A stretch of DNA of 51,511 bases from Deltaproteobacteria bacterium (GTDB lineage Bacteria; Desulfobacterota; GWC2-55-46; DRQE01). The position numbers and the translations under genes are program-made. The stretch spans positions 1-51,511 of the forward strand of contig WGEY01000038.1 in NCBI GenBank assembly GCA_015492495.1, written 5' to 3'. This document shows, one piece after another, positions 1 to 51,511 of the stretch (positions are counted from its first letter, which is position 1; each line of letters starts with the position of its first letter). A model generated the notes under the pieces. It saw only the letters and a program-made list of their open reading frames with translations, had not been told where the DNA came from and did not search any database.

Positions 1-1
1 C

Positions 2-949
2 AACACGACGTCGAGGCCTCCTGGTTTGAGCAACAAGAGGCTGGAGTTTGATCCGAACGGGTATGACCCTGCCCGTGGTCCGAACCAGACCTTCAACAGC
101 GCGTACCATCCCGTGGCCGCGCCAGGCAGGAACACCTCGCTTGCGCTGTGCGTTCAGTTGAAGAACGGCGGTTTTCCTAACCTTACGTGCGGCAACCCGT
201 CGCCGTCGCTTGCGAACCTCACCATAAACTGTACAGACTGCCACAACAACGAGCAGACAGGCGGTGGGGCGGGCACACCCAAGGGGCCTGTGACCGAGTC
301 GAACCTGAGGAGCACGGACGAGACATCCGTGTATACCGGCTCTGCCCCAGTGGGGCCGCACGGATCGAGGATACCAACGCCTGCATCGGTAACCGGTGAC
401 TTCGACGGTGCGACCGACAACAACGACAGGAGCATCCTGAGGGACTACTACTTCACCGGAAACATACCGACCAATGACAAGCCTTTCTTCTCGCCGGCCA
501 ACCAGTCCGACTTCGAGGATCGTTTCAAGCTCTGCTTCAACTGCCACGACTCGAACACCTTTTACGGCAACAACAACGATACGAACTTTTACAGGGGAGG
601 GATGGGGCCCAACAACCTGCACGCATATCACCTGAGGGGTGTAGGGGGCGGCATGATGTGGGCCAGAACCTACGAAGCCTGCATGACCTGTCATTACAAC
701 GTCCACAGTAATGTGCAGGCGACAAACACCGATTATGTCGGAGGCGGCTCCCTGCCGCCGGACGGCGATACGCACCTTGTCAACTTCGCCCCCGGCGTGG
801 TAACAGGACGCAGCTACTCCAAGCCTGCCTGGTATTACTCCGGCGGTGCAATGTACTGTAATCTGTACTGCCACGGGGTTTCCATGGCCTATAGCTACAG
901 TTGCAGCCACTCCATCACCGAAGGAACAACCGATACATGCAACGATTGA
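2..949 (+). CDS. Multihaem c-type cytochrome, 5' end outside window
   Basis: The reading frame is open to the left edge, so the true start and any signal peptide lie upstream; an in-frame TTG at 26 is probably internal. Four haem-attachment motifs are visible. Counting from the TTG at 26, there are three CXXCH sites (CTDCH about residue 69, CFNCH about 170, CMTCH about 219) and one CX3CH site (CNLYCH about 278). The rest is rich in Gly, Asn and Ser, as in periplasmic or outer-surface multihaem cytochromes of metal- or sulfur-respiring bacteria. The role is inferred to be extracytoplasmic electron transfer; partner and substrate cannot be told. The stop overlaps the start of the next gene by 13 bases, which suggests co-expression. 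It resembles the seven-haem protein at 3384 in style. Confidence 0.85.
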   Translation, partial: NTTSRPPGLSNKRLEFDPNGYDPARGPNQTFNSAYHPVAAPGRNTSLALCVQLKNGGFPNLTCGNPSPSLANLTINCTDCHNNEQTGGGAGTPKGPVTESNLRSTDETSVYTGSAPVGPHGSRIPTPASVTGDFDGATDNNDRSILRDYYFTGNIPTNDKPFFSPANQSDFEDRFKLCFNCHDSNTFYGNNNDTNFYRGGMGPNNLHAYHLRGVGGGMMWARTYEACMTCHYNVHSNVQATNTDYVGGGSLPPDGDTHLVNFAPGVVTGRSYSKPAWYYSGGAMYCNLYCHGVSMAYSYSCSHSITEGTTDTCND

Positions 950-1938
950 AGTCGATTAGAAGTAAAATAATTATCTTTATTTTGGCAACGGCCTGTTTTT
1001 TACAGGCCGTTTCGGTCTTCGCCTCTGGCAAGGCGGCAGGATACCGTCTGTATGTTACCCGTTTCATGGACGGTGACGTTATAGTCCTCGACAGCGCCAC
1101 GGGCAAGGAGATGGCAAGGATAGGGTTGGGATTCGGTGCAAACCCTGTCGAGGTGCTTCCGTTCCATGACAACAAGACTCTATACGTCAGCAAGAGAGGC
1201 CACGATGAGATAGCTGTCATTGATGCCGGAACCAACAGCCTAAAGACTGTCATAAAGACGGGGATTCACCCAAACTTCATGAGCTTCAGCCGCGACTGGA
1301 AGTACCTTATCGTAGCCACCAATCAGGGGGGCAAGGCTATGGTTATAGATCTTGAATCGAATGCGGTCGTCTCGGAACCCCGGGTCGGGCTCGGCGCATC
1401 AGGTGTGGCCGTAACCAATGACAACAGATTTGCGTATGTCACCTCCATATACGCTAACGATATATCTGTAATAGACTTGAGAAGGATGGAGCGTATTTCA
1501 ACGATCCATGCCCCTGGTGCCATAGCTATCGTTACCCCGCCCGGAAGCCATCTCGCCTACTTCTGCAGCCACCGTGACAGGGTTTCGATACTCGATACCC
1601 GCACGAACGAGATAGTGGGACACATAAAGGTCGGGGACACCCCCAACTACATTACACTCACGCCGGACGGCGGGCTAGCCTTTGTCTCGAACGCCCTTTC
1701 AGGTACAGTCTCGGTCATCGACCTCCACGGGCGTAGCGTTCTGAAGACTATAGAGGTGGGAACCGAGCCCGGTTCATCGGCTATTTCGCCGGACGGCAGG
1801 TTCGTATTCGTGACCAATTACGGTAAGGGTAGCAATGACAGCAGCATCTCGGTCATTGATGTGGAAACCCTGGAGGAGGTAGACAGGATCAAGGTCTGGC
1901 GGTATCCGCGGGGGATAGCCGTCCTGCCTGCAGAGTGA
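937..1938 (+). CDS. Periplasmic YVTN-family beta-propeller protein
   Basis: The protein is about 333 residues and consists of repeated blades with motifs such as YVTRF, LYVSKRG, FAYVTS, AFVSNA and FVFVTNYG, each followed by an I/V-x-V-I-D turn. This is the hallmark of the YncE/YVTN beta-propeller family. The ATG at 937 is preferred over the upstream TTG at 901: AAGGA lies 11 bases before it and it gives a clean signal peptide (basic start, hydrophobic IIIFILATACFL core, likely cleavage after VFA). It overlaps the end of the preceding cytochrome gene by 13 bases, so the two are probably one transcript. Such propellers often bind other proteins or small ligands next to cytochromes; the exact role here is unknown. 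It ends two bases short of the convergent methyltransferase gene. Confidence 0.85.
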   Translation: MQRLKSIRSKIIIFILATACFLQAVSVFASGKAAGYRLYVTRFMDGDVIVLDSATGKEMARIGLGFGANPVEVLPFHDNKTLYVSKRGHDEIAVIDAGTNSLKTVIKTGIHPNFMSFSRDWKYLIVATNQGGKAMVIDLESNAVVSEPRVGLGASGVAVTNDNRFAYVTSIYANDISVIDLRRMERISTIHAPGAIAIVTPPGSHLAYFCSHRDRVSILDTRTNEIVGHIKVGDTPNYITLTPDGGLAFVSNALSGTVSVIDLHGRSVLKTIEVGTEPGSSAISPDGRFVFVTNYGKGSNDSSISVIDVETLEEVDRIKVWRYPRGIAVLPAE

Positions 1939-1940
1939 CT

Positions 1941-2699
1941 TCAGTCGCCTGCCCTCAAAGGTGTCAACTCAAATACCGCGTACATCACTTCATCGAGTAA
2001 CACCGCGCTCGAATCTTTTATCCGTAGTTCGTTTTCGGCTATTATCCTCCTCACATGAGGCATGTTGGCCTCAAACCCCATGAGGTAGAATATCCTGCCT
2101 CCTTCTTTTAAGTGCCCTTCGGCTCCTGAAAAAAACCTCAAAGTGACATCCCAGCACCGGTCGGTGAAGGTGCCGTTCAGGATTTCATTCGTGTCTTCCG
2201 GTACCTCTCTTGGAAAACAAGGGGAAAAGATTATCACGTCGAATCTCTCATCGGGGCTTATCGGCTCAAAGAGGTCTCCCTGCCTCACCTCGATCTTACC
2301 CTCAAGGCCATGGTAAGCCACGTTGTCCCTCGCGTTTTCAACTGCCAGTGGATCTATATCCGTTGCAACGACCCTCCGTGCCCTTCTGGCCGCGAAGATC
2401 GCCTGAATTCCGGTACCGGTGCCGAGGTCGAGTACCTCGTCACCATAGTTTATCTCGACGTTTTTGAGTAAAAAGACGGAGCTCATGTCCGGCGGATAGA
2501 CTCCGGGATAAAGAAAGAGCCTTACTCCAAGCACATCGAGCTTCACTGCATCGAGCTCAACAGCCTTTTTCTCGATCATCCGGGTGCTACAGCCGACTAA
2601 AAGGATTACGGCCGCCACGGAACAGAGGCCCCGTACAATGCGGTCTCTATTGGATCTGACGCAGATATGGTTGGGCTGCTGAAGATGCATGGCGAACAT
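1941..2699 (-). CDS. SAM-dependent methyltransferase with lipoprotein-like leader
   Basis: The C-terminal domain is a class I methyltransferase. Motif I reads LDLGTGTGIQAI, an acidic ATDIDPLAVENA stretch follows, then QGDLF, and motif IV is IIFSPCF where HemK/PrmA-type enzymes have NPPY. From the ATG at 2699 (preceded by GGGG) the N-terminus looks like a lipoprotein signal: Arg-rich region, hydrophobic core and LLVGC lipobox. A methyltransferase outside the cytoplasm would lack SAM, so the ATG at 2579 (MIEKKAVEL), giving about 212 residues, is a serious alternative start, but no ribosome binding site is visible there. The open frame runs on upstream to 3074 without coding character. The substrate is unknown; small molecules or proteins are both possible. 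Confidence 0.7.
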   Translation of the reverse strand: MFAMHLQQPNHICVRSNRDRIVRGLCSVAAVILLVGCSTRMIEKKAVELDAVKLDVLGVRLFLYPGVYPPDMSSVFLLKNVEINYGDEVLDLGTGTGIQAIFAARRARRVVATDIDPLAVENARDNVAYHGLEGKIEVRQGDLFEPISPDERFDVIIFSPCFPREVPEDTNEILNGTFTDRCWDVTLRFFSGAEGHLKEGGRIFYLMGFEANMPHVRRIIAENELRIKDSSAVLLDEVMYAVFELTPLRAGD

Positions 2700-3263
2700 G
2701 TTCCCCGTTTTCTGATGAGTTGGCTGGTGAAGCGTGATTGCAAGTAAGAAATCCTTGCATATCGAAGCTTTTTTACAACTTACATCGGCATAAGCTTCGA
2801 TAACTCTCTTTTTTACATCTTTAACATCCTCCAGGCGGTTAAGTAACGCCTGGGGTTGCTTGTCGTTTCCAGACCTGCACGGTTTTGAAGATGTTGCCAG
2901 ATACGGCAGATTGGTAACAGATATTTTATACTTTTGAAGGTCGCGTTGGAAGGATTTTTTCGAAAAACCGGGATGCCCATGACATGACAAGTAAAGCCAA
3001 GAGTCGACCGTAGGCTTCCATTCACGCCACCGGATATTCCATGCAATGTCTTGTTTTGTGCCGCATCCGTTCAATATCTTTTTTTGAAGGTTCCAAAGCC
3101 AAAGGTGCGTCTTTACGGTTTTATAAGCGAAATGCCTTCCAAAGCCGATTCAAAACCATGAGGCCTGCAACACAACCCCATATGCGCCATTAGAGGAGTA
3201 GCACGACTAAAGGATAGGTGCTGTCGGTTAGCTTTTTCGGATGCGCCCAAATCAAATTCGATA
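2700..3263. other. Noncoding stretch with three inverted repeats
   Basis: No convincing gene is seen here. It is A+T-richer than its neighbours and holds three inverted repeats: 2760-2802 (11-base arms TATCGAAGCTT/AAGCTTCGATA, 21-base loop), 2831-2853 (arms CCAGGCG/CGCCTGG around a GTTA-AG-TAA centre) and 2952-2969 (GG-TTTTTT-CG-AAAAA-CC). On the minus strand it would form the leader of the methyltransferase gene. It could be a structured leader, a small RNA or a decayed mobile element. The segment around 2868-2900 resembles the repeat family seen elsewhere in the window. Confidence 0.5.
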
Positions 3264-3293
3264 TTGACAAAATACGTTACTTTATGTTAATAT
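3264..3293 (+). promoter_or_regulatory. Sigma70-type promoter of the seven-haem cytochrome
   Basis: A perfect -35 box TTGACA (3264-3269) is followed, 18 bases on, by TAATAT (3288-3293), or 17 bases on by TTAATA. The predicted transcript starts near 3300, just before the leader hairpin at 3315-3354 and about 85 bases before the cytochrome start codon. Confidence 0.55.
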
Positions 3294-3314
3294 TATTTAA
3301 GTGTTTAGCCAAGG

Positions 3315-3354
3315 ACGGCACGAAACCGAGTAGGTCGGTGTTCGTCCGTTTTTT
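3315..3354 (+). terminator. Leader terminator/attenuator before cytochrome gene
   Basis: The arms ACGG-c-ACGAA-ACCGA and TCGGT-g-TTCGT-CCGT form a stem of about 14 pairs with two single-base bulges and a five-base loop (GTAGG), directly followed by a run of T. This is a textbook intrinsic terminator. It lies between the promoter at 3264 and the start codon at 3384, so it ends any transcript before the gene unless it is relieved. It is therefore read as a transcription attenuator. What relieves it is not visible; it could also serve as the terminator of a short leader RNA. Confidence 0.65.
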
Positions 3355-3383
3355 GTTTAAGATCAGGCAGGCAGTGTCTTGTG

Positions 3384-4700
3384 ATGAGACATCATGGTAC
3401 CGCATCAAAGACGATTGTGTTAATAGCAGCGCTTGCCGTCTGCCTCACGGTACTCTTACTTTTCTCTCATAAGGCGGATGCGGTCCACAAGGGGGCAGGG
3501 GGTCTCGTCTGCGGACTTTGTCATACCATGCACAACAGCCAGGGCAACAGCGGGCTCGGCGGTGCCTCAGGAGGGTCCATCATCCTCCTGAGGGCCGAGG
3601 TCAACTCGAGGGCCGAGATCCACAAGCTGTGCCTGCAGTGCCACGCGAGCAACGGCTCCATGGCAAATGACACCCATCCCCCTCAGAACGTTGTAGCGCC
3701 AAAGGTCTACTCGACCGCATCCTGGACCCAGAACGATCCCTTCAACAAGATAGGTGCCGGGGGCAACTTTTCGACGGAGCTTGACTCAAACTGGAATACT
3801 ACCACCGCGAATTACCTGGGTTACGGACACTCGCTTGGTGCGACCAACGTGCTGCCGCCGGGTGGTGACGTATCGATACCGGAGTTTTCATGCACAAGCT
3901 GCCACGACCCTCACGGGGCCTCCAGTCCGAGCGATGCGAAGATAAACATATTCAGAAACCTAAAGGTCAACGCAACCGGGGCCGGCGCCAACGCAGGGAT
4001 AAAGTTCTACTCAGGGACTACAGAGGAATACTACAAACACAAAAGTTATGTTGGTGGTGTCAATGGTTCGTACTTCGGCGGCTCAGAGACCGATGGAGCC
4101 GGCCAGGTCATATGGCCCGTCTACAGGGGGACACTCACCGGTAATCCGGTGACAGACAGCGCAAACAGCAACTCTTATGGTACCGGTACAGACACCTCCG
4201 ACCCGACCAATGGAACTGCTCCTGCCACCATGTCCAGGTGGTGCGCGCAATGTCACGACAACTGGCACGAAGAGATAGTGCCGTCCAACCTTAACCGCAG
4301 CACTGACCTTGACTCCAGAAGGCACGCCGTAAACTCGATGATGCCCAGGGGTGCCTCGGCCGGATGCGCCACGGGATGTCATGTGTCTCTTCTTGACAGG
4401 GTTAACTATGATGATGCGCTGATTCAGGCCGGCAAGGGTCTGCCTGTAACAGCGAGCAAGTTTTACAGCGCCAACAGCTATTACCTGCCAACAGATACCA
4501 CAGGAGCAAGCTTCAACGGCATGGATGATGTGAGTGGCGGAGACAACCACAAGGTCTTCTGCCTCACCTGTCACTTCGCCCACGGCGGGCCGTATCGCGA
4601 TAACCTGAGATGGGACTACCTCGCATCAGTGGCCACGGGCGATCAGACCGCGAACGGCATACCCTCCAACATAGGCTGCCAGCTCTGCCATAACAGATAA
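3384..4700 (+). CDS. Seven-haem periplasmic c-type cytochrome
   Basis: The protein is about 438 residues, starting at the ATG at 3384 (a GTG lies directly upstream at 3381). An N-terminal hydrophobic segment (IVLIAALAVCLTVLLLF) ends in a likely cleavage site after ADA. Seven haem motifs follow: CGLCH (about residue 43), CLQCH (83), CTSCH (170), CAQCH (287), CATGCH (328, a CX3CH variant), CLTCH (393) and CQLCH (432). The domain style (CXXCH with HGG/DPHG follow-up, Gly/Asn-rich spacers) matches multihaem cytochromes containing doubled-CXXCH motifs. It should carry electrons in the periplasm or at the outer membrane; the maturation genes at 20817-25725 would install its haems. It is transcribed alone, from its own promoter and through an attenuator, to a terminator at 4726. 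Confidence 0.9.
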   Translation: MRHHGTASKTIVLIAALAVCLTVLLLFSHKADAVHKGAGGLVCGLCHTMHNSQGNSGLGGASGGSIILLRAEVNSRAEIHKLCLQCHASNGSMANDTHPPQNVVAPKVYSTASWTQNDPFNKIGAGGNFSTELDSNWNTTTANYLGYGHSLGATNVLPPGGDVSIPEFSCTSCHDPHGASSPSDAKINIFRNLKVNATGAGANAGIKFYSGTTEEYYKHKSYVGGVNGSYFGGSETDGAGQVIWPVYRGTLTGNPVTDSANSNSYGTGTDTSDPTNGTAPATMSRWCAQCHDNWHEEIVPSNLNRSTDLDSRRHAVNSMMPRGASAGCATGCHVSLLDRVNYDDALIQAGKGLPVTASKFYSANSYYLPTDTTGASFNGMDDVSGGDNHKVFCLTCHFAHGGPYRDNLRWDYLASVATGDQTANGIPSNIGCQLCHNR

Positions 4701-4725
4701 ACACCAACCTTTTGTTCCGTTTCCG

Positions 4726-4755
4726 CCCCATGCGGTATACCTCAGGGGTGTTTTT
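4726..4755 (+). terminator. Rho-independent terminator after cytochrome gene
   Basis: CCCC (4726-4729) pairs with GGGG (4745-4748) around an inner palindrome GGTATACC, followed by TGTTTTTG. It lies 26 bases after the cytochrome stop and separates that gene from tilS. Confidence 0.5.
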
Positions 4756-4851
4756 GTTTGTAAACTCCTTGTAAATAACTTATAATTTCCCTTAGATATT
4801 CATGATTTGAGCGTCCCGCAGCGGGTGGGACGTCTTGACAGGTGACAGATA

Positions 4852-6288
4852 TTGATCAGTGTTAAGGAACTGCAAGAGAATCCGGCCGGCATGATCGACA
4901 GGGTAAGGGAAACCATAAGAAGGCACGGAATGTTCAGGAGCGGCGACACCGTTTGCGTGGCCGTCTCAGGCGGCGTGGACTCGACCGTCCTCCTTGATAT
5001 TCTGGTGAGGCTCAGCGGCGAACTGTCGCTCGATCTCGTCGTATGCCACCTTAACCACGGCCTGAGGGGAGAGGAGTCGGCGAGGGATGAGGGGTTCGTT
5101 AGGGGGCTTGCAGAGGACCTGGGACTGGTCTTCGAGTCAGGACGGCTTGATCCTCGGGAGGCTGCAGACCGAAGGCGTGAGAGCGTACAGGAATGGGCGC
5201 GAAAAAGGCGCATGGCATTCCTCGAAGAGGCAGCCAGAAAGTACGGGGCCACAAGGATCGCCCTCGGCCACAACCGGGACGATCAGGCCGAGACCGTGCT
5301 CATGAGGATGATCAGGGGTAGCGCCCTGAAAGGGCTCGGGGGCATGGCCCCTTCGTGCGGGCGGCTCGTTAGGCCGCTTATAGAGGTATCAAGGGAGGAG
5401 ATCGAGAGGTACGCCCGTTGGCGCGGCCTGGCCCATGTCGAGGACTCGAGTAACTCGAGCACAAAGTACCTGAGAAACCGCATAAGGCATGAGCTCGTCC
5501 CTTTCCTGCAGAAAGGATATAACCCCAATATCAATGAGACGCTTGCGCGGAGCGCCTCGGTCCTCAGAAGGGACGAGGACTTCCTGGAGAGGGAGGCTGA
5601 AAGGGCCTTCAAGGAGGTCGTCACAGCCTCGGACCATGGGGCGCTTTCACTGGACAGAAAAAGGCTCCTCGCACTCCATGACGCCATCTCGTCAAGGGTG
5701 TTCCTCTCGGCACTAAGAAAATTGGAGGGTGCGGCGCCGGCTCATGTATATACGCCGCAGGTGGAGACCTTTTTCAACCTCCTCAGGTCAGAGCGGCCCA
5801 ACCTCACGGCCAAACTCCGTGAGGGGCTCTATCTCAAAAGGGAGTATGACGCCCTTGTGCTCGCGGCCGGATCACCCGAAGAGAAGGAATGGACCGACCT
5901 GGATAGAGAGATCAAGGTGCCTGGGATAACCGAGGTGCCTGAGCTGGGGTTGCGCCTGAGGACGGAGGTCTTGCGATCCAGGCCGCGGTCATTGAAGGCA
6001 GGCGCAGGCACAGCCTACTTCGACTGCGAGAGTGTGTCCGAGCCGCTTCTTTTAAGGACCTTCCGGCCCGGCGACAGGATGAGACCTCTCGGCATGAAGG
6101 GATCGAAAAAGCTCAAGGACATATTCATCGATGCTAAGATACCGCTAAGTGACAGGCGTGGCGTGCCGCTTCTGGTCTCGGGCGGGCGGATAATATGGGC
6201 CGTGGGTGTAAGGCAGAGCGAGTATTCGAAGGTCGCAGACGGCACGAAGAGGGTTCTTAGAGTGGATGTAATGAAGTATACTGGATGA
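4852..6288 (+). CDS. tilS: tRNA(Ile)-lysidine synthase TilS
   Basis: TilS attaches lysine to the wobble cytidine of tRNA-Ile(CAU) with ATP, giving lysidine so that AUA is read as isoleucine. The N-terminal PP-loop motif SGGVDS is at residues 39-44, followed by VVCHLNHGLRGEES and GHNRDDQAETVLMR, all signatures of the family. A linker and a C-terminal TilS domain (FRPGDRMRPLGMKGSKKLKD) complete the 478-residue protein, a normal full length. The start is a TTG at 4852 with GGTGA seven bases upstream; no ATG lies nearby until residue 14. A small inverted repeat (GTCCC/GGGAC, about 4814-4830) precedes it. The enzyme matters here because AUA is very frequent in this window's genes. Confidence 0.95.
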   Translation: MISVKELQENPAGMIDRVRETIRRHGMFRSGDTVCVAVSGGVDSTVLLDILVRLSGELSLDLVVCHLNHGLRGEESARDEGFVRGLAEDLGLVFESGRLDPREAADRRRESVQEWARKRRMAFLEEAARKYGATRIALGHNRDDQAETVLMRMIRGSALKGLGGMAPSCGRLVRPLIEVSREEIERYARWRGLAHVEDSSNSSTKYLRNRIRHELVPFLQKGYNPNINETLARSASVLRRDEDFLEREAERAFKEVVTASDHGALSLDRKRLLALHDAISSRVFLSALRKLEGAAPAHVYTPQVETFFNLLRSERPNLTAKLREGLYLKREYDALVLAAGSPEEKEWTDLDREIKVPGITEVPELGLRLRTEVLRSRPRSLKAGAGTAYFDCESVSEPLLLRTFRPGDRMRPLGMKGSKKLKDIFIDAKIPLSDRRGVPLLVSGGRIIWAVGVRQSEYSKVADGTKRVLRVDVMKYTG

Positions 6289-6368
6289 TAATGATGAAAG
6301 GTCGTGGAAGGCATTGCACAACAACAGATATTCTGATAGATTTAAAAGTTTAATACCGTGTGCTTTCG

Positions 6369-6898
6369 ATGTCGCATGATATGAAAACATTGCTGCCTTA
6401 TAAGGGGATCATGCCCCGTCTGCACGCAACTGTCTTCGTAGAGGAGAGCGCGAGGATAATCGGGGATGTCACGATCGGCGCACATACCAGCATCTGGTTC
6501 AACGCGGTCGTAAGGGGGGACGTGAACTACATACGCATAGGCGAAAGAACGAATGTGCAGGACAACTCGGTTCTCCATGTCACAAAGGACGTGTATCCCC
6601 TGCTGGTCGGAAGTGATGTCACCATAGGTCACAGCGTGGTTCTCCACGGCTGCACAGTAAGGGACAGGTGCCTTATAGGCATGGGCGCCGTGGTCCTCGA
6701 TGATGCCGAGATAGGCGAGGACTCGATCGTGGGCGCGGGTGCGGTGGTGGTGGAGTCGATGAAGGTGCCTTCGAGGAGCCTGGTGGTGGGTGTACCCGCC
6801 AAGGTCGTAAGGACGCTCAATGACGAAGAGGTTGTGCGGATAGCCCGTTCCGCGCGGAATTACATGGAGTACACAAGGAATTATGTCAGGGAGCGCGG

Positions 6899-6902
<4 letters not shown>
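6369..6902 (+). CDS. Gamma-carbonic anhydrase-like hexapeptide-repeat protein
   Basis: This protein of about 177 residues folds as a left-handed beta-helix, shown by repeated I-G-x-x-x-x-I/V hexapeptides (IIGDVTIGAHTSIW, LIGMGAVVLDDAEIG, IVGAGAVV). The three family metal-ligand histidines can be placed in NSVLHV, TIGHSV and VLHGC. This is the YrdA/PaaY/CaiE group of gamma-class carbonic anhydrase homologues, whose members bind zinc or iron; activity varies, so true carbonic anhydrase function is not certain. The ATG at 6369 was chosen over a GTG at 6360; the ATG at 6381 is also possible, since no clear ribosome binding site marks any of them. The stop overlaps the next gene by four bases (ATGA), so the two are translationally coupled. 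Confidence 0.85.
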
Positions 6903-9350
<2,448 letters not shown>

Positions 9351-9438
9351 TCTGTTTTTGCGCAGTGACAACACATGTTTTAATGGACCGGCCGAACGGT
9401 GTCCCCTGAGGTCGAAGATGCACGAGAGGAATTGAAGA

Positions 9439-10986
9439 ATGGATATCCACTCACAGAAGATACTCATCCTGGACTTCGGCTCCCAGTACACTCAGCTCAT
9501 TGCCAGAAGGGTGCGGGAGGCCAGGGTTTACTGCGAGATACATCCCTACAACGCAGGCATCCCTTTCATACGGTCGTTCGGCCCCAAGGGGATAATACTC
9601 TCCGGCGGCCCTTCGAGTGTCTTTGACAAGGGCGCGCCGCGCATACCGGCGGAGCTCTTCGAGCTCGGCATACCGGTTTTCTCTATATGTTACGGCATGC
9701 AGCTTACGGCGAAGATCTTCGGGGGCGAGGTCGAGAGGTCCCGAAGGCGGGAGTACGGCCCTGCTACCATACTCATAGACGATACCGAGGACATCTTTCA
9801 TGGACTCAGGTCCCGTAAGCTTGAGGTCTGGATGAGCCACGGTGACAGGGTGAAGAGGCTGCCCGAGGGGTACAGGGCCATTGCGCACAGCGAGAACTCG
9901 GTTGTCGCCGCCATGAAGAACAAGGAGCTCAACTCCTTCGGCGTGCAGTTCCACCCCGAGGTCGTGCATACGCCCAAGGGGCGGAAGATTCTGGAAAACT
10001 TCCTTTTCCGTGTATGCAAGTGCAAGCCCGTTTGGACCATGAGCTCATTCATAGAGGATGCGGTAAGATCGATCCGCGAGAAGGTGGGTCGTGGCAAGGT
10101 CATATGCGGTATCAGCGGCGGGGTGGATTCAAGTGTTACCGCCGCGTTGGTTGGGCGGGCCGTGGGCAGGAGGCTTACGTGCATATTCGTCGACAACGGT
10201 GTCCTTAGAAAGGGTGAGGCCGAAAAGGTCTATGCTACACTCAGACGCAACTTTGACATGAAGATAAGGAAGGTCGATGCATCCGAGAGGTTCTTCAGAA
10301 GGCTCAAGGGTGTCAAGGACCCCGAGAGAAAGAGAAAGATCATAGGCAACGAGTTCATCAAGGTCTTTGAAGAAGAGGCGAAGAAGATAAAGGGCGTGGG
10401 GTTCCTTGCCCAGGGCACACTGTACCCGGACGTGATAGAGAGCGTATCGTTCAAGGGGCCGTCGGCGACCATAAAGAGCCATCACAACGTAGGGGGGCTC
10501 TTGAAGAGGATGCGTCTCAAGCTCATCGAGCCCCTGAGGGAGCTCTTCAAGGACGAGGTGCGCGAGCTCGGGCGCGAACTCGGGCTCTCCGAGGAGCTTA
10601 TATGCCGCCATCCGTTCCCAGGCCCCGGCCTTGCCATAAGGATCCTCGGCGAGGTGACGCCTGAAAGGTGCCGGACCGTAAGGGAGGCGGACGCCATAGT
10701 GCTCGAGGAGATAAAAAATGCCGGGCTTTATACGAAGATGTGGCAGGCCTTTGCCGTGCTCCTGCCGGTCAAGTCCGTAGGCGTCATGGGCGATGAGAGG
10801 ACGTATGAGAATACCGTTGCGGTCAGGATGGTCGAAAGCGTCGACGGTATGACCGCCGACTGGGTGAGGCTCCCTTACGATGTCATGGGACGCATATCTT
10901 CGAGGATAATAAACGAGGTCAAGGGGGTCAACAGGGTGGTTTACGATATCAGTTCGAAACCCCCGAGCACCATAGAATGGGAGTAA
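9439..10986 (+). CDS. guaA: GMP synthase (glutamine-hydrolysing) GuaA
   Basis: GuaA aminates XMP to GMP using glutamine and ATP. The class I glutamine amidotransferase domain is at the N-terminus (SGGPSSVFD; nucleophile Cys in SICYGMQ; His/Glu in GVQFHPEV). It is followed by the ATP pyrophosphatase domain with P-loop GISGGVDSS and the C-terminal dimerisation domain ending in [11 protein letters not shown]. The 515-residue length is typical. GAGGA lies 11 bases before the ATG. The 88-base gap after guaB shows nothing beyond this ribosome binding site. The next gene starts four bases after its stop, so the unit continues. Confidence 0.97.
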
Positions 10987-10990
10987 CGAC

Positions 10991-11671
10991 ATGTCAATAG
11001 ATGATCTCAAGGGAAAGGAGACCTGGAGGCTCTTCCGCATCCTGAGCGAGTTCGTCGAGGGCTTCGAAGAGCTTACCGATATCGGACCGGCCGTGAGTAT
11101 ATTCGGCTCGTCGCGTTTTAAACCCGGGAACAAGTACTACAAGAAGGCGGTCGAGGTGGCGAGGCTTCTTTCCGAAAACGGCTACGCCATTATAACGGGG
11201 GGCGGCGGCGGCATCATGGAGGCTGCCAACAAGGGGGCGTCGCTCAACAAGGGGGTATCGGTGGGGCTTAACATCACGCTCCCCAGGGAACAGAAGCCGA
11301 ATCGCTTTCAGAACAAGTCCTTGCACTTCCGTTATTTTTTCGCAAGAAAGGTCATGTTCGTAAAGTACGCCATAGGGTACGTGTGTATGCCGGGCGGCTT
11401 CGGCACGCTTGATGAGTTCTTCGAGGCGCTCACACTCATCCAGACACACAAGATATACCCCTTCCCGTTGATACTCTTCGGCACAAGCTACTGGCAGCCC
11501 ATCCTGGACTTCATGAACGGCAACATGCTCGAATACGGCACGATCACCAGGGACGACCTGAAGATCATCAAGGTCACGAACGACCCGCAGGAGGTGGTCA
11601 GCATAATCAACAAGCACAGGGACTGGAAGATGAGGATGGTCGAGAAGGCGAAGCCGTCCGAAGGCTCGTGA
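10991..11671 (+). CDS. LOG-family nucleotide-binding protein (TIGR00730 type)
   Basis: The Rossmann-like LOG fold is indicated by GGGGGIMEAANKGA and by MPGGFGTLDEFFEALT, the PGGxGTxxE catalytic and nucleotide-binding motif. The family was formerly annotated as lysine decarboxylase. Characterised members release the free base from nucleoside 5'-monophosphates, in plants the cytokinin riboside monophosphate; the bacterial substrate is often AMP or unknown. At 226 residues it is somewhat longer than the roughly 190-residue short form. It follows guaA by four bases and is likely co-transcribed, which fits a role in nucleotide metabolism. Confidence 0.85.
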   Translation: MSIDDLKGKETWRLFRILSEFVEGFEELTDIGPAVSIFGSSRFKPGNKYYKKAVEVARLLSENGYAIITGGGGGIMEAANKGASLNKGVSVGLNITLPREQKPNRFQNKSLHFRYFFARKVMFVKYAIGYVCMPGGFGTLDEFFEALTLIQTHKIYPFPLILFGTSYWQPILDFMNGNMLEYGTITRDDLKIIKVTNDPQEVVSIINKHRDWKMRMVEKAKPSEGS

Positions 11672-11720
11672 CTGGTATTTGCGGACACGGCGGGATCATG
11701 GAGAGGTGCAAGGATCCTTG

Positions 11721-11945
11721 ATGACAAACGGTTCAGGAGGCCATATGAAAGAGAGTGAAGCACATGCGCATGAACACACCGAGAAGCTCAGGAAGATCAC
11801 CGTCAACCTCGAGGAGGACCAGATAGAGCTTCTGAGGGAGATCGCCAGGGAGTACAGTGAAAAGTTGGGGCAGCGCTGGAGCGTGAGCGCGGTCACAAGG
11901 GTTGCGGTAGGAGACTTCCTGACGAAGCTTGGGAAGATAGCCTGA
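11721..11945 (+). CDS. Small ribbon-helix-helix-like protein
   Basis: This is a protein of about 74 residues. After a His/Glu-rich start (ESEAHAHEHTEK), the sequence KITVNLEEDQIELLREIAREY, split here as one beta strand and one helix, followed by WSVSAVTRVAVGDFL, has the spacing of a MetJ/Arc/CopG ribbon-helix-helix fold. A DNA-binding regulator is therefore likely; the target is unknown. The start is uncertain. The ATG at 11721 has AAGGA six bases upstream, and the ATG at 11745 has AGGAGG only four bases upstream. The gap before it (50 bases after the LOG gene) allows co-transcription with guaBA. It could autoregulate, but no operator was identified. Confidence 0.6.
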   Translation: MTNGSGGHMKESEAHAHEHTEKLRKITVNLEEDQIELLREIAREYSEKLGQRWSVSAVTRVAVGDFLTKLGKIA

Positions 11946-12116
11946 CCGGCCATGTACTATGTGGTCGCATTCCGGAACTGATCCCAGGCGGACCCCCAGG
12001 GGGCGGTCGCCGAAGTGCGGCCATAATTAGGTTGGTATTGGTATAGGTCTTAGATGCGGCGTGGACGGGCGGGCCGGGATGGTACGTACAATGACAAAGG
12101 CATGCGGGGCAATGTG

Positions 12117-13085
12117 ATGATCTTTGGCTCAAGGTTCGGCAAGGGCGTTTTTTTGTTGGCAGGCCTTTTGTTTCTTGCCGGTTGTGTGAGCATAAACATT
12201 CCTTCGACGATGCCCCTTACCGAGACGGTCGTAGGGGGAAGGGGACGGGCCAAGATCCTCATAGTCGACGTATCCGGCGTCATAAAGGACAGGAGGCCTT
12301 CGGCATGGAGGCTAATCGAGCGTCCTTCCCTTACATCGAGGATAAGGGAGGAGCTTGACAAGGCATACCGTGACGAGGATGTGAAGGCGGTCATACTCAG
12401 GATAAACTCACCCGGCGGCGAGGTCACCACTACCGACATAATCCACCACGAGATAACGAGGTTCAAGGAGAAGAAGGACGTCTTCGTCGTAGCCCAGCTC
12501 ATGGGTGTTGCGGCCTCCGGCGGCTACTACGTAGCGCTTGCGGCCGATAGAATCGTCGCGCATCCGACCACGGTGGTAGGCGGCATTGGTGTGGTGGCAT
12601 ACAGGATAAACGCTTCAGGTCTCATCGAAAAGATAGGTATCACGGACGAGACCGTGAAGTCCGGCGACAAGAAGGACATGGGCTCTCCGCTCAGGCCTGT
12701 GACGGACGAGGAGAGGCGCATACTACAGGGTATCGTGGACGGCCTCTTCAGCACATTCCTCGACAAGGTGAGGGCGTCGAGGACGCTCTCGGACAGAGAG
12801 GTGGAGGCCGTAAGCGACGGCAGGGTCTATACCGCGTCACAGGCATTGAAACTCAGGCTCATAGACTCGATAGGCTACATGGACGACACCGTGGAGCTTG
12901 TAAAGAAGCAGGCCGGGCTCAGGGATGCGCGTATCGTAACCTATGCAAGGCCGGGCTCATACAGGAGCAACATCTATTCGGCCGCAGACCTCGGGGTTCC
13001 GCACAGGATAAACATCCTGAACATAGACGGCAGCGGTGTCGTAGAAAACCTGGGCTTCAGGTTCATGTACCTGTGGATGCCTTAG
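12117..13085 (+). CDS. sppA: Signal peptide peptidase SppA, lipoprotein form
   Basis: SppA degrades cleaved signal peptides. The protease domain is of the S49 type, with RINSPGGEV, GVAASGGYYVA containing the nucleophilic serine, and a downstream VKSGDKKDMG stretch carrying the general-base lysine candidate. At about 322 residues it is the short, single-domain form. The N-terminus is unusual in having a lipobox (LLFLAGC) instead of a plain transmembrane anchor, so the enzyme should be a lipoprotein on the periplasmic side. The ATG at 12117 is chosen because GGGG lies seven bases upstream; the ATG at 12102 is also possible. The gap of about 170 bases upstream contains a GC-rich imperfect inverted repeat near 11985-12012. 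The membrane glycosyltransferase gene follows 28 bases downstream. Confidence 0.9.
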   Translation: MIFGSRFGKGVFLLAGLLFLAGCVSINIPSTMPLTETVVGGRGRAKILIVDVSGVIKDRRPSAWRLIERPSLTSRIREELDKAYRDEDVKAVILRINSPGGEVTTTDIIHHEITRFKEKKDVFVVAQLMGVAASGGYYVALAADRIVAHPTTVVGGIGVVAYRINASGLIEKIGITDETVKSGDKKDMGSPLRPVTDEERRILQGIVDGLFSTFLDKVRASRTLSDREVEAVSDGRVYTASQALKLRLIDSIGYMDDTVELVKKQAGLRDARIVTYARPGSYRSNIYSAADLGVPHRINILNIDGSGVVENLGFRFMYLWMP

Positions 13086-13113
13086 CCGGGCCGCCGTAAA
13101 CGGTGTGTAATCG

Positions 13114-14874
13114 ATGTCCCCTCTCGATATAACCTACAGGGTCGGTTTTGTCATAGGAGGCCTCAGCCTCCTTGTTTTTTTGCTCGGCCACACGGGCCTC
13201 CTCTCCCCGGTATTTATTGTGCTCGCCGTGCTCGTTGCCGTATTTTTTCTGTGGCTTCTCCTGAGGCAAGGCTTGATCTCAAGCGGCGCAAGGTTCGTCT
13301 CCTGCCCCGGCCCTCGTCCATGGCTGCTTCACGGTACGGTACTCCTGTTTGTTCTGCTTGTTCTTCCTCTCGCTCTCACCCCGCCCTCGGTGAGGGATGA
13401 GCTGATACACCACTTGGCCGTACCGGCCATCTACGCGAGGGAAGGCAGGATCATTGACCTGCCGACGATGCCCGTGTCCTACTTCCCCATGAACATAGAC
13501 CTTCTCTACCTCATCCCCCTGGTCCTTGGAAACGATATCGTGCCCCGGCTCGTGCACCTGGCCTTCGGGCTCCTTACCGCAGCGGTGATCTACTCCTACC
13601 TGAGCGTCCGCCTCGACAGGAGCTCGGCCATGCTCGGGGTCCTTCTCTTCCTTTCGACCCCGGTGGTCATGAACCTCTCACGCATGGCCTATGTGGACCT
13701 CGGTGCAACCTTTTTTTCGACCCTGGCGCTCGTAGGCGTGCTTTTCTGGAGGGACGGCGACGACAGGTGGCTTTTGTACTCCGCGCTGGCGCTGGGGCTT
13801 GCGCTGGGTTCGAAGTACAACATGCTCATAAGCCTCCTGCTCCTGAGCCTGATGGTTGTACATGTCTCGCTCAGGAGGAGGCGGGGGCAGGCCGCCTCCC
13901 TCCGGACAGGTGCGCTCTACTTTGCGGTGGCGCTCGTTGTCTTCCTTCCCTGGCTTTTAAGGAACTACATTCTCGCCGGCAGCCCGCTCTACCCCCTTAT
14001 AGGCGCCGTAAGCTCATCGTTTGCAGAGGGCGGGGGGCTGCACGTGGGCGGGAGCCTCTCCCCTGTGGCCAAGAGGTACATCCTGTACAACGAGAGCACA
14101 CTGGATATACTGCTTGTACCGTTGAGGATCTTCTGGGAGGGGATGGACAACTCCATAGAGAGGTTCGACGGTGTGCTGAACCCCTTTTTCCTCGTCTTCA
14201 TCCTCTTCGCCTTCTTGAGGAGGGGACTGAAGGACCTATGGTACCTCGTCGTTTTTTCCGTCCTCTTCTTCTACATCGCCTTTTTCACCTCGGACCTCGT
14301 CATAAGGTACATCCTGCCGGTCCTGCCCCCGCTCGTGATAATAAGCGTGTGGGGGCTTAAGAATGCCTTTGAGACCAGGGTGCTCAGGTACGCGGCAACG
14401 GTTTTCCTTTTCCTTTTCCTTGCCTTCAACCTGCATTACCTGAAGGGGCTTTATACAAGCTATAGACCCATCTCGTACCTTGTCGGCGGCGAGACCCGCC
14501 GGGAGTACCTTTCAAGGGTCCTTCCGGACTACAGGGTCGTCGCCTACGCCAACGAGAACATACCCGAAGACTCTAAGGTGTACTTCCTCTTTACCGGCGA
14601 CAGGGTGTATTACTGGGAGAGGGATGTCTACTACGGGGACAGGACCGGCGGAGAGCTCGTCTCCCTTGTGAAGGGGGCACGCGATGCCGCCTCACTCAGG
14701 GACAGGTTCGCATCGAGAGGCTTCACCCACCTCTTCGTCATGGATGCGCTCCTTAAGAGGTTCGCGCTCGACAACTTCGGCGAAGACGAGCTGGCAGTAC
14801 TTTCCGGGTTTTTCAGGGACCACATCGAGCGGCTCTACGGTGCGAACGGATTTTCGCTTTACCGGATAATTTGA
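13114..14874 (+). CDS. Multi-spanning glycosyltransferase, PMT/ArnT-like
   Basis: This is an integral membrane protein of 586 residues with about ten hydrophobic segments in the first 420 residues and a soluble C-terminal domain of roughly 130 residues. The first large loop contains PSVRDELIHHLAVPAIYAREG, an acidic-pair motif placed like the catalytic loop of GT-C enzymes (dolichyl-phosphate-mannose mannosyltransferase and ArnT-type). GSKYNM and PWLLRNYILAGSPLYP are also typical of this group. It probably moves a sugar from a polyprenyl-phosphate donor to a periplasmic lipid, glycan or protein; donor and acceptor are unknown. It follows sppA closely. The roughly 130 bases after it hold no gene. 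Confidence 0.8.
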   Translation: MSPLDITYRVGFVIGGLSLLVFLLGHTGLLSPVFIVLAVLVAVFFLWLLLRQGLISSGARFVSCPGPRPWLLHGTVLLFVLLVLPLALTPPSVRDELIHHLAVPAIYAREGRIIDLPTMPVSYFPMNIDLLYLIPLVLGNDIVPRLVHLAFGLLTAAVIYSYLSVRLDRSSAMLGVLLFLSTPVVMNLSRMAYVDLGATFFSTLALVGVLFWRDGDDRWLLYSALALGLALGSKYNMLISLLLLSLMVVHVSLRRRRGQAASLRTGALYFAVALVVFLPWLLRNYILAGSPLYPLIGAVSSSFAEGGGLHVGGSLSPVAKRYILYNESTLDILLVPLRIFWEGMDNSIERFDGVLNPFFLVFILFAFLRRGLKDLWYLVVFSVLFFYIAFFTSDLVIRYILPVLPPLVIISVWGLKNAFETRVLRYAATVFLFLFLAFNLHYLKGLYTSYRPISYLVGGETRREYLSRVLPDYRVVAYANENIPEDSKVYFLFTGDRVYYWERDVYYGDRTGGELVSLVKGARDAASLRDRFASRGFTHLFVMDALLKRFALDNFGEDELAVLSGFFRDHIERLYGANGFSLYRII

Positions 14875-15005
14875 CAGCGTATAGGCTCTTACGCACGCCA
14901 TTCATTCCACCGCCGACATTGCTTTTGAGCCGCCTTCTCCATTACGCCCGCCCTTTTTTGTCGGCTTCGAGTGACCCAGCCTCACAACCCATCTGACAAA
15001 ATCAC

Positions 15006-15035
15006 TTGACCACACAATTTGAAAATTGTTAAAGT
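15006..15035 (+). promoter_or_regulatory. rnf promoter with palindromic operator
   Basis: A -35-like box TTGACC (15006-15011) and a -10-like box TAAAGT (15030-15035) are separated by 18 bases. The spacer contains a perfect inverted repeat, ACAATTT-GA-AAATTGT (15014-15029), which fills it almost exactly. A dimeric regulator bound here would cover the promoter. The palindrome does not match the FNR, Rex or Fur consensus as I know them, so the regulator is unknown. rnfC starts 46 bases downstream of the -10 box. Confidence 0.55.
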
Positions 15036-15080
15036 TATGTGCTCAAGGCCTGATCCGACCCGGATCATTAAGGATCGCTG

Positions 15081-16415
15081 ATGAAGCTTAAGACATTTGA
15101 AAGGGGCGTACACCCCTCATACAACAAGGAGCTGACCGCCGACAAGGCCGTTGTAAGGGCCGGTTTGCCCGGGCGGGTTATCATACCGCTCAGCCAGCAC
15201 ATAGGCGCACCCTGCGAGCCGGTTGTAAAGAAAGGCGACGAGGTCAGCGAGGGGCAGAAGATAGGAGAGGCCACATCCTTCGTGTCGGCCCCCGTGCACT
15301 CGAGCATATCGGGAAAGGTAAAGGACATCGTAATGCATCCGCATCCTTCGGGGGCACGGGCGCTGGCGGTGGTCATAGAGGGAGACGGCGAGACAAGGGA
15401 CTGGGAGTCGGATGGAGGAGGGTTTGATCTGGATGCGCTCGGGCCCGAGGAGATACGCGGCCTTATAAGGGATGCCGGCATCGTCGGGCTCGGAGGGGCC
15501 ACATTCCCAACCTCCGTGAAGCTCAGCCCTCCGAAGGGAAGCAGAATAGATTCGGTGATACTGAACGGCTGCGAGTGCGAACCCTTTCTCACGGCGGACC
15601 ACCGTATCATGGTTGAGGAGTCCGAGAAGGTGGTGCTGGGGCTAAAGGCCATAATGAAGACTGTGGGGGCAGGTTCTGGCTACATAGGCATCGAGGACAA
15701 CAAGCCGGATGCCATTGAGGCGATCAAGGCCGCGGTTTCATCGCTTGCACCGGATATCAGGATAGTACTTCTCGAGACCAAGTACCCGCAGGGCGCCGAA
15801 AAGATGCTGATAGACGCCGTGCTCGGAAGAAAGGTCCCCGTGGGAAAGCTTCCGCTCGATGTGGGAGTCGTTGTCAACAACATCGGTACGGCGGCGGCGA
15901 TCTACGAGGCCATAAGGTACAGGAAGCCGGTCATAGAGAGGGTCGTCACTGTAAGCGGAAACGGGGTGAAGGAGCCCAAGAACCTTTTGGTTCGTATCGG
16001 CACCACCTTCGACGAGGTCATCAGCCAGTGCGGCGGCCTCGTTGACGGGATGGAGAAGGAGGTCCTGAGCGGCGGCCCCATGATGGGGGTGGCTCAGAAG
16101 ACCCTGGAGGTGCCGGTGGTAAAGGGTACCTCCGGGATAACGGTCCTTGCTGGCAGCGAGATAAAACCCGCCACGCACAAGCCATGCATAAGGTGCGCCA
16201 GCTGCGTGGATGCCTGTCCGATGGGGTTGATGCCCTACAAGATAGCCGACATGGGGCGGCTCGGCATGACGGATGACTTCAAGTCCTGGAGCGGCCTTGC
16301 CTGTATCGAGTGCGGGTGCTGCTCGTTTGTGTGTCCGGCGAAGAGGCCGCTCGTGCAGTGGATAAGGGTCGGGAAGGTAAGGTTGAGAGAGGCGGAGCGC
16401 AGCTCGAGCAAGTAG
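15081..16415 (+). CDS. rnfC: Rnf complex subunit RnfC
   Basis: RnfC is the peripheral NADH/flavin and Fe-S subunit of the Rnf complex, which couples ferredoxin:NAD+ oxidoreduction to an Na+ or H+ gradient. The N-terminal barrel-like region (FERGVHPSYNKELT, GLPGRVIIPLSQHIG) leads to the NADH/FMN-binding region with GGATFPTSVKL and NGCECEPFLTADHR. Two C-terminal ferredoxin motifs follow, CIRCASCVDACP and CIECGCCSFVCP. At 444 residues it is the short form without the long C-terminal extension of E. coli RsxC. AAGGA lies seven bases before the ATG. It is the first gene of the rnfCDGEAB order. Confidence 0.96.
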   Translation: MKLKTFERGVHPSYNKELTADKAVVRAGLPGRVIIPLSQHIGAPCEPVVKKGDEVSEGQKIGEATSFVSAPVHSSISGKVKDIVMHPHPSGARALAVVIEGDGETRDWESDGGGFDLDALGPEEIRGLIRDAGIVGLGGATFPTSVKLSPPKGSRIDSVILNGCECEPFLTADHRIMVEESEKVVLGLKAIMKTVGAGSGYIGIEDNKPDAIEAIKAAVSSLAPDIRIVLLETKYPQGAEKMLIDAVLGRKVPVGKLPLDVGVVVNNIGTAAAIYEAIRYRKPVIERVVTVSGNGVKEPKNLLVRIGTTFDEVISQCGGLVDGMEKEVLSGGPMMGVAQKTLEVPVVKGTSGITVLAGSEIKPATHKPCIRCASCVDACPMGLMPYKIADMGRLGMTDDFKSWSGLACIECGCCSFVCPAKRPLVQWIRVGKVRLREAERSSSK

Positions 16416-16775
16416 GCCGGTACGGTTCGCCGACACAGGGCGTGAACCATGATCGTGCCGCCGGCTCGTCTGGTGGGGTGTAATAGGGTAAGGAAACACA
16501 GATTTGTTGCCTGTCTCGCATTGCACGGCAAGGCACCGGATCTGATAAACGGGCGAAGCTACCTTGCCGGGGAGGAGGGTTTTTATCTCCTCCAAATATC
16601 GTTTTCAGTAAACTGCTTCGTCGGGTTCCCGCGCTCCACGTCGGGACAAGCCTCTGCAACGACGAATTAACCAGAGTTTACGTGATCTTTTACATGACGG
16701 GATCGCCTGCAGCCCGTTGCAGGCTGCTTCAATCTTGAGTTCAAGAGAATCTGATTCTGGCAGGGAATGGAATCC
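16416..16775. other. Long gap inside rnf operon, with a repeat copy
   Basis: There are 360 bases without a convincing gene between rnfC and rnfD, where such operons are normally tight. It holds a copy of the extragenic palindromic repeat (about 16703-16735). No clear promoter or terminator was seen, though one may be hidden. It could be an inserted repeat element or a site for differential expression or RNA processing. Confidence 0.5.
16709..16735 (+). repeat. Extragenic palindromic repeat, copy 1
   Basis: GCAGCC (16709-16714) pairs with GGCTGC (16722-16727) around CGTTGCA, followed by TTCAATC. It matches the family core AGCCC-gCTGCAGgg-GCTTCAA seen at 24195, 31088, 31411, 44841 and 48855. 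Confidence 0.5.
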
Positions 16776-17804
16776 ATGATGGATAAGACACGGCAGGTTG
16801 GAGAGGAAAGCAAAGCCGGGGCGCGGGGCTCAACCCCCGGGGGCTCCGGAGACGGGCCTCTTATAGTTTCGTCATCGCCGCATCTTCTTACGGCCGACAA
16901 CATCCCTAAGATAATGCATTCGGTCGTGGCCGCGCTCCTGCCGGCATGCGCGGTCAGCATATACTTCTTCGGCATCAGGGCGCTTCTCCTTATCGCCGTA
17001 AGTGTGGCGGCATGCATCGCCACCGAGAGGGCGATCCAGCGGTTCTTGGGCAAGCCGTCGACCATTGCGGACGGAAGTGCGATAATCACCGGCATCTTGC
17101 TGGCACTCACGCTCCCGCCGAGCTTTCCGCTTCTCGGGGCGGTCCTGGGATCTGTCTTTGCCATAGCCATAGGCAAACACATATTCGGCGGGCTCGGCTA
17201 CAACATCTTCAACCCGGCGCTCCTTGGCAGGGCCTTCCTTCAGGCTGCGTACCCGGTGCTCATCACCACCTGGGTGGAGCCGTTTACAAGGGGCTTTGAC
17301 GTGGATGCCATAGCCGCTGCCACACCGCTTGCGCTGATGAAGTTCGAGGGTCAGATGACACCGCATCTGGACCTTCTCTTCGGGAACATCTCCGGCTCGC
17401 TCGGGGAGACCTCGGCCGTTGCGATCATCATAGGAGGGCTGTACCTCAGGTACAAGGGGTACATAAACTGGAAGCTGCCTCTCGGCTATCTCGGCAGCAT
17501 GGCCTTTTTCGGCGGCATCTTCTGGCTCATGAATCCCTCGAGATACCCGGACCCGCTCTTTCACGTGCTGGCCGGCGGGGCCATGCTAGGCGCATGGTTC
17601 ATGGTTACTGACATGGTGACCTCGCCCACCACGCCTAAGGGCCAGTGGATCTTCGCGATAGCGGCCGGGGCCATTGCGGTAATAATACGGCTCTTCGGAG
17701 GACTGCCGGAGGGGGTCATGTACTCGATACTTCTTCTGAACTCCGTCGTTCCGCTCATCAACAGGTGGACAAGGCCGAAGGTCTTCGGGGAGGTGTCGTC
17801 TTGA
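16776..17804 (+). CDS. rnfD: Rnf complex subunit RnfD
   Basis: RnfD is a membrane subunit carrying covalently bound FMN. After about 30 hydrophilic residues comes the family signature SSSPHLLTADNIPKIM. Roughly eight to nine transmembrane segments follow, with GLGYNIFNPALLGRAF in the middle. The sequence DAIAAATPLALMK holds the threonine expected to carry the flavin, which would be attached by an ApbE enzyme (not in this window). The ATG at 16776 has AGGGA about nine bases upstream and is preferred over the ATG at 16767; the ATG at 16779 is also possible. At about 342 residues it is full length. The stop codon overlaps the TTG start of rnfG. Confidence 0.95.
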   Translation: MMDKTRQVGEESKAGARGSTPGGSGDGPLIVSSSPHLLTADNIPKIMHSVVAALLPACAVSIYFFGIRALLLIAVSVAACIATERAIQRFLGKPSTIADGSAIITGILLALTLPPSFPLLGAVLGSVFAIAIGKHIFGGLGYNIFNPALLGRAFLQAAYPVLITTWVEPFTRGFDVDAIAAATPLALMKFEGQMTPHLDLLFGNISGSLGETSAVAIIIGGLYLRYKGYINWKLPLGYLGSMAFFGGIFWLMNPSRYPDPLFHVLAGGAMLGAWFMVTDMVTSPTTPKGQWIFAIAAGAIAVIIRLFGGLPEGVMYSILLLNSVVPLINRWTRPKVFGEVSS

Positions 17805-18409
17805 AAAACAGTTCGCCACTGGGTATGATACTTGCGTTGACTGTCACGGCCGTGGTGATCGGCGCGATACTGGCAGGTTTTTACCAGTTGGTCGAGCCGA
17901 GGATAGAGGCGAACAGGCTCGCGGAGGAGAAGAGGGCCATCTTTTCCGTGCTCGAGGGGGCGGAGACATACGATGTCATAGAAAGGGAGGTACCTTCGGA
18001 CAAGAAGGGCGGGGAGATCATCCGTATCTTCAGGGGGCTTGATGCCGATGGGCGTACGGTCGGATACGCCTTCATAGCCGAAGGACCGGGGTTTGCAGGC
18101 ATCATACGGATGATGGTCGGCTTGAACTTCGACCTTGAGACACTCTCGGGGCTCAAGGTCATGGAACAGGTGGAGACCCCGGGGCTCGGCAACAAGATAG
18201 GCGAGGAGAAGTTCGAGGGGCAGTTCAAGGGGGTTGCCATAAGACCCAGGATAGAATATCTCAAGAACAAGAAACCGGTGAAGCCGAACCAGATACAGGC
18301 CATAACAGGCGCCACAATATCCAGCAAGGCAGTTGTAGATGCAATAAACAAGAGGGTAGAGACCATCCTTTCGGTGCTCGGGCCGCAGGCAGCGGCCGGG
18401 GAGGGTTGA
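17801..18409 (+). CDS. rnfG: Rnf complex subunit RnfG
   Basis: RnfG has one N-terminal membrane anchor (MILALTVTAVVIGAILAGFY) and a periplasmic FMN-binding domain. The flavinylation motif is ITGATISSKAVVDAI, with the threonine of TGAT as the likely attachment site. The start is a TTG at 17801 that overlaps the rnfD stop in the arrangement TTGA; GGGGAGGTG about six bases upstream is a strong ribosome binding site. The protein is 202 residues, normal for the family. An in-frame opening far upstream (17645) runs through rnfD and is not used. rnfE begins one base after the stop. Confidence 0.94.
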   Translation: MKNSSPLGMILALTVTAVVIGAILAGFYQLVEPRIEANRLAEEKRAIFSVLEGAETYDVIEREVPSDKKGGEIIRIFRGLDADGRTVGYAFIAEGPGFAGIIRMMVGLNFDLETLSGLKVMEQVETPGLGNKIGEEKFEGQFKGVAIRPRIEYLKNKKPVKPNQIQAITGATISSKAVVDAINKRVETILSVLGPQAAAGEG

Positions 18410-18410
18410 T

Positions 18411-19028
18411 TTGACCAGCCAGAGGACACTCTTTCAGGAGTTCAAAAAGGGTATATGGGCCGAGAACCCGGTCATAAAGATGCTTCTCGGCATGTGTCCC
18501 GCACTTGCCGTTACGAACTCGGCGGTGAACGGGCTCGCCATGGGGCTTGCCTCGACCTTCGTCGTTATCTGTTCCAGCGCGATCGTCTCCATCATCAGGA
18601 GGTTCGTTCCGGGCGGGGTGAGGATACCCACGTACATAATCATAATAGCCGGATTCGTTACCCTCGCGGACCTGTTCCTGAGGGCCTACTTCCCGGTCAT
18701 CTCCAAGGCGCTGGGCCCGTATGTGCCTCTCATAGTCGTAAACTGCATGATAATGGGCAGGGCCGAGTTCTTTGCATCCAAGCATCCGGTCGTGCCTTCG
18801 ATACTTGATGCTCTGGGCACTGGTACCGGCTTTGTATGGGTGCTGGTGGTGCTTGGATCCATAAGGGAGATCCTCGGCTCGGGCAGCATCTTCGGGGTCA
18901 CGCTTCTTTCGGAGAGGATCTACACCCCGTGGGTGGTGATGATTCTGCCGGCCGGGGCGTTTCTGAGCCTCGGGCTTCTCATAGCCCTTATAAACTACCT
19001 TACTCAACGCAGGCAGGGGGCGCATTGA
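18411..19028 (+). CDS. rnfE: Rnf complex subunit RnfE
   Basis: RnfE is a hydrophobic subunit with about six transmembrane helices, related to RnfA, with which it forms a pseudo-symmetric pair in the membrane core. Signature stretches include NPVIKMLLGMCPALAVTNSA, VVNCMIMGRAEFFA and GSIREILGSG. The conserved cysteines (MCPALA, VNCMI) fit the reported Fe-S site between RnfA and RnfE. The start is a TTG at 18411 with GAGGG five bases upstream, directly after the rnfG stop. It is 205 residues long, the normal length. Its stop overlaps the TTG start of rnfA. Confidence 0.95.
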   Translation: MTSQRTLFQEFKKGIWAENPVIKMLLGMCPALAVTNSAVNGLAMGLASTFVVICSSAIVSIIRRFVPGGVRIPTYIIIIAGFVTLADLFLRAYFPVISKALGPYVPLIVVNCMIMGRAEFFASKHPVVPSILDALGTGTGFVWVLVVLGSIREILGSGSIFGVTLLSERIYTPWVVMILPAGAFLSLGLLIALINYLTQRRQGAH

Positions 19029-19603
19029 AGATCTTACTGGTATTCATATCCGCAGCCATAGTGAACAACTTCGTCCTTACGTACTTCCTGGGCATATGTC
19101 CCTTTCTGGGGGTCTCCAAGAGGATAGACACCTCTGTGAACATGGGGCTTGCGACCACCTTCGTCATGAGCCTGGCGGCGGCGATTACGTGGCTCATAAA
19201 CCATTACATACTCATAGCGTTCAACCTGCCGTTTCTGCAGAACGTGACGTATATCATAACCATCGCCTCGCTGGTCCAGCTCGTCGAGATGTTCATAAGG
19301 AAGTCAAGCCCGTCCCTGTACCGAAGCCTCGGGATATTTCTTCCGCTTATTACCACTAACTGCGCCATCCTCGGATTGACGCTTTTTGCTGCATTGAGGG
19401 AGTATTCATTCATCGAGAGCCTGTCTTTTGGCATAGGCGCAGGGGCGGGGTTTACGATAGCGCTTGTCATAATGGCCGGCATACGCGAGGAGCTGGAGTT
19501 CGCTGATGTACCCGCCCCGTTGAAGGGCGCGCCCATGACGCTTCTTGTCGCAGGGATGCTTGCCCTTGCCTTCATGGGCTTCGCCGGGCTCCTTTCGGTT
19601 TAG
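19025..19603 (+). CDS. rnfA: Rnf complex subunit RnfA
   Basis: RnfA is a membrane subunit with six transmembrane helices: NNFVLTYFLGICPFLGVSK at the start, TTNCAILGLTLFAAL in the middle and AGIREELEFADVP near the end. The cysteines in GICPF and TNCAI mirror those of RnfE and are the expected ligands of the intramembrane iron centre. The start is a TTG at 19025 overlapping the rnfE stop (TTGA), with AGGGGG a few bases upstream. This gives 192 residues, the family length. The longer open frame from 18836 runs through rnfE and is rejected. Confidence 0.95.
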   Translation: MKILLVFISAAIVNNFVLTYFLGICPFLGVSKRIDTSVNMGLATTFVMSLAAAITWLINHYILIAFNLPFLQNVTYIITIASLVQLVEMFIRKSSPSLYRSLGIFLPLITTNCAILGLTLFAALREYSFIESLSFGIGAGAGFTIALVIMAGIREELEFADVPAPLKGAPMTLLVAGMLALAFMGFAGLLSV

Positions 19604-19679
19604 CACGGCTATGGCAATTTATGTCGGTACGTGGTAGAATAAAAATCTTCGTTACAACCGGGCTTAGAGGAGTAGCGTT

Positions 19680-20537
19680 TTGGAAACAGGACTGGTGATA
19701 TCGATCGTTGCAATGGGTGGACTGGGTGCCTTCTTTGCGGTATTCCTCACCGTTGCCAGCCAGAAGTTGAAGGTCGAGGAAGACCCCATGGTGGAGAAGA
19801 TCATGGAGGCGTTGCCCCAGACCAACTGCGGTGCATGCGGTTTTGCGGGATGCCATGCCCTGGCCGAGAAGATCGCCGCTGGACAGGCTCCGGTGAACGG
19901 ATGTCCGGCTGGCGGGCAGGATGTGGCAGATCAGCTCGCCAGGATAGTGGGGGTTGAGTCGATGAAGGCCAAGAGGCTTGTAGCCGTTGTCCTGTGCAGG
20001 GGAGGGAACGCAGAGGCCAAGAGGAGCGTCGTTTACAAGGGCGACAGGACCTGCGCCGCGGCCGATCTGACCGGAGGGGAGAAGGACTGCGCCTATTCAT
20101 GCCTCGGTTACGGAGACTGCGTGGAGGCATGCAACTTCGAGGCAATGGCCATGAACGAGAACGGGCTTCCCGTTGTCTTTTTCGACAAGTGCGTCGGGTG
20201 CGGTGCCTGTGCGCGGGCCTGCCCGAGGGACATCATCGAGATGCATACAGAGGACAGGAGGCTCTTTGTCTACTGCAGGAACAGGGACAAGGGGCCGCAG
20301 GCCAAGAAGGCGTGCAAGGTGGCCTGCATCGCCTGCAGACTGTGTGTGAAGGACTGCGAGGTCGAAGGGGGCATCGAGATAAAGGACAACCTCGCTACCA
20401 TAAACTATGAGCTCTGCCCACAGGATGACAAGCCGACGAGGCGGTGTCCGACAAAGTGCATCCTCTTCGGCGAGAACGAAAGGATTACGAGCGCAAGTTT
20501 TTATGCAGGCGGGATGCAAAAGGTCAGCGGAGACTGA
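19680..20537 (+). CDS. rnfB: Rnf complex subunit RnfB
   Basis: RnfB is the ferredoxin-docking subunit. An N-terminal anchor (METGLVISIVAM and on) is followed by the four-cysteine Fe-S module with TNCGACGFAGCHALAEKI and NGCPAGG. Two ferredoxin-type domains come next (CVGCGACARACP; CIACRLCVKDC with partner cysteines). It is 285 residues long. The start is a TTG at 19680; AGAGGAG lies about nine bases upstream. The 76-base gap after rnfA has TAGAAT near 19635, a possible internal -10 box, but its -35 region is weak. It completes the rnfCDGEAB set. Confidence 0.95.
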   Translation: METGLVISIVAMGGLGAFFAVFLTVASQKLKVEEDPMVEKIMEALPQTNCGACGFAGCHALAEKIAAGQAPVNGCPAGGQDVADQLARIVGVESMKAKRLVAVVLCRGGNAEAKRSVVYKGDRTCAAADLTGGEKDCAYSCLGYGDCVEACNFEAMAMNENGLPVVFFDKCVGCGACARACPRDIIEMHTEDRRLFVYCRNRDKGPQAKKACKVACIACRLCVKDCEVEGGIEIKDNLATINYELCPQDDKPTRRCPTKCILFGENERITSASFYAGGMQKVSGD

Positions 20538-20816
20538 GGCCGTAGGTATCCCGCACGCATTCGCTCTGAGACGCCACGTATTGATTCCAAGGGATTGTCG
20601 TTACGAACGACGGGAAGTTGTCCCGTATCAAAGCAGATAAGCAAACTGTGGATTGTTGCGTTGCATGTCCGTGGCAATGATAAAAAGTGGAGTCAATCAG
20701 GCCTTTCCTGTCCCCGTGACCTCTTGCGGGTGCTTAAAAAAACGTAATTTTTCTTTAACTCGTTTTTAATACTGTTTTGTTATCCTAAAGAAAGGGTGTG
20801 GAATAGGCGAAAATAT
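20538..20816. other. Gap between rnfB and cytochrome maturation genes
   Basis: No gene is seen. It contains two adjacent inverted repeats, GTCGTT-acg-AACGAC and ACGGGA-agttg-TCCCGT (about 20597-20628). The segment ATTGTCGTTACG is found again near 27136 in another gap. The last 90 bases are A/T-rich and should hold the promoter of the following operon; no box pair stands out. Confidence 0.4.
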
Positions 20817-21239
20817 ATGTGGGAGATGAACGGCAGCGTAGGAGGTATTACAGCTGTGTTTCGCCGCAGGCTTGTGCCGGTGGTCTGTATCTTGCTCATC
20901 ACCGTACTGCTTGCCGCGTGCGGGGGCGGCTCGGTCGATCCGGCGGAGCTCAGGGGAGGAGAGACAAGGCGAACCCTCTCTCCAGCATACTTCACCGGCA
21001 AGGTAGCGAAGGCGTACAGGATAGCACGCGAGATACCGGATGTCATCGACAGCCTGTACTGTTACTGTGAGTGCAAGAAGAACTTCGGCCACAAGAGCCT
21101 TCTTACGTGTTACGTGGACACACATGCCCGCTATTGCAAGGTGTGCATCGATGAGGCGCTTATGGCGTACAGTCTTCACAAGAAGGGGAAGGATATAGTA
21201 TCCATAAGAAGGGCGGTGGACAGGAGCTTCTCCCACTGA
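20817..21239 (+). CDS. PCYCGC-motif-like lipoprotein
   Basis: The protein is about 140 residues. An N-terminal signal with a lipobox (ITVLLAAC) marks a lipoprotein. The C-terminal domain has LYCYCECKKNFGHKSLLTC and, later, HARYCKVCIDEA, a cysteine pattern like that of the PCYCGC-motif family of small secreted lipoproteins of unknown function. The cysteines could bind a metal or haem or act in thiol redox; this is inference. The start is uncertain: GTG at 20796, ATG at 20817 or ATG at 20826. It leads a run of cytochrome c maturation genes, so a role in haem or thiol handling in the periplasm is plausible. Confidence 0.65.
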   Translation: MWEMNGSVGGITAVFRRRLVPVVCILLITVLLAACGGGSVDPAELRGGETRRTLSPAYFTGKVAKAYRIAREIPDVIDSLYCYCECKKNFGHKSLLTCYVDTHARYCKVCIDEALMAYSLHKKGKDIVSIRRAVDRSFSH

Positions 21240-21249
21240 TTTCAGCGCG

Positions 21250-21828
21250 ATGAAGGCGAAGAATATTGTATTAGTCATAGTAATAGTATGCATCGTCGGC
21301 TTTGCGGGGTACCTGGCCGGGACAAGGTCGAAGGTCGGCCCCTCCAAGGCGAATCAGACGGCTCAGCAGAGGACTACGGCAGGGAGCTTTTCCGCCGGAA
21401 ATCAGCCCATTGACTTCGATGAGATACTCTCTGAGCTTAAGGCGAGGCTGGCCGAGAACCCGAACGACGGCGAGCTGCACGCCCGCCTGGGAGACGTATA
21501 CTTCGGCATGCAGCGTTTCGACGAGGCCATCGGTTACTACAAGAAGGCGATCGAGCTTAACCCGGATGATGTGGACTCTTACAACGATATGGGGCTTTCG
21601 TACCACTATAAAGGGAACACGGTGGAGGGGCTGAAGTTCATCAACGAGGGGATTGCAAAGAACCCGTATTACCAGCGTATCTGGCTTACCAAGGGATTTC
21701 TGCTCGCCTATGGCCTGGGTAACAGGAAGGAGGCTACCGAGGCGTGGCAGAAGGCTGTTACACTCGATCCTGACAGTCCGGTTGGAAAGGCCGCCAATGC
21801 TTACCTCGAGGAGTTTACCAAAAAGTAG
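21250..21828 (+). CDS. Membrane-anchored TPR protein
   Basis: One N-terminal transmembrane anchor (IVLVIVIVCIVGFAGYLAG) is followed by a Gln/Ser-rich linker and three tetratricopeptide-like repeats from about residue 55, for example LHARLGDVYFGMQRFDEAIGY and YKKAIELNPDDVDSYNDMG. It is 192 residues. TPR proteins of this design sit beside cytochrome c maturation genes and are thought to present apocytochromes or chaperone partners, like the TPR part of CcmI. That role is inferred here from the neighbours. It starts 10 bases after the lipoprotein gene and ends two bases before resB, so it belongs to the same operon. Confidence 0.75.
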   Translation: MKAKNIVLVIVIVCIVGFAGYLAGTRSKVGPSKANQTAQQRTTAGSFSAGNQPIDFDEILSELKARLAENPNDGELHARLGDVYFGMQRFDEAIGYYKKAIELNPDDVDSYNDMGLSYHYKGNTVEGLKFINEGIAKNPYYQRIWLTKGFLLAYGLGNRKEATEAWQKAVTLDPDSPVGKAANAYLEEFTKK

Positions 21829-21830
21829 CT

Positions 21831-23249
21831 ATGACAGAACAGGTCGGTGGAGCAGCTTCTGGTGTGAAAAAGAGGGCCTGGTACGGTTCTGTGTGGAGGT
21901 TTTTTGCCTCTGTTAAGCTTACTATTTTCGTCCTGATAGCCCTTGCACTGTCCTCCATAATAGGTACGGTAATCGAGCAGAACCAGCCGATCGAATCGTA
22001 TTACATAGAGTACGGCGAGAGGTGGGGTGATATTATCCGCACCTTGCAGTTGGACGACATGTACCACTCCGTGTGGTTCGTCGCGCAACTGGTGCTGCTG
22101 ATGATAAACATAATAGCCTGTACCTACGAGAGGTTTCCGCCCAAGTGGAGATCACTTTTAAGGAAGGTTGACGACTTCGACCCTTCGATAATAGACAGGT
22201 TTTCAAACAGGGAGGCCATCGAGCTCGGAGCGACCCTCGGTAGGGCCAGAGACAGGGTCATCGAGGTGCTCAGGAAGAACAGATACAAGATCAAGCTGGA
22301 CAGGTCGCAGGGTGACGAGGTTAAACTGTATGCATCCAGGGGGCTCATAGGTCGATTCGGCTCTGATATAACCCATGTGAGCCTCTTCGTAATAATCATT
22401 GGTGCCATATACGGAAGCTTCTGGGGCTACAGGGACTTCAGGCCCATCCTGGTCGGTTCGATGATACGGGTGCCCGATGCGGACTTCGCCCTCAGGCTCG
22501 ACAAGTTCTGGATCGACTACTACGATACCGGACAGATAAGACAGTACAACTCGCTTCTTACCGTAATAGAAGACGGCAAGGAGGTGCTCACAAAGCAGAT
22601 ATGGGTCAACGAGCCCCTCTACTACAAGGGGATACGTTTTTACCAGTCCAGCTACGGCACATCCTGGAACAGGATAAAAGAGGCCGAGATAGCACTTAAG
22701 AGGCTCGATTCAAACAAGGTAGATCCGCCTTTCAGCGTGAAGTGGGGAGAGGTGAGCAAGGTTCCTGGCAGCAAATATTCCGTGCGCCTGGTGGGGTATG
22801 TTTCGGACTTTGCGTTCGATGAGCGGACAAGGACCGTGTTTTCCAAGTCCGGTGAGACGAACAATCCCGCCGTACAGATAGAGGTGTACAACGGCGAAGA
22901 TCTCATAGCCAGGCCGTGGCTCTTCTTCAACTTCCCGGGGCTCATTCATGCCATACCAGGCACACAGTACGACCTGGTGCTGATGGGGTTCAGGACCATA
23001 CCGTATTCGGGCATATCCATAACAAAGGATCCCGGTACCAACGTGGTATGGGTTGGCACCGGCATCATGGGCATAGGGTTTTTTCTCGCCTTCTTCGTAT
23101 ACCACAGAAGGATATGGGTGAGCATAAAGGCCTCGGGGAATGGAACGATTGTAAGAATGGGGGGTGTGATAAACAAAAATCCCCTTGGCTTTGAAAGAGA
23201 GTTCAAGGATATCGTCGAGGCCGTAAAGGAGACGGATTCTCGCGCGTAA
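21831..23249 (+). CDS. resB: Cytochrome c biogenesis protein ResB (Ccs1)
   Basis: ResB, with CcsA, forms the system II cytochrome c synthase that exports haem and joins it to CXXCH motifs. The 472-residue protein has transmembrane helices near the N-terminus (FASVKLTIFVLIALALSSII and, after the VWFVAQ segment, LVLLMINIIACTYERF), a third near residue 180, a large periplasmic domain, and a final helix near residue 410 (GIMGIGFFLAFFVY). The sequence SIIGTVIEQNQP is a family signature. It sits two bases after the TPR gene and 17 bases before the CcsA gene. It is the expected maturation factor for the multihaem cytochromes at the left of the window. Confidence 0.92.
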   Translation: MTEQVGGAASGVKKRAWYGSVWRFFASVKLTIFVLIALALSSIIGTVIEQNQPIESYYIEYGERWGDIIRTLQLDDMYHSVWFVAQLVLLMINIIACTYERFPPKWRSLLRKVDDFDPSIIDRFSNREAIELGATLGRARDRVIEVLRKNRYKIKLDRSQGDEVKLYASRGLIGRFGSDITHVSLFVIIIGAIYGSFWGYRDFRPILVGSMIRVPDADFALRLDKFWIDYYDTGQIRQYNSLLTVIEDGKEVLTKQIWVNEPLYYKGIRFYQSSYGTSWNRIKEAEIALKRLDSNKVDPPFSVKWGEVSKVPGSKYSVRLVGYVSDFAFDERTRTVFSKSGETNNPAVQIEVYNGEDLIARPWLFFNFPGLIHAIPGTQYDLVLMGFRTIPYSGISITKDPGTNVVWVGTGIMGIGFFLAFFVYHRRIWVSIKASGNGTIVRMGGVINKNPLGFEREFKDIVEAVKETDSRA

Positions 23250-23266
23250 TTTACGGAGGACAATAC

Positions 23267-24169
23267 ATGACCGAACCGAAAGTTATAATGTCATTGATGT
23301 TCTTTACGATGGCATTCGCGTTCTATGCAGCCACCGCGCTCTTCTACATAGGGTACTGGCTGCTGCGCAGGGAGTGGATCGGGCAGACCGCGACCATCAT
23401 GGCCTATATAGCAGCCCTTGCCACTACAATGGTCTTGATAGCCAGGGCGGGGGAGTCCGGTCATGCCCCGTTTTCGAACCTGTATGAATCCATGATTCTC
23501 TTCGTGTGGGCGATCACAATCGGGTATCTGTGGCTGGAGCACAGGTACAAGATCAAGGTCATCGGCGCCTTTGTCATGACAATCTCTTTTCTCGCCGTTC
23601 TTTCCGCGAGCCTCTTGCCGTACAGGTTCAAGAGTGTCGAACCGTTGAATCCGGCGCTGCAGAGCAAGTGGAAGTGGCTCGTTGGTATCCTCGAGCCCAT
23701 GGGACTTGAAAGATATGCCATAGGGTGGCTCGACTTTCACGTCTTTACAACCTTCATAGGCTATGCGGCCTTTGCCATAGCATTCGGCCTGAGTATAATG
23801 TATCTGCTTAAGGAGAGGTTCGAGGCCAGAAAGAAGGGCAACTTCCTCGTGGACAGTTTCCCTGAGACCAGGATCCTGGACGAGTTGAGCTACAGGGGGA
23901 TAGCCTTGGGATTTCCATTCCTCAGCTTGGGTATAATATCAGGGGCCATCTGGGCCAACTACGCATGGGGCACATACTGGAGCTGGGATCCGAAGGAGAC
24001 GTGGTCGCTTATCACCTGGTTCGTCTACGCGGCGTACCTCCATGCCAGGGTCACAAGGGGGTGGCGCGGCAAGAAGTCGGCCTATCTTTCGATAGCCGGC
24101 TTCATAGCAGTTGTGTTCCTCTACTGGGGCGTGAGCTTCATCCTTCCCGGCCTGCATGCGTATGCCTGA
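23267..24169 (+). CDS. ccsA: Cytochrome c biogenesis protein CcsA (ResC/CcsB)
   Basis: This is the haem-handling partner of ResB. The 300-residue membrane protein has about eight hydrophobic helices and the haem-binding WWD-type motif WGTYWSWDPKETWSLITW near residue 235, with flanking conserved histidines (LDFHVFTTFIGY and YLHARVTRGW). Length and motif fit the CcsA/ResC family. GGAGG lies upstream of the ATG in the 17-base gap after resB. A gap of about 170 bases with a repeat copy and a hairpin follows before the thioredoxin-like gene. Names differ between organisms (ccsA, ccsB, resC). Confidence 0.93.
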   Translation: MTEPKVIMSLMFFTMAFAFYAATALFYIGYWLLRREWIGQTATIMAYIAALATTMVLIARAGESGHAPFSNLYESMILFVWAITIGYLWLEHRYKIKVIGAFVMTISFLAVLSASLLPYRFKSVEPLNPALQSKWKWLVGILEPMGLERYAIGWLDFHVFTTFIGYAAFAIAFGLSIMYLLKERFEARKKGNFLVDSFPETRILDELSYRGIALGFPFLSLGIISGAIWANYAWGTYWSWDPKETWSLITWFVYAAYLHARVTRGWRGKKSAYLSIAGFIAVVFLYWGVSFILPGLHAYA

Positions 24170-24194
24170 TTTGGTACGGAGAGGGCTTCTGCTC

Positions 24195-24222
24195 AAGCCC
24201 CTTGCTGCAGAAGGGCTTTAAC
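24195..24222 (+). repeat. Extragenic palindromic repeat, copy 2, with second hairpin
   Basis: AAGCCC (24195-24200) pairs with GGGCTT (24213-24218) around a TTGCTGCAG centre and is followed by TAAC. A second hairpin, TCCCGC/GCGGGA (24254-24276), follows. Both sit in the 171-base gap between ccsA and resA. The first matches the family core. Confidence 0.55.
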
Positions 24223-24340
24223 TTGCGAGGATGCATCGGTCGGTGACTTTGCCTCCCGCATCTGGAAATGGCGGGAAGCCGCCGGCAGCTGACAGGCACG
24301 ACGCCATTCGTTCATTTAAAGTCTTTTCCGGAGGCGTTAC

Positions 24341-24928
24341 ATGAAAGGTTCATTTGACAGTAAGGCTGGTAAAAAGGGCTTCAATCCTGGCACACTGATC
24401 TTTGTGGCGGTCATAGTAATATCTGTTGTAATAGTCGTCCTGAAGAACAAAAGACAGTACGAGCCGGTCGTGGCCGGCAAGCCTGCCATAGACTTCTTCC
24501 TTGTGGACCTGGACGGCAAGTTGAGGAGGCTCGATGAGTTCAAGGGGAAGGTTATATTCTTGAACTTCTGGGCCACATGGTGCAAGCCCTGTGAAGACGA
24601 GATGCCTTCAATGCAGATGCTGCATGAAACGCTCAAAGACAGGCCTTTCGAGATAGTGGCCGTGAGCGTCGACAAGGACGATGTTAGCGTTGTCAAGGAA
24701 TTTGTCAAGAGGCACAACATAACCTTCACCGTGCTCCATGACCGCAAGGGAAAGATAAAGGACGCCTACAAGACGACCGGCGTGCCGGAGACCTTTATCA
24801 TAGACCAGAACGGTATAATCGCCGAAAAGATATGGGGGCCACGGGACTGGACGAGGCACGAGAACCTCATCACGATATTCAAGTTGCTTGAAAACGGGCC
24901 GGCCCCGGCCGAATCCTACGGCAGCTGA
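24341..24928 (+). CDS. resA: Membrane-anchored thioredoxin-like protein (ResA/TlpA)
   Basis: After one membrane anchor (TLIFVAVIVISVVIVVL) comes a thioredoxin fold of the AhpC/TSA-TlpA class on the periplasmic side. The active site is NFWATWCKPCEDEMP and the cis-proline loop is TGVPETFIID. It is 195 residues long. ResA-type proteins reduce the CXXCH cysteines of apocytochrome c before haem attachment, with electrons from CcdA. The ccdA gene lies 38 bases downstream and resB/ccsA upstream, which supports this role. GGAGG lies about nine bases before the ATG. Confidence 0.9.
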   Translation: MKGSFDSKAGKKGFNPGTLIFVAVIVISVVIVVLKNKRQYEPVVAGKPAIDFFLVDLDGKLRRLDEFKGKVIFLNFWATWCKPCEDEMPSMQMLHETLKDRPFEIVAVSVDKDDVSVVKEFVKRHNITFTVLHDRKGKIKDAYKTTGVPETFIIDQNGIIAEKIWGPRDWTRHENLITIFKLLENGPAPAESYGS

Positions 24929-24966
24929 TGTTAGGCTTCGGCTCGTAACAAGGAGTCTTTGAGCGA

Positions 24967-25725
24967 ATGGACCACGAGACATTCCTTCAGCTGGCGTTCC
25001 TGAGCAAGGTGCTGGCTGCATTCGGAGGAGGATTCATATCATTCGTCTCTCCATGTGTCCTTCCACTTGTACCTTCCTACATCTCCTTTGTGACCGGAAT
25101 ATCCTTTGAGGAGCTGACCGATGAGGAGGGGGCCAAGAGGTTGCGTACCGTGATCCTCTTCAACTCCCTCATGTTCATACTCGGTTTTACGGCGGTCTTT
25201 GTGCTCATACTCGGCCTTTCGGCGCAGCTCTTCGGGCACCTGTTCGTGGAGTACAAAGATATCGTACGTCAGATAGCCGGTGTGGTCATTGTGCTTCTCG
25301 GCATACATGTCATAGGCATAATAAACCTCAAGGTGCTTCAGAGGGAGAAGCGGCTGCACTTTTTCAGGGACAAGCCGCAGGGGTTTCTGGGCTCCTTCCT
25401 CGTCGGCGTTGGGTTCGCCGCCGGCTGGACCCCGTGCATAGGCCCGATACTGTCGGCCATATTCACCGTTGCGGCGACAAGCAAGAGCCAGTGGACCGGT
25501 GTCGTGCTTTTCGTATCATACTCCATGGGGCTCGCCATACCGTTTTTCCTCACCGCACTCGGCATAAATACTTTTCTTAAGCACTTCAAGAGGTTCTCCA
25601 GACACATGCGCCTCGTCTCTGTTGTAAGCGGTCTCTTCCTTATCGCAACAGGGGTCTTGATTTTTTTGAACTCCTTTGCTATCATAACACAGTATTTATA
25701 CACGGTGCTTCCAAATATCGGCTAA
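24967..25725 (+). CDS. ccdA: Thiol:disulfide transporter CcdA
   Basis: CcdA moves electrons from cytoplasmic thioredoxin across the membrane to periplasmic thiol proteins such as ResA. The 252-residue protein has six or seven transmembrane helices. The two redox cysteines lie in FVSPCVLPLVPSYIS and GWTPCIGPILSAIF, the paired proline-flanked motifs that define the family. It has somewhat more sequence between helices than the shortest CcdA proteins. It ends 15 bases before the glutaredoxin-like gene and completes the system II set. Confidence 0.95.
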   Translation: MDHETFLQLAFLSKVLAAFGGGFISFVSPCVLPLVPSYISFVTGISFEELTDEEGAKRLRTVILFNSLMFILGFTAVFVLILGLSAQLFGHLFVEYKDIVRQIAGVVIVLLGIHVIGIINLKVLQREKRLHFFRDKPQGFLGSFLVGVGFAAGWTPCIGPILSAIFTVAATSKSQWTGVVLFVSYSMGLAIPFFLTALGINTFLKHFKRFSRHMRLVSVVSGLFLIATGVLIFLNSFAIITQYLYTVLPNIG

Positions 25726-25740
25726 ACTCTGGATCAGCTT

Positions 25741-26046
25741 ATGAGTTCACCCACTGTAGAGGTTTACTCAAAGAAGGGCTGCGGCCTCTGTAAAGAGGCC
25801 AAGGAGATAATCGGGAGGGTAAGGGGCGATCTGCCCTTTACCTTCAAGGTGGTCGATATCTCTACGAACGATGACCTACTCAGAAGGTTCAACGACCACG
25901 TACCTACCATATACATAAACGGCAAGAAGGCCTTCAAGTTCAAGGTCGACGAGGTCGAGTTCAGAAAAAGGGTACGCAAAGAGATAATAAAGGCCGGCAT
26001 CTCCCGCGTCTCCAAGAAGATACCCCTGTCCACGACAAGCAAGTAG
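25741..26046 (+). CDS. Glutaredoxin-like thiol protein
   Basis: This small protein of 101 residues has a thioredoxin fold: VEVYSKKGCGLCKEAKEII carries a CXXC pair (CGLC), and DHVPTIYINGKKAF supplies the cis-proline loop. It is close to the glutaredoxin-like/DUF836 group. It has no signal sequence, so it should be cytoplasmic. Placed last in the maturation operon, 15 bases after ccdA, it may feed electrons to CcdA or serve another thiol pathway; this is inference. Its C-terminal tail is basic and Ser-rich. Confidence 0.8.
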   Translation: MSSPTVEVYSKKGCGLCKEAKEIIGRVRGDLPFTFKVVDISTNDDLLRRFNDHVPTIYINGKKAFKFKVDEVEFRKRVRKEIIKAGISRVSKKIPLSTTSK

Positions 26047-26175
26047 AGCTTCATACCTCCTTTCCTTTCCGTCCATTACTATGATCAGCTTTGGACATGC
26101 CTATGATGCAACAGGGCCGCACTCTCCCGTTTCTTCTGCAAGCGGCTTCGGTGGAAAACACGGGTTGTGGAAAAC

Positions 26176-26204
26176 TTGCTTTTCGCCTTAATATTCGATA
26201 TATT
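26176..26204 (+). promoter_or_regulatory. Strong sigma70-type promoter for candidate RNA
   Basis: TTGCTT (26176-26181) and TATATT (26199-26204) are separated by exactly 17 bases. The start would be near 26210 at GGGGAGCCC. The downstream gene starts over 300 bases later, so the promoter appears to serve the structured stretch first. Confidence 0.5.
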
Positions 26205-26209
26205 TAGGG

Positions 26210-26310
26210 GAGCCCTAAGGACCGCTTCCCGTGTCGTTGTGCTGGCCCGTCCCGGTGAGGTAACACCCCCGCGAGGGAAGCACCTGGGAGGCAAGGGGGG
26301 TTAAAGGCAC
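26210..26310 (+). ncRNA. Candidate structured RNA, family not recognised
   Basis: GCTTCCC (26224-26230) pairs with GGGAAGC (26275-26281), and inside it GGTG (26254-26257) pairs with CACC (26264-26267). GTGCT (26239-26243) can alternatively pair with AGCAC (26279-26283), so two forms are possible. No clear match to 4.5S RNA, 6S RNA, tmRNA or a known riboswitch was found by eye, and no T-run terminator follows. It could instead be a leader of the DUF4390 gene. The 3' end given is a guess. Confidence 0.3.
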
Positions 26311-26518
26311 GATGATGCAGTCCGGGTCTCCTGATCGACGCCCCGGTGTGGCAAGCAGCTCTGCGGGCATCAGCGATGGATCTTCAAATGCAAGGAAGTG
26401 CCTTTTGGATCAGCTTAACATGCACTTCCAGTGGTTGTTTTGCCGCACGATTTCGGGAACTTCCCGGATTTCAGTGGGCCTTGGGAATAAAGGACACCGT
26501 TAACTCGTAGAAGGCGAT

Positions 26519-27064
26519 ATGAGAAGACTTCTTCTGGCCGTTGTACTGATCCTTTTTTCGACCTCTGCTGCCCTTGCCGCAGAGGCGAGGATAGACGATG
26601 TGAGGGTCAGGTATGGATCCGGCCTCACGGCATCCTTTGTCGTAAAAGGGGCCTTTACGAAGGATATAGAGGAGGCCATCAACAGCGGGCTGCCGACCAC
26701 CTTTACATTCATAGTAAAACTCTACCGTAAAAACGTGCTGTGGCCGGACGAGCACATGGGTACGTGGAGCTTCAACCATACGGTCAAGTATGACGCCCTG
26801 AAGCAGGAGTATGTGGTTGACATAGAGGAGAAGAACCGGAGAGAGAAGACAAAGGACTTCGAAAGGATGAAGACCCTCATGGTCACGGGTGACGAGATAA
26901 TCATTTCCCCTCTGCCGGCCCTCAAAAAGGGTGAAACCTATGAGCTCAAGCTCAAGGCCGAGCTTGACACGGTCGATCTTCCGTTCCTGTTGAAGTACAT
27001 GTTCTTCTTCGTAAAGCTTTGGGATTTTGAAACCAACTGGTATGTCTACAGGTTATCGCTTTGA
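26519..27064 (+). CDS. Periplasmic DUF4390-type protein
   Basis: The protein is 181 residues with a clear signal peptide (RRLLLAVVLILFSTSAALA, cleavage after ALA). The mature part is predicted beta-rich, with RIDDVRVRYGSGLTASFVVKG near its start and FETNWYVYRLSL at the end. This matches the DUF4390 family, which sits upstream of NtrY/NtrX-type pairs in several bacteria. Function is unknown; a sensing or envelope role with the downstream membrane kinase is possible but not shown. AAGG lies five bases before the ATG. The 333 bases between this gene and the kinase gene are noncoding. Confidence 0.7.
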   Translation: MRRLLLAVVLILFSTSAALAAEARIDDVRVRYGSGLTASFVVKGAFTKDIEEAINSGLPTTFTFIVKLYRKNVLWPDEHMGTWSFNHTVKYDALKQEYVVDIEEKNRREKTKDFERMKTLMVTGDEIIISPLPALKKGETYELKLKAELDTVDLPFLLKYMFFFVKLWDFETNWYVYRLSL

Positions 27065-27397
27065 CGGTCGACAGCGATGCCAGGAATATCAAGTGATCTC
27101 TGATTTATCGCAGAAAAGCTTTGGAAAAATCTCGCAATTGTCGTTACGTCGCAGCGGAGCAAGCCTTGGTAAGATTTGAAACAACAGTGGCTTTTTCATA
27201 GATGCTTCATCGTGCCCGCGTTGCTTTTCCTCGCGCGGGTCTGCAAACCTGGACAGGCCCCGCGATGACATCAAAAAGCAGCTTTTCAGGGCTTCCTAAG
27301 GGCATGTAAGCTACCCGCAGCGGCCGATGGTAATCTTCAGGTGCAGGGAAGTTTCGCTGTATTTGATCACTGAGGCCCTTTCTTCAGACGAAATACG
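27065..27397. other. Gap between DUF4390 gene and kinase gene
   Basis: No gene is seen. It contains a hairpin with arms CCCGCG/CGCGGG (about 27217-27240), and ATTGTCGTTACG near 27136, shared with the gap at 20594. The segment ATCTTCAGGTGCAGGG near 27332 recalls the repeat family. No convincing promoter was identified. Confidence 0.4.
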
Positions 27398-29626
27398 ATG
27401 GCACAGGTCCTGAAACATACGCAGCGCTCCGAGCAGAAAAGACGCCAGCGCGAGTTCTATATCATCCTGGCCATAGTGCCGGTCATAGTACTTCTCACCT
27501 ATATCGAGTCCCACATATCCATCATAAGCGGCGACATACCCGTTGCCACCAACATCTTCGTTCTCGGCCTGATCAATATCAACATTATACTCCTGGGGCT
27601 TCTTATATTCCTGGTCTTGAGAAATGCCGTGAAGCTCTTCTTTGAAAGCCGCAGGAAGCTTATGGGCTCCAGGCTCAGGACAAAGCTCATAGCAGCCTTC
27701 GTCGCCCTTACCATCGTCCCTACCTTTCTCCTTTTTTTCGTTGTAATAGGGTTCATAAACAAGAGCATCGACGGCTGGTTCGACATCAAGGTCGAGGATT
27801 CGCTCAAGGAGTCGCTCGAGCTTGCACAAAACTACTACAGGGATACCACGGACAAGATGCTCAACGGTGCCTGGAGGCTGTCCAGCCTCCTGAAACAGAA
27901 AGGGTTTGAGCCGGGCGGGGACGGTCTGCGGGAGTTCCTGGAAACGAAGATGCTGGAGAATGACTTCTCAACCGTTGAGATATACACCGACAAGGGTGAG
28001 AGGGTAGCCTATGCAATAGCAAAGAACGTCAACAGGAACATGGTTCCGGATATCGACATAAAGGAGGTCGCAAAGGCCATAGGTGAAGGCGCAAGGAGCT
28101 TCGTGCAGACGTTGCAGGTCGGGGACGTTGTGAGGGGGATCGCACCGTTGCTTTCGCCTGTGGATGGAAGCGTAACCGGTGCGGTGGTTGTAAGCTACTA
28201 CGTCCCGCGCAGCCTTGTTTCCAAGATGAAGGAGATCTCTGCTGCCTTCGAGGGGTACAAGCAGCTTAAGATACTCAAGAACCCGGTCAAGGCCAGCTAC
28301 TTTACGATCCTTCTGATAATCACCCTGCTCATAGTATTCTTCGCCATATGGATAGGCCAGTATCTCGCCAAGGCCATAACCGTGCCCATATTCGAGCTTG
28401 CCGAAGGCACGCACGCCGTTGCAAGCGGCAACCTCGACTACAGGATAAACGTTGACTCCAACGACGAGATAGGGTTGCTGGTCAAGTCCTTCAACCGGAT
28501 GACAGAGGACCTCAAGGCCGGAAAGTCCGGGCTCGAGCAGGCCAACCGCACCCTTCGAGCCACGAACGCCGAGCTTGAAAGCCGCAGACGCTACATAGAG
28601 ATAGTGTTGGGAAACATTCCGGCAGGTGTCGTGTCCATCGACAAGGACGGCAAGATCACGTCCATAAACAGGGTGGCCGCTGAGATATTCGGTGTTGAGG
28701 AGTCCAACGTGGTTGACAGGGACTACAAGGAGGTCCTGCGTTCGGAGGACAGGGCTTTCCTGGACGACATGATAAAGGAGATGAACGACCTTTCAGCCGA
28801 AACGCTCGAAAGGCAGATGAAGGTCAAGCTCAGGGACAGGATCATGACCGTGCTGGTCAACCTGAATGCGTTGAGGGATGAAGACGGCGAATACCTCGGC
28901 ATGGTGGCGGTGCTCGATGACCTTACGCATCTTCTTAAGACACAGAGGATGCTGGCCTGGAAGGAGGTGGCAAGGAGGATCGCCCACGAGATAAAGAACC
29001 CGCTTACGCCCATAAAGCTTTCGGCCCAGAGGCTGAGGAAGAAGTATATGGACCGCTTCCCTGATGATGACAAGGTATTCGATGAGTGTACGAGGACCAT
29101 CGTGAGGCAGGTCGAGGAGCTTAAGATACTCGTAAACGAGTTTTCAAGCTTCGCAAGGATGCCGGCGGCCGACCCCACCCCCAACGATCTGAACGACATA
29201 GTTCTTGAGACCATAGAGCTGTACAAGACCGGGCACAAGGGGATAAACTTCCAGGCTGTGACTGACCCGAATCTTCCGATACTCAAGATCGACAGGGACC
29301 AGATAAAGAGGGTGCTCATAAACCTCCTCGACAATTCCATCGACTCCATGGACGGGGAGGGCTACGTGAGGGTCGAGACCGGCTATGACGCGGAGTTCAA
29401 CCTTGCGCGCCTCGTTGTTGCGGACACCGGCTGCGGCATTCCGCCGGAGGTCAAGGCCAGGCTCTTTGAGCCGTATTTTTCCACCAAGAAGTCCGGAACG
29501 GGTCTCGGGCTCTCGATAGTGAACAACATAATCGCCGATCACAACGGCTACATAAGGGTCAAGGACAACGAACCAAGGGGCACCAAGTTTGTGATCGAGC
29601 TTCCAGTGACTGTGGGTGTGGCATGA
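27398..29626 (+). CDS. Membrane sensor histidine kinase, NtrY-like
   Basis: This 742-residue kinase has several N-terminal transmembrane segments (about residues 21-36, 53-74 and 97-120), an extracytoplasmic sensing region (120-298), another helix (300-320), HAMP (320-375), PAS (395-510), and a HisKA domain with the phospho-accepting H530 in RRIAHEIKNPLTPIKLSA. The ATPase domain follows with N646 (LLDNSID), DTGCG (676-680) and GTGLGLS (700-706). The layout is that of NtrY. It overlaps the response regulator gene by ATGA, so the two form a coupled pair. The signal is unknown. The family partner often controls nitrogen or redox genes; here the setting next to cytochrome maturation genes may hint at respiration. 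Confidence 0.9.
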   Translation: MAQVLKHTQRSEQKRRQREFYIILAIVPVIVLLTYIESHISIISGDIPVATNIFVLGLININIILLGLLIFLVLRNAVKLFFESRRKLMGSRLRTKLIAAFVALTIVPTFLLFFVVIGFINKSIDGWFDIKVEDSLKESLELAQNYYRDTTDKMLNGAWRLSSLLKQKGFEPGGDGLREFLETKMLENDFSTVEIYTDKGERVAYAIAKNVNRNMVPDIDIKEVAKAIGEGARSFVQTLQVGDVVRGIAPLLSPVDGSVTGAVVVSYYVPRSLVSKMKEISAAFEGYKQLKILKNPVKASYFTILLIITLLIVFFAIWIGQYLAKAITVPIFELAEGTHAVASGNLDYRINVDSNDEIGLLVKSFNRMTEDLKAGKSGLEQANRTLRATNAELESRRRYIEIVLGNIPAGVVSIDKDGKITSINRVAAEIFGVEESNVVDRDYKEVLRSEDRAFLDDMIKEMNDLSAETLERQMKVKLRDRIMTVLVNLNALRDEDGEYLGMVAVLDDLTHLLKTQRMLAWKEVARRIAHEIKNPLTPIKLSAQRLRKKYMDRFPDDDKVFDECTRTIVRQVEELKILVNEFSSFARMPAADPTPNDLNDIVLETIELYKTGHKGINFQAVTDPNLPILKIDRDQIKRVLINLLDNSIDSMDGEGYVRVETGYDAEFNLARLVVADTGCGIPPEVKARLFEPYFSTKKSGTGLGLSIVNNIIADHNGYIRVKDNEPRGTKFVIELPVTVGVA

Positions 29627-30969
29627 AGACGATAATGATCGTTGACGACGAGAAGAATATCAGGTGCTCGCTCGAGGGCGTTCTCGCCGATGAGGGGTAT
29701 GAGGTCACCTCGGCCGGAAGCGCCGAAGAGGCGCTGTCCAAGATAGAGGGTAGCGTTCCGGACCTCGTCCTCCTCGACATATGGCTGCCCGGCATGGACG
29801 GGGTGGATGCCTTGAGGGAGCTTAAGAACCGGTACCCGGACCTTCCTGTGATCATGATATCCGGACACGGGACCGTTGAGACGGCGGTCAAGGCGACAAA
29901 GCTCGGCGCCTACGACTTCCTGGAAAAACCCCTTTCGCTGGAGAAGGTCGTACTTACGGTGGAGCATGCGCTCGAGCAGAAAAGGCTTCGTGAGGAGAAC
30001 CTCGAGCTCATGGAGCGTACACGCAGGGAGTACGTGATAATAGGGCGCTCCGCCGTGATGGAGGAGCTCAAGAGGGATATACTGCGTGTTGCTCCGACCA
30101 ACTCCTGGGTGCTTATTACAGGTGAGAACGGCACCGGCAAGGAGCTCGTGGCCAGAAACATACACCTTAACTCGAACCGCTCCGGCAAGCCCTTTGTCGC
30201 CGTCAACTGCGCGGCGATTCCAGAGGAGCTCATCGAAAGCGAGCTCTTCGGGCATGAAAAGGGTGCCTTCACCGGCGCCGTCTCCTCTAAGAAGGGCAAG
30301 TTCGACATGGCCGACAAGGGTACGCTCTTCCTGGACGAGATAGCGGACATGAGCCTGAAGACGCAGGCCAAGATACTGAGGATACTCGAGGAAGAGAGCT
30401 TCGAGAGGGTGGGGGGTACGAAGAGGATAAGCGTCGACGTCAGGGTCCTTGCCGCCACCAACAAGGACCTCAAGGAGGAGATAACCAAGGGAAACTTCCG
30501 CGAGGACCTCTACTACAGACTGAACGTGATACCATTTCGGGTGCCTTCGTTGAGGGAACGGATAGAGGACATCCCCCTTTTTGTTGACCACTTTCTCACC
30601 GAGTTTTCTTCCGAGGTCGGAAAGGAGGTGCCCAGGGTGACGCCAGAGGCGATGGAGGTCTTCATGAGGTATGACTGGCCCGGTAACGTAAGGGAGCTCA
30701 GAAACCTCATGGAGAGGCTCGTCATAATGACCCCTTCGGATGTCATAACGCCGGATGACATCCCGTCCTACATCAAGGGCGGTCCGGCTGTCCAGTCCAG
30801 GGACATCTTCAGCGGGACCCTCAAGGAGGCCCGGCGCGAATTCGAGAGGGAGTACATCGTAAAGAAGCTCGAGGAGTTCGACGGTAACATCGCCAAGACG
30901 GCTGAGTCAATAGGCATAGAGCGCAGCCACCTCTACAGGAAGATAAAGTCCTACGGCATACGGGTATGA
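29623..30969 (+). CDS. Sigma54-dependent response regulator, NtrX-like
   Basis: The protein is 448 residues. The receiver domain carries the phospho-acceptor D52 (VLLDIWLPGMDG). The AAA+ domain has Walker A GENGTGKE (167-174), the sigma54-contacting loop GAFTGA (214-219) and Walker B LFLDE (235-239). The C-terminal Fis-type helix-turn-helix is NIAKTAESIGIERSHLYRKI. It activates promoters read by RNA polymerase with sigma54 when phosphorylated, most likely by the kinase whose gene it overlaps by four bases. No sigma54 promoter (TGGCAC-N5-TTGC) was found by eye in the window, so target genes are unknown. Confidence 0.93.
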   Translation: MKTIMIVDDEKNIRCSLEGVLADEGYEVTSAGSAEEALSKIEGSVPDLVLLDIWLPGMDGVDALRELKNRYPDLPVIMISGHGTVETAVKATKLGAYDFLEKPLSLEKVVLTVEHALEQKRLREENLELMERTRREYVIIGRSAVMEELKRDILRVAPTNSWVLITGENGTGKELVARNIHLNSNRSGKPFVAVNCAAIPEELIESELFGHEKGAFTGAVSSKKGKFDMADKGTLFLDEIADMSLKTQAKILRILEEESFERVGGTKRISVDVRVLAATNKDLKEEITKGNFREDLYYRLNVIPFRVPSLRERIEDIPLFVDHFLTEFSSEVGKEVPRVTPEAMEVFMRYDWPGNVRELRNLMERLVIMTPSDVITPDDIPSYIKGGPAVQSRDIFSGTLKEARREFEREYIVKKLEEFDGNIAKTAESIGIERSHLYRKIKSYGIRV

Positions 30970-31111
30970 ACATGCATCGCGAGCGCCTGTCTGCGTATGC
31001 TTCACCCGCACAGGCATTCCCCGGAGCCAGCTTCGGGGTTAGCGAGCGAAATATAATCGTACGATTCCTTACATGAGTAGATGCCCCGAGCCCGCTGCAG
31101 GGAGCTTCAAC
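30967..31111 (+). repeat. Extragenic palindromic repeat, copy 3 (long form)
   Basis: It begins with TGAACATGCATCGCGAGCGC (30967), as at 44811, and ends in CCCGAGCCCGCTGCAGGG and GCTTCAAC (31086-31111). Internal pieces (GCGAGCGAAAT near 31040, GATTCCTTACATGAG near 31061) also align with the copy at 48759. The unit is about 145 bases and lies just after the response regulator gene. It contains no open frame of note. Confidence 0.6.
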
Positions 31112-31456
31112 TTGGCCGGTGGTCAGGAGGATTACGGTGTGCCGCCGGAGCCTTCAATGCCGTACCGGCAGCCCGGTAAAATTGACAAATACCAATGCTT
31201 GTGGTAACTAATAATTTTGATCGTCGACCCGCGAGGCCACCTGTAGGCCAGCAGAACGTACCTCGGTTCAGCGAAGGGTGGTTGCGGGGTCTGTTGACGC
31301 GTCGAACCGGATGCGCGGTCTTGTGGACTGCGGAATGATTATATACAAGGGAGTGCTTGGCGAGCGAACATAACCGAGACTTCATTGCACCACCTCCGGT
31401 GGTCACCAGCGGCCTGCCGCAGGAGATCTTCAACCCTTCAGCCGAGGCATGATGTC
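31112..31456. other. Noncoding stretch before second sigma54 activator
   Basis: No gene is supported. It holds a further repeat core, copy 4 (GGCCTGCCGCAGG then ATCTTCAAC, 31411-31433), close to the next gene's start, and a small hairpin CACC/GGTG near 31390. No -35/-10 pair stands out. Confidence 0.4.
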
Positions 31457-32872
31457 ATGAGGAGACCGATACTTCTCATTGTTGATGATGAGCCCGCCGT
31501 CAGGGAGACCCTTGAGATAATACTCGGGGATTACTATGAGACGGTTTCCGTCTCGAACGGGATCGAGGCGTTGGAGGTAGTGAAATCCATGCCTATAGAT
31601 CTCGTTCTGATGGACATAAACCTGCCTCACATGGACGGCTTCAAGTCCCTCCAGAAGATAAAGGAGTTCGATGACGAGATAGGGGTGGTGGTGGTCTCAG
31701 CCATCGACAGCGCCCAGAAGGCGGTCCAGGCACTTAACATGGGCGCCTACGATTACATCACAAAGCCCTTTGAGACCGAAGACCTGCTTTCGACCATCAA
31801 GCGTTACACCGACAGGTTGAACCTTAAAAGAGAGGTGGTCTTTTTAAGGGAGGAGCTGCAGAACCGGCTCGGCTACGGCGATATCATAAGTAAGACGGCG
31901 AGCATGCAGAAGGTCTTCGACCTCGTTAAGAGGGTGAGCAGGACGTCGGCCAGTGTGCTCATAACCGGAGAGAGCGGGACAGGCAAGGAGCTCATCGCCA
32001 GGGCCATACAGGAACTGAGCGACAGGAGAGACAGCCCCTTTGTGGCCGTAAACTGCGGGGCCGTGCCTTCCGAGCTAATGGAGAGCGAGCTCTTCGGTTA
32101 TGAGAAGGGGGCCTTTACCGGGGCTCACGCAACTAAGATAGGCAAGTTCGAGTACGCCGACGGCGGCACGATCTTCCTTGACGAGGTCGCCACCCTGCCC
32201 ATGCATCTCCAGGCCAAGTTCTTGAGGGTCCTTCAGGAGAAGTCCTTTGAGCGTGTCGGCGGGAACAAGGAGATAAAGGTCGATATAAGGGTGCTTGCGG
32301 CGACAAACATCAACCTGGAGGAAGCCGTAAAGAACGGCACCTTCCGCGAAGACCTTTACTACAGGCTCAAGGTCGTGCCCATAGAACTCCCACCGCTTAG
32401 GGAGAGGAAAGAGGACATACCGCTTCTCGTCGAGTACTTTCTGGAAAGGCATTGCAAGAAGTGCAACAAAAACATAAAGGGGATCTCCAGATCAGCGATA
32501 GATGCGCTGGTGGCCTACCCGTGGCCGGGCAATGTAAGGGAGCTCGAAAACCTCATCGAGAGGCTCGTGGTCCTTGCAAAGGACGGTTCCGAGATAACCT
32601 ACGAGGACATTCCGGTCGAAATAGTCTGTCAGGATTCGGATTTTCTGCGTTCCGCCTACGAGATAGAGGACTATCGCAAGGCCTGCAAGACCTTTGAGAG
32701 GCATTACATCATAAGTGTGCTCAACAAGACGAACTGGAACCGTTCGGAGGCCGCCGAGATCATGAAGATACACCGCAACACGCTTCTGTACAAGATGAAG
32801 GAGCTCGGCATAGAGGAGTTGCCTCAGGCACAGCGTCCGAAGCTGAGGATGTGGGCTTTACAAGGCCATTGA
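31457..32872 (+). CDS. Second sigma54-dependent response regulator (NtrC family)
   Basis: The protein is 472 residues. The receiver has D53 (VLMDINLPHMDG). The AAA+ domain has GESGTGKE (171-178), GAFTGA (218-223) and TIFLDEV, and the C-terminal Fis-type helix-turn-helix is NRSEAAEIMKIHRNTLLYKM. The ATG at 31457 gives the usual receiver start MRRPILLIVDDEP; GAGG lies nine bases upstream. The longer open frame from 31385 is not needed. No kinase gene is next to it. It could be a second output of the NtrY-like kinase 1.8 kb upstream or answer to a kinase elsewhere. Its C-terminal tail (ELPQAQRPKLRMWALQGH) extends past the usual end. Confidence 0.92.
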   Translation: MRRPILLIVDDEPAVRETLEIILGDYYETVSVSNGIEALEVVKSMPIDLVLMDINLPHMDGFKSLQKIKEFDDEIGVVVVSAIDSAQKAVQALNMGAYDYITKPFETEDLLSTIKRYTDRLNLKREVVFLREELQNRLGYGDIISKTASMQKVFDLVKRVSRTSASVLITGESGTGKELIARAIQELSDRRDSPFVAVNCGAVPSELMESELFGYEKGAFTGAHATKIGKFEYADGGTIFLDEVATLPMHLQAKFLRVLQEKSFERVGGNKEIKVDIRVLAATNINLEEAVKNGTFREDLYYRLKVVPIELPPLRERKEDIPLLVEYFLERHCKKCNKNIKGISRSAIDALVAYPWPGNVRELENLIERLVVLAKDGSEITYEDIPVEIVCQDSDFLRSAYEIEDYRKACKTFERHYIISVLNKTNWNRSEAAEIMKIHRNTLLYKMKELGIEELPQAQRPKLRMWALQGH

Positions 32873-32925
32873 TTTTATGGTAAGAATCTTGGGTATACTT
32901 CAGCAGAGACCTTAAGGAGGGTCGA

Positions 32926-33678
32926 GTGGCCGGTCATTCCAAGTGGGCGAACATCAAGCATAAGAAGTCAAGGAGTGATGCCAAAAGGGGAAAGCTCTTC
33001 GGCAAGCTTGTAAAGGAGATCATGGTCGCGGCCAAACTCGGCGGAAGCGACCCGTTGGCGAACCCGCGTCTGAGGGCGGCCATCGAGAGGGCAAAGAGCG
33101 AGAACATGCCCTCGGACAACATAGAGAGGGCCGTCAAGAAAGGCGCAGGTGAGCTCGAGGGTGTAAATTACGAGGAGGGCACGTACGAGGGTTACGGTCC
33201 TGGTGGTGTTGCCATACTCGTAAACTACATGACGGACAACAAGAACCGTACCGTCTCGGAGGTGCGCCGGGTCTTTTCAAAGTTCGGCGGCAGCCTCGGC
33301 GAGAGTGGGTCGGTGAGCTGGATATTCGAAAAAAAGGGCATATTCACATTTGATATCAACTCCATGGACGAAGAAAGGCTCATGGAGGCCGCCCTCGAGG
33401 CCGGGGCCGAGGATGTGGTTCAGAATGCAGAGGACGGAGTCTTTGAGGTCTACACGGCCCCGACCGACTTCCACAAGGTGAAGACCGCCTTTGACTCGAT
33501 GGGCTTGAAGTACACGCTCGCCGAGATAAGCATGATACCCAAATCCACCGTGCATGTCGAAGGTAATGACGCACGCAGGGTGCTGAGGCTCATGGAGGAG
33601 CTGGAGGACCTCGACGACGTTCAGGGTGTATACGCCAACTTCGATATGCCGTCAGAGGATATGGAGGATGTCGCCTGA
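32926..33678 (+). CDS. yebC: YebC/PmpR-family regulator or translation factor
   Basis: The 250-residue protein begins with the family signature AGHSKWANIKHKKSRSDAKRGK and has three alpha/beta domains with GGSLGESGSVSWIFEKKG in the middle. YebC-family proteins were described as transcription regulators (PmpR); some members act on the ribosome to relieve stalling at proline runs. Which applies here cannot be told from sequence. The start is a GTG at 32926 with AAGGAGG five bases upstream. A TATACT box at 32894-32899 may be its -10 element, though no good -35 is seen. The ruvCAB genes follow, a common arrangement. Confidence 0.93.
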   Translation: MAGHSKWANIKHKKSRSDAKRGKLFGKLVKEIMVAAKLGGSDPLANPRLRAAIERAKSENMPSDNIERAVKKGAGELEGVNYEEGTYEGYGPGGVAILVNYMTDNKNRTVSEVRRVFSKFGGSLGESGSVSWIFEKKGIFTFDINSMDEERLMEAALEAGAEDVVQNAEDGVFEVYTAPTDFHKVKTAFDSMGLKYTLAEISMIPKSTVHVEGNDARRVLRLMEELEDLDDVQGVYANFDMPSEDMEDVA

Positions 33679-33743
33679 GGGTGCCCTATGTGCGGAGCCC
33701 TGCTGCGCCGGCAAGAGGATTGAAGACGTGTTGCGGGCGTTGA

Positions 33744-33882
33744 GGCCGCAGCAAGCCGCGGTGAGCTTCAATCCGTCAGAGTCGGACAGGGAAGCCCGGC
33801 ATGCAAGGAATCATACGGGGTACACCCCCGGCCCGCCGATCCCGCAGTCCGCTTGGGGAAGCGCCCGCGATGCATCTTCAAC
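33744..33882 (-). repeat. Extragenic palindromic repeat, copy 5
   Basis: On the minus strand from 33882 it reads TTGAAGATGCATCGCGGGCG, then CTTCCCCAAGCGGACTGC, matching the 44811 copy. On the plus strand at its left end GCAAGCCGCGG and GAGCTTCAAT (33751-33772) resembles the family core. It lies between yebC and ruvC and ends about 55 bases before the ruvC start. Confidence 0.5.
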
Positions 33883-33936
33883 TATATCTTCTCACAACGA
33901 CAGATACACCCCAGCCACATGAATAGAGGGGGGAGC

Positions 33937-34443
33937 TTGAGAGTACTGGGAATAGATCCCGGAACCCTTGTGACGGGTTACGGCATCGTCGAGCGGGGCA
34001 GGTCCGGGGACCTTATCCATGTGTGCGACGGTGAGATAAAGGCCGGTAGAGGCGTCACCCTTGCAGAGCGGCTGTTGAGTATTTCGGAGTCGTTAAGAAA
34101 GGTCATCGGCGAATACCGGCCGGATTGCGTCTCGGTCGAGTCGGTATTCTTCGCCAAGAACGTAAAGAGCGCACTCATGCTCGGGCATGCAAGGGGGGTG
34201 GTTCTGCTGAGCGCCGCTTTCTCGAAGCTTCCTGTTCACGAGTACAGTCCCAGGACCGTAAAGCAGGCCGTCGTCGGATACGGCGGGGCGAGCAAGGAGC
34301 AGGTTCAGAAGATGGTCAGCCTTCTCCTAAACACCGCATCCGCGCCGAAGCCGGATGCTGCAGACGCACTTGCCGCGGCAATATGTCATATACACCACTT
34401 TAACGAGCCCCTTGAGTCACTCGCCGCCTCGAGGGCCGAGTAG
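33937..34443 (+). CDS. ruvC: Holliday junction endonuclease RuvC
   Basis: RuvC cuts Holliday junctions symmetrically during recombination. It has the RNase H-like fold with acidic active-site residues in RVLGIDPG (Asp), DCVSVESVFFAKN (Glu) and DAADALAAAICH (Asp pair). The start is taken as a TTG at 33937, because AGAGGGGGGA lies just upstream and the protein then begins MRVLGIDPG like other RuvC proteins. The ATG at 33919 would add six residues and has no ribosome binding site. The result is 168 residues, the normal length. ruvA follows after about 140 noncoding bases. Confidence 0.93.
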   Translation: MRVLGIDPGTLVTGYGIVERGRSGDLIHVCDGEIKAGRGVTLAERLLSISESLRKVIGEYRPDCVSVESVFFAKNVKSALMLGHARGVVLLSAAFSKLPVHEYSPRTVKQAVVGYGGASKEQVQKMVSLLLNTASAPKPDAADALAAAICHIHHFNEPLESLAASRAE

Positions 34444-34582
34444 CGTTAGCACACACGGGCAGAACCAGTTTCCTTGAGCGGCCGTCGGTGGAATGGCGCA
34501 CCATCAATGGTCGGCGGATTCCCGCCGAATAACGCCGTCTGCTCCGAATGTGCACACCCCTCATTGCGGGTACCTCTCGACC

Positions 34583-35188
34583 ATGATAGCCCACATAAAC
34601 GGCAGGCTAATATTCAGATCCCCGGAATCGGTAGTCGTCGACGTAGGCGGCGTGGGCTACGAAGTATCCATCCCTCTGTCCACCTATTACAGGCTCCCGG
34701 ACCTGAACGAGACCGTAGCACTAAATACCGTAACCTTCATAAAGGACGACACAATCCAGCTGTACGGTTTCCTGACAGTCGAGGAAAAGGATCTCTTCAT
34801 GATGCTTATCTCGGTCTCAGGTGTAGGGCCGAGGCTTGCGCGTAACATTCTTTCGGGCACATCCGTGGATGAGCTCGTAGCAATCATAGCAGGGGGCGAT
34901 GTGGCGGCCCTCAAGAGGTTGCCGGGCATAGGTAAAAAGACCGCTGAGCGGGTCATACTCGAGATCAAGGACAAGGTAGGTCCGTCAAGGAAGACCGAAG
35001 CCCTTGAGGCGGCCGGCATGCCACAGATGGATTCGACGGTAAGCGATGTTGTCTCGGCATTGAAGAACCTTGGTTACAGAACGGCGGATGCCGAGGACGC
35101 CGCTCAAAGGGCAAAGAAGAGATGCCCGGAAGGGGCGGGCTTTGAGGATCTCTTCAAGGCGGCCCTGAGAATGCTCTCTAAGAGATAG
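34583..35188 (+). CDS. ruvA: Holliday junction DNA helicase subunit RuvA
   Basis: RuvA binds the four-way junction and loads the RuvB motor. The 201-residue protein starts MIAHINGRLIFRSPE, the standard N-terminus, so the ATG at 34583 is preferred over the longer frame from 34493. The oligonucleotide-binding domain is followed by two helix-hairpin-helix motifs (ISVSGVGPRLARNIL and LKRLPGIGKKTAERVI). The C-terminal domain III (SDVVSALKNLGY) contacts RuvB. No strong ribosome binding site is visible. The gap between ruvC and ruvA (139 bases) is longer than usual. Confidence 0.95.
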   Translation: MIAHINGRLIFRSPESVVVDVGGVGYEVSIPLSTYYRLPDLNETVALNTVTFIKDDTIQLYGFLTVEEKDLFMMLISVSGVGPRLARNILSGTSVDELVAIIAGGDVAALKRLPGIGKKTAERVILEIKDKVGPSRKTEALEAAGMPQMDSTVSDVVSALKNLGYRTADAEDAAQRAKKRCPEGAGFEDLFKAALRMLSKR

Positions 35189-35337
35189 ATTTTGTTCCGT
35201 ATTTTTGTTATAAATAAGGCTTGGCAGGAATACGTGGCGGGTAGCCCGATATTACAGGCTGACTTTATACTCTGAGATCTCTGCTGTCTGAAGCTGCGAA
35301 GGCTTCAAGCCGTGATAACACCACGGGCTCTGAGCTT

Positions 35338-36369
35338 ATGGATGAGAGGGACATAGCACCTGTGAGGCTGGAAGAAGAGGAGGGCTTCGAAGCGAGCCTC
35401 AGGCCCAGGAGCATCGATGAGTACATAGGACAGGAGAAGGTCAAGGACAACCTGAAGATATTCATCGAGGCGGCAAGGGCGAGGGGCGAGGCCCTCGATC
35501 ACGTGCTCTTCTACGGCCCTCCGGGGCTGGGCAAGACGACCCTTGCGCACATAATCTCCCACGAGCTCGGAAGCGACATAAGGACAACGTCCGGTCCGGC
35601 GATAGAGAAGGCCGGCGACCTTGCCGCGATACTGACCAACCTCAAGCGGCGCGACGTCCTCTTCATAGACGAGATCCACCGCATGCCGAACGTGGTGGAA
35701 GAGATCCTCTACCCGGCGATGGAGGACTACCAGATAGACATAATAATAGGGCAGGGTCCTTCGGCGCGCTCCATAAAGCTCGACATCCCCCGTTTTACGC
35801 TCATCGGCGCCACAACGAGGGCAGGGCTCCTGACATCGCCTTTGAGGGACAGGTTCGGCGTCATAGTGAGGCTGGACTTCTACTCGCCCGATGAGCTGAA
35901 GACGATAATCGTCCGTTCAAGCTCGATCCTCGGCATAGAGATCACACCGGAAGGCGCCTATGAGATAGCGAGGCGCTCAAGGGGTACGCCCAGGATCGCG
36001 AACAGGCTCCTGAGGAGGGTGAGGGATTACGCCGAGGTCAAGCACGACGGCGTCATTACGGGAACCGTGGCCGAAAGCGCCCTCCAGATGCTGGAGATAG
36101 ATTCCCGCGGCTTCGACAAGATGGACAGAAGGATACTGCTCACCATAATAGACAAGTTCAGCGGCGGCCCGGTGGGCATAGAGTCGCTTGCAGCCGCACT
36201 CCACGAAGACAAGGACGCGCTTGAAGACCTCTACGAACCGTATCTCATACAGGAGGGTTTCCTCAAGAGGACCTCGAGGGGAAGGGTTGCCACCGAGATC
36301 GCATATAAGCATGTGGGAAGGGTCTTTGCGGGCCCGGGTGACAACAACAGCCAGGGCAGGCTCTTGTAG
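35338..36369 (+). CDS. ruvB: Holliday junction branch migration ATPase RuvB
   Basis: RuvB is the hexameric AAA+ motor that drives branch migration with RuvA. The 343-residue protein has Walker [11 protein letters not shown], Walker [10 protein letters not shown], the sensor-1 region GATTRAGLL, the arginine finger in PLRDRFG, and a C-terminal winged helix ([13 protein letters not shown]). The N-terminal [12 protein letters not shown] is typical. There is a gap of about 150 bases after ruvA with no feature recognised. queH follows 24 bases downstream. Confidence 0.97.
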
Positions 36370-36392
36370 CACCGCCCACGAGGAGATCACAG

Positions 36393-36938
36393 GTGGAGCG
36401 TATACTAGTACACATGTGTTGCGGTCCTTGTTCCATCTATCCCCTTAGGAACATACTGGGCAGAGACATCGAGGTACACGGCTTCTTCTACAACCCCAAT
36501 ATCCATCCGTTCGAGGAGTTCAAGAGGCGTATAGAAGCGGCGAAAAAACTCGCCGGTTTGATGGAGATAGACGCGATCTTCCATGAAGACTACGAACCGC
36601 GCCCCTTTTTCTGCGGGTTGCCAGGGATCGACAAGAAGCGGCTTCCGAAGGAAGAAAGGTGCGCCCACTGTTATGCGCTGAGGCTTGACAGGACCGCCCG
36701 TACCGCAAGGGACCATGGATTCGACTTCTTCACATCCTCGCTCCTTTACAGCAAGTTCCAGGACCACGAAGGTATAATATCGCTCGGGCTTGACATGGAG
36801 CAGAAATACCGTATACCCTTTTATTACGAGGACTTCAGGGAGGGGTGGAAAGAAGGTATACAGGAGTCGCGCAGGATGGGCCTGTACAGGCAGAAGTACT
36901 GCGGGTGCATCTTCAGCAGGATCGAAAGAGGGCTCTGA
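36393..36938 (+). CDS. queH: Epoxyqueuosine reductase QueH
   Basis: QueH (formerly DUF208) reduces epoxyqueuosine in tRNA to queuosine, the last step of that pathway, and is unrelated to QueG. The 181-residue protein shows the key cysteine pairs: MCCGPCSIYPL near the N-terminus, ERCAHCYALR in the middle and KYCGCIFS at the C-terminus, the ligands of the Fe-S and metal site. FTSSLLYSKFQDHE is a further family motif. The start is a GTG at 36393 with GAGGAG seven bases upstream. It lies 24 bases after ruvB and about 54 bases before the MAT gene. Confidence 0.92.
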   Translation: MERILVHMCCGPCSIYPLRNILGRDIEVHGFFYNPNIHPFEEFKRRIEAAKKLAGLMEIDAIFHEDYEPRPFFCGLPGIDKKRLPKEERCAHCYALRLDRTARTARDHGFDFFTSSLLYSKFQDHEGIISLGLDMEQKYRIPFYYEDFREGWKEGIQESRRMGLYRQKYCGCIFSRIERGL

Positions 36939-36992
36939 GAATGCACGTCGGGTGCGTATAATTGAAATCTCCTTGCCTTGAGGTGCCGCCGC

Positions 36993-38198
36993 GTGGAAAA
37001 ACTTTCCGTTGAATTCATCAGGAACATCCCCATACATGAGCAGGCCGTAGAGATCGTGGAGAGAAAGGGTACAGGGCACCCGGACTACATCTGCGACGCG
37101 GTTATGGAGAGCATATCCGTTACGCTCAGCAGGGTATACATGAAGGAGTTCGGCGACGTCCTCCATCACAATATCGACAAGGGGCTTCTCGTGGCCGGGG
37201 AGGTCGAGAAGCGGTTCGGAGGCGGCAGGGTCGTAACCCCCATGGAACTTGTCATAGGCGACAGGGCGACATTCAAGGCGGGAAGAAAGAAGATACCGGT
37301 GGCCGAGATAGCCGATGAAGCCATCAGACGCTGGGTCGGAGAGAACCTGAGGAGCGTTGATCCCGAAAGGCACATAAGGACGAGGGTGGTGCTCAAGCCG
37401 GGCTCGGTAGAGCTTGCCGATATCTTCTCTGAAAGGGGAAGGGTTAAAAAGGCCAATGACACGTCGGCGGCGGTGGGTTATGCGCCGTTCACACCTACTG
37501 AGAAGGCCGTGTACGAGTGCGAGAGGTTCCTCAACTCACCGGCATTCAAGACCACCTTTCCCGAGAGCGGTGAGGATGTCAAGGTCATGGGCTTCAGGGA
37601 CCGCGACGAGCTGGATCTGACCGTGGCCATGCCGCTTCTTGCGGGCATGGTGAGGAGCGAGAAGGAGTACTTCAACAGAAAGAAGGAGATAGTCGAGGCG
37701 CTGAAGAAGTTCATGCGGGGGTTCCCGTTCAGGAAGGTGACGGTAAACTACAACACGCTCGATGAGCCGGGAAAGGGGATAAGCGGCGTCTATCTCTCGC
37801 TCCTCGGTACATCCGCCGAGGACGCCGACTCCGGACAGGTGGGCCGCGGCAACAGGGTCAACGGGGTCATATCCCTGAACAGGCCCATGTCCACCGAGGC
37901 CGCCGCCGGAAAGAACCCGACGAGCCACGTGGGCAAGGTCTACAATGTTCTTGCACACCGCATGGCACGGGAGATATACGAGAGGAACAGCGGGATCGCC
38001 GAGGTCTACGTGTGGCTCGTAAGCCAGATAGGTCAGCCCATAGACGATCCTAAAAAGATCTCGGTACATATCGTGCCTGCCGGGCCCCTGAGCTACAACG
38101 ACATAAAGAAGGATGTCCAGGCGATCGTGTGCGAGTTCCTTTCCGGGATAGAACTCTTCACCGGTGAGCTTACACGCGGAGAATATCCTGTATGTTAG
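36993..38198 (+). CDS. Archaeal-type S-adenosylmethionine synthetase
   Basis: Methionine adenosyltransferase makes SAM from methionine and ATP. The sequence is of the archaeal family, not bacterial MetK: EIVERKGTGHPDYICD, LHHNIDKGLLVAGE, VNYNTLDEPGKGISGVYLS, GTSAEDADSGQVGRGN and AAAGKNPTSHVGKVYN are its landmarks. Bacterial MetK motifs (GHPDKxxD with GAGDQG) are absent. At about 401 residues it has the archaeal length. The start is taken as a GTG at 36993 with GAGGTG about eight bases upstream; the TTG at 36978 would add five residues. Whether the genome also has bacterial MetK cannot be seen. Transfer from archaea or an ancient retention are both possible; codon use looks like the neighbours, so any transfer is old. 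Confidence 0.92.
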   Translation: MEKLSVEFIRNIPIHEQAVEIVERKGTGHPDYICDAVMESISVTLSRVYMKEFGDVLHHNIDKGLLVAGEVEKRFGGGRVVTPMELVIGDRATFKAGRKKIPVAEIADEAIRRWVGENLRSVDPERHIRTRVVLKPGSVELADIFSERGRVKKANDTSAAVGYAPFTPTEKAVYECERFLNSPAFKTTFPESGEDVKVMGFRDRDELDLTVAMPLLAGMVRSEKEYFNRKKEIVEALKKFMRGFPFRKVTVNYNTLDEPGKGISGVYLSLLGTSAEDADSGQVGRGNRVNGVISLNRPMSTEAAAGKNPTSHVGKVYNVLAHRMAREIYERNSGIAEVYVWLVSQIGQPIDDPKKISVHIVPAGPLSYNDIKKDVQAIVCEFLSGIELFTGELTRGEYPVC

Positions 38199-38243
38199 TC
38201 CGGCGGCGCGCCCTTGAAACCACACTGTGAGGGAGGTTACCCG

Positions 38244-38618
38244 ATGAGTGAGAAGAGCAATGAGCGGTGCATGAAGCTCAAAAAGAACCTGCTCGAGAAG
38301 AAGAGGGAGTTGTGGATAAAGGTGAGGGACGAGTACTTCAGGAAGCTCGGCAAGGAGTATAACGACCAGTTCTCCAACCCGCAGGACATGGAGGATCTTT
38401 CGCTCGTAGACCTTATTGAGGACACCGGGTTGAAGATCGCTGATATACACAAGGAGCAGCTTGTTCAGATGGAAGACGCGTTGAGGAAGCTGGAGGAGGG
38501 TACATACGGTATCTGTGACGAGTGCGGCGTGGAGATAGACGAGGAGAGGCTCGAGGTCATGCCCTTCACAACCCTGTGTGTGAGGTGCCAGGAGAAGAGA
38601 GAAGGCATGCAGGGTTGA
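38244..38618 (+). CDS. DksA/TraR-type zinc-finger protein
   Basis: The 124-residue protein has an N-terminal coiled coil (KLKKNLLEKKRELWIKVRDE and on) and a C-terminal four-cysteine zinc finger, CDECGVEIDEERLEVMPFTTLCVRCQE. DksA-family proteins enter the secondary channel of RNA polymerase and change promoter response to ppGpp. The coiled coil here is shorter than in E. coli DksA, and the acidic tip residues cannot be assigned with certainty, so it may be a DksA-like protein with another role. GGGAGG lies about eight bases before the ATG at 38244. Presence of a Ppx/GppA protein in the window gives a loose ppGpp link. Confidence 0.85.
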   Translation: MSEKSNERCMKLKKNLLEKKRELWIKVRDEYFRKLGKEYNDQFSNPQDMEDLSLVDLIEDTGLKIADIHKEQLVQMEDALRKLEEGTYGICDECGVEIDEERLEVMPFTTLCVRCQEKREGMQG

Positions 38619-38692
38619 TGTGCCGATCCGCTGTAAGGAAGTATCTTCTACATTCGCCCGCGTTCCCCGTAGCAAGCTGTTGGAGAACGCCT

Positions 38693-38717
38693 GCCTGTCA
38701 AGGGACGGCAGACAGGC
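38693..38717 (+). promoter_or_regulatory. Hairpin before the radical SAM start codon
   Basis: GCCTGTC (38693-38699) and GACAGGC (38711-38717) are perfect 7-base arms around an 11-base loop. The weak ribosome binding site (AGG at 38714-38716) lies in the 3' arm, eight bases before the ATG at 38725, so folding could limit translation. Confidence 0.35.
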
Positions 38718-38724
38718 GCTTGTT

Positions 38725-39642
38725 ATGCGTTTTCAACCGTCGTACATAAGGCTTTATGAGACAGGAGAGCTCGCCGGGAGGATAGAGTCGCTCGACCGTA
38801 TCCTCAAGGAGTGCGTCATATGTCCGCGCAGGTGCAGAGTCGACCGTACGGTCTGCGAGAGGGGGGTGTGCGGTGTCGGCACGCTGCCCGTGGTGTCGAG
38901 CCACAACCCCCACTTCGGCGAGGAGCCGCCCCTTGTCGGCTGGGGAGGGAGCGGCACCATATTCATGACCTACTGCAACCTTAAGTGCGTCTTCTGCCAG
39001 AACTACGACATCAGCCACCTCGGGTACGGCGAAGAGGTGTCCTGCGGAGAGCTGGCGGCGATGATGCTCGAGCTGCAGGAGAGCGGTTGCCACAACATAA
39101 ACTTCGTCACACCCACCCACCAGATAGCCCAGATAGTCAGGAGCCTTCCCCTGGCCGTAGAAAAGGGGCTTAAGCTCCCTCTCGTGTACAACTGCGGGGG
39201 TTACGAGGCCGTGGAGACAATAAGGTTCCTTGACGGGATATTCGACATATACATGCCGGACATCAAGTACGGCGACGACGAGGCGGCCGCGCGGTATTCC
39301 GGGGCAAAGGACTACGTGGAGCGGTGCCGGGAGTCGGTGAAGGAGATGCACAGGCAGGTGGGCGACCTTGTGGTGGACAGCCGCGGGATCGCACAGAGGG
39401 GGCTCATCATAAGGCACCTCGTCATGCCGGACGGCGTTGCAGGGACGCGGGAGGTCATGCGCTTTATAGCCAGGGAGATTTCGAGAAACTCGTATGTAAA
39501 CATCATGGATCAGTACAGGCCCTGTTTCAAGGCCTTTGACCATCCCCCACTCGACAGGCGCATTACACCGGAGGAGTTTGACGAGGCCCTGAGCATCGCC
39601 CGGGAGGAAGGCATAACGAGGCTGGCCGGTATTACGGAGTAA
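38725..39642 (+). CDS. Radical SAM protein, PflA-like (PflX/AmmeMemo type)
   Basis: The protein is about 305 residues. The radical SAM cluster motif is YCNLKCVFCQNYDIS (CxxxCxxC). Upstream lies a second cysteine set, CVICPRRCRVDRTV and ERGVCGVG, typical of the pyruvate formate-lyase-activating-enzyme-like PflX and AmmeMemoRadiSam groups. The ATG at 38725 gives the usual start MRFQPSYIRLYETGEL; the open frame from 38620 adds sequence without family character. The substrate is unknown. Its neighbours (DksA-like gene, Nudix gene) do not define a pathway. Confidence 0.85.
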   Translation: MRFQPSYIRLYETGELAGRIESLDRILKECVICPRRCRVDRTVCERGVCGVGTLPVVSSHNPHFGEEPPLVGWGGSGTIFMTYCNLKCVFCQNYDISHLGYGEEVSCGELAAMMLELQESGCHNINFVTPTHQIAQIVRSLPLAVEKGLKLPLVYNCGGYEAVETIRFLDGIFDIYMPDIKYGDDEAAARYSGAKDYVERCRESVKEMHRQVGDLVVDSRGIAQRGLIIRHLVMPDGVAGTREVMRFIAREISRNSYVNIMDQYRPCFKAFDHPPLDRRITPEEFDEALSIAREEGITRLAGITE

Positions 39643-39664
39643 GAAGAGTGCTCGGAGGAGACGG

Positions 39665-40144
39665 GTGCCGAAGGCTGGTGGTGACAGGATAAGGACGGAG
39701 CGTCGGAGATCCTCCGGCGGCGTGGTGTTCAGAAGAAGGAACGGCAGGGTAGAGGTCGCGCTGGTTCTGGTTGAGAGCAGGAAGGGCAGGGTGTGGTGTC
39801 TGCCCAAGGGGCTCGTCGAAGCGGGAGAGAGCCACGAGTCGGCCGCCGTTCGGGAGGTCAGGGAGGAGACGGGGCTTGACGGAGGAAAGGTACTTGAGAA
39901 GATCGACGATGTAAGGTATTTTTATTGTCTCAAGGAAGGCAACCGGACGGTGCGTGTGTTGAAGACGGTTTCGTTCTTCCTCATGGAGTATACTGGCGGT
40001 GATACCAGGGACCACGACCGGGAGGTTGTGGACTCCAGATGGTTTACGCTGGACGATGCCTTGGAGTCCGTTGCCTATGGCGACGAAAGGAAGATCCTGG
40101 AGATGGCGAAGCAACTGCTTGAAGACCGTCGGAAAGGTGCATGA
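39665..40144 (+). CDS. Nudix hydrolase
   Basis: Nudix enzymes hydrolyse nucleoside diphosphates linked to another group. The 159-residue protein carries the full Nudix box GLVEAGESHESAAVREVREE followed by TGL (G-x5-E-x7-REVxEExGU). SSGGVVFRRRNGRVEVALVLVE upstream and WCLPKGLVE match the Ap4A-hydrolase/MutT-like groups. The exact substrate cannot be named. It begins at a GTG at 39665 with GGAGGAG a few bases upstream and lies 22 bases after the radical SAM gene. Confidence 0.88.
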   Translation: MPKAGGDRIRTERRRSSGGVVFRRRNGRVEVALVLVESRKGRVWCLPKGLVEAGESHESAAVREVREETGLDGGKVLEKIDDVRYFYCLKEGNRTVRVLKTVSFFLMEYTGGDTRDHDREVVDSRWFTLDDALESVAYGDERKILEMAKQLLEDRRKGA

Positions 40145-40149
40145 AGGAC

Positions 40150-40178
40150 TTGTTATTTTGGTGATTTTGGGTTATGTT
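40150..40178 (+). promoter_or_regulatory. Sigma70-type promoter for purL-purF
   Basis: TTGTTA (40150-40155) and TATGTT (40173-40178) are separated by 17 bases in an A/T-rich gap 49 bases before purL. No PurR-like palindrome or purine riboswitch was recognised. Confidence 0.5.
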
Positions 40179-40226
40179 AGTGCTACTTTTCAAGCTGGAC
40201 GCCACTGTGACGCATAGAGAAGGTTA

Positions 40227-42428
40227 ATGGAGATTACAGAAGAGATAGTTGGTGAGCACGGGCTTACCAAGGACGAGTATGCAAGGATCATAGAATGTCT
40301 CGGAAGGGAACCGAATATAGTTGAACTCGGTATATTCTCCGTCATGTGGAGCGAGCACTGCTCCTACAAGTCTTCGAGAAGGCATCTAAAGAAGTTTCCC
40401 ACCTCCGCCCCCCATGTGCTCCAGGGTCCCGGAGAGAACGCCGGTATCGTGGACATAGGGGACGGGCTTGCGGTGGCCTTCAAGATGGAAAGCCACAATC
40501 ACCCCTCCTTCATCGAGCCCTATCAGGGCGCTGCGACCGGGGTCGGCGGCATCCTGAGGGATATCTTCACCATGGGGGCAAGGCCCGTGGCCTCGCTCAA
40601 TTCCCTGCGCTTCGGCTCTCCGGAAAACCCGAGGACCCGTTACCTGCTCGAAGGTGTCGTCGAGGGTATCGCCGACTACGGCAACTGCATTGGTGTGCCC
40701 ACGGTCGGAGGCGAGGTGTACTTCCACGAATGCTACGACGGTAACTGCCTTGTGAACGCGATGACCGTGGGGATAGTGAAGAGGGGCAGGATATTCAGGG
40801 GAAGCGCCTCCGGTGCCGGAAACCCCGTCATATACGTGGGGGCGCGTACCGGCAGGGACGGCATTCACGGCGCCACCATGGCAAGCGATGTCTTCGGAGA
40901 GGGGGGCGAGGAGAGGAGGCCCACGGTGCAGGTCGGCGATCCCTTTACCGAGAAGTTGCTGCTCGAGGCGTGTCTGGAGGTCTTCAGGACCGACTATGTC
41001 GTGGGCATACAGGATATGGGTGCAGCCGGGCTTACCTCGTCGAGCGTAGAGATGGCCTCGCGCGCCGGGACCGGTATTGAGATAGACTGCGCCCTCGTGC
41101 CCCGGAGGGAAGAGGGCATGACACCCTATGAGCTCATGCTCTCCGAGTCACAGGAGAGGATGCTGCTTGTGGTCAGGAGGGGCTGTGAGGACGCGGTGAT
41201 GGAGATATTCAGGAAGTGGGACCTCGAGGCATGCGTCATAGGCAGGGTTACCGACACCGGAAGGCTCAGGGTCATGGACGGCACCGCCGTGGCGGCGGAT
41301 ATCCCGATAGCGGCCCTCACCGACGAGGCCCCTCAGTACGAGAGGCCCTCAAAGAGGCCGGGCTGGCAGGATGAGGTCACCCGGCTTGAGATCGGATCTG
41401 TTTCCGTGCCTGACGACCTTAACGGTGTGCTCCTTAGGCTTTTGTCGTCGCTCAACCTCTGCGACAGGGGGTGGATATACACCCAGTACGATCACATGGT
41501 CAGGACCGATACGGTCGTGCCGCCCGGCTCGGATTCGGCGGTCATAAGGATAAAGGGAACCACGAAGGCGCTTGCGATGACCGTGGACTGCAACTCGCGC
41601 TACTGCTTTCTTGATCCCTTCACCGGGGGTGCGATCGCCGTGGCCGAGGCCGCACGCAACGTCACCGTGTCAGGCGCCAGACCCCTGGCCCTTACGGATT
41701 GCCTCAACTTCGGGAACCCCGAAAGGCCCGAGGTGATGTGGCAGTTCGAGAACTCGATCCTCGGCATGAGAGAGGCATGCCTCAAACTCGCTATCCCGGT
41801 TGTGAGCGGCAACGTGAGCTTCTACAACGAGACCTCGGGCAATGCCGTGTACCCCACACCGACCGTGGGCATGGTGGGGCTCCTCGATGACATAGAAAAG
41901 CGTACCACCCAGTGGTTCAAGGACGAAGGTGATCTCATAGCCTTGCTCGGAGCAACCCTCGAAGAGATAGGCGGCAGCGAATACCTCAAGGTCGTACATT
42001 CCCTCGACAGGGGACTGCCGCCGCGGATAGACCTTGACACCGAGAAAAAGGTGCAGCATGCTTGTAGGGATGCCATAGCGGGTGGTATAATCAAGTCAGC
42101 CCACGATGTGTCCGAGGGAGGCCTGGCGGTCGCGCTTGCAGAGGCATGCCTCTCTCCTTCCACCCCTGTAGGGGCGACGGTGGAGCTGCAAGGTGGAGAC
42201 ATCAGGGAAGACGCCCTTCTATTCGGTGAGAGCCAGTCGAGGATCATAATAAGCCTTGAAGAAAAAGACCTTGAGAGGATGAAGGGGATCGCGGCTGCAA
42301 ACGGCGCGCCCTTCACCGTGATAGGCCGTGTTGGCGGCGGTTCGCTCAGGATCAAGGGCCTCATAGATCTCAAGGTAAAGGAGCTTCATGAGGCGCGCTC
42401 CGGCGTCATCGAAGACTTCGTCAAATAA
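40227..42428 (+). CDS. purL: FGAM synthase subunit PurL (small type)
   Basis: PurL converts formylglycinamide ribonucleotide to the amidine with ATP and ammonia. At 733 residues it is the small type that needs PurQ (glutaminase) and PurS, neither of which lies in the window. Signatures are [16 protein letters not shown] near the start, [20 protein letters not shown], and repeated AIR-synthase-like halves, the second with [23 protein letters not shown] lies just before the ATG. purF follows 27 bases downstream, so the two are one unit. Confidence 0.96.
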
Positions 42429-42455
42429 GTCCGTTTTTTCACGGGTGTAGGTACC

Positions 42456-43856
42456 ATGTTCGATAAGTACAAAGACGAGTGCGGCGTGGTGGGCATCTAT
42501 AACCACCCGGAGGCATCCAACATCGCCTATCTCGGGCTCTACGCGCTCCAGCACAGGGGACAGGAGAGCGCCGGGATAGCGTCGACCGACTCAAGGATCA
42601 TATATTCACACAAGGACATGGGGCTTGTCGCCGATATCTTCCGTCAGGAGGTGCTCGACAGCCTGCCGGGCACATCGGCCATAGGGCACGTCAGGTATTC
42701 AACCGCGGGCGACTCCCACATAAGGAACGCGCAGCCGTTCGTGGTGGATTATGCGCGCGGCAGCATAGCCATAGCGCACAACGGCCACCTGGTAAACGCC
42801 GGAATGCTGAGGGATGAGCTCGAGGCATACGGCTCCATATTCCAGTCGAGCATGGACACAGAGGTCATAATCCACCTTTTGGCCTCGTGCAAGGAAAACC
42901 ACATAGTGGACAGGCTCATATACGCCCTCGGAAAGGTCAAGGGCGCCTACTCTCTACTTTTACTTACAGAGAAGAGGCTTATCGCGGCAAGGGATCCGCA
43001 CGGCTTCAGGCCCCTTGTGCTGGGAAGGCTGAAGGAGGGTTGGGTCGTGGCCTCGGAGACCTGTGCCTTTGATCTTATTGAGGCGGAGTACATAAGGGAG
43101 ATCGATCCCGGCGAGATACTCGTTATAAACGAGAAGGGGTTGACCTCCCACAGGCCGTTCGAGAAGGTATCGTATACCCCTTGCATATTCGAGTTCATAT
43201 ACTTTGCAAGGCCGGACAGTTGCATCTTCGGCGCCAATGTCTACGAGGTGCGGAAAAACCTCGGCAGGGTGCTCGCCGAGGAGCACGGGGCGGAGGCGGA
43301 TATCGTATTGCCCGTTCCGGACTCCGGGCTCCCCGCCGCCGTTGGGTATGCCGAGGCATCGGGGCTGCCCTTTGAGATGGGCCTTGTCAGGAATCACTAC
43401 GTTGGCAGGACCTTCATAGAGCCCAGGGACTCCATACGGCACTTCGGGGTGAAGATAAAGCTCAATGCGATAAGGGAGGTCATAGGCGGCAAGAGGGTGG
43501 TGGTGGTCGATGACTCCATCGTCAGGGGTACTACGAGCCGCAAGATCATAAAGATGATACGGAGCGCAGGGGCAAAGGAGGTGCACCTGAGGATAAGCTC
43601 CCCCCCTACTATATCTCCATGCTTCTACGGTATCGACACACCCACCAAGGAGGAGCTCATCGCGTCGTCGCACAACGTCGAGGAGATCAACAGGTTCGTG
43701 ACCTCGGACACGCTGGGCTATCTGAGCATCGAGGGCATGTACCGCGCCGTGAAGGACGCCGGGGGGGGCTTCTGTGACGCCTGTTTTACGGGAAAGTATC
43801 CGGTGGATGTAACGGAGGACCGCAAGGCCGCCCCTCAGATGGTGCTGTTCAAGTGA
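42456..43856 (+). CDS. purF: Amidophosphoribosyltransferase PurF
   Basis: PurF makes phosphoribosylamine from PRPP and glutamine, the first committed step of purine synthesis. A short propeptide (MFDKYKDE) precedes the nucleophile C9, as in Bacillus-type enzymes that mature by cleavage. The N-terminal Ntn glutaminase ([20 protein letters not shown]) is followed by the phosphoribosyltransferase domain with [16 protein letters not shown]. Cysteines in DSCIFG, SPCFYG and GFCDACFTG fit the 4Fe-4S form. It is 466 residues long. A hairpin GCGGGC/GCCCGC (about 43872-43896) follows without a T run. Confidence 0.96.
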
Positions 43857-43962
43857 AGACGTAAAAACCCTGCGGGCGCACTCCACGTAAGCCCGCTCGG
43901 GGCTGGACCGCTGTACCGCCTTACCGGTCGAGAATCAGCCCCTTGACCGTTCTCCGGACGAG

Positions 43963-44697
43963 GTGAAGGTGAGAAAGATATTGCCTGACGCACGTTACAC
44001 CGCATCCATCTGCCTGGGGCTCGTGTTCCTTATGGTCGTTTTTGCCGCTGGCTGCACAAGGAGGCCTGTGTCACCGCCGTCGCAGGAGCGGTCCTCGTAT
44101 TACCAGACGCTCGACGAGTGGACCAGGAGCACGAAGGTCTTCGAGGGGTTCGAGTCCAGGCTCTATATCTACGCCACATACAAGTCCATGGACTTTAGAA
44201 AGGCGTACATAGATGAATACGCGGAGCGGTACCAGCTTGAAGACGACTACAAGAACGCCCTGCTGGAGAGGGAGTCACTGCTCAACCAGAAGTACAACGA
44301 GTTCTTCATATCGGCCTTCACCCCGGTCGACGAGTGGAACGACTTTGACAAGAGGGGCTCCATCTGGCGCCTATACCTTTCGGACAACAACGGGTTGAGG
44401 GTCGAGCCCCTGGAGATCAGGAAGGTCGATTCGAAAGATCCTGTCTACGGGGAGTTCTTTCCCTTCCTGGATCCATGGAGCCGTGGGTACTTGGTTCGCT
44501 TCCCGCGCTATGACTACAAGGGAAGGGGGCCTATCGGGGAAGAGAAGAGCGAGTACCTGAAGCTTACCGTGACCGGCATCAAGGGCCGCGGTGAGCTCGT
44601 ATGGTCTTTGAAGCCTGACAGGCAGGCAGGAGGCATCAAAGGTGGTCCGGATCCTGTAGATGGAGTGCTTAAGAAGGGCCATGGTGATGCACCTTGA
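43963..44697 (+). CDS. Lipoprotein of unknown function
   Basis: The 244-residue protein has a lipoprotein signal (basic start, ICLGLVFLMVVFAAGC lipobox). The mature part opens with Ser/Pro-rich sequence, then a helical, charged region rich in Tyr and acidic residues (YYQTLDEWTRSTKVFEGF, SRLYIYATYKSMDFRKAYIDE). This is followed by a predicted beta-rich part (IWRLYLSDNNGLRVEPLEIRK). No family was recognised. Start choice is open: GTG at 43963, or GTG at 43969, behind GAGGTG. It lies about 106 bases after purF and may be separately transcribed. An outer-membrane location is plausible but unproven. Confidence 0.75.
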   Translation: MKVRKILPDARYTASICLGLVFLMVVFAAGCTRRPVSPPSQERSSYYQTLDEWTRSTKVFEGFESRLYIYATYKSMDFRKAYIDEYAERYQLEDDYKNALLERESLLNQKYNEFFISAFTPVDEWNDFDKRGSIWRLYLSDNNGLRVEPLEIRKVDSKDPVYGEFFPFLDPWSRGYLVRFPRYDYKGRGPIGEEKSEYLKLTVTGIKGRGELVWSLKPDRQAGGIKGGPDPVDGVLKKGHGDAP

Positions 44698-45026
44698 AGA
44701 CACACCCCCGTCAAGGCAGATCCCATCCGACGATAGAGGGCTTGGCGTATCCAGCCGTCTCGTTCATCTAGATCCCCATGCATCCTAACAAACCCCTCGG
44801 CGCAGCCTGATGAACATGCATAGCGAGCGCATTCCCCAAAGCCCGCTGCAGCGAATCTTCAATCAGCGGCCGCATATCGTACAGCTTTGTCTCGAGGTGA
44901 TAGGTTAGGGCACACAAGACCTCGAGTGGGTTGTGAGGGTTAGTTGTTTTTCAAGTTTACATCCGGTGTTAGTTTTGTCTCGGAATACGTTGAAATAAAA
45001 GGTTTTTTTGATGTATCGGTGGGTTT
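44698..45026. other. Noncoding stretch with repeat copy 6
   Basis: No gene is seen in these 329 bases. A repeat copy lies at 44811-44863 (listed separately). The last 90 bases are A/T-rich and probably hold the promoter of the THEP1-type gene, but no clear box pair was identified. Confidence 0.45.
44811..44863 (+). repeat. Extragenic palindromic repeat, copy 6 (compact form)
   Basis: This copy joins both family elements without the long insert: TGAACATGCATAGCGAGCGC (44811-44830) followed by ATTCCCCAAA and GCCCGCTGCAGCG then ATCTTCAATC. It is the clearest reference copy for alignment with 30967, 33882 (minus) and 48759. Confidence 0.65.
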
Positions 45027-45572
45027 GTGGGCAGGGTCGAGAACATACTCCTCACAGGGAGACCAGGTGTCGGCAAATCAACTCTCATAAAGCGCATCGT
45101 GGACAGGCTCAGGGACCTCGGGTATACAGGGATCGGCGGTTTTTACACGCTCGAGGTGAGGCGAGGCTGCAAACGCACGGGCTTCCGCATACATGCGCTC
45201 GACGGCAGGGAGGGCAGGCTCGCCGAAGCCGGGTTGGAAAGCCGGTACAGGCTCGGCAGGTACGGCATCGATATGGAGGAGTTCGAGCGGGTCGCCGTGG
45301 GGGCGCTTGAAGAGGCGGTGGAACGCGGCTATACTGTCATTATCGACGAGATAGGCTTCATGGAGCTGAAATCAAGGCGCTTCAGGGAACTGGTGGAGGA
45401 GGCGTTCGACGGTCCCTGTCCCGTTGTGGCTACGGTCATGCGTTCCCGCTGCCGGTTTGCGGACAGGTTAAAGGCGAGGGAGGATGTGAAGGTCATCGTC
45501 GTGAGGGTCGAAAACAGGGAACGCCTCGTGGACGATGTCGTAGATATACTCTTAAAAGGAGGAATGACGTGA
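45027..45572 (+). CDS. THEP1-type nucleoside-triphosphatase
   Basis: The protein is 181 residues. Walker A is LLTGRPGVGKST near the N-terminus and Walker B is VIIDEIGFMEL near residue 110. GGFYTLEVRRGCKRTGFRIHALDGREG matches the THEP1 family (NTPases described from thermophiles, also human NTPCR), which hydrolyse ATP, GTP and other NTPs slowly. The cellular role is unknown. The start is a GTG at 45027 with no strong ribosome binding site. The stop overlaps the start of the next gene as GTGA, so the two are translationally coupled. Confidence 0.88.
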   Translation: MGRVENILLTGRPGVGKSTLIKRIVDRLRDLGYTGIGGFYTLEVRRGCKRTGFRIHALDGREGRLAEAGLESRYRLGRYGIDMEEFERVAVGALEEAVERGYTVIIDEIGFMELKSRRFRELVEEAFDGPCPVVATVMRSRCRFADRLKAREDVKVIVVRVENRERLVDDVVDILLKGGMT

Positions 45573-46060
45573 ATAGGCTCCTTAATGATGTAAAGCCTGG
45601 TTTGATACTGGCATGCGCCACCCTTCTGTTCGGCATAGCTCTCGCCGTAATGTTCGGGGTCGCCGAGGACGCGATAAAGGATGCGATAGCCAAGGGTGTG
45701 GCTGCCCACCCTGCCCTGCATGATGCAAAGAGTCCGGCCAAGATCTGGCGCTGGTGGCAGAGGGCACACTTCCATGCGACAGGAATAGCCGCTTTCACCT
45801 TCGCACTAGTGGGTATAACGGCCCTTTCGGGGCTCAGGCCCGTTATGAAGAAGTTGACGTCACTGCTCCTCGGTCTCGGTGGGCTCTACCCGGTTTCGTG
45901 GCTCGTCATGGCGCTCCTGGCCCCTTCCATGGGCAGGAGCGCCGCACACAACGCACTCGGCGTGGAGGTCATGGTCTTTGTCGCCGTATTCGGCATGCTC
46001 TCCGGCCTGGGGCTTCTTTTTTCCAACATACTTCTCGGCTCGTTTTCCGAGAAGTGTTAG
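45569..46060 (+). CDS. Four-helix membrane protein of unknown function
   Basis: The 163-residue protein has four predicted transmembrane segments: LILACATLLFGIALAVMF, IAAFTFALVGITALSG, LTSLLLGLGGLYPVSWLVMA and VMVFVAVFGMLSGLGLLFS. A conserved-looking stretch WRWWQRAHFHATG has histidines beside the second helix that could bind a metal or haem. AAHNALG supplies another near the fourth. I do not recognise the family. The GTG start overlaps the stop of the THEP1-type gene, an odd partner for a membrane protein. It is convergent with the M16 protease gene, 27 bases apart. Confidence 0.7.
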   Translation: MNRLLNDVKPGLILACATLLFGIALAVMFGVAEDAIKDAIAKGVAAHPALHDAKSPAKIWRWWQRAHFHATGIAAFTFALVGITALSGLRPVMKKLTSLLLGLGGLYPVSWLVMALLAPSMGRSAAHNALGVEVMVFVAVFGMLSGLGLLFSNILLGSFSEKC

Positions 46061-46087
46061 AAGGTGTACCCCGCAGGCGCGGTGTCC

Positions 46088-48736
46088 TCACAGGTCGACG
46101 CCGGGTCCTACCACGGATATGACGTAACGGTCCAGTGTTATGTACTTTCTTGCGGCCTCAAGCACATCCTCTGCGGTGACCTTTTCTATCTCCTCTGCGT
46201 ACCTCCTGTAGAGGTCGTAGCCGAGCCCCAGAAGTTCGTTTGTGGCCATGTCCGATGCCTGGCTCGAGACCTCCTGAAGCCCCATCTCGTAGTTGCCTAT
46301 GAGCGCGTTCTTTGCCATGCGCAGCTCCTCCTCGGTGACCTTCTCGGTTCTTATTCTTTCCAGTTCCTTCAGTATGCTTCCTATGGCCCTGTCCTTCTTT
46401 TCGGGGGCGCACCCGATGTACACCCCGAAGACCCCCGGCTCTACCCCGGGCCTTGTGAAGGCGCTTACCGCGTAGGCAAGGCTTTGTTTGTCCCTCAGCT
46501 CGACGAACAATCTTCCGCCGTGTGCGCTCAGGACCCTGGTAAGTACGCGCATTGCATAGAGGTCCTTGTCCGTGATCCTCGGCCCGAGGAATCCTATGCC
46601 GATGTGGGTCTGGGCCTTGTCCTCCCTGGCCCCCGTCCTTATCACTTCACTAGGCCCTTCTTCAGCCGTAGGTACGGGCAGCTCCATGGCCTTACGGTCG
46701 AATTCTCCGAACGCCTTCCTGACCTGCTCTATCACAGAGCCTGTGTTTATATCGCCGACTATGGAAAGCACCATGCGTTCCGGCACAAAGATCCTCTGAT
46801 AGTGTCTCCTCAGGTCCTCGACCGTAAAGGCGGATATGGTCTTTTCGGTGCCGTTCACCGGCATGCCGTAGGGGTGTGTCTTGTAGAGCTTTTTGTTGAG
46901 GAGCTTGAAGGTGTAGCCGGGCAGGTAATCCTTTTCCCGCCTTATCGCAGCTAAGATATCCTTCCTGAGCCTCTCCATCTCCTCCTCGGGGAAGCTCGGG
47001 TTCATCACAACGTCAGCGAACAGATCGAGACCCCTGTCAAAGAACCTCGAAAGAAACTTGGCTGACACGCCAGCCGAGTTCTTTCCGGAAAAGCCGCTTA
47101 TGCTTCCGGCCATGCCCTCGACCTCCCTGGCAAGCTCTTCCCTTGTTCTTTTATGCGTGCCGCGCGTAAGCATTCCAGCGGTAAACGCGCCTATTCCGTT
47201 TGTGGCGCTGGTCTCGACCCTGAGTCCGCCAGGAAACGTAGCATACAGGGCGACCGTTTGGTTCGAGTGATCCTCCTTGACCAGCAGCGTTATCCCGTTT
47301 TCGAGTTTGACCTTTGTTACATCGCTGGTCCTGGCCTTCTTCTTATAGCGCCTGCGTGCCTTCTTTTCGGCCTTTTTTACAGCCATGGCAAGGATCTTTC
47401 CGTTTACGATCCCTTTCTGCCCCTGGGGGACCACCACGGCGAGTGTCATGTTTCCTGAAACAAGGTATCTTCCTACTACATCCTTTATGTCGTCCGGCGT
47501 GACGCTCCTTATGCCATCTATGTACCTTTTTTCGTAGGCGAGGTCACCGGAGACCGTCTCGTAGTAGCCTAACTGGCGGGCCTTGCCCTGCATGGTCTCC
47601 CTTGCATAGATGAAATCACTCTCTAGCGAAGTCTTGGCCCGTTCTAGCTCGTCGGGGCCCACCCCTTCGATCGAGAGCCTTACGAGTTCGTCGGTTATCT
47701 CCCTTGTTGTCTTCTTGGCCTTCTCTGCATCGAGTGTGGTCAATATGAGGAAGAGGCCCGGATCCTTCGGGGTCATTGCATAGGAGGAGACGGAGTAGAC
47801 GAGCTCGTTTTCCATCTTGAGCCTCCTGTAGAGCCTCGATGTGACCCCGCCTCCGAGAATGTTTGCAAGCACGTCCAACGCATACGTGTCCTCGCTCTTG
47901 AGCTCCGGTATGTGGAAGGCCATGGCCATATGCGTCTGGCTTACGGACTGCGGCGTGATGACGGTCCTGATGGAGGTCTGCCTGGGCTCGGCCGGCCTCG
48001 ACACATGCGGGTCGGGGCGCCTTTCGAAGCCGGCGAATGATTCTCTTATGGCATCAAGGGCCTTTTCCGTATCAAAGTCGCCCACAACCACCAGCGTCAT
48101 GTTGTTGGGGATGTACCATCGTTTGAAGAAATCGAGGATCTTTTCTCTGGTAAGTCCCTTTACGGTGTCCTCGTAGCCTATCACGGGTCTTCTGTACGGG
48201 TGGCTCGTGTACGCTGTGGAGAAGACCGTCTTGTAGAGCTTTCTTGCGGGGCTGTCTTCGCCCATCCTGAGCTCCTCGTGCACCACCTCAAGCTCCTTTT
48301 CGAGCTCGACAGGGTCGAACGACGAGCGCTGGATGGCGTCGCTCATGATATCGAGTCCCGTGGAGAAGTACCTGCTCGCAACCGCGAGGTGGTAGACCGT
48401 GTTGTCGAAGGATGTATACGCGTTTATGTAACCGCCTGCAGCGTTTATCTCCCTTGCGATCTGCCCCACGCCCCTTTTATCGGTGCCCTTGAAGAGCATG
48501 TGCTCGAAGACGTGTGCTATGCCTGCCTCGTCATCCCTTTCATCGGCGCTGCCGACCCTTACCCACATCTGGAAGGCGACCACAGGGGCCGAGTGGTCCT
48601 CCTCGAGTATTACTGTAAGCCCGTTGTCGAGGGTGTGCTTGGTTATTTTTCTCTGCCCGGCATACAGCGGTGCGGCGATGAGAATTAGGAGTACGAGAGC
48701 TACAGGTACAAAGACCTTGCGGTGAAAGGGTGTCAT
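46088..48736 (-). CDS. Periplasmic M16 zinc peptidase, two-domain
   Basis: The protein is about 882 residues with a signal peptide (FVPVALVLLILIAAPLYA). The first M16 unit has the inverted zinc motif HVFEH (about residues 75-79) with downstream LEVVHEELRM providing the third ligand. The second unit, from about residue 490 (LENGITLLVKEDHSNQTVALY), has the fold but GAFTAGMLTRGTHK in place of HxxEH, so it should be inactive and structural, as in pitrilysin-type pairs. A basic linker (KKAEKKARRRYKKKAR) separates the two. The ATG at 48736 sits seven bases after GGAGG; the ATG at 48739 is also possible. It probably degrades peptides in the periplasm. It is a single gene between two divergent or convergent plus-strand units. 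Confidence 0.92.
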   Translation of the reverse strand: MTPFHRKVFVPVALVLLILIAAPLYAGQRKITKHTLDNGLTVILEEDHSAPVVAFQMWVRVGSADERDDEAGIAHVFEHMLFKGTDKRGVGQIAREINAAGGYINAYTSFDNTVYHLAVASRYFSTGLDIMSDAIQRSSFDPVELEKELEVVHEELRMGEDSPARKLYKTVFSTAYTSHPYRRPVIGYEDTVKGLTREKILDFFKRWYIPNNMTLVVVGDFDTEKALDAIRESFAGFERRPDPHVSRPAEPRQTSIRTVITPQSVSQTHMAMAFHIPELKSEDTYALDVLANILGGGVTSRLYRRLKMENELVYSVSSYAMTPKDPGLFLILTTLDAEKAKKTTREITDELVRLSIEGVGPDELERAKTSLESDFIYARETMQGKARQLGYYETVSGDLAYEKRYIDGIRSVTPDDIKDVVGRYLVSGNMTLAVVVPQGQKGIVNGKILAMAVKKAEKKARRRYKKKARTSDVTKVKLENGITLLVKEDHSNQTVALYATFPGGLRVETSATNGIGAFTAGMLTRGTHKRTREELAREVEGMAGSISGFSGKNSAGVSAKFLSRFFDRGLDLFADVVMNPSFPEEEMERLRKDILAAIRREKDYLPGYTFKLLNKKLYKTHPYGMPVNGTEKTISAFTVEDLRRHYQRIFVPERMVLSIVGDINTGSVIEQVRKAFGEFDRKAMELPVPTAEEGPSEVIRTGAREDKAQTHIGIGFLGPRITDKDLYAMRVLTRVLSAHGGRLFVELRDKQSLAYAVSAFTRPGVEPGVFGVYIGCAPEKKDRAIGSILKELERIRTEKVTEEELRMAKNALIGNYEMGLQEVSSQASDMATNELLGLGYDLYRRYAEEIEKVTAEDVLEAARKYITLDRYVISVVGPGVDL

Positions 48737-48758
48737 CATTTAACCTCCAGTATCGTCA

Positions 48759-48905
48759 TGAATATGCATCGTGAGCGCATTTGCCTAAAGCTTGCTTCAG
48801 GTGGTGCAAGCGAAATGCAATCGAAGAACTTCCTTGTACGAGGAAGATTCTCCGAGTCCACTGCAGGGGGCTTTGAAACATCTGCAACGGATGCATTCCC
48901 GCAGA
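48759..48905 (+). repeat. Extragenic palindromic repeat, copy 7 (long form)
   Basis: It begins TGAATATGCATCGTGAGCGC (48759) and has GCAAGCGAAATGCAATCG near 48808, TTCCTTGTACGAGG near 48830 and the core GAGTCCACTGCAGGGGGC then TTTGAAAC (48854-48879). These blocks occur in the same order at 30967-31111. It lies just upstream of the M16 gene and could be within its leader on the minus strand. Confidence 0.6.
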
Positions 48906-49071
48906 CAGCGAAAGGGGCTGCAATCCGAACCTTAAACCGTAAGAAGAAAGAGGGACCCCCTGTTGCGTGGTTCCCTGTCGTTGATCAAATGCTCCCCGAT
49001 ACTACACCAGGATATCTCAGATGGGGTTCTTTTTCAACTGCTCTTGTTCGCGCCCTGGACTGTCAACCGCC
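48906..49071. other. Gap before pncA
   Basis: No gene is seen here. It joins the repeat copy to the pncA promoter. An open frame starting at 48722 that runs through it has no protein-like character. Confidence 0.4.
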
Positions 49072-49099
49072 TTGACACCTTATCCACGGCTGGTATTCT
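49072..49099 (+). promoter_or_regulatory. Sigma70-type promoter of pncA
   Basis: TTGACA (49072-49077) and TATTCT (49094-49099) are 16 bases apart. Transcription would begin near 49106, too close to the ATG at 49108 for a leader with a ribosome binding site. This favours the GTG at 49120 as the start of pncA. Confidence 0.6.
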
Positions 49100-49119
49100 T
49101 AGAAGGGATGGAGGAGATC

Positions 49120-49710
49120 GTGAAAGAGAGAGCCGCATTGATAATCGTGGATGTTCAGAACGACTTCTGTCCCGGGGGGGCGCTCGCCGTACCAAGGGGT
49201 GACGAGGTGGTGGGTGTACTGAACGGTTACATAGAGGCGTTCAGTTCACGTGGCTATCCGGTGCTGGTATCCAGGGACTTCCATCCCCGGGAGACAGGCC
49301 ACTTCAAGGGTCACGGCGGTCGGTGGCCGCCGCACTGTGTCCAGGGCACCGGGGGGGCCGAGTTCCATCCGGGCCTGAGGCTGCCTGAAGACGTCATCAT
49401 AATCACCAAGGGCGACAAGCCGGACGAGGATGCCTACTCTGCCTTTCAGGGCCGTGACAGCCGTGGCAGAACCCTTTGCAAGGTGCTGGAGGAGGAAGGC
49501 ATAGGACACGTCTTCGTAGGCGGACTCGCAACCGACTACTGTGTCAAGGAAACGGTCCTCGACGCGCTGAAAAACGGCCTCAAGGCCACCTTGCTCATCG
49601 ATGCCGTAAGGGGTGTGGATGTGAACCCCGGCGATTCGGAGAGGGCGGTTGAAGAGATGAAGAGGAATGGTGCGGACACGGTGACACTCGATGCGCTGCG
49701 TCTGCCTTGA
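49120..49710 (+). CDS. pncA: Nicotinamidase PncA
   Basis: PncA hydrolyses nicotinamide to nicotinate for NAD salvage. The catalytic triad is visible: Asp in IIVDVQNDF, Lys in IITKGDKPDEDAYS and Cys in GLATDYCVKETV. Metal-binding residues lie in SRDFHPRETGHF. The cysteine hydrolase (isochorismatase-like) fold and a length of about 196 residues fit. The GTG at 49120 is preferred over the ATG at 49108, because GGAGG lies five bases before it and the promoter predicts a start near 49106. An open frame from 49021 is too long. The gene stands alone. The 180 bases after it show no feature beyond a CTGCTGCAAGGCAAGGGG stretch vaguely like the repeat family. Confidence 0.9.
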   Translation: MKERAALIIVDVQNDFCPGGALAVPRGDEVVGVLNGYIEAFSSRGYPVLVSRDFHPRETGHFKGHGGRWPPHCVQGTGGAEFHPGLRLPEDVIIITKGDKPDEDAYSAFQGRDSRGRTLCKVLEEEGIGHVFVGGLATDYCVKETVLDALKNGLKATLLIDAVRGVDVNPGDSERAVEEMKRNGADTVTLDALRLP

Positions 49711-49888
49711 AGGCCGGCAGGGGAAGGGACAGCCGGCCTTATCGGTGTTTGCTGCTTTTGCATACCGATACCGCTACTCAGTGGGTCTGCTGCAAGGCAA
49801 GGGGCCTGCAAGCTTGTTTTGATGCGACTGGATACTTCATGATCCGCGGCAACGATAACGGTCCCTGTCCTGTAAGGTATATCAACGG

Positions 49889-50528
49889 TTACAGGCTGCT
49901 TTCGAAGAAAACGTCCAGCCGGTCTTCCTTAATGGCCGCGTGCAACACCCTTGTTGCAGTACGTTTGCGCGGCCCGAAGAATTGCTGGTGGAGCACGAAC
50001 ACCGGGGCGATACAGACGGCGAGCAGCGCAAGCCGCCATTCTATCCAGAAGATCATTGCACAGTAGAAGATCATTGTGAAGGTGTGCGACGCGATGTCCA
50101 GCGGGGTCTCTATGACCAGGTTCTTTACGTCGTTCACATCACCGTACAACCGCGCAAGGAGATCCCCTTTTGACGGTCTGCCACACCGGGAAACGATACG
50201 TAGAGAAGATGGCTGAACAGGTGGGAGCGCAGGCGCCTGGCGAAGCGAAGGCCGGTCCAGCGGGAAAGAAGCCCCTCTGCCGAGTGAAGGCCATGGTTCA
50301 ATAAAACCATGATCGCAAAGATGATTATGGCACCGTAGACCTATTGAACTTCCTTTCCTGGGTGAGGTCGAAAGGGGTCCCTATGAGCCATATCAAGGCG
50401 GTGTTGGTAATAGCTATACCGAGGACGGCCGCCACGGTCACGGAGAGAAGGTGCAGATCCGGCCTGAGGTGGATGAAGAACCGCCCGTACATGCGGTGCA
50501 TGGTGCTGAGCTTCTGTGCGAGTTCCAT
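49889..50528 (-). pseudogene. Decayed ABC exporter membrane domain
   Basis: Minus-strand reading gives pieces of one ABC-exporter transmembrane domain in three frames. From about 50528 it reads MHRMYGRFFIHLRPDLHLL and on to LIWLIGTPFDLTQER. After a frame change near 50343 comes VYGAIIIFAIMVLLNHG and FARRLRSHLFSHLLYVSFP. After a second change near 50175 comes LLARLYGDVNDVKNLVIETP and FTMIFYCAMIFWIEWRLALL. The last piece stops at 49889 with no nucleotide-binding domain. At least two frameshifts and a missing C-terminus mark it as a dead gene, of the MsbA-like lipid or peptide exporter type. Sequencing error could explain one frameshift but not the lost domain. Confidence 0.7.
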
Positions 50529-50787
50529 ATGGAGCATCCTGTGCGGTCCTTGTGGTAGATGGAGCCTCTGCCACCGATGCATGGTATTGAATGAGTGTAG
50601 TCCCGGAAGTAGTGGCCTGCCGCTGTAAAACCCGGTAGTGACGGTAAGCAGGTAAGTGTACCTGAAAAAACCCTTCTCACGGGCAGACTCTATCTGCTCG
50701 TGATGTTTGCGCGGCATCGGGCTGGTGTGGTTGCTTGATCTCCTGTGGCAGCGTAATACGCCTTTGGGCATGCGTCACGAGGCTTGC

Positions 50788-50961
50788 TCATGACGCCTCG
50801 GTTTCGGCTGTGTAGCACTCCAGTGCCGTGGGCTTGGGGGGCGCATCGGCCACCAGCCGCGCCTCTACGCCGCAGCAGTATTCACTGTACATGTTGTCAG
50901 GCCTCCTGTAAGCCTCCCACCTCCTGTTGCACCTTTCGCAGTGAAATTCGTAAAGCGGCAT
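50788..50961 (-). CDS. FmdB-type zinc ribbon protein
   Basis: This is a 57-residue protein. MPLYEFHCERCNRRWEA is the standard start of the FmdB/putative regulatory zinc-ribbon family, with the first cysteine pair CxxC. The second pair is unusual: SEYCCGVEARL, with adjacent cysteines rather than CPxC. The tail is short. The ATG at 50961 has GGGAGG nine bases upstream, so it is preferred over the longer frame from 51027. Family function is poorly defined; some members are near amidase genes. It stands alone next to the pseudogene. Confidence 0.7.
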   Translation of the reverse strand: MPLYEFHCERCNRRWEAYRRPDNMYSEYCCGVEARLVADAPPKPTALECYTAETEAS

Positions 50962-51432
50962 GGATATCAGCCTCCCTTCGTTGAGTGTCGATGATGCGTA
51001 GAAATATAAATGCATAATCCATGCCACAAATTTGGATGTTATATAACCTCTTGTTTTTTCACTAGAATTTTTACAAGTGCACCTTTATGCACTGGTGCGG
51101 CGGTGTAGGTGTAAAGAAAACCGACACCGGCATGTTTACGGTGTTTTGCGAAAAATCTTGATAAAACAATCGGTTAGGCATATCGGGGTGGTAGTGTGGA
51201 GCGGGCCGGCAGCAGAAAAAAGTTCCGGGGTTGCTTCTCGTGGACGGTACGGACTGCTCCTGGCCTCATCAGGCGCTCGAGGTGTCGGAATTTTTTGCAC
51301 TTTGTGGCCGTAGCATAATCACCAATAAAATCAAGATGTTGCAAAATCCGTCGGCTTGGTATGGGATTTGCGTTATAGAAATGACCGGATTGAACCCAAA
51401 TTATGCGCGAATGCAGTGATTATAAAAACAAA
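50962..51432. other. A+T-richer noncoding right end
   Basis: No gene is supported in this stretch. Base composition shifts toward A+T compared with the rest of the window. A small hairpin AGTGCA/TGCACT lies near 51075-51092. The change in composition, the pseudogene to the left and the inverted repeat to the right suggest an acquired or mobile region. Confidence 0.4.
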
Positions 51433-51496
51433 AGTGCCTCCAACTATAGTAAAATAAGGGTGTTTTCAGGACCTTAAAAACTATAGAGGAGGCACT
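51433..51496. repeat. Inverted repeat enclosing a Shine-Dalgarno site
   Basis: AGTGCCTCCAACTATAG (51433-51449) is the reverse complement, with one or two mismatches, of CTATAGAGGAGGCACT (51481-51496). The right arm contains AGGAGG (51487-51492), the ribosome binding site of the gene starting at 51503. A transcript entering from the left would fold and hide that site, while one starting between the arms would not. Confidence 0.6.
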
Positions 51497-51502
51497 ATTC
51501 AA

Positions 51503-51511
51503 GTGAAAAAG
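51503..51511 (+). CDS. Start of a gene leaving the window
   Basis: GTG at 51503 followed by two lysine codons lies 10 bases after a strong AGGAGG. Only three codons are in the window, so the product cannot be told. The inverted repeat in front is of the kind found at ends of insertion sequences, so a transposase is a reasonable guess but no more. Confidence 0.35.

Follow-up and report, generated by a model that had tools for sequence, protein, structure and literature searches.

An archaeal-type S-adenosylmethionine synthetase gene kept beside metK in a bacterial class

Results

The window, the whole stretch of 51,511 nucleotides analysed here, is contig C38 of a 2.26-Mb draft genome of 112 contigs that is rated 100% complete. 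It carries an open reading frame of 401 codons with a GTG start, which encodes an archaeal-type methionine adenosyltransferase (MAT) and is flanked by queH and a DksA-like gene (table 1), as the first-pass annotation had proposed and as profile matches to both neighbours bear out. Upstream of the yebC-ruv block, two further genes of the window look like AAA+-domain response regulators of the NtrC type.

Table 1. Features of the window and of related loci
Feature	Position	Strand	Basis or remark
Two genes read as NtrC-type response regulators	29623-30969; 31385-32872		window
ruvB	35338..36369	+	member of the conserved order
queH, epoxyqueuosine reductase	36393..36938	+	Pfam PF02677; upstream neighbour of MAT
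GAGGTG, likely ribosome-binding site	36980..36985	+	sequence; 7 nt spacing to the GTG at 36993
Archaeal-type MAT (S-adenosylmethionine synthase)	36993..38198	+	PF01941/NF003363; profile matches, solved relatives
DksA/TraR-type C4 zinc-finger protein	38247..38618	+	profile searches, PF01258; downstream neighbour of MAT
Radical SAM protein	38620..39642	+	PF04055; present here in some relatives, absent in others
purL	40227..42428	+	near downstream end of conserved block
metK, complete, about 387 aa	L035 12072-13235	-	contig C9 of the window genome
MAT-PCMT fusion	L102 7428-9347 (G202:C17:29430-31346); G380:C199:10342-12258		80% identical between the two
Small CxxC protein	L007 5438-5971; L012 5435-5971; L101 8525-9076
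Split MAT	L096 G228:C1:958257-959308; L097 G188:C16:46680-47856

The window protein covers the full PF01941 (AdoMet_Synthase) profile at 531.6 bits (E 1.5e-159; cut-off 27 bits), and the Pfam search returned this family alone, with none of the S-AdoMet_synt N, M and C domains of MetK. At 610.1 bits it also exceeds the curated equivalog cut-off of 557 of NCBIfam NF003363 (PRK04439.1-2, methionine adenosyltransferase), of which it is a member without any difference that we could find; a Methylomirabilis protein passes the same cut-off, whereas the Pyrococcus furiosus MAT belongs to a different model, NF003364. Bacterial MetK (PF00438/PF02772/PF02773) catalyzes the same reaction but is of another sequence family; commonly, S-adenosylmethionine (SAM) synthesis is ascribed to MetK in bacteria and to the PF01941 MAT in archaea. 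The solved relatives of the window protein are archaeal MATs (4l4q, 6s81, 4hpv, and 7p83; phmmer E 1e-88 to 1e-97), which align to it across the full length. We take 6s81 to be the P. furiosus, 4hpv the Sulfolobus solfataricus and 7p82/7p83 the Methanocaldococcus jannaschii enzyme. Entry 4l4q is the Thermococcus kodakarensis MAT (PMC3853416), and 6s83 that of P. furiosus (PMC8727953). The GC content of the gene (0.572) and its GC3 (0.751) both lie inside the range of the neighboring genes. An archaeal-type SAM synthetase in a bacterial gene cluster, lacking MetK motifs and with native-looking codon use, is thus confirmed.

Across families of the window's class, most genomes whose contigs show the region share the order yebC-ruvC-ruvA-ruvB-queH-MAT-dksA-(radical SAM)-nudix-purL-purF; two short loci (G058 and G051) show no queH beside MAT. 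The block also occurs free of MAT; the next gene after queH is then dksA, at a distance of about 100 bases (G010), purL (G001, G003, and G005), or nudix (G014, G017, and G021). At least three changes of state are needed to explain which genomes on a flanking-protein tree have MAT and which lack it; the absences in G036, G053, and G055, drafts with contigs that break or rearrange there, were left out of this count. The simplest account is a single old gain followed by several losses.

A search of the window genome for the MetK C-terminal domain found one gene, the complete metK of contig C9, next to what is presumably an S-adenosylhomocysteinase gene, recognised by its sequence; the other genes around metK look ordinarily bacterial. 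Hence, the placement of an archaeal-type MAT in a bacterial operon holds, but its suggested part as a stand-in for MetK does not: because a normal MetK is encoded in the same genome, the archaeal-type protein is an extra enzyme and no substitute. Nearly all carriers in the class have the pair. Among the 59 nearest genomes, the MetK C-terminal domain was found in 42 of the 45 MAT carriers and a MetK fragment in a 43rd, while two class drafts with the archaeal-type gene (G025 and G047) gave no MetK match; in G016, a genome of one contig, both genes lie on one chromosome. MetK likewise accompanies all carriers (16/16) in the phylum sample.

Two further observations concern copies that are missing or broken. 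In G013 (locus L093, contig C22), rated 100% complete, neither the archaeal-type MAT nor MetK was found; the gene after queH reads like a GspE/PilB-type ATPase, and the absence of metK is probably an assembly gap. One genus includes a species with an intact MAT (G265) and two in which the gene is broken into a pair of frames; one of these two has its genome in a single contig, and its MAT has an internal TAG. All three species encode MetK, and the split frames fit a dispensable second copy.

PF01941 was detected in 49 of 63 genomes of the window's class, in 20 of 79 of the Candidatus Methylomirabilis phylum, and in 16 of 247 of an even sample of the window's own phylum, 8 of the 16 being from the window's class. 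Archaeal-type MATs also occur on bacterial plasmids (Methylocystis, Phenylobacterium, Cupriavidus, Bosea, Burkholderia, Streptomyces, and others). Carriage by phages was considered and rejected, since no relatives were found in viral contigs or phage records. In a tree of 81 proteins the window MAT clusters with its own family, inside its own order and class. The class MATs, together with those of Methylomirabilota and one other member of the window's phylum, form a clade of 64 rows, all of them bacterial, with support 100/99; archaeal MATs, thinly sampled by four solved structures and two haloarchaeal plasmid copies, fall outside it. The nearest sequences are bacterial, a point that the first-pass annotation had left to a tree, and by tree and taxon counts the protein is an ordinary member of a wide bacterial group, which lowers its novelty and leaves its identification unaffected. 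A Geobacter-labelled metagenome-assembled genome and SKS4, both from elsewhere, nest among the class MATs, which points to transfers out of the class.

SAM-contact residues reported for P. furiosus MAT are H30, H59, N61, L142, D198, Y268, and D280, as well as D141 (PMC8727953). Compared with the archaeal enzymes (6s81, 4l4q, 4hpv, and 7p82/7p83), to which it is similar over its whole length, the window protein has the same contacts except one: it keeps the first seven, as does every class protein (42/42), and has Glu in place of D141. The replacement is shared by 41 of 42 class proteins, by 19 of 19 from Methylomirabilota, and by nearly the entire bacterial clade; Asp is retained in all archaeal rows (6/6). 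The Asp-to-Glu change characterises the bacterial subfamily NF003363; PF01941 is not defined by Asp at this position. Where archaeal MATs have GTSAExGDDGxxGRGN, the bacterial clade shows a motif of its own, GTSAEDADSGQVGRGN; in the window protein two residues are inserted ahead of the strand leading into GTSAE. In T. kodakarensis the counterpart of D141, Asp144, contacts the adenine amino group (PMC3853416). Because this adenine-contacting position is Glu, kinetics or nucleotide choice may differ, and the substitution and clade motif together could change either. The gene is under purifying selection, with dN/dS among close relatives of 0.07-0.14, near the value of purL in the same genomes. 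SAM riboswitch control of MAT or metK was rejected, as Rfam gave no match upstream of either in the regions scanned (the window and the first 20 kb of the metK contig).

In Methylomirabilota, MAT neighbors Usp, CBS, Hsp20, and P-type ATPase genes, and plasmid copies lie beside ppsA, acetate kinase, or copper-resistance and multicopper-oxidase genes. A small CxxC protein, weakly NMD3-like, recurs directly next to MAT both in G113 and in Methylomirabilota. Two species of genus g149, which belongs to the window's phylum, carry a fusion of about 640 aa in which one open frame links a PF01941 MAT to PCMT. PCMT (protein-L-isoaspartate methyltransferase) is a SAM-dependent protein-repair methyltransferase. 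In Bradyrhizobium diazoefficiens, mat (bll7989) belongs to the FixK2 regulon (PMC9104804); its ABC-transporter and HlyD neighbors match those of the Bosea plasmid copy, and for this reason bll7989 is probably a MAT of the archaeal-type, PF01941 family. The low-oxygen lxa locus of Burkholderia cenocepacia was tried as a published home of MAT and set aside, since the main-text descriptions name no SAM synthetase.

Discussion

We propose that the window gene encodes a functional auxiliary SAM synthetase beside MetK, gained at or before the class ancestor and vertically inherited with few losses, a reading to which, on sequence data, we give a probability of about 85%. As a predicted second synthetase of the archaeal (PF01941) family, the protein would convert methionine and ATP to SAM as its archaeal relatives do, with an active site expected at the dimer interface, and would supplement the resident MetK without replacing it. 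Its gene would have entered at or before the class ancestor from the bacterial clade that includes Methylomirabilota, settled between queH and dksA of the ruvABC-queH-pur block, and passed vertically thereafter. Catalytic activity is probable on the conserved residues of the protein. The queH, dksA-like, and radical-SAM neighbors are no proof of a functional link to MAT.

Other histories fit less well. The best-known members of the family are archaeal (PMC8727953; PMC3853416), and a recent passage from an archaeon into the window genome could be imagined; yet gene order is constant across the class, GC and GC3 are native, and the nearest relatives are all bacterial with the archaeal sequences outside their clade, so that we reject recent acquisition as very improbable. 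With few archaeal rows in the tree, an ancient transfer from archaea to bacteria may still lie behind the bacterial clade. The draft state of the genome, in 112 contigs, might suggest an archaeal contig misplaced in a bacterial bin, but MAT stands within a block of bacterial genes, its contig is 51.5 kb long, and the same arrangement recurs in many independent genomes, the single-contig G016 among them, leaving such an artefact a negligible chance. That the archaeal-type enzyme became the sole SAM synthetase of the window organism is ruled out by its intact metK. The two class drafts without a MetK match might speak for such replacement; however, one (G025) is in 90 contigs and has genus-mates with metK, the other (G047) is only 79% complete, and every carrier in the phylum sample has MetK, so the idea is hardly credible.

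What the enzyme makes is a separate matter. It might mainly use another nucleotide or a methionine analogue and add nothing to the ordinary SAM pool, given that M. jannaschii MAT takes several NTPs (PMC8727953) and that the adenine-contacting Asp is Glu across the bacterial clade; against this, the remaining listed contacts are all conserved, Asp to Glu is a mild change, and the nearby genes suggest no other product, and we regard it as improbable. Somewhat less remote, though still unlikely, is that the bacterial-clade MAT, with its D141E and its own loop motif, is a synthetase specialised for a dedicated SAM pool and kept beside MetK, for instance for protein-repair methylation under low oxygen or stress, a reading at which FixK2 control in Bradyrhizobium and the MAT-PCMT fusion of g149 hint.

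As to why an auxiliary synthetase is retained, it may be kept for conditions in which MetK alone falls short (low oxygen, stress, stationary phase). The stress-gene and plasmid contexts, FixK2 control, and the MAT-PCMT fusion suggest, by analogy, that the second enzyme provides additional SAM when cells are stressed or short of oxygen. This condition-specific role is borrowed from distant relatives, because the MAT of the window's class sits in a housekeeping block and in no stress island.

Possession of both types has a precedent: a passage in Rodionov et al. (2004, PMC545781) describes a classical MetK with an additional archaeal-type SAM synthase in Geobacter, like the window genome a delta-proteobacterial case with both. 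The MAT of the window's class differs from that case, as described there, in belonging to another lineage and in being fixed in the ruvABC-queH-dksA-pur block. Thus, the pair, in what that account gives of it, and the curated NCBI model were already known; added here are the fixed place of MAT, the pattern of its presence and loss within one class, and a clade-specific residue change. An entire bacterial class has retained both synthetase types, with the archaeal-type gene at a fixed chromosomal place; this copy has been lost repeatedly, MetK hardly ever. The question of what a second, very distant SAM synthetase does that MetK does not is thereby made testable.
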